From NCBI GenBank assembly GCA_021823165.1, contig JAKAOS010000008.1, positions 1 through 35,631 on the forward strand: a DNA stretch of 35,631 nucleotides, in the 5' to 3' direction. The first letter of the stretch is position 1; every line of letters starts with the position of its first letter. This DNA comes from Actinomycetes bacterium (lineage in GTDB: Bacteria > Actinomycetota > Acidimicrobiia > Acidimicrobiales > JAKAOS01). A program made the position numbers and the translations under genes. This document shows positions 1 to 35,631 of this stretch, in pieces. The notes beneath the pieces are model-generated. The model was given only the letters and a program-made list of their open reading frames with translations, ran no database searches and was not told the origin of the DNA.

Positions 1-1
1 G

Positions 2-589
2 GAGACGCTGTGGTCAATAGCCGTCCGCTACCACAGCTCGGTTGCCGCCCTTGCTGCGTCCAACGGGTTGCGCAATGCGAACTACATCTTCCCCGGCGAG
101 AGGCTCCGGGTACCCCATGCCGCCCCCGCATACCGCACCGTGGCAACGGTGAGCCCGATGCGGATGCCGGCATCCTTGGCCGGTTCGCCCAGGATTGCAC
201 TGGCACCCGTCTTCCGGCACTGGGCGGCGGTGTATGGAGTTTCCCCGGCGATGCTCGAGGGCCTGGCCTGGTGGGAATCGGGATGGAACCAGGCGAGCGT
301 CTCCAGCACCGGGGCCATCGGCCTGGGCCAGCTGGAGCCGGCGACGGTGTCTTTTGTGAAGAGGGTGCTCATCAAGAACCCGAATCTGAATCCCTATGTG
401 GCCTCGGACAACATCCAGATGTCTGCCGCGTATCTCCGCTACCTCATGAATCAGACCGGCTGGAACTCGATTCACGCCCTCGCCTCCTACTACGAGGGGC
501 TCGCTCTCGTGCGCCGCGGCTACCCGGCCCCGGGGGTCGGCACCTATGTCCATGGGGTGCTTGCGTGTGCGAATCTCTTTGGAGGTTGA
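2..589 (+). CDS. LysM and lytic transglycosylase (SLT) domain protein, 5' partial
   Basis: The reading frame is already open at the first base, so the start lies outside the window. Visible residues 1-38 form a LysM peptidoglycan-binding motif (ETLWSIAVRYHSS... ending in FPGERLRVP). After a linker comes a soluble lytic transglycosylase fold: the WWESGWN motif carries the likely catalytic Glu (visible residue 92), followed by the family pattern GAIGLGQL and a Tyr-containing helix (AAYLRYLMN). Proteins of this kind cleave the MurNAc-GlcNAc bond in the cell wall outside the membrane. A TTG at 68 could be mistaken for a start, but it would cut off the LysM motif. The gene ends 47 nt before the likely start of the next gene. 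The exact partner or role (spore, division, pilus passage) cannot be told; the downstream pilus genes make wall remodelling for surface structures possible, but that is inference. Confidence 0.88.
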   Translation, partial: ETLWSIAVRYHSSVAALAASNGLRNANYIFPGERLRVPHAAPAYRTVATVSPMRMPASLAGSPRIALAPVFRHWAAVYGVSPAMLEGLAWWESGWNQASVSSTGAIGLGQLEPATVSFVKRVLIKNPNLNPYVASDNIQMSAAYLRYLMNQTGWNSIHALASYYEGLALVRRGYPAPGVGTYVHGVLACANLFGG

Positions 590-623
590 GCGGCCCCGGG
601 GTGTAGATGGGGCAGAATCTCGC

Positions 624-629
624 TAACTT
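624..629 (+). promoter_or_regulatory. -10 box (TAACTT) for a leaderless epimerase mRNA
   Basis: TAACTT fits the actinobacterial TANNNT -10 pattern and is followed by exactly 7 nt before the ATG at 637. Transcription would then begin at or next to the start codon. No clear -35 is visible. It supports 637 rather than 607 as the start of the downstream gene. Confidence 0.45.
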
Positions 630-636
630 GCGGGGA

Positions 637-1668
637 ATGACCGAAGGAACGCTCGCTCTTGTTACGGGGGCAACGGGCTGGCTGGGATCCCACCTGGCGA
701 GTGAACTTGCCGCGATGGGGTGGAGAGTGCGTGCCACCGGGCGTGGTGCCCGACCCGACTCGTTGGGCCCCGACATTGACTTTCGCAGGGCTGACCTTGT
801 GGAGGATCATCTCGGCAGCCTTTTCGAGGGAGTGAGTCACCTCTTTCATCTGGCGGGTGCCTCCTCCACGCGTTTCAGTGTCGAGGAGATGTCGCTCATC
901 AACGCAGTGGGGACCGAACGGGTCGCACGCTGCGCCGCGGATGGCGGGGTCCAACGGATGCTCCACATGAGCACAACAGCGGTGTATGGCGAAAAGACCG
1001 CCCTGCCCTCCCCGGTGATTGAGACCGTGCCCCTGTCCCCCAGCCGGGACTATGGCAAGACGAAGGTGGCTGCGGAAAATGCGGCGCGGAAGGTGTCGGC
1101 CGAAACCGGCCTGGAGTTGGTGATCTTGAGGCCGGTCAGCGTCTACGGCCCAGGCAACACCAAACTGGTTGCCTCGGCAATGCTTGATGTGGCACTGGAG
1201 AAGGCCGCCGGTGCCCAGGCGTTGATGGTTGGATCGAGCTTTGAAGACCTCCGGCTCGTGCATCTGGACGACGTAGTGGGCGCATGTATCCATCTGGCGC
1301 GAACAGAAGGCATCGCCGGGCGCGCCTTCAATATCACCTCAGGCATCTATCCCACCAGCCTGGAGTTGGCCAAGGCGATTGCCGGAGCCTTTGGCATGGC
1401 GGTTGAGGTCGGAGGGGACTGGGAGGGTCCCCTTTCCTACACCCAGAGGGAGGCGATGGTGGAACGCCTGAAGGTGGAGTACCCAGGTTCGGCAAACATG
1501 GTCTTTACGCCCGAGCGGCTGCGGTTCTTACGCCGCCCGAACGTAAATAACGTCCTGAGCATCGAGGCTCTAACAGAGTGCGGTTTCCGGCCTACGCATA
1601 CGGATCTGGGCGAAACCATCTCGGACACTTTGGACTGGTATGTGAAAGCGGGTTGGTTGCCCAACTAG
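637..1668 (+). CDS. NAD-dependent epimerase/dehydratase (extended SDR family)
   Basis: This 343-residue protein has the Rossmann nucleotide-binding motif TGATGWLG at residues 10-17 and the catalytic pair Tyr139-x3-Lys143 (YGKTK) of extended short-chain dehydrogenases, with MSTTAVYG supplying the upstream Ser/Thr. The fold is that of sugar-nucleotide epimerases and 3-beta-hydroxysteroid-dehydrogenase-like enzymes; the substrate cannot be read from the sequence. An ATG at 607 is in frame and would add ten residues (MGQNLANLRG), but it has no ribosome binding site, whereas 637 starts right at the family's N-terminal strand and is preceded by a TANNNT box 7 nt away. It follows the transglycosylase gene on the same strand and is convergent with the acylphosphatase gene. 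Such proteins often act in envelope polysaccharide synthesis, which is inference here. Confidence 0.85.
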   Translation: MTEGTLALVTGATGWLGSHLASELAAMGWRVRATGRGARPDSLGPDIDFRRADLVEDHLGSLFEGVSHLFHLAGASSTRFSVEEMSLINAVGTERVARCAADGGVQRMLHMSTTAVYGEKTALPSPVIETVPLSPSRDYGKTKVAAENAARKVSAETGLELVILRPVSVYGPGNTKLVASAMLDVALEKAAGAQALMVGSSFEDLRLVHLDDVVGACIHLARTEGIAGRAFNITSGIYPTSLELAKAIAGAFGMAVEVGGDWEGPLSYTQREAMVERLKVEYPGSANMVFTPERLRFLRRPNVNNVLSIEALTECGFRPTHTDLGETISDTLDWYVKAGWLPN

Positions 1669-1870
1669 ACCGATAGGCGGCCGATGGGCTTTTGACCGCG
1701 GTCCCTGGTGGCCGGCAAAGCGCAGCTGTAACCAGGCTCGATAGCTGGTGACCCAAGGCCGAGCTAGCTCTCCAAACCGCCGTGCAGTCGCCGGCTCGGG
1801 GCGATTTGCCCCGCCACCTGGAGGATCTCAGGGCGTCCAGTGTGCCCAGGAACGTCGGTGTACAACTGGG

Positions 1871-1889
1871 CCCCTGGCGCCCCCAGGGG
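1871..1889 (-). terminator. GC-rich hairpin downstream of acylphosphatase
   Basis: CCCCTGG and CCAGGGG form a 7-bp perfect stem around a 5-nt loop, 15 nt beyond the acylphosphatase stop codon. There is no clear U-tract, so intrinsic termination is only possible. It lies between two convergent genes and could serve either. Confidence 0.35.
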
Positions 1890-1904
1890 TGTTCGAGCAG
1901 TATG

Positions 1905-2207
1905 TCATCTGATCCGGAAGCCGGACTCTGCCCTGTCAACCGGCACTTCGTTCACCGCAACGTCCTCGACGGACGCCATGGAGGGGCCTTGCCAGAGAGC
2001 CGCCAGGAGGTGCTCTACGGCGGCCACCGATCCCTGCACTTCCACCATGACGCGGCCGTCGGCAAGGTTGGCCGCCTCGCCGGTCATCTCGGAACCAAGG
2101 GCCAGTTGCTGAACCCAGGCGCGGAACCCAACCCCTTGGACCCGCCCAGTTACAAATGCGCGGACCCGCTTTAGGTGGTCCTCGCCGGAAGTGGTTCCCG
2201 TATTCAC
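1905..2207 (-). CDS. acylphosphatase
   Basis: A 100-residue protein, the usual size for acylphosphatase, which hydrolyses carboxyl-phosphate bonds such as those of acetyl phosphate or 1,3-bisphosphoglycerate in the cytoplasm. The signature GRVQGVGFR lies at residues 21-29, with Arg29 as the phosphate-binding residue, and NLADGRV supplies Asn47. The two catalytic residues are 18 apart, as in the characterised enzymes. The start is taken as the GTG at 2207 because AAGGGGG stands about 7 nt upstream; an open frame runs further to 2249, but the extra residues are not family-like. The usual GWVRN before the catalytic Asn is replaced by GEAAN, a mild divergence. It is divergent from pilT across 217 bp and stands alone, so no partner is implied. 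Confidence 0.88.
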   Translation of the reverse strand: MNTGTTSGEDHLKRVRAFVTGRVQGVGFRAWVQQLALGSEMTGEAANLADGRVMVEVQGSVAAVEHLLAALWQGPSMASVEDVAVNEVPVDRAESGFRIR

Positions 2208-2424
2208 TGGACAGCCCCCTTGAGCCTTTGCCGCCGATCTTGGTCTCAAGATAGGTCATGGTTGCCCAGGACGGATCGGGTGGTGGTTGTAGGTCCAAAC
2301 CGATGGTTGCTCCAGATGCAAGCCTCCCGATCCTGCCAGCCCGATCTTCTCGGGAAGGTCGGTGCCTCGATGGACACAGCCAAGGCATTCAGCCGCTTTA
2401 GTCCCGGGGGCCACGGGCCGATAA

Positions 2425-4116
2425 GTGGACATGCCACACTCGTCTCGGCGGCTTGGGGAGATTCTCGTCCAGACCAAGGTGCTCTCTCGTGACACCCTGG
2501 CGGAACTATTGCAGCAGGAGGAACGGGACGGCACGCCGCTTCCCCACCTGCTCGCCGAAACCGGCATCGTCAGTCGCCGAGACCTCCTTGCAGCGATAGC
2601 CAAAGAGGCCGGTTTTGGATATGCAGATTTGGCAGCCGATTCGGACAACCAGATTGCCGCCTCGCTACTGCAGCCCGAAGTTGCATGGAGGCAGCTGGCC
2701 CTTCCAACTGACCTGGATGCCGACCGGCTCGTGGTGGCCATGGCCGATCCGGGTGACATTCAGGCCCGTAAAGAGGTCGAGCTGGCCGCAGGGATGCCGG
2801 TCATCCCGCTCCTGGCCGACCGGAGGGAGTTGCTTGCGGCTCTCCAGCGCGTCTATGGCCATCGCGTAGACGTATTGGCAGACCAGGCCGAGGCCGCGCC
2901 CGTAGGGGACGATGGCAGCGCCCAGCCGCGGGAGACTTTGCTGGAGCAGGAACTGGGCGAGGCGGGTTTTTCGGAGGGTGCCGGTGCCGAGAGCGTGGTG
3001 ACATCGAGTAGGCCGGTCGGGCCGTCGGTGTTGGACTTTGACCCGGTAGGGGAGGTTCATCTCGACGAGATGCTCCAAGTGCTGGTCAAAAGGGGAGGTT
3101 CCGACCTGCACCTGAGCGTGGGGACGCATCCCGCTGCGAGGGTGGACGGCAACCTGATTCCCCTGACCGAGTTTCCGGTCATGACGGGTTCGGAGATTCG
3201 AAGGATGATTTACGCGGTGCTGACCCAGCGCCAGCGCGAGCGTTTTGAAGAGGACCTGGAGTTGGATCTCTCCCACGCAGTCCCGGGACTGGGTCGTTTC
3301 AGGGTGAACCTGTTTCTGCAGCGTGACTCGATGGGTGCGGTGATGCGCGCCATTCCCTTCGAGGTGGTTCCATTCGAAAAGCTCGGCCTGCCAGAGGCGG
3401 TACTGAACTTTGGCGAGCTGCCCCGAGGCCTCGTGTTGGTGACCGGGCCCACCGGATCTGGAAAGTCGACGACCCTGGCATCGTTGATTAACCACATCAA
3501 TGCGACCAAACCGGTTCACATCATGACAATCGAGGACCCAATCGAGTTCCTCCACCGTCATCAGAGAGCGATCATCAACCAAAGGGAAATAGGCGAGGAC
3601 ACGCACTCTTTTGCCAAGGCCCTGCGTCACGTGCTGCGCCAGGACCCCGATGTGATCCTGGTGGGTGAAATGCGGGACCTGGAGACCATTGCGACGGCTA
3701 TCACCGCGGCAGAAACCGGGCACCTGGTTTTCGGGACGCTGCACACTCAGGATGCCCCCCAGTCAATCGACCGGATCATCGACGTTTTCCCTGCCGCGCA
3801 GCAAACCCAGATCAGGGTGCAGCTTGCAACGGCATTGCAGGGAGTGGTCACCCAGCAGCTGGTGCCCAAGAGCGAGGGGAAGGGGAGGGTCGCCGCAATC
3901 GAGATCCTGGTGGCGACCCCCGCTGTGCGAAACCTGATCCGGGAGGGCAAGACCCATCAGATCTACTCAGCCATGCAGGCAGGTGGGCAGTACGGGATGC
4001 AGACCATGGACATGTCTTTGGCAGGGCTGGTGCGAAAGGGGGCCATCGCTCTACCGATGGCCACCGAGCGTTGTGCCAACGTAGAGGACCTACGCCGCCT
4101 GGTCCAGGGCGCCTGA
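2425..4116 (+). CDS. pilT: type IV pilus retraction ATPase PilT with N-terminal MshEN-like domain
   Basis: PilT is the hexameric cytoplasmic ATPase that depolymerises type IV pili, powering twitching and DNA uptake. The core begins near residue 210 with the PilT signature GSDLHLSVG, followed by Walker A (GPTGSGKST, from residue 341), Walker B (VGEMRD, 413-418), the His box (GHLVFGTLHT) and the C-terminal AVRNLIREGK element specific to PilT rather than PilB. At 563 residues it is much longer than ordinary PilT (about 350). The extra N-terminus (residues 6-150) resembles the GspE_N/MshEN domain normally found on PilB/GspE: the stretch from RLGEILV matches the 24-residue c-di-GMP-binding motif except at positions 10 and 24. 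GTG 2425 and ATG 2431 are both possible starts. It sits 13 nt before pilC and is probably co-transcribed with it. No pilB or pilin is in the window. Confidence 0.92.
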   Translation: MDMPHSSRRLGEILVQTKVLSRDTLAELLQQEERDGTPLPHLLAETGIVSRRDLLAAIAKEAGFGYADLAADSDNQIAASLLQPEVAWRQLALPTDLDADRLVVAMADPGDIQARKEVELAAGMPVIPLLADRRELLAALQRVYGHRVDVLADQAEAAPVGDDGSAQPRETLLEQELGEAGFSEGAGAESVVTSSRPVGPSVLDFDPVGEVHLDEMLQVLVKRGGSDLHLSVGTHPAARVDGNLIPLTEFPVMTGSEIRRMIYAVLTQRQRERFEEDLELDLSHAVPGLGRFRVNLFLQRDSMGAVMRAIPFEVVPFEKLGLPEAVLNFGELPRGLVLVTGPTGSGKSTTLASLINHINATKPVHIMTIEDPIEFLHRHQRAIINQREIGEDTHSFAKALRHVLRQDPDVILVGEMRDLETIATAITAAETGHLVFGTLHTQDAPQSIDRIIDVFPAAQQTQIRVQLATALQGVVTQQLVPKSEGKGRVAAIEILVATPAVRNLIREGKTHQIYSAMQAGGQYGMQTMDMSLAGLVRKGAIALPMATERCANVEDLRRLVQGA

Positions 4117-4129
4117 GGAGAGGATCGCT

Positions 4130-5350
4130 GTGGCGCAAGCTTACTTGTACAAGGTCCGGGATCGCGAGGGCAAGAGCGTCGAGGGGAGCCTCGATGCCGA
4201 CAGCCCCGCTCTGGTGGCTTCCAAGCTACGGGAGATGGGCTATGTGCCGGTCTCCATCAGCCCCAAGGCCGGCAAGGGAGTCAACAGAGAACTTCGGATC
4301 CCCGGCCTTTCCGACCGGATATCCCAAAAAGACGTGGCAGTAATGAGCCGGCAGTTCGCCACCATGGTGGATTCGGGTCTTTCGCTTTTGAGGACCCTTG
4401 CCATCCTCTCGGAGCAGACCGAAAGCCGGGCTCTTGGGGCAATGCTCAATGAGGTCCGTCTGGATGTCGAACGCGGCTCCTCCCTCTCGGCGGCCATGGC
4501 GCGGCGCCCGAAGGCGTTTTCCAAGCTCTATGTGGCAATGGTCCGGGCGGGCGAGGCCGGGGGTGTCCTGGACTCTGTGTTGCGCCAGGTTGCCGGCACC
4601 ATAGAAAAGGCGGTCGAACTCAAGCGCAAGATCCGCTCCGCCATGGCGTATCCGGTGGCGGTCCTGATTCTGGTGCTGGTGATTTTGTCGGTGATGCTCA
4701 TCTTCGTGGTGCCTCGCTTCACCGCGATCTATGCTTCACTTGGCGGGAAGCTTCCCCTCCCCACTCGGGTGCTTATGAAGGTCTCCTTCATAATGGCCCA
4801 TTACTTCCCATTTGTGTTCCTCGCTTTGGGTGTGATTGGGTGGCTGGCGAAACGCTGGGTGCAGACCGAACGTGGAAGAATCGCCTGGGACCGCTTCCGG
4901 CTCCGGGTTCCGCTTTTCGGCAAACTGGTACACAAGACGGCCCTGGCAAGGTTCTCTCGCACCCTGGCGGCGTTGCTCCGGGCGGGCGTGCCGATCCTCG
5001 AATCGCTGGAGATCACCAAGGACACCATCGGAAACACCGCCTTCAGCCGGGCACTTGAGGACATGAAGTCCGGAGTGAGCAGTGGAGAGGCCATGGCCAG
5101 GCGGCTCGGGAATCACAAAATATTTCCCGCCATGGTGGTCCAGATGCTCGCCGTGGGCGAGGAGACCGGCGCTATCGACACGATGCTGGACAAGGTGGGG
5201 GAGTTCTACGAACAGGAGGTCGAGGCGATGGTCAATGCCCTGACCTCGCTCTTGGAACCCCTCATGGTCGTTGTACTGGGCAGCGTGGTCGGGAGCATGG
5301 TCATTTCCCTTTACCTCCCACTCTTCGACGTGATCAAACTCATCCACTGA
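4130..5350 (+). CDS. pilC: type IV pilus inner-membrane platform protein PilC
   Basis: A 406-residue protein of the T2SSF/PilC family, the polytopic membrane platform on which PilB and PilT act. The N-terminal segment (YLYKVRDREGKSVEGSLDADS) is the typical cytoplasmic lead-in. Two T2SSF repeats follow, at about residues 65-190 and 270-395; each has the pattern of a helical bundle ending in hydrophobic segments, for example AVLILVLVILSVMLIFVVPRF near 180 and LEPLMVVVLGSVVGSMVISL near the C-terminus. The GTG start at 4130 is preceded by GAGGAGAGG, a strong ribosome binding site, and lies 13 nt after pilT. Length and motifs are complete. The pilT-pilC order is standard for type IV pilus operons; pilB and the minor pilins must be encoded elsewhere or just outside the window. 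Confidence 0.94.
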   Translation: MAQAYLYKVRDREGKSVEGSLDADSPALVASKLREMGYVPVSISPKAGKGVNRELRIPGLSDRISQKDVAVMSRQFATMVDSGLSLLRTLAILSEQTESRALGAMLNEVRLDVERGSSLSAAMARRPKAFSKLYVAMVRAGEAGGVLDSVLRQVAGTIEKAVELKRKIRSAMAYPVAVLILVLVILSVMLIFVVPRFTAIYASLGGKLPLPTRVLMKVSFIMAHYFPFVFLALGVIGWLAKRWVQTERGRIAWDRFRLRVPLFGKLVHKTALARFSRTLAALLRAGVPILESLEITKDTIGNTAFSRALEDMKSGVSSGEAMARRLGNHKIFPAMVVQMLAVGEETGAIDTMLDKVGEFYEQEVEAMVNALTSLLEPLMVVVLGSVVGSMVISLYLPLFDVIKLIH

Positions 5351-5398
5351 CGCCGCCTCCGTAGCAAAAGAGAACTCCAACTCCAAATCCGACTCCTA

Positions 5399-5421
5399 CG
5401 GCAACGGCAACGGCAACGGCA
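5399..5421 (+). repeat. short tandem hexamer repeat (CGGCAA)
   Basis: Three perfect copies of CGGCAA and a truncated fourth lie between pilC and the DUF3604 gene, right after a CTCCAA/CTCC-rich run. Neither matches coding sequence of the flanking genes. It may be a slippage-prone microsatellite in the leader of the downstream gene; function unknown. Confidence 0.6.
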
Positions 5422-5521
5422 CGGTAAAGGGGCCGGCGTTGTCGCCTGGACGACAGACTCGATGGCGGAGCCATTCGTATCCTCTCCCGAACCCCAAATA
5501 CGGGGAGAGAGGAGGGTGTCG

Positions 5522-7879
5522 GTGGACGCCGCCAAAAGCGAGCACCTCGCCTACCGCCTGGAGTCGATTGTCGAACCGGCAACCAGCATTCTGGCAACGC
5601 CGGAAGCCCGTGAGAAGCTCAATGCAGAGATCGATGCAATGGAGTTTCTGGGCAAGTTGTCCTGTAGCCACCACCGCCTGGAGGCGGGAGCGGTCGAGGA
5701 GGTCCTGATCGACTACGAGGTGGGATCTTCGGGGATTACCGACAGCGGAGGCGTGAAGCTGTGCTTCAAGTTCTATTCGGACTGGGAACTCCAGTGCAGC
5801 GCCCCGGATGCGGCCAACTACTGCAGCGTGGAGTACACGACGGGCTCCAAAGTAGGTGGCGCTACAGACGTGGGGACCGCCTCGTTGCGCCAGTTGCGCT
5901 GGAGGTATGACAATAAAGGCGGCGAGAGGCCCTACCAGAAGGCTCTGATCATTGATCTCGTCGACGGCTACCTGCGGCCCGGCGACCACATTCTTGTGCG
6001 CCTGGGCGATCGCCGCCAGGGAGGGCCCGGAACCAGGGTGCAGACCTTTGTCGAGGATGGGTTCCGCTTCAGGATGCTCGTCGATCCACTCGGGACCCAA
6101 CGCTATGGCCGGGGTCCAGAAGCGGTGCTTGACGTCGTGGCCGGGGCTCCGAACCGTCTGGTGACAACCGCCCGCCGCCTCGTGTCACCGAACAGCAAAG
6201 TTGTTGTCCGCTCTCACGTCGAGGACCGGTGGGGAAATCCACTGAGGGACTTCCCCGGCGAGGTGTCCCTGGCGGTGCGTGGTGCGCTCCAGTCCGACTG
6301 TTTGATGCCCTTCCCCGACTCGGGGTTTGCCGCTGCCAGGACAGTGTTGGAGCCCGAGGCGTGTGGAGAGCTGGTAATCGACGCGACCCTTGCTCAGGTG
6401 GGGCTTCATGCAGACCCTGTCTATGTGGCGGTTGAACAGGTTGAGGAGGGACTTTCGGCGTGGTTTGGGGACCTGCATGTCCACACCAACGACACCGTGG
6501 GTACCAACGACAACGAGTACAACTTCTCCTACGCCAAAGACGTTGCCGGTTTGGATTTCATGGGCTATACCGCCAATGACTTCCAAATCACCGACCAGCG
6601 CTGGGAGCGAGTGGTCGACCTCGCAGAAAAGTTCACCCAGGATGGCGACTTCGTCTGCTTCCCAGGTGTGGAGTGGTGCGGGACTCCCGGCGTAGGCGGC
6701 GACCACAACGTCGTCTTCATCGGCTCCGATACCACCTTGGCCCGTTGTGTGGAATGGCACGAGGAGATGGGGGCGTCCCAGCCCCATCCTCAGGCCTGGC
6801 CGATAAGCCGTCTGTATGCGGCCTATGAAAGCCACCCAGAGCAGTATCTCCTCATACCTCACGTAGGGGGGAGAAGGGCGGTGCTTGATTGGCATCACCC
6901 CGAACTGGAACGGCTGGTCGAGGTGCACTCTGCATGGGGGCCGGATCCATGGTTCTTCGAAGATGCCATGCGAAGGGGGCTGAAGGTCGGGGCGTCGGGT
7001 GCCAGTGACGAACACCGGGGACGCCCGGGGGCAGGACATCCCGGCGCAAACATCTTTGGGTCACGCGGCGGGCTGTGCGGCGTCCTTTCCGACTCTTTGG
7101 ACCGGGCCTCGCTGGGAACTGCATTGCGCGCCCGTCACACCTGGGCCACAACGGGTTCCCGAGCGGTGGCTCTTGCCTGGAGCAGTGAGCACCAAGCGAT
7201 CCAGGGAGATTGCATCACCCTGGCTCCCGAGAGCGAAAGCCGTGCAGAGATCTCCTACCTCTTCCTATGTGACCCCGGTTGGGAGGAACTGAGTGCTTTT
7301 GACTCAGCGGGATTGCTCTGGAGGCGGGATCTGGATGCCGAGGTGGGCTACGGTTCGCACCTGATCAGAATCCGCTGGGGGGGAGCAAGGGTAAAGGACC
7401 GCTATCGCTGGGTCAGCTGGCGGGGACGGGCCGCATTCTCGGGCACCGCCCTCGACTCGGTGACACCATGGGCCTTCCACCACGAGGAGAACCGCCTATG
7501 GCGAGACCCGTCGGACCCATCGGCCTTTGGATGGTCCGGCCGCACCTACGGCGACATGCAGGGGGCGGTGGTAGGCGTCCGTGACCTGGACTCTACGGTC
7601 ATATCTATCGCGGGCGAGTTTGAAGAGCCCGGACTGGGCGCCTTTTCCTTTGAGGTCGGCGGGGAGGAACTTGTTTCGGTGGGCCGGATCACTCGCCGGA
7701 TCGGGGGCGTCGACGTTGTAGTCGTCGCGGAACTCCTTGCCGAGGCGCCACTGCCTCGTCGGGTATCGGGCAGCTTCGAAGTGACTGCCCAGGGCGGTCA
7801 GGCCTGCGTCTATCTCCGGGGCCGTCAGCGGGATGGGCACGAGGTCTGGACGAGCCCAATTTTTTGCCAGGCCGAATAG
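5522..7879 (+). CDS. DUF3604 family protein with PHP-like metal-dependent hydrolase domain
   Basis: A 785-residue protein. The N-terminal third is the beta-rich module seen in DUF3604 proteins (GSSGITDSGG..., RPYQKALIIDLVDGYLRPGD). It is followed by a PHP-type metal-binding domain opening with DLHVHTN at residues 317-323, whose Asp/His residues are the first metal ligands, and later FPGVEWCG, GDHNVVF, PHVGG and GASDEHRGRPG, which supply further His/Asp ligands. A beta-rich C-terminal region ends the protein. There is no signal peptide or membrane segment. Family members are predicted metal-dependent phosphoesterases or hydrolases, but no substrate is established. I place the start at GTG 5522 because GGAGG stands 6 nt upstream; an ATG at 5462 is in frame but has no ribosome binding site. 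The gene is followed by the anion transporter 59 nt downstream, so the two may share a substrate pathway; this is inference. Confidence 0.8.
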   Translation: MDAAKSEHLAYRLESIVEPATSILATPEAREKLNAEIDAMEFLGKLSCSHHRLEAGAVEEVLIDYEVGSSGITDSGGVKLCFKFYSDWELQCSAPDAANYCSVEYTTGSKVGGATDVGTASLRQLRWRYDNKGGERPYQKALIIDLVDGYLRPGDHILVRLGDRRQGGPGTRVQTFVEDGFRFRMLVDPLGTQRYGRGPEAVLDVVAGAPNRLVTTARRLVSPNSKVVVRSHVEDRWGNPLRDFPGEVSLAVRGALQSDCLMPFPDSGFAAARTVLEPEACGELVIDATLAQVGLHADPVYVAVEQVEEGLSAWFGDLHVHTNDTVGTNDNEYNFSYAKDVAGLDFMGYTANDFQITDQRWERVVDLAEKFTQDGDFVCFPGVEWCGTPGVGGDHNVVFIGSDTTLARCVEWHEEMGASQPHPQAWPISRLYAAYESHPEQYLLIPHVGGRRAVLDWHHPELERLVEVHSAWGPDPWFFEDAMRRGLKVGASGASDEHRGRPGAGHPGANIFGSRGGLCGVLSDSLDRASLGTALRARHTWATTGSRAVALAWSSEHQAIQGDCITLAPESESRAEISYLFLCDPGWEELSAFDSAGLLWRRDLDAEVGYGSHLIRIRWGGARVKDRYRWVSWRGRAAFSGTALDSVTPWAFHHEENRLWRDPSDPSAFGWSGRTYGDMQGAVVGVRDLDSTVISIAGEFEEPGLGAFSFEVGGEELVSVGRITRRIGGVDVVVVAELLAEAPLPRRVSGSFEVTAQGGQACVYLRGRQRDGHEVWTSPIFCQAE

Positions 7880-7938
7880 CGGTCCGCTTCACAGGCGGAT
7901 TCAGCATTGTTCGGGTAGAGCGTGTCGACAGGGGGGAA

Positions 7939-9480
7939 ATGACTGAAATCGGAGCTGCAAATCAGATTGCAGCCAAGGCGGTGCGCGCCACGGTGGCCGA
8001 GCCGACCGGCAAGTTGGCCAGGCCAGCTTCCGGGGCGCTTTACTCGGCAATACCAGCAGCGGTAATGCGAAAAAGGTGTATTGCTGTGCTCGCCAGCTTT
8101 GCTCTGGTTGCCGCAGCACGCCTGGCCCCGGCATTGCCGGGTCTCAATTGGCGGTCGCAGACAATTGTCGGAGTCTTCGTTTGGTTCGTGCTTTGCACCG
8201 CCACCAATGCACTCCCCCCGGTAGCGGTGGGGGTGGGTGCTCCCATGCTGGTGGTCTGTTTGACCGGGACCAAGCTTGCCTCGGCCTTCAGTGCATTCAA
8301 CGGGAATGTCTTCTTCCTGGCCCTGGGAGCCTTTGTCATTGCGGCGGTTATGACCGCTACGCCGTTGGGCAAGCGAATTGCGCTGGCGATCACCTCCATT
8401 TTGCGTTCCTCTCGATTGGACCGGGTCATGGGGGGAGCCATGGCGGCAACGGTATTCCTGCATGGCGTTCTGCCGACGGTGAGTGAAACGGCGCTCTTTC
8501 TTCCGGTGGCCAAGGGACTCACCGAACTCCCCCACAGCAGCAAGGACGCCGGCGAGGCTGCCAGGGTGCGGAAGGGTTTGATCATCACTGTTGCGGGCCT
8601 CACACCACTATTTGCCGGCGCGTTGTTCCTGACGGGGGCCTTCCCCAATCTGATGCTGGCCGGAGTGCTGGCCCACTCGAGTGGGATCCAAATCACCTGG
8701 CTTTCCTGGTTCGTCTATAACATCCCACTTTGGGGGCTTCTCCCGGTGTTGTTTTTCGCGACGCGCAGGTGGTTCCACCTGAGTGGCGTAGAGGTTGAAG
8801 ACGCCATGGTTGCCCTGCCGAGGATGCGGCAGGAACTCGGCCCGATGCAGTGGAGTGAGAAGTGGGCGGTGATCTGCGTCACCGGTGGCTTTGTGATGTG
8901 GGTTGCGGGCCCGGTGACCCACATCTCTACGGGAATGGTTGCCCTGATCGTCGTGCTCGGCCTGTTTGCCCCTTGGGGAAAACTGGATGCGAAAAGCATC
9001 GGCGGTGCTGTCATGTGGGACGTTCTCATACTTTTGGGCGGAGCCATCTCTATGGGCAATCTGCTCTACAAATCAAAGGCCGTTGCATGGCTTGCGGGTT
9101 ATGTGGCAATGCCGATCAAGGCCTTGGGTATCCATAGCCCGATTCTTATTCTCTTGATGGTGGTATTTGGGCTCCACATTGCGCGAGCTGGGATAGTGAG
9201 CGCTGTGGCAACGGGAGCGGCTTTCATTCCAGTGACGGTTGGGTTGGCCAAAACCATGGGATTGGCGGTCTTGCCCTTCTCGGTGATTGTGACCAATGCT
9301 CTTGGCTATGCGGTCTTCCTTCCGATATCGATCACCGCTGTACTTATCGCATTCTCTGCATCGGGCATGAAATGGGGTGAGGCGGTGAAGTTTGGGGCTA
9401 TCCTCTCGGTAGTCGCAAACGTTTATGTCGTCGTCGTTCAAAGCGCCTGGTTCGACCTTCTCGGCATGCCTTTGCGCTGA
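7939..9480 (+). CDS. SLC13/DASS family anion transporter (di-/tricarboxylate or sulfate permease type)
   Basis: A 513-residue polytopic membrane protein with about 11-12 hydrophobic segments, consistent with the divalent anion:Na+ symporter (SLC13/ArsB-NhaD) superfamily, whose members carry succinate, citrate, malate, tartrate or sulfate. Family-like features are the re-entrant region PTVSETALFLPVAKGL in the first half and the second-half counterpart ARAGIVSAVATGAAFIPVTVG. The ATG at 7939 is preceded by GGGGGG; a TTG at 7864 opens the same frame earlier but overlaps the upstream gene and adds residues that do not look like the family. The Crp-like gene begins immediately after the stop codon (TGA then ATG), so the two are translationally coupled. 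The substrate cannot be read from sequence. Confidence 0.85.
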   Translation: MTEIGAANQIAAKAVRATVAEPTGKLARPASGALYSAIPAAVMRKRCIAVLASFALVAAARLAPALPGLNWRSQTIVGVFVWFVLCTATNALPPVAVGVGAPMLVVCLTGTKLASAFSAFNGNVFFLALGAFVIAAVMTATPLGKRIALAITSILRSSRLDRVMGGAMAATVFLHGVLPTVSETALFLPVAKGLTELPHSSKDAGEAARVRKGLIITVAGLTPLFAGALFLTGAFPNLMLAGVLAHSSGIQITWLSWFVYNIPLWGLLPVLFFATRRWFHLSGVEVEDAMVALPRMRQELGPMQWSEKWAVICVTGGFVMWVAGPVTHISTGMVALIVVLGLFAPWGKLDAKSIGGAVMWDVLILLGGAISMGNLLYKSKAVAWLAGYVAMPIKALGIHSPILILLMVVFGLHIARAGIVSAVATGAAFIPVTVGLAKTMGLAVLPFSVIVTNALGYAVFLPISITAVLIAFSASGMKWGEAVKFGAILSVVANVYVVVVQSAWFDLLGMPLR

Positions 9481-10173
9481 ATGGCGCTGCTGCCTCGCGA
9501 AAGGGGCCGACCGGGGGTGGGGGACATAGACGCGAGGCGCCGGGAGGCTTTCCTGCAAGCGCAGGCGGTCTTATCCGGCACCGGCTTGGTGCAACTTTCA
9601 AAGAGATGCCTGGATCCCGGCGAAGCGCTGTTCTCGCCGCTGCGTCAGCCGGGAGAGGCATACCTGGTGGGGGAGGGGAGGATCCGGGTATTTGCCGTCT
9701 CCCAGGCCGGACGGGAAGTTGTGTTCTGGGAGGGCCAGATGGGCGATCTGGTGGGGGTCGCTGACGTACTGGGGAGTGGCGAAGCGGTTTCTTTTGCCAC
9801 AGCGAAGGTGTCTTCCACGGTGTTCCGCATTCCAGCGGAGTTTCTGGCAAAGCGGATCCGGGAAGATCCGGCGGTGGCGGAGTTGGTGGTTGGGCATCTT
9901 GCCAATCGCCTTTGCCGGGCCCGCGCCTCCATCCTGGCCGCATCCACGGCATCGGTGCCGAGCCGGTTGGCACACCTGCTGATGGTTCTCTCCGAAGATT
10001 CCAGGCGCCTTGAGGATGGGAGCCTGCAGCTCGTTACGCGCTATAGCCAACAGGAGCTGGCAGACATGATCGGAGCGTCACGCCAAAGCGTTTCCGAAGC
10101 GATGGCCGAACTGCAGCGGGCTGGCTTTCTCAAGAGAAGCGGCGGTCGGCTCACCATCGCCGCTTCACGCTGA
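9481..10173 (+). CDS. Crp/Fnr family transcriptional regulator
   Basis: A 230-residue protein with an N-terminal cyclic-nucleotide-binding-like beta barrel (about residues 30-140), a long dimerisation helix, and a C-terminal Crp-type winged helix in which YSQQELADMIGASRQSV is the DNA-reading helix-turn-helix. The phosphate-binding cassette is not conserved: where Crp has a Gly-Glu and an Arg-Ser/Thr contact for cAMP, this protein reads GDLVGVADVLGSGEAVSFATA. It probably senses something other than cAMP. There is no Cys cluster for a Fnr-type Fe-S centre in the N-terminal region. The ATG directly abuts the stop of the transporter gene, so it likely controls, or is co-regulated with, transport of the same anion. 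A strong hairpin follows the gene. Confidence 0.9.
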   Translation: MALLPRERGRPGVGDIDARRREAFLQAQAVLSGTGLVQLSKRCLDPGEALFSPLRQPGEAYLVGEGRIRVFAVSQAGREVVFWEGQMGDLVGVADVLGSGEAVSFATAKVSSTVFRIPAEFLAKRIREDPAVAELVVGHLANRLCRARASILAASTASVPSRLAHLLMVLSEDSRRLEDGSLQLVTRYSQQELADMIGASRQSVSEAMAELQRAGFLKRSGGRLTIAASR

Positions 10174-10204
10174 GCCATTTCCCCACCCATAAGGAAACAT
10201 CGCC

Positions 10205-10276
10205 ATGGTGTGGTTTTGGTCGAGCGTCGAGTACGCCGGGATCCCGGTCTGGCTGGCACGGACAGGGTGTCTCTAA
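10205..10276 (+). CDS. possible 23-residue Trp-rich small protein or leader peptide
   Basis: A small ORF begins at ATG 10205, with AAGGAA 8 nt upstream as a credible ribosome binding site. It encodes a 23-residue hydrophobic peptide starting MVWFWSS and ending in LARTGCL, with three Trp. Its TAA stop falls inside the loop of the hairpin at 10258-10293, so translation would interfere with that hairpin. I do not recognise a family. It could be a leader peptide for the two-component genes downstream, a membrane micro-protein, or chance. Confidence 0.3.
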   Translation: MVWFWSSVEYAGIPVWLARTGCL

Positions 10277-10293
10277 GTGTCCACCCTGTCCGT
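10258..10293 (+). terminator. 12-bp perfect hairpin after the Crp-like gene
   Basis: ACGGACAGGGTG and CACCCTGTCCGT form a perfect 12-bp stem around a 12-nt loop, 84 nt beyond the Crp-like stop and 127 nt before the response-regulator start. There is no U-tract (GC-rich pyrimidine follows), so it may be a terminator, an attenuator tied to the overlapping small ORF, or a protein binding site. A separate perfect palindrome, CCGGGATCCCGG, lies at 10236-10247. Confidence 0.55.
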
Positions 10294-10324
10294 CCGCCTC
10301 CCCCCGGATCGCCCAACCGTAGGG

Positions 10325-10330
10325 TAAAAT
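10325..10330 (+). promoter_or_regulatory. candidate -10 box (TAAAAT) for the two-component operon
   Basis: TAAAAT is the best sigma-70-type -10 match in the 247-bp gap before the response regulator. No convincing -35 is found 16-18 bp upstream. Transcription from here would give a leader of about 85 nt containing a 25-codon ORF (10336-10413) that ends 7 nt before the regulator start. Confidence 0.35.
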
Positions 10331-10420
10331 CGGTAATGAAACAGTTATGGGACGGGGGAAATTGGGCAAGGTCTGCCGAAAGCATTGCTCGCGGTGTGCA
10401 TCCCGAGGCATGATTCAGCG

Positions 10421-11110
10421 GTGAATGAGCAACACCAGGCGGTCGCGCGCGGGCGCGTTCTGGTCGTCGACGACGAACGCTCAATTCGTCGCCTGGTTGC
10501 GCAGTACCTGGAAAAGGAGGGCTACACGGTCCTCGAGGCGGACAACGGTGAGGAAGGCCTCGCTGTGTTGCGGAGGGGAAGCGCGGACGTAGCCCTGGTG
10601 GATGTGATGCTCCCCGGCCTGGACGGCTTCGAACTGGTTCGGGAAGCCCGGAGATTTACCGACATCCCCATCATCCTCCTTACCGCCCGGGGCGAGGAGG
10701 CAAACCGCGTCGCGGGGTTGGAAATCGGGGCGGATGATTACGTGGTGAAGCCCTTTTCGGCCGCCGAGGTGGTCGCTCGGGTCCGGGCTCACCTTCGTCG
10801 GCGGCAGGGAGGTTCAGCCCAGGAGGAGGTGGTTCGTCTTGGCGAAGTCGAACTGCATCTTCCGGCCAGGCGCTGCCTCGTGAAGGGAGAGGAGGTAGAC
10901 CTGACCCGGAGGGAGTTCGACCTGCTTGCCGCCTTGTCCGAGCGGCCGGGTCGGGCCCTGACCCGCAGCCAGCTGCTCGAAGCCGGATGGGGCACGACGT
11001 TTGTGACCGAAAAGACGGTTGACGTTCATTTGGCTTCTCTGCGCCGGAAGCTGGGCGGGGCGCTCAGGGTGACCGCAATTCGTGGGGTGGGCTACCGGCT
11101 GGACGCGTGA
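10421..11110 (+). CDS. OmpR/PhoB family response regulator
   Basis: A 229-residue two-domain regulator. The receiver domain has the acidic pair in VVDDE, phospho-acceptor Asp61 (LVDVMLPGLDG), the conserved Thr (ILLTARGE) and Lys (YVVKPF). The C-terminal winged helix is of the OmpR/PhoB type (LTRREFDLLAALSERPGRAL... VDVHLASLRRKLG). I use GTG 10421, since the upstream TTG at 10385 adds non-family residues. The stop overlaps the kinase start (ATGA), so they form one operon and a cognate pair. Nothing in the window shows its targets; the next genes downstream are on the other strand. Confidence 0.93.
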   Translation: MNEQHQAVARGRVLVVDDERSIRRLVAQYLEKEGYTVLEADNGEEGLAVLRRGSADVALVDVMLPGLDGFELVREARRFTDIPIILLTARGEEANRVAGLEIGADDYVVKPFSAAEVVARVRAHLRRRQGGSAQEEVVRLGEVELHLPARRCLVKGEEVDLTRREFDLLAALSERPGRALTRSQLLEAGWGTTFVTEKTVDVHLASLRRKLGGALRVTAIRGVGYRLDA

Positions 11111-12435
11111 TGCTCCCCCGTTTGGCATCCATCAGGTCCAAGATCGTGGCGATCATGGCCGTGGCGGCGGTCGCAGGGGTGCTTGGCACCTTCTCACTCG
11201 TGAGCGCGGTAGAGCGCTCTTCGGCACACTCCCAGGTGCGGGCCAGGGTTATCGCCACCGCCCAGGCGTTCTCGACTCTTCTTGCGGCGGGAGCCACTCA
11301 GGGCGAGATTCGCTCGGCAGGTTTTGTGATGCATCAGCAGCAGATCATTATCCGGGAGCCGGGTAAGCCACCGCTGGTGATGGGGGCACATGTGGCCCCG
11401 GAGGGTGCCATAAAAATATCTTCTCAGGTGGGGCGTGCCAGCATCGAGGTCAGCCAGGCACCCATAGCGACCACCGATGTGTCGCTGGAGTTGACCGCGG
11501 TGGCTGCTGCACTGTTCACTCTGATGCTGGGTGCGGGAGTGATGGTCGGGGTGACCATGCGCAAGGCTCTGGGCGGTCCTGTGGCCGCGGCGGTGAGGGT
11601 GGCAGACCGAGTAGCGCATGGGGACCTCTCTGCCCGCATGGGGGACGTGAGCACGCCGGAGCTTCGGGGACTGGCATCTGCGTTCGACAGCATGGCGGCG
11701 CGCCTGGAGGAGGCCGATCAGCTCCAGCGGCGCTTCCTTTCGGACCTGGGGCACGAGATTGCGACCCCACTCAACGCGGTCACGGGCTTTGCTTTAGGTC
11801 TGGCCGATGGGTCAATTACCTCAGAGGAGGATGTGGCCGAGGCTGCGGAGCTGGTGAGGGCCGAGAGCCAGCGCCTCCACGACCTCTTGGCAGCCCTCCG
11901 AAGATTGCACCAGCTTGATCTGGCTCAGCCGGTCGAGCACGTCATCTTTGACCCGGCCGGGGTCTTGGACGACATCTGTCACCGGCTGGAACCCAGGGCC
12001 CGCTCGGCCGGCCTCCGCCTCCTCTGCCGTGCGCGGTCCACCGTTGCCGTGGGGGATCCCCGGCTTGTGGACATGGCGGTCGAGAACCTGGTACTGAACG
12101 CCGTCCGCTACACGCCAAAGGGTGGACGCATCGAGGTCACCCTGTCGTTCCGCGGCCAGGAAACCGAGATCCGGGTAAAAGACACCGGGATCGGGATAGC
12201 ACAGGAGCATCTCCAGCGCATCTTCGATCGCCTCTACCGCGTGGACGAAGCAAGAGCGAGGGCGACTGGAGGTTTCGGCATCGGCCTTGCACTTGTCCAG
12301 CGTGCGGCACTCGCCCTGGGCGGGCGGGTAGAGGTGGAAAGCGAGAAGGGCAGGGGCAGTGAGTTCCGGCTCATCATCCCCAGGCCCTCGGAGGCGGAGG
12401 TGGCGCTATCGGAAGAACTGGAGCCGGCAGATTGA
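11110..12435 (+). CDS. membrane sensor histidine kinase
   Basis: About 441 residues. A first membrane segment lies near residues 10-33, then a short external sensor loop of roughly 85 residues, a second membrane segment (LTAVAAALFTLMLGAGVMVG), a HAMP domain, a HisKA domain with the phosphorylated His215 in GHEIATPLN, and a HATPase domain with N box (ENLVLNAVRYTP), G1 (DTGIGI) and G2 (GGFGIGLAL) motifs. It should phosphorylate the response regulator whose stop overlaps its start (ATG at 11110; a GTG at 11107 is an alternative). The small external loop has no recognisable ligand-binding fold, so the signal is unknown. The normal Arg/Pro of the H-box (HELRTPL) is read here as HEIATPLN, a small variation. 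Confidence 0.93.
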   Translation: MLPRLASIRSKIVAIMAVAAVAGVLGTFSLVSAVERSSAHSQVRARVIATAQAFSTLLAAGATQGEIRSAGFVMHQQQIIIREPGKPPLVMGAHVAPEGAIKISSQVGRASIEVSQAPIATTDVSLELTAVAAALFTLMLGAGVMVGVTMRKALGGPVAAAVRVADRVAHGDLSARMGDVSTPELRGLASAFDSMAARLEEADQLQRRFLSDLGHEIATPLNAVTGFALGLADGSITSEEDVAEAAELVRAESQRLHDLLAALRRLHQLDLAQPVEHVIFDPAGVLDDICHRLEPRARSAGLRLLCRARSTVAVGDPRLVDMAVENLVLNAVRYTPKGGRIEVTLSFRGQETEIRVKDTGIGIAQEHLQRIFDRLYRVDEARARATGGFGIGLALVQRAALALGGRVEVESEKGRGSEFRLIIPRPSEAEVALSEELEPAD

Positions 12436-12716
12436 GCCTTGGGTTGAAGGACGGTTTTGGTGCCGAGATTGGCCTACTGAACTCAAAGCACCGTGGTCGC
12501 GCGGAGCAGTCTCACTCCTCCTAGTCCCACCTTTGGCCGTTGGCCCCTCGTCGACATCCTCGGCGCCAAAGCCGCAGGCTGAAGATCCCGGCGCAGGGTG
12601 GCAATAGGCATTGCATCCTTCCGATGGCACCGACTCGTAGCATTCCAGAGCCGCTTTTTCCCCGGCTAAAACGAAAGCTCCCGGCTCCACCAGGGGCGAT
12701 GGGCAAAAGAGAGCTA

Positions 12717-13796
12717 TCAGCTTTCGCCGGGTGCATCCCTGAGCATCAGCCTTGCCTCCTCGAGGCTCATCTCCGTCGAGGGGACAATCAGGTCCGACTG
12801 GCGGTTCTCCTCGTCAGACAGCTTCGTGCCGTTGTTCTTGATCAGTTTTTCCAACTCGGCCACGCAGCTTGCGAAACTATCGGCATCGGAGGAGGACAAG
12901 GCGGCCGACATGGCGTCGTCGAGGCCGTCCAGGGCGGGGCGTATGGAGGAGGCGACCGAGTACTGGCCCTGGCCGGCGATTCGCACGATCATCGTCTCCG
13001 ACGTCCTGTTTGGTGCCTGGTCCTGAGCTTGTGGTGATTGGCCGGCATCCCCCTTGCCCTGCTCGAGGCTCCCCGCTGGCCCGGGCGGCGAAGCTATGGC
13101 CATCTGAGCCTTCATTGCCTGAAGCTGGGCCTCTACGGGGTCACCTGTGCCCTTGCGGAGCTGCGCGTCGATGTCGTCTCCGGCTCCGGGGCCGATCTCG
13201 AGGCTGTCGAGCACGCCGGCGTCGGCCAGTTCCCCCACGGCGGCGGAGCGCGCCTTCATGTCGTCAATCTTGTTCTGTGCCCGATCGAGCATCAAAGAAA
13301 CGTCGGCCATCTGCTCGGAGATCCCACTCACGCCCTCTATCGCCTGAGTGGACGCCTTGGCTGCGCTGTACTGGGCCTTTAGCGTGTCCCGCTGGGCCCT
13401 GAAGGACTCCACCTTGGCCTGTAGTTTTTGGGCCGCCAGCTCCAGTTGGCTCTCCTGGGTCTTGAGCTGGTCGATCTGTGGGGCGAGTCCATCCACTTGG
13501 CGCTGGACCACGTCGGCCCGGGCCAGGGCGGTGCGAGCAAGGTCCTCCTGGCCCTGTGACAGTGCCTGGCGGGCCTGGCCCTGCAGCTTTTCGTACTGGG
13601 CCAGCAAGGTTGAGCGCTGCGCCTCCAGGCGCTTTTGGGACGTGAGAACGTCTGCGACCGCCCGCCGCACCTGGTTGTACTGCTCCAACAGCTTTTGGTA
13701 GGAGAGGTCCAACGCTTGGCTCGGATCCTCGACCTTATCGAGGGCAGCGTTGGCCTTTTGCTGGAAGACCTGGGAAAACCGGCGGAACAGGCTCAT
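12717..13796 (-). CDS. pspA: PspA/IM30 phage-shock protein fused to a C-terminal PspAA domain
   Basis: The 359-residue protein starts like classical PspA (MSLFRRFSQVFQQKANAALD, then DPSQALDLSYQKLLEQYNQV) and continues as a long coiled coil to about residue 220, the ESCRT-III-like membrane-stabilising module. After a Gly/Pro/Gln-rich linker, the last 90 residues, beginning MIVRIAGQGQYSV and containing SDLIVPSTEMSLEEARL, match PspAA, which in actinobacteria is usually a separate small protein encoded next to pspA. The ATG at 13796 has GGAGAGGG 4 nt upstream; the frame stays open to 13982, but the extra residues are not family-like. It is divergent from a SEDS cell-wall gene across about 120 bp, which fits a role in envelope stress. 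The fusion, not the family, is the unusual point. Confidence 0.9.
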   Translation of the reverse strand: MSLFRRFSQVFQQKANAALDKVEDPSQALDLSYQKLLEQYNQVRRAVADVLTSQKRLEAQRSTLLAQYEKLQGQARQALSQGQEDLARTALARADVVQRQVDGLAPQIDQLKTQESQLELAAQKLQAKVESFRAQRDTLKAQYSAAKASTQAIEGVSGISEQMADVSLMLDRAQNKIDDMKARSAAVGELADAGVLDSLEIGPGAGDDIDAQLRKGTGDPVEAQLQAMKAQMAIASPPGPAGSLEQGKGDAGQSPQAQDQAPNRTSETMIVRIAGQGQYSVASSIRPALDGLDDAMSAALSSSDADSFASCVAELEKLIKNNGTKLSDEENRQSDLIVPSTEMSLEEARLMLRDAPGES

Positions 13797-13914
13797 CGGT
13801 CCCTCTCCTGTTGGGGTTCCGTCCCGTGGGCGGACGTGGTGCTCTTGACATATGTGATGATACGGGAGGAGAGGCCCTCCTGCTTCGCCAGGCACCGGCT
13901 TGCATCCCGACGCG

Positions 13915-15081
13915 ATGTCGCCCAGAGTAGGTCGTGTGGTGCATATAGCCCTGGAGCAGCGTAGGCCGAAGTTTTTGAACACGACCCTGAGGCGCTACGA
14001 CCTATTACTGGTCGGGGCCATCGTTGCCCTGGCGTTCTGTGGGGACCTGGCACTGTTCTCGGCGACCAGGGTGACCGATATCCGGGCCGGGATCAGCCCC
14101 TATTACTACTTGGAGCACCAAGTCCTCTACGACGTGCTCGGCATCATCGGCATGCTCGGGGTGATCTGGGTCGGCTACGAGCGGTTGTTGAGGTTCGGAT
14201 ACCTGCTCTATTGGATAATGATGCTGGCCCTGGTTGGTGTGATGGTCGTAGGTCATTCCAGCCTCGGTTCGCAGCGGTGGTTTTCGGTGGGCCCGTTCCA
14301 GCTGCAGCCGTCTGCGTTTGCGGGTCTGACGCTGGTGATCACTCTCGCCACTGCGGCGGGACGGCGCGATGGGCGGCTGGCGCTTCGAAACGTGCTGGGC
14401 CTCGTTGTGATGGCAGTGGTGCCGATTCTTTTGGTAATCAAGCAGCCCGACCTCGGGTCTGCGCTCATAATGCTCATGGCTTCGGCGGCGGCTCTGGTGG
14501 CCGCGGGGGTGAAGGGCCGGCATTTGGCAGGCCTCGCCGTGGCGGGGGTGCTGGCTGTCATGGTGGCACTGAGCCTGCACCTGCTGCACGCCTACCAGCT
14601 TGCCCGGCTCACGACGTTTTTGAGCCAGAACAACCCGGCCACCTTCCGCACCACGACCTACAACATCCAGCAGTCCAAGTTCGCCATAAGCTCGGGGGGC
14701 TTTTTGGGGAAGGGGATCTTTTCCGGCACCCAGGTCAACGGCGGCTACGTCCCTGCCTTCTCCACCGACTTCATCTTCTCTGCCCTTGGAGCGCAGTTCG
14801 GATTCCTGGGGGGCTTGGCGGTCATCCTGCTTTTTGCATTGATCGAGTGGAGGGTTTGGAAGGTGGCTGCGACGGCCCGCAGCCTGGGGGCAAGGGTATG
14901 TGCCACCGGCGTGCTGGCGATCATTGGCTTCAGCGTCTTTGAAAACGTGGGCATGGCCATGGGCATCATGCCGGTGGCGGGCATTCCGCTTCCCCTTATC
15001 AGCTTCGGCGGTTCTGCGGTGCTTGACACCTTTGCAGCAGTTGGCCTGGTGCTGAGCATCGGTGCCGAACGCTCGGCCTGA
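13915..15081 (+). CDS. SEDS family (RodA/FtsW-type) peptidoglycan glycosyltransferase
   Basis: An integral membrane protein of about 388 residues with roughly ten hydrophobic segments, matching the SEDS family that polymerises lipid II together with a class B penicillin-binding protein. Visible family features are IKQPDLGSAL, the late loop STDFIFSALG with the essential Asp, and the terminal GIPLPLISFGGSA. Two positions are odd: the usual QPSExxK motif reads QPSAFAG, losing the acidic and basic residues, and the usual GEE after DFIF reads GAQ. The protein may be a divergent RodA. ATG 13915 is my choice of start; TTG 13900 and GTG 13936 are possible and no ribosome binding site is decisive. The DUF151 gene begins 1 nt after the stop, so the two are coupled. 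No penicillin-binding protein gene is adjacent. Confidence 0.85.
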   Translation: MSPRVGRVVHIALEQRRPKFLNTTLRRYDLLLVGAIVALAFCGDLALFSATRVTDIRAGISPYYYLEHQVLYDVLGIIGMLGVIWVGYERLLRFGYLLYWIMMLALVGVMVVGHSSLGSQRWFSVGPFQLQPSAFAGLTLVITLATAAGRRDGRLALRNVLGLVVMAVVPILLVIKQPDLGSALIMLMASAAALVAAGVKGRHLAGLAVAGVLAVMVALSLHLLHAYQLARLTTFLSQNNPATFRTTTYNIQQSKFAISSGGFLGKGIFSGTQVNGGYVPAFSTDFIFSALGAQFGFLGGLAVILLFALIEWRVWKVAATARSLGARVCATGVLAIIGFSVFENVGMAMGIMPVAGIPLPLISFGGSAVLDTFAAVGLVLSIGAERSA

Positions 15082-15082
15082 G

Positions 15083-15571
15083 ATGTCTTTGTCCGAGGAC
15101 GCTGCCAATCACGACTCGGCCCCAGGGGAGCCGCGGCCCGCCATGGTGCCGGCCAGGGTCTTGGATGTGGTGGTCGACCTGCCCGCATCCAATCCGATGG
15201 TGGTGCTGGCCGAGGAGGGCGGTGCCGGGCGATGGCTGCGGTTCCCGGTTGGGTGGGCGGAGGGCCAGGCCCTCGCCTACGCTCTGCGAAACATCGCCAG
15301 CCAGCGGCCCCTTACCCATGAGCTGTTCCTGTCCGCCATGGCGGCCTTCGGCGTCTCGTTGGAGGTGGTGCGGATCACCGGCAGAAACGGCAAGACTTTG
15401 TTGGCCGAGGTCGTGCTCTCCGGCCCCGGCGGCCAGCGGCAGCTCGATTGCCGTCCTTCGGACGCGGTGATCTTGGCCACTCGTGCCTCCCTCGAGGTCC
15501 CAATAGTGGTTTCGGTGGGACTTTTGGACGAGTTGGGAGAGCCAGCGCCAGGAGTCCCGGGGGAGAACTGA
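15083..15571 (+). CDS. DUF151 / bifunctional nuclease domain protein
   Basis: A 162-residue protein with the DUF151 (BFN) fold: LRFPVGWAEGQALAYALRN, RPLTHELFLSAMAAFG, then TLLAEVVL and CRPSDAVILATRASLEVPI, in the family order. Members are reported as nucleases in plants and are common in actinobacteria, where the role is not settled. ATG 15083 comes 1 nt after the SEDS stop codon. The C-terminus ends in an acidic/Pro tail (LGEPAPGVPGEN). Only 9 bp separate its stop from that of the opposing SEDS gene. A function in cell-wall control is suggested only by position. Confidence 0.85.
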   Translation: MSLSEDAANHDSAPGEPRPAMVPARVLDVVVDLPASNPMVVLAEEGGAGRWLRFPVGWAEGQALAYALRNIASQRPLTHELFLSAMAAFGVSLEVVRITGRNGKTLLAEVVLSGPGGQRQLDCRPSDAVILATRASLEVPIVVSVGLLDELGEPAPGVPGEN

Positions 15572-15580
15572 CCCTCTGGG

Positions 15581-16903
15581 CTACCCCCAGGAGAGCTTTG
15601 CCGCCTCGCCCTCATTTGAGATGCGCATTATCAAAGCGATGAGGACGTAGTTGGCCACCAAAGAGGATCCTCCATAGGCCACGAACGGCAGGGTGACCCC
15701 AGTGAGGGGGAGCAGGCGGACGATCCCGGCCATGATGAAAAAGGCCTGGAATCCAAGCACCGCAGTCAGCCCGGCGGCGGCAAGCTTGGAAAAGTCGCTC
15801 CGCGCCGACAGGGCAGCCCGCAGACCTGCCCCCACCAGGATCAAAAAGGCAATGACCAAAGAGGTGGTGCCGACCAGGCCCATCTCTTCCCCAAAGGCGG
15901 CAAAGATGAAGTCGCTGATCACCACGGGCACGTAACTGGGATGGCCAAGGCCGAGGCCGGTCCCTGTGATTCCTCCCCATCCCAGTGCGTACTGCGCCTG
16001 CACGATTTGATAGCCGACGGTGTTGACATGGCTCCAGGGGTGCAGCCATGCGACGATTCGGGCATCCACATGGGCAAAGAGCAATGATCCGATCCAGGCT
16101 CCGACGACGAAGAGCACTGCACCCACTGCCAGGTAGGCGACGCGACCGGTGGCCACCCAGAGCATGGAGAGAAAGATCACGAAGATCAAAAAGGCAAAGC
16201 CCACGTTGTGTTCGGCAACCATGGCGAGCATGGCGAAGCCCCAAGCGGCAACCAAGGGCCCCAGGACTCTGGGGTCCGGCAAAAGTAGGTTCCCCACCCG
16301 CACGGTGGGAGTGGAGATGAGGTCCCTCTTCTCGCCGAAGGAGGAGGCAAAGAAGATGACCAGGGCGATCTTGGCAATTTCGACGGGCTGGAAGGAAACC
16401 GGTCCCAGCCTTACCCATAACCGCGAGCCGTTGACGTCGACCCCGAGGTGAGGGACCAGCGGTAGTAGCAGCATCCCGACACCGCCGACTCCCAATAGGT
16501 AGCGGTAGCGCTCGAGGTCCCGGCTATGGCGCACCGTGGCGAGGCCGAGCACGTAGACGACAACGCCTATCGCAGTCCACATCGCCTGATGCAGAGCGAG
16601 GGCTGGGTCGAGCCGGACCACCATCACCCAGCCCAGCCCGTTCAGCAATGCAGCCGTTGGGAGAATCACGGGGTCGGCATCGGGTGCCCACCTCCGATTG
16701 GCCAGGTGGCCTCCCATGGGTATCAGGGCAACTACGGCCAACAAGACGTCCGAAGTTCCAATCAGGCGGCCGGTCGTGGCGGTATGGGACAACAGGTAGG
16801 CGAAGCAGGTCGTAAGCGCCCCGAGGAGCATCAGGCCCAACTCGGTGCGCCTGCGTGGGACACCGGCGGATGCCCGGGCCACCGGGGCGAAGATGGCGGA
16901 CAT
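15581..16903 (-). CDS. second SEDS family protein, actinobacterial RodA/FtsW-like with extra N-terminal membrane segments
   Basis: A 440-residue polytopic protein with about 12 hydrophobic segments; the extra N-terminal pairs resemble the longer RodA-type SEDS proteins of actinobacteria. It has GSRLWVRLGP...FQPVEIAK (the QPSExxK motif with a Val), ISDFIFAAFGEEMGL with the essential Asp and Glu-Glu, and the C-terminal LPLTGVTLPFVAYGGSSL, which is close to canonical. One deviation: the loop usually reading (Q/K)xDLG reads EHNVG, an Asp-to-Asn change. A TAGCGT box 7 nt before ATG 16903 suggests a leaderless mRNA. It converges on the SEDS-DUF151 pair. With two such proteins in one locus, one probably serves elongation and one division or a special stage; which is which is not decidable from here. 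Confidence 0.9.
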   Translation of the reverse strand: MSAIFAPVARASAGVPRRRTELGLMLLGALTTCFAYLLSHTATTGRLIGTSDVLLAVVALIPMGGHLANRRWAPDADPVILPTAALLNGLGWVMVVRLDPALALHQAMWTAIGVVVYVLGLATVRHSRDLERYRYLLGVGGVGMLLLPLVPHLGVDVNGSRLWVRLGPVSFQPVEIAKIALVIFFASSFGEKRDLISTPTVRVGNLLLPDPRVLGPLVAAWGFAMLAMVAEHNVGFAFLIFVIFLSMLWVATGRVAYLAVGAVLFVVGAWIGSLLFAHVDARIVAWLHPWSHVNTVGYQIVQAQYALGWGGITGTGLGLGHPSYVPVVISDFIFAAFGEEMGLVGTTSLVIAFLILVGAGLRAALSARSDFSKLAAAGLTAVLGFQAFFIMAGIVRLLPLTGVTLPFVAYGGSSLVANYVLIALIMRISNEGEAAKLSWG

Positions 16904-16910
16904 GGCTCAA

Positions 16911-16916
16911 ACGCTA
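16911..16916 (-). promoter_or_regulatory. -10 box (TAGCGT) for a leaderless SEDS mRNA
   Basis: On the minus strand TAGCGT is followed by 7 nt (TTGAGCC) and then the ATG of the second SEDS gene, the same arrangement as at several other genes here. An overlapping reading TATAGC is also possible. No clear -35 is seen. Confidence 0.4.
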
Positions 16917-16960
16917 TACGCGCCCGGTGATGCCACGGTTGCGCCCGATCCCCGAAAGCC

Positions 16961-17266
16961 CTAGCGGCGCCCGGGGCCGTTGCTCCCCGGCGGTCGTCTC
17001 TTGCCGCCACGGCCGGGGAACACCTCCTTGCGACTCCTCGATCCAATCTCGATGCCGGCCCGTCGGACCGCTGCGAGGATCTTTTCCCACTCCTCATCTA
17101 CGTCGTCAGTCCCCGGCCCGTAGTCATAGCCGTGCTCGGATGCCGAGTTCTGCCCGAGGGCGGCCCCTCCGTGCCTGCCATGATGGCCGCCGGGCTGGGT
17201 TGGGCGACGCTGTTCCCTGTGGTCTCCGTGTACGGGGTCGTCAAGCACGGTGTGTGTCATATCCAC
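16961..17266 (-). CDS. hypothetical small protein
   Basis: An open frame of 101 residues beginning at GTG 17266, 57 bp upstream of the second SEDS gene on the same strand. The N-terminal half is His/Gly/Gln-rich and low in complexity; residues 50-75 look more protein-like (DDVDEEWEKILAAVRRAG), and the C-terminus is a basic Gly/Arg/Pro-rich tail. I do not recognise a family and see no strong ribosome binding site. It may be a real DNA- or RNA-binding-like small protein, or only a chance frame in GC-rich DNA. Confidence 0.35.
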   Translation of the reverse strand: MDMTHTVLDDPVHGDHREQRRPTQPGGHHGRHGGAALGQNSASEHGYDYGPGTDDVDEEWEKILAAVRRAGIEIGSRSRKEVFPGRGGKRRPPGSNGPGRR

Positions 17267-18013
17267 TACCCGCAGTGGTTACACATTGCCGCAGTGACCA
17301 CCGGGAGCAGTGAACGACCGCCACGACTCCCGCCCTTCGAGGTGAAGGTTTATTTAGGTGGATTGCCCCAATCGATGGCCCGTTACTGCAAGAATGTGGG
17401 TGGTGGAACCCTCCCGAACCTGCGGCGGAGCGAGATCCCCTTTGCTGCTCGCTCACCCCGACGGGACCGGTAGGTCACGCTGTCCGAGGCGCCGAGTTGG
17501 ACCGGGTGCTTGGGACGTTTTATGCCGGGCACAAGGTGGCAGACGGCCGGGCGCCGGCAGTGCTAGACCGTTGTTGATCCTTGGGTTGTCTGCCAGGCGG
17601 GAGCGGCGGACACGCCGCTCCCGAGTCAGTTCATTGGCTTTGTGCGCGAGCATTTGGGCAATGGTCCCCTGGGTGGCTGTGGGGTGAAACGATGTTCGCC
17701 CAGCCGTTTGCTGTGCCAGAGGGGCTATCGGTTCATGCCTCGCGTCCATCACATGGACCGGCCGAAACCCAGACTGGACTTTTGAGATGTACCTTTCACC
17801 CAAGCCTGGTTGCCGCTCGGGATCGGTGCCTGTTTGGTCGGTGTTTGTTGGGTCGGATCGCGGTGAGGCTATTGCCCGACGCCGGAGGGCCGATAAAGGC
17901 TCGGGATTTGCGCTGGGAGGCTTCCAGATGGTGGCAGAATTCTTTCTGGAAGCAGCCGAGATGGCCACGGTAAGTCGGCTCGGACCGGAAAGTTTCTGGG
18001 AAGAGGTTGGTTG
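17267..18013. other. 747-bp stretch without a convincing gene
   Basis: Several open frames exist on both strands (for example 17453-17968 minus and 17787-18047 plus), but none resembles a known family or has a good start. The region holds a strong hairpin at 17598-17623 and a small inverted repeat, GTCCAT-CAC-ATGGAC, near 17745. It may carry the promoter and leader of the diguanylate cyclase gene. No match to tRNA or to the c-di-GMP (GEMM) riboswitch consensus was seen. Confidence 0.5.
17598..17623. terminator. strong GC hairpin
   Basis: CGGGAGCGGC and GCCGCTCCCG pair perfectly over 10 bp, and an extra G-C pair leaves a GACA tetraloop. There is no U-tract on either strand. It is the most stable simple stem-loop in this gene-free region and may be a terminator or part of an unrecognised RNA. 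Confidence 0.45.
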
Positions 18014-19048
18014 GTGGAGCGGAACCCGGTTAGCGCGTTTGGCCTGAGGAGAGACAGTGGCCCGAGGGAATCAGGGCCGGATGTCGCACCCGGGCTGGCT
18101 CTGGCTTTTTTTTCGGGCCCCAACGCGGTGGCCGCCGCCATGGAGGCCACCGGAGCTTTGTTCGTGGCGGCTTTCATCCCCCTGCAACCCAGACCCTCGG
18201 TGCACTTCTTGGTCTTTGTGTGCGTAGCGGTGGCTGCACTTCTGTCATCAGCGGTGCGCATAACGGCCGGCAAGTATTTCCCAACCTGGACACTTCATAT
18301 AGATGTGGCGGCCGCCAACCTTGCGGTCAGCGTGCTCACTGCCACCGCTGTGGCCGAACACCTTGACCTTGCCAATCTCTTTCTTCTGGTGGAGATCTTT
18401 GCCCTTCTTTACCTTCCAGTGCGCTCCGCACTGGTGCATCTAGCCACGGGGGGAGCCGCCTATGCCACCGTGTTGATCTTGGCGGGACCCACGACCGGTG
18501 GGCCGGATCTGGTCGATTGGATTACGGTGTTCGGGCTCGGGACTGTCATAGCGGTTGTCGTCGTGGGCCTCACCAGCGTTTTGCGCCGCACCGCAGCGGC
18601 CGATCCCCTCACTGGGCTTGCCAACAGGCGTTCTTGGGACGAGAGGCTGGACGTGGAGTTCGAGCGGTCGAGGCGAAGTGGGGAAGCACTATCGGTCGTG
18701 GTGATCGACATAGATGACTTCAAGGGCATCAATGATGCTAGGGGTCACCAGGCGGGGGACCAGGTACTGAGGGCGGCCGCCGACTGCTGGCGTGGTGCCA
18801 TCAGGGGGAGTACCGACTTCCTTGCTCGCCTTGGTGGCGACGAGTTCGGCATTATCGCCGCCGGCTCGGACGAATCGGCGGCTCGATTCCTTGCAGGGCG
18901 GCTCTCTCGGGCACTTCCAGAGGGTATTTCAGCATCTGGCGGTGCTGCCACATGGAACCGCGTCGAGTCGGAGTCGGACCTGGTGCGGCGGGCAGACCAG
19001 GCCATGTACGAGGCGAAACAGCTGCGGCGTCGCACTCCGGCTCGCTAA
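18014..19048 (+). CDS. membrane-anchored diguanylate cyclase (GGDEF domain)
   Basis: A 344-residue protein. The first 190 residues form about five to six hydrophobic segments with no recognised sensory fold. The rest is a GGDEF domain: DPLTGLANRR at its start, VIDIDDFKGINDARGH for metal and substrate binding, and an intact GGDEF at residues 274-278 (LARLGGDEFGI), so it should make cyclic di-GMP from two GTP. The inhibitory I-site, normally RxxD five residues before GGDEF, reads GSTD, so product feedback is probably lost. GTG 18014 has AAGAGG 7 nt upstream. No EAL domain is present and the gene stands alone. The pilT encoded 14 kb away carries an MshEN-like domain that could respond to its product; that link is inference. 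Confidence 0.9.
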   Translation: MERNPVSAFGLRRDSGPRESGPDVAPGLALAFFSGPNAVAAAMEATGALFVAAFIPLQPRPSVHFLVFVCVAVAALLSSAVRITAGKYFPTWTLHIDVAAANLAVSVLTATAVAEHLDLANLFLLVEIFALLYLPVRSALVHLATGGAAYATVLILAGPTTGGPDLVDWITVFGLGTVIAVVVVGLTSVLRRTAAADPLTGLANRRSWDERLDVEFERSRRSGEALSVVVIDIDDFKGINDARGHQAGDQVLRAAADCWRGAIRGSTDFLARLGGDEFGIIAAGSDESAARFLAGRLSRALPEGISASGGAATWNRVESESDLVRRADQAMYEAKQLRRRTPAR

Positions 19049-19180
19049 GGACCCCCCAAGCCGGCATCGACTGCACCCACGGGCCCCAAGGGGTGGCTGA
19101 TGGGTGGCTTTCCAACACTGAGCTGAAGGTTCCCCCCCTCCCCCGACAATCTTCGACAATGAACTAACTCGGCACCGAAC

Positions 19181-20338
19181 TCAGGACCCCGTGAGCAGGC
19201 CGGCCGCAGCCTGGGCCAAGCCGAGCGCCTCGCCTGGAGTTCTGCCAAGAGCAGTCACGTGTCCAAGCTTTCTGCCCGCCCGGAACGCCTTGCCGTAGAG
19301 GTGAACATGGACGCCCGGAATTGCCAGGGCTTCGGGGAGGCGCTGGGAAGGGTCGGCCCCGGTGCTCTCGCCTATGAGGTTCACGGTCGCCGCAGGCCCC
19401 CGCATGGTGGTGGGCCCTAGGGGCCAATCGAGGATGGCCCGTAGGTGTTGATGGAACTGGGAGGTCTCGCAGGCTTCGATGGTGATGTGGCCCGAGTTGT
19501 GTGGACGCAGGGCCAGCTCGTTTACGAGCAGCCGGCCACTGGCATCGACGAACATCTCCACGGCAAGGATCCCGGTGGCGCCAATCTCCTCAGCGATGGA
19601 CATAGCGACGTTGGTCGCCTCGTCGAGGGTTGCGGAGGGAAGTTCGGCCGGGATCTGGAGGTAGCGGCAGATGCCATCACGCTGAAAAGTCTGGACCGCC
19701 GGATATACGGCGGTTTTCCCCGATGGGGTCCGGGCGACAAGAATTGCCAGCTCTGCCGCCAACTCCACGTGCTGTTCGGCCAGCCAGGTGGCATCGGCTG
19801 CAGGGTGTCCTCCGAGAAGGGCGGCCGCCTGGGCATGGTTTTCGATCACGTGAACGCCTCTGCCGTCATAACCCCCGCTTGGGCTTTTCACCACGACCGG
19901 CCATCCGTGGACTTCGGCGAACTCCGAAACTTCCCCCGGAGAGGACACCGGAGAAAACTCCGGCAGGGGGAATCCACGAGCCGACAGGACTCTGCGGGCT
20001 TTCAACTTGTCCTGTGCCAAAGCCAGGGCAGCGGGGGAGGGGTTCAGGCGGTGCCCGAGTGCCTCCAGTTTTGCCAGATGTTCTCCTGGGATCAGTTCGT
20101 GATCGAAAGTCACCACGTCGGCGTTGGCCGCCATGGCTTCGATGTCCGCCAACGTGTTGGGCGATCCCAGCCGCCATGGTGCACCTGCCAACACGGCGCT
20201 GTCATCGGGGGAGTCGGCAAGGACCCCGAGATCGACGTCGAGGTCGATGGCCGCCTGGTGGGTCATGCGGGCCAACTGTCCTGCACCGATCATCGCCACC
20301 CTTGCGGATGCCGAGCGGCGGAAGATCATCTCACCCAT
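19181..20338 (-). CDS. purK: N5-carboxyaminoimidazole ribonucleotide synthetase PurK
   Basis: PurK joins bicarbonate to AIR with ATP in purine synthesis, feeding PurE. The 385-residue protein has the N-terminal VAMIGAGQLARM loop, the ATP-grasp phosphate loop PSGGYDGRG, and the C-terminal metal/substrate motif EMFVDASGRLLVNELALRPHNSGH followed by EACETSQFHQHLRA, all typical of PurK. The customary NEIAPRPHNSGH reads NELALRPHNSGH. I use ATG 20338 because family proteins begin shortly before VAMIG and AAGGCGGA stands 8 nt upstream; ATG 20383 (AGAGGCGG upstream) and TTG 20404 are alternatives. It converges with the diguanylate cyclase gene across 132 bp. The usual partner purE is not in the window. 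Confidence 0.93.
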   Translation of the reverse strand: MGEMIFRRSASARVAMIGAGQLARMTHQAAIDLDVDLGVLADSPDDSAVLAGAPWRLGSPNTLADIEAMAANADVVTFDHELIPGEHLAKLEALGHRLNPSPAALALAQDKLKARRVLSARGFPLPEFSPVSSPGEVSEFAEVHGWPVVVKSPSGGYDGRGVHVIENHAQAAALLGGHPAADATWLAEQHVELAAELAILVARTPSGKTAVYPAVQTFQRDGICRYLQIPAELPSATLDEATNVAMSIAEEIGATGILAVEMFVDASGRLLVNELALRPHNSGHITIEACETSQFHQHLRAILDWPLGPTTMRGPAATVNLIGESTGADPSQRLPEALAIPGVHVHLYGKAFRAGRKLGHVTALGRTPGEALGLAQAAAGLLTGS

Positions 20339-20900
20339 GGTTGCATCCGCCTTCCGCCGGTCCTGTTGTGACCCACCGCCCATGTGTGCCGCCTCTTTCG
20401 ACAAAAGCCACCCTCATCGCCGAACATCCTGGCTGGAGTGGTGCGCCAGGTCCAATGCAACAGGGCCAGAGTGAAGACATCCCAACTCCTCTCCCCAGAG
20501 CGAAGCCCGGCAGAGAAAGTGCAATCGTTCGCCGCTGCACCAAGCGATGGCGTCCCTCCCCTTCTCCTTGTTGCTGATGGGGTTGCTCATGGGTCCTTGC
20601 AAAGCGATGCGGCCGGACCCCTGGGTTGCAAACCGGTGCCATGCAGCCTGTTTCACCAGCGGTCCATCCCTGTTGCTCCCGGCCAGCCCACTGTCCCAAG
20701 AGATGAGGCCGCAAGCGAGACGCTTCCCTCCGAACTGGGCATATTGCCAGCACCCTCAGCACAAATGGTGATTCGCGTTTGAGTCACAACCGAAAACAGA
20801 GATTACCCGTCCCAGGCGCAAGGCTGTTGAGCCTGCCATGGCAGCGGCCCTTTGGGACAGGGTGCCGGTCGGATGGGCTCAGCCAAGGTTTTACGTTTTG
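20339..20900. other. intergenic region between purK and the winged-helix gene
   Basis: About 560 bp between two divergent genes. Open frames on both strands (for example 20384-20782 plus) show no family features. I see no tRNA or known riboswitch consensus. It must hold the purK promoter; the other end holds the regulator's promoter described separately. Confidence 0.5.
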
Positions 20901-20923
20901 TGTTTCATGAAACAAGCTACAAT
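20901..20923 (+). promoter_or_regulatory. promoter with a 14-bp perfect palindrome (likely auto-operator)
   Basis: TACAAT at 20918-20923 is a strong -10 box, ending 6 nt before ATG 20930, which implies a leaderless transcript. Immediately upstream, TGTTTCATGAAACA (20901-20914) is a perfect 14-bp palindrome occupying the spacer between -10 and the -35 position. The placement fits a repressor site, most simply for the winged-helix protein encoded next. Confidence 0.55.
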
Positions 20924-20929
20924 TTATTG

Positions 20930-21265
20930 ATGCCATATCCGGATGAGGTTCCCGGGGGATCAACCGTTCCGAACTGGAGTTTTTTCACCAATCATGGCCA
21001 CGTGCTGGTCTGCATCGCGAATGATCCCGCGATTCGTGGCCGTGACATAGCGGCCGCCGTCGGGATTACCGAACGTGCGATTCAAACGATCATCTCCGAT
21101 CTGGTCCGCGAGGGGTATGTGACACGAACCCGGGTGGGACGGCGCAACCACTACGAGGTCAACTCCGACCGGCCGCTGCGCCACCCCGTGGAACAGCCCC
21201 ATGGCATCGGTGAGATCCTGCGCCTCTTCGCCGGGTCCGGCCGCCGCAAGGCGGTGGTTGGCTGA
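20930..21265 (+). CDS. winged helix-turn-helix transcriptional regulator
   Basis: A 111-residue single-domain regulator of the MarR/ArsR-like winged-helix type that is common in actinobacteria. The core reads FFTNHGHVLVCIANDP, then RDIAAAVGITERAIQTIISDL (recognition helix), then GYVTRTRVGRRNHYEV (wing), ending in PLRHPVEQPHGIGEIL, the typical tail of this group. No Cys pair for metal sensing is seen. ATG 20930 is chosen since the domain begins soon after and the -10 box lies just upstream; the open frame extends to 20852 with non-family residues. The palindrome in its own promoter suggests autoregulation. The next gene on the strand, a DUF6671 protein, begins 214 bp later and might be a target. 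Confidence 0.85.
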   Translation: MPYPDEVPGGSTVPNWSFFTNHGHVLVCIANDPAIRGRDIAAAVGITERAIQTIISDLVREGYVTRTRVGRRNHYEVNSDRPLRHPVEQPHGIGEILRLFAGSGRRKAVVG

Positions 21266-21479
21266 CCCTGGACTCTGTCACCGTCTTCGTCCCTACCGAA
21301 TAGTTCAGGATGCTCGCCGTTCGAAGTCGAGCGCAGCCAATGGGAAGCCACGGCCTTGAGCCCAGTATGAAGCGTGATACGTGAAGCATACTTCTTACTT
21401 GGTGCTAGGGTGGATGAATGCTCGGGTGGCGAAAAGGTCTGGCTCTTCGGTGCCCAGGTCATAGGCGGGGGCGTCGGAG

Positions 21480-22361
21480 GTGGCGATAGGGCTCGGGTCA
21501 AGCTGGGCCGAGTCGGATCACCCCTACGCAACCAAGGTGGCGGTGCTGGCTACCAAGCACGACAAGCTGGACCTTATTGCGCCACCCCTTGGTCGAATAG
21601 TGGGATTGCAAGTAGAGGTAGCCGACGTCGATACCGACGTCCTGGGTACTTTCTCCGGTGAAACCCCGCGCAAATTGCCGCCCCTTGATACCGCGATAGC
21701 AAAGGCCAGGCTCGGCATGAGCACAACCGGGCACAGGTTGGGCCTGGCTTCGGAGGGGAGCATCGGTCCAGACCCAGCGATGCCCCTAGCCGTCTCCGAC
21801 ATGGAGATCGTTGTCTTGGTGGATGACGACGATGGGATTGTCATTTGGGAAAGCCACCGGAGTTGGGAGATCGTTGCCGACGCCAGGTCCGTCAGCCCCG
21901 GAGAGGACTTCGGAGCGTTTCTTTCCCGGGTGGGCTTTCCCGAACACAGGCTGATCGTCCGGCCGAACTCTGGCTCTGTTCACCCAATCCACAAGGGGAT
22001 TTCCAGCCCGCGCCAGCTTGACGCCATCGTGGCTGAGTGTGCCGCCGCCTCTCGGGACGGCCTGGCTCGGGTGGAGACCGATCTCCGTGCCCATGTTTGC
22101 CCATCACGCCGCCCGACCATCGCAGAGGCCTCCGAACGCCTCGCCCGCCGTGTTGCGGCACGCTGTCCTTCATGTGGAGCACCCGGTTGGGGCGGCGTCG
22201 ATGTGATTATCGGAGTGCCATGTGGCTGGTGTGGCACCGAAGTCTCTCGCGTAGCAGCCGAGGTCGATGGGTGCACGCGTTGTGAGTATCGCCAGACCAG
22301 GCCGGTTGTGGCTGAAAATGCCCGTGCTGATCCGGGGGAATGTCCCTACTGCAACCCCTGA
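21480..22361 (+). CDS. DUF6671 family protein with C-terminal zinc-ribbon motifs
   Basis: A 293-residue protein. Residues 15-215 match the DUF6671 pattern I recognise: ATKHDKLDLIAPPLGRIVG, VDTDVLGTFSGE, KARLGMSTTGHRLGLASEGSIG, then a hydrophobic strand with acidic cluster (VVLVDDDDG). The C-terminal 70 residues carry four Cys-x2-Cys pairs (CPSCG, CGWCG, CTRCE, CPYCN), forming two likely zinc ribbons. The biochemical function of the family is not known to me; the acidic motif and ribbons suggest a nucleic acid- or metal-dependent role, which is only a guess. The frame closes upstream at 21462, so GTG 21480 is the first possible start; no well-spaced ribosome binding site is seen, and GTG 21538 is an alternative. 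Confidence 0.75.
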   Translation: MAIGLGSSWAESDHPYATKVAVLATKHDKLDLIAPPLGRIVGLQVEVADVDTDVLGTFSGETPRKLPPLDTAIAKARLGMSTTGHRLGLASEGSIGPDPAMPLAVSDMEIVVLVDDDDGIVIWESHRSWEIVADARSVSPGEDFGAFLSRVGFPEHRLIVRPNSGSVHPIHKGISSPRQLDAIVAECAAASRDGLARVETDLRAHVCPSRRPTIAEASERLARRVAARCPSCGAPGWGGVDVIIGVPCGWCGTEVSRVAAEVDGCTRCEYRQTRPVVAENARADPGECPYCNP

Positions 22362-22462
22362 TCACGCCTCCGGTAGCGATCCTTGGCAACCGGTTCAACT
22401 GGATGGAGAGAACTGCCTTCCGGCCCGGCGCCGGGGGGGGTCACCGGGCCGGAGGATCTAGC

Positions 22463-22579
22463 TCAACGGCAGGTGCAGCGGCGGTCCGCCGGGACCTTGG
22501 CCATGACCTGATCCACGTGCCGGCCACAACCGGACCAGGTGACCTTCTTGCAGCGATCGCAAACGGCGGGACTACACAT
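22463..22579 (-). CDS. 38-residue Cys-rich small protein
   Basis: This gene is below the usual ORF size limit but well supported. AAGGAGG lies 7 nt before ATG 22579, and the product of 38 residues contains MCSPAVCDRCKKVTWSGCG, then HVDQVMAKVP and a C-terminal CTCR. It resembles a group of actinobacterial small proteins with the pattern CxxCxKxTWxGCGxHVDxV, whose function is not established. Six Cys and one His suggest metal binding (Zn or Cu) or a redox role. A CsoR-type operator lies 37 bp upstream of the start, on the promoter side, which suggests induction by copper or by reactive sulfur. The spacer of about 100 bp to the convergent DUF6671 gene holds nothing else. Confidence 0.75.
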   Translation of the reverse strand: MCSPAVCDRCKKVTWSGCGRHVDQVMAKVPADRRCTCR

Positions 22580-22615
22580 ACGGCGCCTCCTTTGAGGGTG
22601 TGAACTGAGAGAAGT

Positions 22616-22631
22616 ATACCCCTATGGGTAT
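22616..22631. promoter_or_regulatory. CsoR/CstR-type operator palindrome
   Basis: ATACCC-CTAT-GGGTAT is a perfect 6-bp inverted repeat with a 4-nt spacer, the known shape of operators for the CsoR/CstR family of copper or persulfide sensors. It sits 37 bp upstream of the Cys-rich micro-protein start. No csoR-like gene is found in the window. Confidence 0.55.
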
Positions 22632-23220
22632 CCGGCCAAGGCAGCACGGGGAGGAAGGTTTCCGTCCTGCCGGCTCCGGTGTTCGCCGATCACCAGCTCA
22701 GTGTGATCCAGTTAGTGCTGTTCGCATGCGGTGTGATGGCTGCCGAAGCCGCTGGAACTGCCGGGGGTGTCATTACCCACCGGATCTTTTCGACCAGGCC
22801 GTAGGTGGCTTAGGTCTGTGGCCTCGCATTGACCGGGCGAATGCGTAATGCCCGTCGGCAAGGAGGAGGTCACCTTCCCGACCCGGAGAACGCCGGGTGC
22901 CAGCCATAGGGGTGGGATGACCCGGATACACCCAGCCGAGGACAAGTTCCCATGCGTTGGTGGCCAGCCCGGTGTCATCTGCTCGCCCCGCCTCACACGA
23001 GGAGGCCTTTTGGCTGAGCATTCCGACTGACAACACCGGTCCAATCGCTCCAAAGACGATGTGTCGCTCCGTGATGACTTTGGCCGGTGGGCCTGCGTAG
23101 ACAGTTCTCGAACTCTGGGCCGGCGGCAAAGGCCGTTGTAGAGCGGATGCTTGAGCGGACGGAGAAGACAAAGGCCACCGGCTGCCCCGGCGATTGGGAA
23201 ACCCGCAGGCCCTGCAGTCG
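22632..23220. other. gene-poor stretch between the micro-protein promoter and vapC
   Basis: Almost 600 bp with no convincing gene. A minus-strand frame (22773-23282) reads in part like protein but matches no family and overlaps vapC in the wrong frame. A 33-codon plus-strand frame near 22702 (VIQLVLFACGVMAAEAAG...) is hydrophobic but has no ribosome binding site. The area may be decayed sequence at the edge of the acquired region. Confidence 0.45.
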
Positions 23221-23610
23221 TCAGGCGCGGTCAAGCACGAGATCCGTGTGACGAGCGAGCACGTCGAAGTCGGCATCGGCATGGAGAAGCGGGAGGCGCG
23301 CTCGGATGGCGTGGGCGGCGATGAGGCAGTTGATCAGCTTGCGGACGGTCTCACCGCGGCGTCGGCAGGCCCGGTAGAGCATGGCGGCGGCCTCGTAGTC
23401 GGTCGGTAGCGTCTCGAGGATCGTGGCGCGTGCGAGCAGGCCGCGCAGGGCCTGCAGGTGATGTGCGTCGCGAGCGCCAGCGAGGAGCTCCATGCGAACC
23501 GGCTGGCAGCTCGCGATCTCCTCGGCGAGTAGCTCGTCGACTCGCCCACACGTGGCGCTGCCGGTGTCGCGGAGGAACTCGATCCATGCCGAGGTGTCGA
23601 CGAGAATCAT
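23221..23610 (-). CDS. vapC: VapC-type PIN-domain toxin (one catalytic position Asn)
   Basis: A 129-residue PIN-domain protein, the usual VapC length. VapC toxins are Mg-dependent ribonucleases. Conserved positions are Asp5 (VDTSAWIE), Glu41 (VRMELLAGA) and the final HADADFD, with Asp112 and Asp114. The third acidic ligand, normally Asp in the (V/I)DCLIAA motif, is Asn94 here (KLINCLIAA), so activity may be reduced or changed. The start overlaps the vapB stop by ATGA, as in typical vapBC operons, and the antitoxin gene comes first. It lies at the left end of a block that looks acquired. Confidence 0.9.
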   Translation of the reverse strand: MILVDTSAWIEFLRDTGSATCGRVDELLAEEIASCQPVRMELLAGARDAHHLQALRGLLARATILETLPTDYEAAAMLYRACRRRGETVRKLINCLIAAHAIRARLPLLHADADFDVLARHTDLVLDRA

Positions 23611-23810
23611 CCTGCTCGGCTGGCGCGCAGCGCGTCGAGGTCACCCTCCCACCCCGATCCGCGCAGGCCGCGTGCCTGGTCGAGGTCTAGAGCTTCGGAA
23701 GCTACGGTCCGCAAAGCGAAGTTGACCGCGTCTCGCTTGCTGGCGAGGTGATAACGACGCATCACCGTGTCGCATGCCACGTCGTCGATGTCGATGTTGG
23801 TGCGTGCCAT
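23607..23810 (-). CDS. vapB: VapB-type antitoxin (ribbon-helix-helix)
   Basis: A 67-residue protein with the N-terminal pattern of ribbon-helix-helix antitoxins (MARTNIDIDDVACDTVMRRY), followed by KRDAVNFALR in the second helix and a C-terminal GWEGDLDALRASR tail that would neutralise the toxin. It binds VapC and the operon's own promoter. Its stop overlaps the vapC start by 4 nt, ensuring coupled translation. The open frame extends upstream to 24050, but ATG 23810 is where the family begins. Confidence 0.88.
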   Translation of the reverse strand: MARTNIDIDDVACDTVMRRYHLASKRDAVNFALRTVASEALDLDQARGLRGSGWEGDLDALRASRAG

Positions 23811-23942
23811 ACACCAATGATTCACATCCAAGCCGGGCGAGGGTATCGGCTGATCGCCTCGGGCCACGACCCGCAGCCCGCCGGTGGCGGGGCGCTGCGC
23901 CGGTTGCTGGACCCGCCCCGTCCGCCAGCTACGTCGGCCCGC

Positions 23943-24131
23943 AACGAAAACCAGGCAATAGACGTCATCCTCTACACCTATCCCGGTGAAACCGTTCCAC
24001 ATCACGTCGTGATCTACCTCGGCAGCGATACCATCCTCGAGGCACCACAAACCGGCGAGAACGTCCGCTACGGCACCCTGTCGGAGTTCCCCGGCCAGAC
24101 CGCCAGGGTCCGCCGCATCACCCAGCCATGA
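23943..24131 (+). pseudogene. C-terminal fragment of an NlpC/P60 peptidase gene
   Basis: About 60 residues match the end of an NlpC/P60 cell-wall peptidase: ILYTYPGETVPHHVVIYLG carries the conserved catalytic His region, then ILEAPQTGENVRY and the final strand. The upstream part with the catalytic Cys (normally YDCSG) is absent, and the frame runs upstream into unrelated sequence over vapB. It is therefore a remnant, probably left by rearrangement, and is not expected to make an active enzyme. Confidence 0.7.
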
Positions 24132-24138
24132 GCGTGAA

Positions 24139-24540
24139 CTAGCCGATGGGAGGCGTGCTCTGGCTACGGCGGTATTCGGTGGGTGAGACGCCGCAGGCGG
24201 CCTGGAAGCATTGGCTGGCGTGAAACTGGTTTTTCCTGCCGACCGTGCGGGCGGCCTCGGTGATCGGCAGATCGGTGGAGACCAGCAGGCGCGCCATCCG
24301 CTGGAGGCGCATATTGCGCAGGTGGGCCATCTGGCTCATGCCAGTCGCGGCCTCAAAGGAGCGAACAAGCTGAGAGCGCGACAGATGGACCTTTTCGGCC
24401 ATGGAGTTGAGGGTCCACGGGTCAGCTATTTGTTGTCGCAGCAGCTCGACGGCAGCGACAACGTGGCCTCGACCGCCGCTGCTGACGGCGAGTGCGGTGT
24501 CGCCGTATAGCGCTGGGTTGTTTGGTCGCTGCGTAGTCAT
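24139..24540 (-). CDS. AraC-type DNA-binding domain protein (no N-terminal sensor domain)
   Basis: A 133-residue protein consisting of the AraC/XylS double helix-turn-helix domain only: WTLNSMAEKVHLSRSQLVRSFEAATGMSQMAHLRNMRLQRMARLL, then TEAARTVGRKNQFHASQCFQAACGVSPTEYRR. The usual ligand-binding N-terminal domain is missing. The second helix-turn-helix has Gly-Arg-Lys-Asn-Gln-Phe-His where Gly-Phe-x-Asp/Ser-x-Ser-His is common. ATG 24540 overlaps the MFS stop (ATGA), so the two genes form one operon. It may control the exporter cluster together with the MarR protein. Confidence 0.85.
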   Translation of the reverse strand: MTTQRPNNPALYGDTALAVSSGGRGHVVAAVELLRQQIADPWTLNSMAEKVHLSRSQLVRSFEAATGMSQMAHLRNMRLQRMARLLVSTDLPITEAARTVGRKNQFHASQCFQAACGVSPTEYRRSQSTPPIG

Positions 24541-26030
24541 GGCTGGGCCACGCTGGCGGGAGGGGGAGCGGGGGTGTCGCTGGAACGGACCATCGTGAAG
24601 ACGACGAGCGCCGCGAGGATGAGGATGCCCACGGCCCAGCGTGCGCCGATGGCATAGCCGTGTACGGTCGCGGCGGTGGCCGGGCCGGTCGCGTGGTGGG
24701 TGCGCAGCCAGCCGGCGGTGGCGGTGGCCGCGATCGTGTTGAGCAGAGCGGCTCCCATCGCGCCGCCGAGCTGTTGGGAGGCGTTGATCAGCCCGGATGC
24801 GACGCCGGTGTCGCGGTCCTGAACTTGGTAGGTCGCCAGGTGCATGGCGGAGGGAAAGGCGATGCCGAGCCCGAGGCCGAAGATGCCTGCGGCGGGCAGG
24901 ATCACGCTCCAGTAGGACGAGTTGGGGTGCAGGAAGGTCAGGAAGACCATGCCGGCGGCGGCGATCAGGCAGCCGGTGCCCATCAGCCATCGGTGCGGGA
25001 TGTGGGTTAGGCGTCCGGCGATGAGCGACGCGCCGGTGAGCATCCCGACGACGAGCGGCAGGAACGCGATCCCGGTCTTGAGCGCCGCGTAGTCGTTGAC
25101 GGTTTGCAGGTCGTAGGTCAGGAACAACAGCAGCCCGAACATCGTCATGATCGACAGTCCCTGGGAGAGGTAGACTCCGGCGCGGGTCCGGTTGGTGATC
25201 AGCCGCAGCGGCAACAACGGCTCAGCGGTCCGTCTCTCGACCTGAACGAACACCACCGTGAGCACTACCGCGGCGGCCAACAGTGCTGGGGTGGCCGGGG
25301 CGGTCCATCCGGCGGTCTCAGCGTGACTGAGCCCAAGGATCAGCGCCATCAGCGCGGCGCTGATGACCACCGAGCCGGGCACGTCCAAGCGCCGCCGTGA
25401 CCCAGGCGCGGTTTCGGTGCCGGTCACGCAGAGGGCAGCTCCGGCGGCGACGGCGAGTGCGATCGGGGCGTTGACCAGCAGCGACCAGCGCCAACTGACG
25501 TACTCGGTCAGCGCCCCACCGGCGAGCAGGCCGACCGCAGCGCCGCTGCCAGCGATCGCACTGAACACCCCGAGTGCCCTGGCGCGTTCGTTCCCGTCCG
25601 GGAACGTCATCGTGATGAGCGACAGGGCGGCGGGTGCCATCAGCGCCGCGCACGTTCCCTGCAATGCCCGCGCCGTGATCAGCATCGCGGTATCGGCGGC
25701 GACGCCACCGAGGATCGAGGCCGCAGCGAACCCGACCACACCGGCCAGGAACACACGTTTTCGGCCAGCGAGGTCTGCGATCCGTCCGCCAAGCAACATC
25801 AGCCCGCCGAAAGCGAGTAGGTACGCGGTCAGCACCCATTGACGATTCGCAGCAGAAATCCCGAGGTCACGCTGGGCCGAGGGCAGGGCGATGTTCACGA
25901 TCGTGGAGTCCACCGAGATCATCAACTGCGACACCGAGATCACCACCAGCGCCCACCACCGCCGCGACGTCGATACCGCGGACCCAGGCGCAGGCGAGGC
26001 CACCGCGATCGCCGCGGGCTCAGCGCCCAC
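24537..26030 (-). CDS. MFS multidrug exporter, DHA2 (EmrB/QacA) family
   Basis: A 497-residue transporter with 14 predicted membrane segments, as in the drug:H+ antiporter-2 family. Motif A reads GGRIADLAGRKRVFLAG, and the proline/glycine-rich motif C region is around FSAIAGSGAAVGLLAGGALTEYVSWRW, both typical. The family exports hydrophobic drugs and dyes across the inner membrane. I choose GTG 26030, which overlaps the end of the reductase gene by 11 nt; the open frame reaches 26165 but only with Arg/Pro-rich shadow sequence. It belongs to the operon reductase-MFS-AraC, whose divergent MarR regulator is encoded upstream. The likely role is resistance to an electrophile, quinone or antibiotic; this is inference. 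Confidence 0.93.
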   Translation of the reverse strand: MGAEPAAIAVASPAPGSAVSTSRRWWALVVISVSQLMISVDSTIVNIALPSAQRDLGISAANRQWVLTAYLLAFGGLMLLGGRIADLAGRKRVFLAGVVGFAAASILGGVAADTAMLITARALQGTCAALMAPAALSLITMTFPDGNERARALGVFSAIAGSGAAVGLLAGGALTEYVSWRWSLLVNAPIALAVAAGAALCVTGTETAPGSRRRLDVPGSVVISAALMALILGLSHAETAGWTAPATPALLAAAVVLTVVFVQVERRTAEPLLPLRLITNRTRAGVYLSQGLSIMTMFGLLLFLTYDLQTVNDYAALKTGIAFLPLVVGMLTGASLIAGRLTHIPHRWLMGTGCLIAAAGMVFLTFLHPNSSYWSVILPAAGIFGLGLGIAFPSAMHLATYQVQDRDTGVASGLINASQQLGGAMGAALLNTIAATATAGWLRTHHATGPATAATVHGYAIGARWAVGILILAALVVFTMVRSSDTPAPPPASVAQP

Positions 26031-26727
26031 GACGCTCGCCCCCCGTGGTGGCCGCCGTCCCGGCTGGCCCTGTCTGTTGATCCGCGGCCGCGAATCTCTC
26101 CAGCGGACGCGCCGGGGACGGTCGGCAGGCGCGCAGGGCACGGGACCAGGTGACCAACTCGTCAAACAATCGCTCCAACACGGCCTGCTGATGGCCGCTG
26201 GGGGTGAACGTGCCGGGCTCGGTGATGTCGGCGATCTCGAAGTCGCTGCCCAGGCTGAGCGTCACGTGGCTGCGCACGCAGGCGACCTTGATCTCGGCCA
26301 ACACCAGCCGTAGATGCTCCCCCGCTCGGATGCCGCCAGAGGTTCCGTAGGTGACCAGCCCGGCGGCCTTGTCGTGCCACTCGCGGTAGAGGAAGTCGAT
26401 CGCGTTCTTGAGCGCCGCCGGGACCGAGTGGTTGTACTCGGGGGTCACAAACACGTACCCGTCGAACCGCTCGATGGTCTGCGACCACGCACGCGTGTGC
26501 GGATGCCGATAGTCGCCGATCGCCGCGGGCACCGGCTCGTCCAGCATCGGCAACCCGAACGCGGCGATATCGACCAGCTCGAACACCGCATCGCTGCGCC
26601 CATCCCCGGCCCGCTCGACCCATGCCGCGACCATCTCGGCCCGTCGCCCCGGCCGGGTGCTGCCGACCACGATTGCGATTCTGACTATGGACGCCGCATG
26701 GTTACTGTTGGTGATTCCAACACTCAT
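26020..26727 (-). CDS. NADPH-dependent FMN reductase family protein (quinone/azo reductase-like)
   Basis: The 235-residue protein has the flavodoxin-like fold: IAIVVGSTRPGR for FMN phosphate binding near the N-terminus and TPEYNHSVPAALKNAIDFLYREW, the hallmark of the NADPH:FMN reductase (SsuE/ChrR-like) family, plus LVTYGTSGG for flavin ring contact. The C-terminal 40 residues (from RACRPSP) are low-complexity Arg/Pro/Gly and probably a run-on. Such enzymes reduce quinones, azo compounds or metals. ATG 26727 is right after a TATGCT -10 box with 7 nt between, so it is likely leaderless. One operator palindrome covers codons 2-8 of the gene, indicating tight repression. Confidence 0.9.
   Translation of the reverse strand: MSVGITNSNHAASIVRIAIVVGSTRPGRRAEMVAAWVERAGDGRSDAVFELVDIAAFGLPMLDEPVPAAIGDYRHPHTRAWSQTIERFDGYVFVTPEYNHSVPAALKNAIDFLYREWHDKAAGLVTYGTSGGIRAGEHLRLVLAEIKVACVRSHVTLSLGSDFEIADITEPGTFTPSGHQQAVLERLFDELVTWSRALRACRPSPARPLERFAAADQQTGPAGTAATTGGERRGR
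26704..26724. promoter_or_regulatory. operator copy 2 (MarR-type palindrome inside the reductase gene)
   Basis: On the minus strand AGTGTTGG-N5-CCAACAGT, one base off a perfect 8-bp inverted repeat; it lies within codons 2-8 of the reductase gene. It nearly repeats the site at 26745-26765, with 41 bp between the two starts, so both would face the same side of the helix. Confidence 0.65.
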
Positions 26728-26734
26728 GGATCGC

Positions 26735-26740
26735 AGCATA
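26735..26740 (-). promoter_or_regulatory. -10 box (TATGCT) of the reductase-MFS-AraC operon
   Basis: TATGCT on the minus strand ends 7 nt before ATG 26727, implying a leaderless mRNA. A -35 candidate (TTGGTC, 15 bp upstream) overlaps operator copy 1, so binding there would block this promoter. Confidence 0.45.
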
Positions 26741-26744
26741 GCGA

Positions 26745-26765
26745 AGTGTTGGCACGACCAACACT
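26745..26765. promoter_or_regulatory. operator copy 1 (MarR-type palindrome)
   Basis: AGTGTTGG-CACGA-CCAACACT is a perfect 8-bp inverted repeat with a 5-nt centre, between the divergent marR and reductase genes. It overlaps the -35 of marR and the -35 region of the reductase operon, a classic repressor position. Confidence 0.7.
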
Positions 26766-26776
26766 GCTGGTAGAGT
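26749..26776 (+). promoter_or_regulatory. marR promoter
   Basis: TTGGCA (-35, 26749-26754), 16 bp, then TAGAGT (-10, 26771-26776), ending 7 nt before GTG 26784, so a leaderless mRNA is likely. The -35 lies within operator copy 1, suggesting autorepression. Confidence 0.55.
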
Positions 26777-26783
26777 TGAGGCC

Positions 26784-27263
26784 GTGAAGGCCGAAGACCA
26801 TCAGGGCGAAATCGCGCCACCGGAGCGGCTCTGGCAATCACCGACCTGGCTCGTCGGCCAGCTCTCCGGCGACGCGCATCGCCTCATCGTTGATGCGATC
26901 ACCGCCGTTGCCCGCACGGACTACGCCGTGCTCGCCGGCCTGGAGGAGTTCGGACCGCTCAGCCAAGCCGCCCTTGGCCGCCGGCTCGGGATCGACCGCA
27001 GTGACATCTCCGTCGTGCTAGACCGCCTCCAAGCCGACCGTCACGTCACCCGCTCACCCGACCCCGCCCACCGCAGCCGCAAGCTCGTCCAGATCACCCC
27101 GACAGGACGACGACGGCTCGAGCGCCTCGATACCAACGTGAAAAAAGCCCAGCATACCCTTCTCAAGCCACTGACCCCAGACCAAGCCACCGAACTGACC
27201 AGCCTGCTGCAACGCCTCGTCCAGCACCACCGCGGCTACCAACACCCACCAGCCGCATCCTGA
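26784..27263 (+). CDS. MarR family transcriptional regulator
   Basis: A 159-residue MarR-type regulator: dimerising N-terminal helices, then the winged helix with FGPLSQAALGRRLGIDRSDISVVLDRLQADRHVTR and the wing PDPAHRSRKLVQITPTGRRRLER, then a C-terminal dimerisation helix. MarR proteins release DNA on binding phenolics, quinones or on Cys oxidation; no Cys is seen in the DNA-binding core, so ligand binding is more likely than thiol oxidation. It is divergent from the reductase-MFS-AraC operon, and the 56-bp gap with two matched palindromes makes it the obvious repressor of both. The start GTG 26784 is supported by the promoter spacing. Confidence 0.93.
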   Translation: MKAEDHQGEIAPPERLWQSPTWLVGQLSGDAHRLIVDAITAVARTDYAVLAGLEEFGPLSQAALGRRLGIDRSDISVVLDRLQADRHVTRSPDPAHRSRKLVQITPTGRRRLERLDTNVKKAQHTLLKPLTPDQATELTSLLQRLVQHHRGYQHPPAAS

Positions 27264-27303
27264 CGCCACCGATCTTCTCGTCGGCAACGCGCATAGCCCG
27301 CAG

Positions 27304-27648
27304 ACCGAGAACCACAAATCCAACCCCGGCGTCCGCCTCGAGGAGCTGGACAGCACCTAGGAGCAAGCCCGCACCCACCTCCAGGCGTGCCTGGCGCTGG
27401 CCGGAGACTGCCAGACCGTCTACGCCTGCGGCTCAGACACGACCCGCCGGATGGCCAACCAGGCGTTCTTCACCCGCATCTACCTCGACGCCGACGACAC
27501 GATCCGCACCGAGCCCACCCGATCCTTCGGGCTGCTGCTCGACGCCGACACCCAGCAACAAGCCCTCACCTGGGCCGACCAGCGCCAGAACGCGAGCAAG
27601 CGTCGCACCCGAACCCTCATGCACGATGTCGAGGGTTCCAGTAAGACG
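27304..27648 (+). pseudogene. C-terminal remnant of a large serine recombinase
   Basis: In one frame the DNA reads LEELDST, a stop (TAG at 27358), EQARTHLQACLALAGDCQTV, then RRMANQAFFTRIYLDADD and RTEPTRSFGLLLD, which match the C-terminal part of large serine recombinases (integrases) of actinobacterial phages and elements. The catalytic N-terminal domain and the zinc domain are absent, and the frame carries the internal stop, so the gene is dead. It ends directly against the 3' end of the tRNA-Val gene, where an integrase would be expected. It points to a past integration event. Confidence 0.72.
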
Positions 27649-27655
27649 CGTGGAG

Positions 27656-27729
27656 TGGGCGCTGCCGGACTCGAACCGACGACCTGCTGGTTGTAAGCCA
27701 GCTGCTCTAGCCAACTGAGCTAAGCGCCC
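27656..27729 (-). tRNA. tRNA-Val (anticodon UAC)
   Basis: The minus strand folds as a complete 74-nt tRNA: acceptor arms GGGCGCT/AGCGCCC, D arm GCTC...GAGC with AGTTGGCTA loop, anticodon stem GCTGG/CCAGC around loop CTTACAA, so the anticodon is TAC (Val, codon GUA), variable loop AGGTC, and T arm GTCGG/CCGGC with TTCGAGT. The discriminator base is A and CCA is not encoded. The upstream frame of the recombinase remnant runs into it, as at an integration site. Confidence 0.95.
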
Positions 27730-27791
27730 GCGGCCTTCCACGCTAGTGCGAGCGGCGACTCATGCATCTGGGGAATGGGAGGATTACCCAG

Positions 27792-28904
27792 ATGGCAGCT
27801 CATTTGATGATCGGCCTCATGCGCATGGCCAATCAGAGGGAGCATTCCTCCTCGCCCCATACCGTCGTAAAGGTGGGTGATGAGCCGGAGGCCGGAACAA
27901 GCGGTGGTGTGGTGGACCAGGCCTGGATGCAGGCTGCAATAGAGGCCGCCTGGGCTGCACGCAGGCGCTCCTCCCCGAATCCCTGGGTAGGTGCAGTGGT
28001 GGTGCCCGCCGGCCCGCTGCGAAATGGGCAGACCCCCTTCTTTGTGGGAGCCACCCAGGAGCCGGGCGGCGACCACGCAGAAGTTGTGGCGCTCAGGGAG
28101 GCTGGCTCCGCTGCATCGGGGTCCACGCTGTATGTGACGCTTGAGCCGTGCGACCACCGGGGCCGCACGGGTCCATGCACCGAGGCCATTATCGCCGCCG
28201 GCGTATCCAGGGTCGTGGTGGGCATAGTCGATCCAGATCGGGCGGTTTGCGGCAGGGGGGTGGCGCGACTCAAAGAGGCGGGCATCGAGGTAGAGGTTGG
28301 GAGTTGCGCGGGAGAGGTTGAAAAACAGTTGGCTCCCTATATCACCCACAGGACCAAGGCTCGGCCCTGGGTGGTGTTGAAACTGGCTGCCACCATGGAT
28401 GGGCGGATAGCGGCTCCCGACGGCAGCTCGAAGTGGATCACGGGTCCCCAGGCGCGACGGGATGTCCATGAACTACGGGCGGACAGCGACGCCGTGCTGG
28501 TCGGTGCGGCCACGGTGCGGGCCGATGACCCCGAGCTGACGGTGCGTGACATCACATCCCCCCGCCAGCCTCTGCGTGTGGTGCTGGGTAACGTGGAAGG
28601 TTCGGCCAAAGTCCTTCCTGCGCTTTGTTTGAACGGCGAGATCCCCGAGATCCTGGGAGACCTTGCACGTCGTGGGGTGCTGCAGCTGTTGGTGGAGGGA
28701 GGGGCGCAGGTGGCCCACGACTTCCACGTTTCGGGACTGGTGGACCGCTATGCCCTCTACATGGCTCCGGTGCTGTTGGGGGGTGCCGACGGTTTGGGGA
28801 TGTTTGCATCCCAGGGCGCAGGGACTTTGAGCGATGCCTGGCGCGGCCACATAGTTGGTGCCCGGCGTCTTGGTGAGGACCTGAGGGTGGACCTGGAGCC
28901 CTGA
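27792..28904 (+). CDS. ribD: riboflavin biosynthesis deaminase/reductase RibD
   Basis: RibD performs the second and third steps of riboflavin synthesis. The N-terminal deaminase domain holds the zinc ligands (GDHAEVVAL and PCDHRGRTGPC, with active Glu in HAE) and the C-terminal reductase domain has KLAATMDGRIA, GSSKWITGPQARRDVHELRA and LLVEGG. The stretch between the reductase strands (PLRVVLGN... to EIPEILGDLARRG) is shorter than in E. coli RibD, like mycobacterial RibG. With start 27792 the protein has 370 residues; GGGAGG lies 9 nt upstream. ATG 27762 is an in-frame alternative, and the real conserved part starts near residue 40. The gene opens the cluster next to tRNA-Val, and the two crcB genes follow. 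No FMN riboswitch is seen upstream. Confidence 0.94.
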   Translation: MAAHLMIGLMRMANQREHSSSPHTVVKVGDEPEAGTSGGVVDQAWMQAAIEAAWAARRRSSPNPWVGAVVVPAGPLRNGQTPFFVGATQEPGGDHAEVVALREAGSAASGSTLYVTLEPCDHRGRTGPCTEAIIAAGVSRVVVGIVDPDRAVCGRGVARLKEAGIEVEVGSCAGEVEKQLAPYITHRTKARPWVVLKLAATMDGRIAAPDGSSKWITGPQARRDVHELRADSDAVLVGAATVRADDPELTVRDITSPRQPLRVVLGNVEGSAKVLPALCLNGEIPEILGDLARRGVLQLLVEGGAQVAHDFHVSGLVDRYALYMAPVLLGGADGLGMFASQGAGTLSDAWRGHIVGARRLGEDLRVDLEP

Positions 28905-29077
28905 GTGGGTGTCCCAGGCCGGGATCCAGGCACCCAGAAGGTCCCGAGTGCCCGGTGCGGTTTGGGCGATGGCACCCGTTCTGGGCGCAGGCGAGCTATC
29001 TTCGGGTGCTGGATAACTGCCACTGCGCCCAGCGGCCCAATAGGGAACTGCGGTGCCATGCCAGGGAGGCCTTTCGC
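28905..29077 (+). other. 173-nt untranslated region before crcB with potential RNA structure
   Basis: This leader precedes two fluoride channel genes. It contains a 9-bp perfect stem (TGGGCGCAG with CTGCGCCCA), and GGGCG-AUGGCACC-CGUUC resembles the first hairpin of fluoride riboswitches; GCACC could pair with GGTGC later. The conserved CUGAUG element of crcB-motif RNAs is not found, so I do not call it a riboswitch. A TATCTT box at 28997-29002 might be a promoter. Confidence 0.35.
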
Positions 29078-29548
29078 TTGTCACAGGGGCGCCCATTGCA
29101 TCTTCGGCCGGCCGCGCTGGCCCAGGTGGCCGTGGGGGGCTTGTTCGGCGCGGCTGGCAGGGGGATTCTTGAAGAGGTAATTCCCTCTGTGGGCAGTTTT
29201 CCCGTGGCGACCTTCGTTGTCAATGTCACCGGAGCCTTCGTCCTGGGCCTGTTGCTCGAGTCTTTGGTCCGCTCTGGAGATGACTCCGGCCACAGGCGCT
29301 CTTTGCGGCTGGTTGTGGGGACCGGCTTTGTCGGGGCCTATACGACCTACAGCACCTTTGCCGTCGAGTCGGCCGTAGCCCTGGGCGGGAAGCACTGGCC
29401 CATGGGGGTTTTTTACGTGCTCGCATCTTTGGCTGCGGGGCTTTTCGCGGTGACGGTGGGCATCGTCTTGGCGGCGGGCAGGCACAAGGCCCTCGAACGC
29501 CGATCTCCGAAAAGCGGGGCGGCGAGGAACGAAGCCAAGACGGGATGA
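29078..29548 (+). CDS. crcB: fluoride ion channel CrcB/Fluc, first subunit
   Basis: A 156-residue membrane protein with four hydrophobic helices, the Fluc fold. It shows GGLFGAAGRG (family GxxxGAxxR), FVVNVTGAFVLG (conserved Asn-x-x-Gly) and GTGFVGAYTTYSTFAVE, where the canonical GGxTTFSTF has Ala and Tyr. Fluc proteins form dual-topology dimers that expel fluoride. TTG 29078 is chosen because GGAGG lies 8 nt upstream and no ATG is in frame near the conserved start; GTG 29006 is an alternative. The C-terminus is basic and longer than usual. Its stop overlaps the next crcB gene by ATGA, so the two subunits probably make a heterodimer. Confidence 0.9.
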   Translation: MSQGRPLHLRPAALAQVAVGGLFGAAGRGILEEVIPSVGSFPVATFVVNVTGAFVLGLLLESLVRSGDDSGHRRSLRLVVGTGFVGAYTTYSTFAVESAVALGGKHWPMGVFYVLASLAAGLFAVTVGIVLAAGRHKALERRSPKSGAARNEAKTG

Positions 29549-29919
29549 ACGTCCTTGCGATAGCGCTGATAGCCGCCGGGGGATCTGTGGGAGCCGTGGC
29601 CCGGTTCGTAGTGGATGGAACGGTGCGGGCAAGGCTGGCCACTAAGGCCCCGGTTGGGACGATGCTCATCAATGTCACCGGCTCGTTTCTCCTGGGCCTG
29701 CTCTACGGACTCGTTGTATCCGACGGCGCACCCTCTTTACTCATGGCTGCGGCGGGGACCGGCTTCTGCGGTGGCTACACGACTTTTTCGACGGCGAGTT
29801 TCGAGACGGTGAGGCTTGTCCAAAGAGGTGCCTATCGCACCGCACTTTCCAGCATGGCAATCACCCTGGGCGCAGCTTTGGTGGCAGCATGGCTGGGCAT
29901 TGCACTGGCCCGGGCATGA
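29545..29919 (+). CDS. crcB: fluoride ion channel CrcB/Fluc, second subunit
   Basis: A 124-residue protein of the same family, with IAAGGSVGAVARFVVDG, INVTGSFLLGLLYG and GTGFCGGYTTFSTASFE, all close to the Fluc consensus, including the Asn and the Phe-Ser-Thr box. Its ATG overlaps the preceding crcB stop, so stoichiometric production is expected. Two-gene crcB pairs are known to give antiparallel heterodimers. It lies inside the riboflavin cluster, which is unusual. The divergent stress-protein gene ends 80 bp downstream. Confidence 0.93.
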   Translation: MNVLAIALIAAGGSVGAVARFVVDGTVRARLATKAPVGTMLINVTGSFLLGLLYGLVVSDGAPSLLMAAAGTGFCGGYTTFSTASFETVRLVQRGAYRTALSSMAITLGAALVAAWLGIALARA

Positions 29920-29999
29920 GCCACCGGGCCAGGTTTTCCATTTCGGCTGAAAGCCCAGCACCTGTGCCAAGCCCATGTCCGTCGCATCGCGGGCGGCAC

Positions 30000-30566
30000 T
30001 CAGGTCTTGGTGCCAGCACCTCCATGGCGGTCACACACCACGAGCACTGGCCTTGTGCCCCTGCTTATGACACCGTGGGATACAGATGGGCTGAAGAGGC
30101 GTTCCAGGGAGTGCCGCCAGCCCTCTCCGTGGGAGCCGACCACGATCATCAGGGCTGAATACTTCTCGGCGGCCTCCAACAGGGCCCGTACTGGGTCACC
30201 GCGTACTGCGTGGTATTCCCAGCCCGTCGAGATGCTGGACAACACCGATGCCACCTGGGCGCGTTCCTCGGCCAGATAGTTCCGGGCATCTTCTTCCCAG
30301 TCGTCGCTATCGGGGTCAATTGGGTAGTCGGCGAGATCTATTGCATGGACCACCTGAAGGCGTGCCGAGAGCCGGGCGGCGAGATCGGCTGCCGTCCCAA
30401 GGGCCGTCAGGCTCTGAGGCTGGCGGTCGAATCCCACGACAATTGACGCCTGGGGATCAGCGGCGGCCTCGGACCGGGCCAGCCGGACGAGCTTTGGGGC
30501 CCCGAGAGGCCATGGCCGCGCCGGATCATCTGCGCCGTAGGAACTCTGCTCGTCTTGGTGGCCCAT
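30000..30566 (-). CDS. universal stress protein (UspA family)
   Basis: A 188-residue UspA-domain protein: a Pro-rich N-terminal stretch, then SIVVGFDRQPQSLTALGTAADLAARLSARLQVVHAID, and the C-terminal half GDPVRALLEAAEKYSALMIVVGSHGEGWRHSLERLFSPSVSHGVI, ending in PVLVV. The ATP-binding G2xG9xG(S/T) motif is weakened: after GSHG the expected Gly-Ser reads Ser-Pro-Ser. ATG 30566 has GGAGG 5 nt upstream; ATG 30599 would add 11 residues and follows a TAGTAT box by 4 nt. Divergent from ribE and convergent with crcB, it splits the riboflavin cluster. Confidence 0.9.
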   Translation of the reverse strand: MGHQDEQSSYGADDPARPWPLGAPKLVRLARSEAAADPQASIVVGFDRQPQSLTALGTAADLAARLSARLQVVHAIDLADYPIDPDSDDWEEDARNYLAEERAQVASVLSSISTGWEYHAVRGDPVRALLEAAEKYSALMIVVGSHGEGWRHSLERLFSPSVSHGVISRGTRPVLVVCDRHGGAGTKT

Positions 30567-30695
30567 GCCGGCCTCCGCCGTGGCGATCTCCGATCCCATT
30601 TCGATACTACGCCACCGCCACGGTGCCCGGGGCAGTGGAGTGGCCAGGATGTCTTTGGCATCCCGTCCACGCCGGGCAGGTAGCTTCTAAGGGTC

Positions 30696-31313
30696 ATGTT
30701 CACAGGGATTGTCGAGCGGCTTGGTAGCGTGCGTTTCTCCGGAGCCACAAGGTTGGTGGTGGAGGATGCCGTTGTGGCATCAGCCTCGGCGATAGGCGAC
30801 TCCGTGGCGGTCAACGGTTGCTGTCTCACCGTTGTCGAGTTGGACGGGGACAGCTTCACAGCGGAGCTGAGTCAAGAGACACTCTCCCGCACAACGCTGG
30901 GTTCGTTGCGTAGGGGGGATCGGGTCAACCTCGAACGCCCACTTTCCATGAGTGACCGTCTCGGGGGTCACATCGTCCAGGGCCATGTCGACGGCGTGGG
31001 AATGGTGACCGCGGAAGCTCCCGAACTGGAGGTCGGCTTGGACCCATCTTTGTCGAGGTACCTGGTGGACAAGGGTTCTGTAGCGGTGGACGGCGTGAGC
31101 CTTACCGTCGTCACTCCTTCTACCGGGGTGTTCGGGGTGTCTCTCATCTCCCACACCGCTTCCTCGACGACCCTCGGGCTACGTCGCAAGGGCGACGCCG
31201 TCAACATCGAGATCGACGTCATGGCAAAGTACGCCGAGGCCCTGATGCGCCCCTACCTGCAATCAATCGATAGCCCAACGGCCGGAGCACGGTCGGCCGG
31301 CATTGGAGGCTGA
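30696..31313 (+). CDS. ribE: riboflavin synthase (alpha chain)
   Basis: Riboflavin synthase joins two 6,7-dimethyl-8-ribityllumazine molecules. The 205-residue protein has two similar lumazine-binding barrels: [12 protein letters not shown] at the start, [10 protein letters not shown] and [16 protein letters not shown] in the first; [25 protein letters not shown] and [11 protein letters not shown] in the second. Length and motifs are normal. A TAGCTT box (30681-30686) lies 9 nt before the ATG, so the mRNA has almost no leader and cannot hold an FMN riboswitch. The ribBA gene follows within 2 nt. The C-terminus ([13 protein letters not shown]) is variable. Confidence 0.95.
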
Positions 31314-31314
31314 G

Positions 31315-32559
31315 GTGGGTTTTGCCCAGGTAGAGGATGCGATTGATGCCATTGGTCGGGGCGAGATCGTGATCGTGGTCGACGATGAGGATCGCGAGAA
31401 CGAAGGCGACCTCATCATGGCTGCAGAGTTTGCCACGCCGGAAAAGATTGCATTCTTTTTGTCCCACACCTCGGGCGTCATCTGTGTCCCAATGCTGGGA
31501 GAGCGCCTGGACGAGTTGGAACTTCCCCCGATGGTGTCAGAGAACACCGAGAGCCATCGGACGGCCTTCACCGTGAGCGTCGACTCTACGATCGGCACCA
31601 CGACTGGGATCTCTGCAGCGGACCGCTCTGCGACGATCGCAGCTCTGGTTTCTCCCGAGACCAAGCCTTCGCACCTGGCTAGGCCCGGGCACATCTTTCC
31701 CCTCCGTTATCGCCCCGGCGGCGTCCTCAAGCGGGCCGGCCACACCGAGGCCGCCGTCGACCTAGCCATGGCGGCCGGCTGCGAGCCGGCAGGTGTGCTT
31801 TGCGAGGTGGTAAGCGCCGACAAGAGGTCGATGGCCCAGTTGCCCGAACTCGAGGCGCTGGCTGAAGAGCATGGCCTTTTGGTCATCTCGATCGCGGATC
31901 TGATCCGCTACCGACGCCGTCACGAGAAGCTTGTGCGGCGCATGCCCGAGGCTTCTGCCCGGATCCCCACGCTGTATGGGGATTTCACCTGCATGGTCTA
32001 TGAGTCCCTCCTCGACGGGGAGCAGCACGTCGCCCTGGTCAAAGGAGAGGTCGGAAACGGCCGGGACATCCTCGTGAGGGTGCACTCGGAGTGTTTGACC
32101 GGGGACGTGTTCGGCTCGTTGCGTTGCGACTGTGGTCCCCAGCTGCATCAGGCTCTGGAGAGGGTCGCCGAAGAGGGGGCGGGCGTCGTTTTGTACCTGC
32201 GCGGACACGAAGGGCGTGGGATCGGCCTGGCTCACAAACTGCGCGCCTATTCCCTGCAGGAGCGGGGCCGGGATACCGTCGATGCCAACAGCGAACTGGG
32301 CCTTCCCATAGACAATCGGGAGTATGGGATTGGTGCCCAGATCCTTGTGGATTTGGGTGTCACAAAGATGCGGCTGATGACCAACAACCCCGACAAGTAC
32401 GGAGGGCTTGAGGGATTTGGCCTGGACATAGTGGAACGTGTGCCGCTGGAGTCGAGGCCGAATCCGGAAAACATCGGCTATCTCCGAACCAAGCGCGACC
32501 GGATGGGCCATATCCTTGCCGGCCTGGACGATATGCCGGGCGCCGGAGAGCAGCCATGA
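31315..32559 (+). CDS. ribBA: bifunctional DHBP synthase / GTP cyclohydrolase II RibBA
   Basis: A 414-residue fusion. Residues 1-200 are RibB (3,4-dihydroxy-2-butanone 4-phosphate synthase): [17 protein letters not shown] supplies the metal-binding acids, then [14 protein letters not shown] and [10 protein letters not shown]. Residues 205-410 are RibA (GTP cyclohydrolase II): [19 protein letters not shown] with the zinc Cys residues, [20 protein letters not shown] and [12 protein letters not shown]. So it makes both precursors of the lumazine synthase reaction. GTG 31315 is 2 nt after the ribE stop, with GGAGG 5 nt upstream; TTG 31303 is less likely. Reading is intact throughout. A 78-nt gap separates it from ribH. 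Confidence 0.96.
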
Positions 32560-32637
32560 GCGGCCACGCCCCACTTTGTCCGGCGAAGCTTCGGTGCCAA
32601 CGGGGGACTTGATGTTAGGGGTGGGTTGGTGAGTTCT

Positions 32638-33147
32638 ATGGGCCAAGAAGCGATCTGGGGTACTCCGACGGCGGCCCGGATAGTGACGGGTCGACCCAAC
32701 GGGGAGGGGTTGAAGATAGCGGTGGTTGCGAGCCGCTTCAACGACCTGGTGGTGGAACGGCTCGTCTCTGGAGCCCTCGACGCTCTGGTCAGGTCGGGGG
32801 TGAGCCGGGACGATCTGACTCTGGTGTGGGTGCCGGGTGCCTTCGAACTTCCCCTGGTTGCCACAAAGCTGGCGGAGTCCGGGGCAGTAGATGGCGTGCT
32901 GTGTCTTGGGGCGGTGGTGCGAGGCGGGACCGATCACTATGTCCACGTCGCAGGCCAGGCCGCGGCGGGCCTAGCCAGGGCCCAGCTGGACAGCGGCGTG
33001 CCGATGGCTTTTGGTGTGCTGACCACCGACAGTGTGGAGCAGGCCTTGGATCGCGCCGGGGGCAAGGCCGGGAACAAGGGCGCCGAAGCGGCCAGGGGGC
33101 TGTTGGAGACGGTGGATGTGCTGAATCAGATCGGGACGGGTAACTGA
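32638..33147 (+). CDS. ribH: 6,7-dimethyl-8-ribityllumazine synthase
   Basis: A 169-residue lumazine synthase that condenses the pyrimidine and the butanone phosphate. It has VVASRFNDLVVERLVSGALDAL, VWVPGAFELPLVATKL, GAVVRGGTDHYVHVAGQAAAGL with the catalytic His, and GVLTTDSVEQALDRAGGKAGNKGAEAA, in family order. ATG 32638 is the likely start; TTG 32626 and GTG 32629 are in frame with a weaker context. The stop overlaps the hisG start by ATGA, so histidine and riboflavin enzymes share this transcript. Confidence 0.94.
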   Translation: MGQEAIWGTPTAARIVTGRPNGEGLKIAVVASRFNDLVVERLVSGALDALVRSGVSRDDLTLVWVPGAFELPLVATKLAESGAVDGVLCLGAVVRGGTDHYVHVAGQAAAGLARAQLDSGVPMAFGVLTTDSVEQALDRAGGKAGNKGAEAARGLLETVDVLNQIGTGN

Positions 33148-34052
33148 TGCTGAAGCTGGTGCTCCCAAAGGGTTCTTTGGAACGGGCGACGTTGGAACTC
33201 TTCTCTGCGGCCGATTTAACCGTGGAGCGTTCCTCGTCGGTCGACTACAAGGCAACCATCGCAGATCCGAGGGTGGATTCCGTGGCGATTCTCCGGCCCC
33301 AGGAGATACCTCGCTATGTCCAGGAGGGCCTTTTCGATATCGGCATCACCGGGAGGGACTGGGTGGAGGAGACCGGCTCCGATGTCGTGTCCCTCGGCCG
33401 TCTTGGCTACTCCAAGGCCACCTCGAAGCCGATCAGGCTCGTTTTGGCGGTAGCGGGGGATTCGCCCGTCATGCGTCCCGAGGATCTTGCGGGCCTTGGG
33501 CTGGGCCGCCTCCCCCGGGTGGCGACGGAGTACCCCTCTCTCACGGGCCGCTGGTTGCGGGATCGTGGGGTGGAGGCCGATGTCGCCTACTCCTTTGGGG
33601 CAACGGAGGCAAAGGTTCCCGAGATTGCCGATGCCGTGGTCGAGTTGACCGAGACGGGGCGGGCCATCCGTGCGGCCGGGCTCAGGATCGTGGACACCCT
33701 TCTCGAATCCCACACCGAGTTGATCGCCAACAAGGACGCGGTTTCCGACGAACGCAAGGCGCACGCCATGCATCAGTTGCACACCCTTCTCGAAGGGGCG
33801 CTCCAGGCTCGGGACCAGGTGCTGTTGAAACTGAACGTTGTGGCACCTTCGCTCGAGGCGGTACTTGCGGTCCTGCCGGCGATGCGCTCTCCCACCGTCT
33901 CCCGCCTCGCACCATCTCCCGGGTCGGACCTGGAAGCCTTTGCCCTGGAGACGGTTGTGGCCAAAGCGAGCGTCAACACGTTGATCCCGGCTCTCAAAGA
34001 CGCCGGGGCAACCGACATCTTGGAGTTGGCCCTGTCCAAGATCGTGCGTTGA
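33147..34052 (+). CDS. hisG: ATP phosphoribosyltransferase HisG (long form)
   Basis: HisG starts histidine synthesis from ATP and PRPP. The 301-residue protein starts with LKLVLPKGSLERAT and has DIGITGRDW, TEYPSLTGRWL, FGATEAKVPEIADAVVEL with the PRPP loop (VVELTETGRAIRAAGL), then a C-terminal regulatory domain of about 75 residues, so it is the long form that binds histidine and needs no HisZ. ATG 33147 shares its first base with the ribH stop, and its own stop overlaps the next start by TTGA. The usual neighbour hisE is absent. Placement after ribH is uncommon for a histidine gene. Confidence 0.95.
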   Translation: MLKLVLPKGSLERATLELFSAADLTVERSSSVDYKATIADPRVDSVAILRPQEIPRYVQEGLFDIGITGRDWVEETGSDVVSLGRLGYSKATSKPIRLVLAVAGDSPVMRPEDLAGLGLGRLPRVATEYPSLTGRWLRDRGVEADVAYSFGATEAKVPEIADAVVELTETGRAIRAAGLRIVDTLLESHTELIANKDAVSDERKAHAMHQLHTLLEGALQARDQVLLKLNVVAPSLEAVLAVLPAMRSPTVSRLAPSPGSDLEAFALETVVAKASVNTLIPALKDAGATDILELALSKIVR

Positions 34053-34282
34053 TCTCGCCCGTAATTCTTGGAGAGGTCGCTGCTTTTGACCAGGCCCGAG
34101 GGCTGGGAACTCTGCGAGCCACGCCTCCCCACCCCGATGCCGGTGAGGAGATCCTCTTTCACTGCACCGCCATTTCCGACGGATCGCGCAACATAGAGGT
34201 CGGCAGGAAGGTGGCATTTATCGTGGTGAGCCGTCATGGTCAATGGGAGGCCGATGGTGTCACCCCCCTTGCTGTCTCATAG
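34049..34282 (+). CDS. cold-shock-domain-like small protein
   Basis: A 77-residue protein with the layout of divergent cold-shock proteins found in actinobacteria: GEVAAFDQARGLGTLR, EEILFHCTAISDGSRNIEVGRKVAFIVV, WEADGV. It is probably an OB-fold nucleic acid-binding protein, but the standard RNP motifs (KGFGFI, VFVHFS) are degenerate (GLGTLR and ILFHCT). The TTG start at 34049 overlaps the hisG stop by TTGA, so it is translated by coupling. Its function within the rib/his operon is unknown; it may act in mRNA folding or be a housekeeping passenger. Confidence 0.8.
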   Translation: MISPVILGEVAAFDQARGLGTLRATPPHPDAGEEILFHCTAISDGSRNIEVGRKVAFIVVSRHGQWEADGVTPLAVS

Positions 34283-34811
34283 GGCCAGGCGCTAAGCACC
34301 CGGCCCAAAAGGCCGTTCGCATTGAGGGTGGCGAGCTATCGTCACCGATGTGACACCGTGGATCCTGGGCACCTCCGAGGGCGCAGGAAGTTCCGCAATC
34401 GCCGCCTTCGGCATCGCACAGCCACGCCGCCAACTGTGGTTCAGCTGTGCTTCAACTGCGGTCTGTGAGCCTGGTTCTCCCCCGCCGACCGAAGCTGTCC
34501 TGGTCGTGGGCCGGATCTGGTCCATCCGGTCGGCCCGGACTCAGACCGAGCCGTGGAAATCGCTTGGCCGGGATTCGGCCACGACGTGCGGACAACCCAA
34601 AAGCCCTGGTTCTTCGGCACGGGAACCGGGACGTACATCAGGTTATTAGTTATCGTTTGACCAGATTTAATATTTAATGGTGCTCGAAAGCGAATTATGT
34701 GCAATATTGCTCTTTGTCGTAGGAACAGGGCCAACTCGGGGTCAAGTTCATAGGCATTCTGTCCGAATAATTCACCCAGAGTGACATGGGCAGCACCGGG
34801 AGGAGCGCACA
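34283..34811. other. 529-bp intergenic region with an AT-rich patch
   Basis: No convincing gene. A TATCGT box at 34337-34342 lies 7 nt before GTG 34350, which opens a 99-codon frame of unknown, possibly non-coding, nature. From about 34640 to 34720 the DNA is strikingly AT-rich (TTTAATATTTAATGG and a perfect palindrome GCAATATTGC at 34701-34710), in contrast with the rest of the window. This may be the promoter and regulatory region of the FIST gene. Confidence 0.5.
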
Positions 34812-35631
34812 ATGGAATCAGGTCTCCTCGGCAATGGTCTTCTCTTCGGAACAGGCCAAAGCGAAAAGGACGACGAGGTCGAAGCCGCGGCCGAAGTGGT
34901 TCGCTCGGCCCTGGGTGACCGCACCCCGGACGAAGGGGACCTCTTCTTTGCATTCCCGACCATCAGCTACGACATGGAGGCGATTGGGGCTGCACTTGTC
35001 GAGGCGGCCGCTCCTGCCCGGGTCGTGGGTTGCAGCGCGTTTGGGAGCTTTGCCTCCAGCCGGTACGTGCCAAAGGGCTGCACCGGGGTTTTCGTACCGG
35101 CCGGCGGTAGTTCCTTTGGCGTCGCCTTCTCCGAGTCTTTGGGAGGCGACCTGTTCAGTGCCACCCAGGATGCGGTCCAGAGGGCCCTTGAGGAGTCCGG
35201 CGAGGAGATGCCCTACACGGTGATCCTGCTGCTTTCGGATGGCCTGGCAGGGGATCAGCGGGAGGTGGTCAGGGGCGCCTATTCGATCTCGAAGGCGACC
35301 ATACCCCTGGTGGGTGGGGCGGCAGCGGCGTCGGAAGACGCGCGTATCACCTATCAGTTCGCCGGCGGGAAGACCATGACCAACGGGGTGGTGGCGGTGG
35401 CGATCAACTCACCGACGCCCCTCGGCGTCGGCGTGCGCCATGGCTGGTCACCCATTGGGGAGTCAATGATTGTTACCCGGGCCGAGGGAAACGTCGTCTG
35501 GGAGTTCGACGGAAGCCCCGCAGTGGATGTGTACATGTCCCGGGTGGGCGAGCCGGATTCCGATCACGCGGAGCGGCCGAGCCTGGCGGTCATGGGTAGG
35601 CCGCTTGGGATAGCGATGGGATCGGGCGGCT
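34812..35631 (+). CDS. FIST domain sensory protein, 3' partial
   Basis: The frame is open from ATG 34812, with GGGAGGAG 6 nt upstream, to the window end, giving 273 visible residues. The N-terminus contains GTGQSEKDDEVEAAAEVVRSALG, then FFAFPTISYDMEAIGAALVE, VVGCSAFGSFA, and VILLLSDGLAGDQREVVRGAY and LVGGAAAASEDA, a pattern I recognise as FIST (F-box and intracellular signal transduction), followed by the beginning of a FIST_C-type region (GVGVRHGWSPIGESMIVTRAEGNVVWEFDG). FIST proteins bind small ligands such as amino acids and usually couple to signalling domains; the partner part lies beyond the window. Confidence 0.85.
   Translation, partial: MESGLLGNGLLFGTGQSEKDDEVEAAAEVVRSALGDRTPDEGDLFFAFPTISYDMEAIGAALVEAAAPARVVGCSAFGSFASSRYVPKGCTGVFVPAGGSSFGVAFSESLGGDLFSATQDAVQRALEESGEEMPYTVILLLSDGLAGDQREVVRGAYSISKATIPLVGGAAAASEDARITYQFAGGKTMTNGVVAVAINSPTPLGVGVRHGWSPIGESMIVTRAEGNVVWEFDGSPAVDVYMSRVGEPDSDHAERPSLAVMGRPLGIAMGSGG

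Follow-up and report, generated by a model that had tools for sequence, protein, structure and literature searches.

A PspA–PspAA fusion of a described type lies back to back with a RodA-like wall gene in Acidimicrobiales

Does a 359-residue open reading frame of an acidimicrobial contig encode a genuine fusion of PspA with PspAA, and does its position next to a cell wall gene carry meaning? A first-pass annotation of the window, that is the entire 35,631-nucleotide stretch analyzed here, had proposed both. The frame is located on the minus strand (12717..13796), where it runs open from an ATG at 13796 down to a stop codon at 12717-12719, and its start is preceded by a ribosome-binding site (AGGAG, 13805..13809, minus strand). 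Pfam searches revealed a PspA_IM30 match (PF04012) at residues 2-205 (E 3.2e-31; 109 bits, cut-off 33.9), covering profile positions 1-193 of 220, and a PspAA match (PF22743) at residues 269-354 (E 3.5e-23; 82 bits, cut-off 27), covering positions 1-86 of 92. The latter rules out that the C-terminal part fails to match PspAA. When scanned apart, the two halves again matched their own families, with E-values of 2.7e-32 and 1e-23, respectively.

AlphaFold models, run for the fusion with 21 fused proteins and separately for the last domain, agreed with this partition. The PspA/IM30 (ESCRT-III-like) part spans residues 1-234 (13095..13796, minus strand) and was predicted to form an N-terminal helix (3-21) followed by helices at 25-80, 84-156, 164-192 and 220-234. 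Its best PDB sequence matches were Vipp1/PspA, and Foldseek likewise returned Vipp1/PspA filaments (E down to 7.5e-8, probability 1.00), with a large overall rmsd that differing hinge angles would explain. Residues 236-265 were modeled at very low confidence (pLDDT below 50). This disordered linker, at about these residues (13002..13091, minus strand), differs in length and sequence among relatives, while both domains align. The PspAA domain (residues 268-354; 12735..12995, minus strand) was predicted as strands 268-273 and 277-282, helices 283-301 and 305-322, strands 323-325 and 336-338, and a last helix at 345-354. The separate domain run reproduced this strand-strand-helix-helix-strand-strand-helix order (pLDDT 84), and the published PspAA prediction likewise contains four strands and three helices (PMC11237479). 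Docking of PspAA onto PspA was unsupported in the fusion model, which showed low inter-domain confidence (pTM 0.40). A fold search with the PspAA model yielded nothing below an E-value of 2.7 and a sequence search against the PDB only chance-level matches; without a recognizable solved relative, the role of PspAA therefore cannot be read from its fold.

Unfused pspA-pspAA dyads overlap by 4 bases, so that a single indel could merge the two genes, and the frame might in principle be a frameshift or assembly artefact that joined two neighbors. That the same fusion is present in 33 other genomes rules this explanation out. A scan of genome contigs with the fused protein returned 30 loci, 28 of which encode the entire fusion, and five more came from other genomes, giving 33 fused loci besides the window. 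Carriers include two isolates, Acidithrix ferrooxidans and Ferrithrix thermotolerans. Within the window's own genome (90.8% complete), one PspA match and one PspAA match were found, both inside the fused gene; a stand-alone pspAA, whose absence the first-pass annotation had suggested checking, was thus missing, as was a stand-alone pspA. Its claim of a genuine fusion is thus upheld by the domain matches and the homologues alike.

The fusion was also observed in genome G034, which we take to be Acidimicrobium ferrooxidans DSM 10331 and presumably the source of the published example, ACU53894.1. Ravi et al. 2024, who named PspAA, reported direct PspA-PspAA fusions from Actinobacteria and Chloroflexi, with ACU53894.1 as an example (PMC11237479). 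As far as the passages of that paper covered here describe it, the architecture is no different from that of the window: an N-terminal PspA and a C-terminal PspAA in a single uninterrupted frame, in the same domain order and the same phyla. The window gene thus adds one more case to an architecture already on record. The fusion type is not new, and the back-to-back position with a wall gene in Acidimicrobiales is the only fresh detail that we headline; a RodA-like neighbor was not found in the passages of that paper covered here. Around this detail, the analysis adds modest information on origin and gene order, namely a single fused clade, ATGA dyads, the divergent rodA-like order and a SEDS cluster that exists independently of psp. 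Our literature search found no functional data on PspAA, no work joining PspA, RodA and Acidimicrobia, and none on a PspA-RodA-peptidoglycan link.

PspAA occurs in 56 of 298 genomes of the order Acidimicrobiales. Among those fetched and classified, fused forms fall in three families, f1 (that of the window), f33 (Acidithrix, Ferrithrix) and f50, and separate adjacent genes in f9, f32, f34, f37, f40, f44, f46, f122 and f123. Many other genomes of the order lack PspAA and encode a PspA that is only about 25% identical to the window's where alignable and seems to belong to a separate lineage. Across the phylum, 36 of 296 sampled genomes contain PspAA. Long open frames around PspAA were considered as further fusions, but all 16 loci examined, chosen from these 36 with the longest open frames included, turned out to be separate genes. 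The first-pass statement that PspAA is usually a gene of its own in actinobacteria accordingly holds for the remaining PspAA carriers that were sampled.

A tree of the PspA part, built by a quick method and with SH-aLRT support only, gathered every fused form into a single set (34 rows, support 100), to which the Chloroflexota and 'Bacillota' sequences also belong; within it, the 31 fused rows from actinobacteria make up a subset (support 98), and unfused dyads adjoin the fused clade. A second change counted on the tree is due solely to one row of this set, L058, which had been classed as a dyad. At this locus (2696-4121 of a Chloroflexi contig), a fused-type PspA is followed by an incomplete PspAA part in another frame, and the split is probably a frameshift. 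Two contigs labeled Chloroflexi (L053) and Bacillota (L054) carry fusions 48-49% identical to the window protein, which suggests transfer between phyla or, for L054, a binning or naming error. The simplest reading of the tree is a single origin of the fusion together with inter-phylum transfer.

What would fusion have changed? According to the first-pass annotation, a covalent link would fix the stoichiometry of the two proteins. Dyads of separate pspA and pspAA genes, which occur elsewhere in the Actinomycetota and also in archaea (Methanosarcina, for example), hold the same two domains in the same order but as two polypeptides instead of one, and mostly with an ATGA junction. In 23 of the 28 Acidimicrobiales dyads, the start codon of pspAA and the stop codon of pspA share an ATGA overlap, with a TGATG-type junction in four more, and ATGA spacing recurred in 12 of the 16 non-fused loci examined elsewhere in the phylum. 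Start/stop overlaps of the ATGA kind commonly couple translation; stoichiometry was therefore probably coupled already, and a near-equal supply of PspA and PspAA probably preceded the fusion. The stoichiometry argument is weakened to this extent, while permanent tethering remains as what the fusion adds: it implies that the two parts act together in one location and in equal numbers, and it gives a single protein to work with. As PspAA is a domain without known function, the natural fusion offers a way in. The window protein shares the ESCRT-III-like helical fold with Vipp1/IM30 and with cyanobacterial and E. coli PspA, all of which, in contrast, have no PspAA domain.

As the best explanation, we regard it as probable that the gene encodes an ESCRT-III-like PspA of the PspA/Vipp1 family with a C-terminally tethered PspAA, fused once and later placed beside a rodA-like cluster. 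By analogy with the family, the PspA part would most likely bind the cytoplasmic face of the stressed inner membrane via its amphipathic N-terminal helix and most likely polymerize there into ESCRT-III-like rods or rings. Each subunit would bear one PspAA domain on a flexible tether, displayed on the polymer, where, speculatively, it might modulate the polymer or recruit a partner. The fusion probably arose once, from an overlapping pspA-pspAA pair. Within Acidimicrobiales, the resulting gene would then have come to lie divergent from a pre-existing rodA-like/BFN/SEDS cluster. That PspAA couples PspA to the RodA-like polymerase is a speculative hypothesis suggested by gene order.

The divergent gene begins beyond an intergenic region of 118 bp (13797..13914) and extends over 13915..15081 on the plus strand, with an ATG at 13915 and a possible TTG start at 13900. 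Its Pfam match to FTSW_RODA_SPOVE (PF01098, E 2.6e-75) bears out the reported divergence from a SEDS wall gene. Its best NCBIfam equivalog was TIGR02210 (rodA_shape) at 306 bits, below the cut-off of 336.7, and it exceeded the RodA_shape subfamily cut-off (184 versus 150); by profile it is nearest RodA while under the equivalog cut-off, and we call it RodA-like. A bifunctional nuclease (BFN) domain gene (PF02577; 15062..15571, plus strand) overlaps it and is followed by a second, convergent SEDS gene (PF01098; 15581..16903, minus strand) that was absent from the first-pass annotation. Across the fused clade, the SEDS proteins encoded divergently group together, apart from the convergent second SEDS.

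This arrangement is conserved. The comparison covered 30 distinct fused loci of Acidimicrobiales for which sufficient upstream sequence was available, the window included; another two fused loci run into a contig edge and are uninformative on the SEDS neighbor. A divergent SEDS ortholog lies within 0.9 kb of the matched sequence in 29 of the 30, the spacing between matched parts being about 0.1-0.9 kb, and at the thirtieth locus (G051) it lies at a distance of 3.4 kb, its orientation unchanged. By contrast, this rodA-like neighbor is missing from all 28 Acidimicrobiales dyads within the 7 kb of sequence covered, which is shorter for some. The SEDS-BFN-convergent SEDS cluster also occurs in dyad genomes, away from psp, and is therefore older, with psp having joined it.

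The first-pass annotation had further proposed that stress control and wall synthesis are linked. The link is a hypothesis drawn from gene order, and the conserved divergent order grounds it better than before. One form of it is co-regulation, in which one control region tunes both PspA-PspAA and the RodA-like polymerase, balancing membrane stress and wall elongation. Divergence in 29 of 30 fused loci versus 0 of 28 dyads speaks for it, as does the existence of the SEDS cluster without psp, implying that two units were brought together and have remained so since. However, the fused loci form one clade, and the counts therefore reflect one retained event instead of independent observations or repeated gains. 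Moreover, fused loci from Chloroflexota and 'Bacillota' have no rodA neighbor within roughly 4 kb upstream, and neither a common operator nor a consensus promoter was apparent: a scan of the window's intergenic region found no sigma-70-type match, and a side-by-side comparison of 19 upstream regions by eye gave no clear shared motif. Co-regulation thus appears rather doubtful. Passive neighborhood, in which the fused gene came to sit next to the rodA-like one and the order was inherited without functional meaning, is in our judgment somewhat probable; it fits the single origin, the intergenic sequence without visible conservation and the about 3 kb of extra sequence tolerated between the genes in G051, although the order persists even in genera where identity of the fused protein to that of the window falls to about 52-55%. 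A stronger proposal, that fusion went with capture by the rodA-like/BFN/SEDS wall cluster and created a dedicated PspA acting on, or co-regulated with, the wall polymerase, seems unlikely to us. The conserved divergent rodA-like gene provides a concrete, testable hypothesis on membrane stress and wall growth in Acidimicrobiales.

On its other side, the fused gene is convergent with a two-component pair, an OmpR-type response regulator and a histidine kinase (10385-12435). The passages of PMC11237479 covered here describe PspA-PspAA dyads of other genomes together with two-component systems; as a part of the present unit, the pair was rejected, since it was not found at this position in relatives. 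At the G051 locus (L062), the gene adjoining pspA on the SEDS side appears, by eye, to be shared with G001 (L007). A third SEDS gene, on contig C8, sits in an apparent murG-murC-murB-ftsQ-ftsZ cluster, named by eye from the open reading frames, and is probably the division protein FtsW. Finally, a BFN-domain gene sits between two wall polymerase genes in the window (13915-16903), an arrangement kept in dyad genomes.
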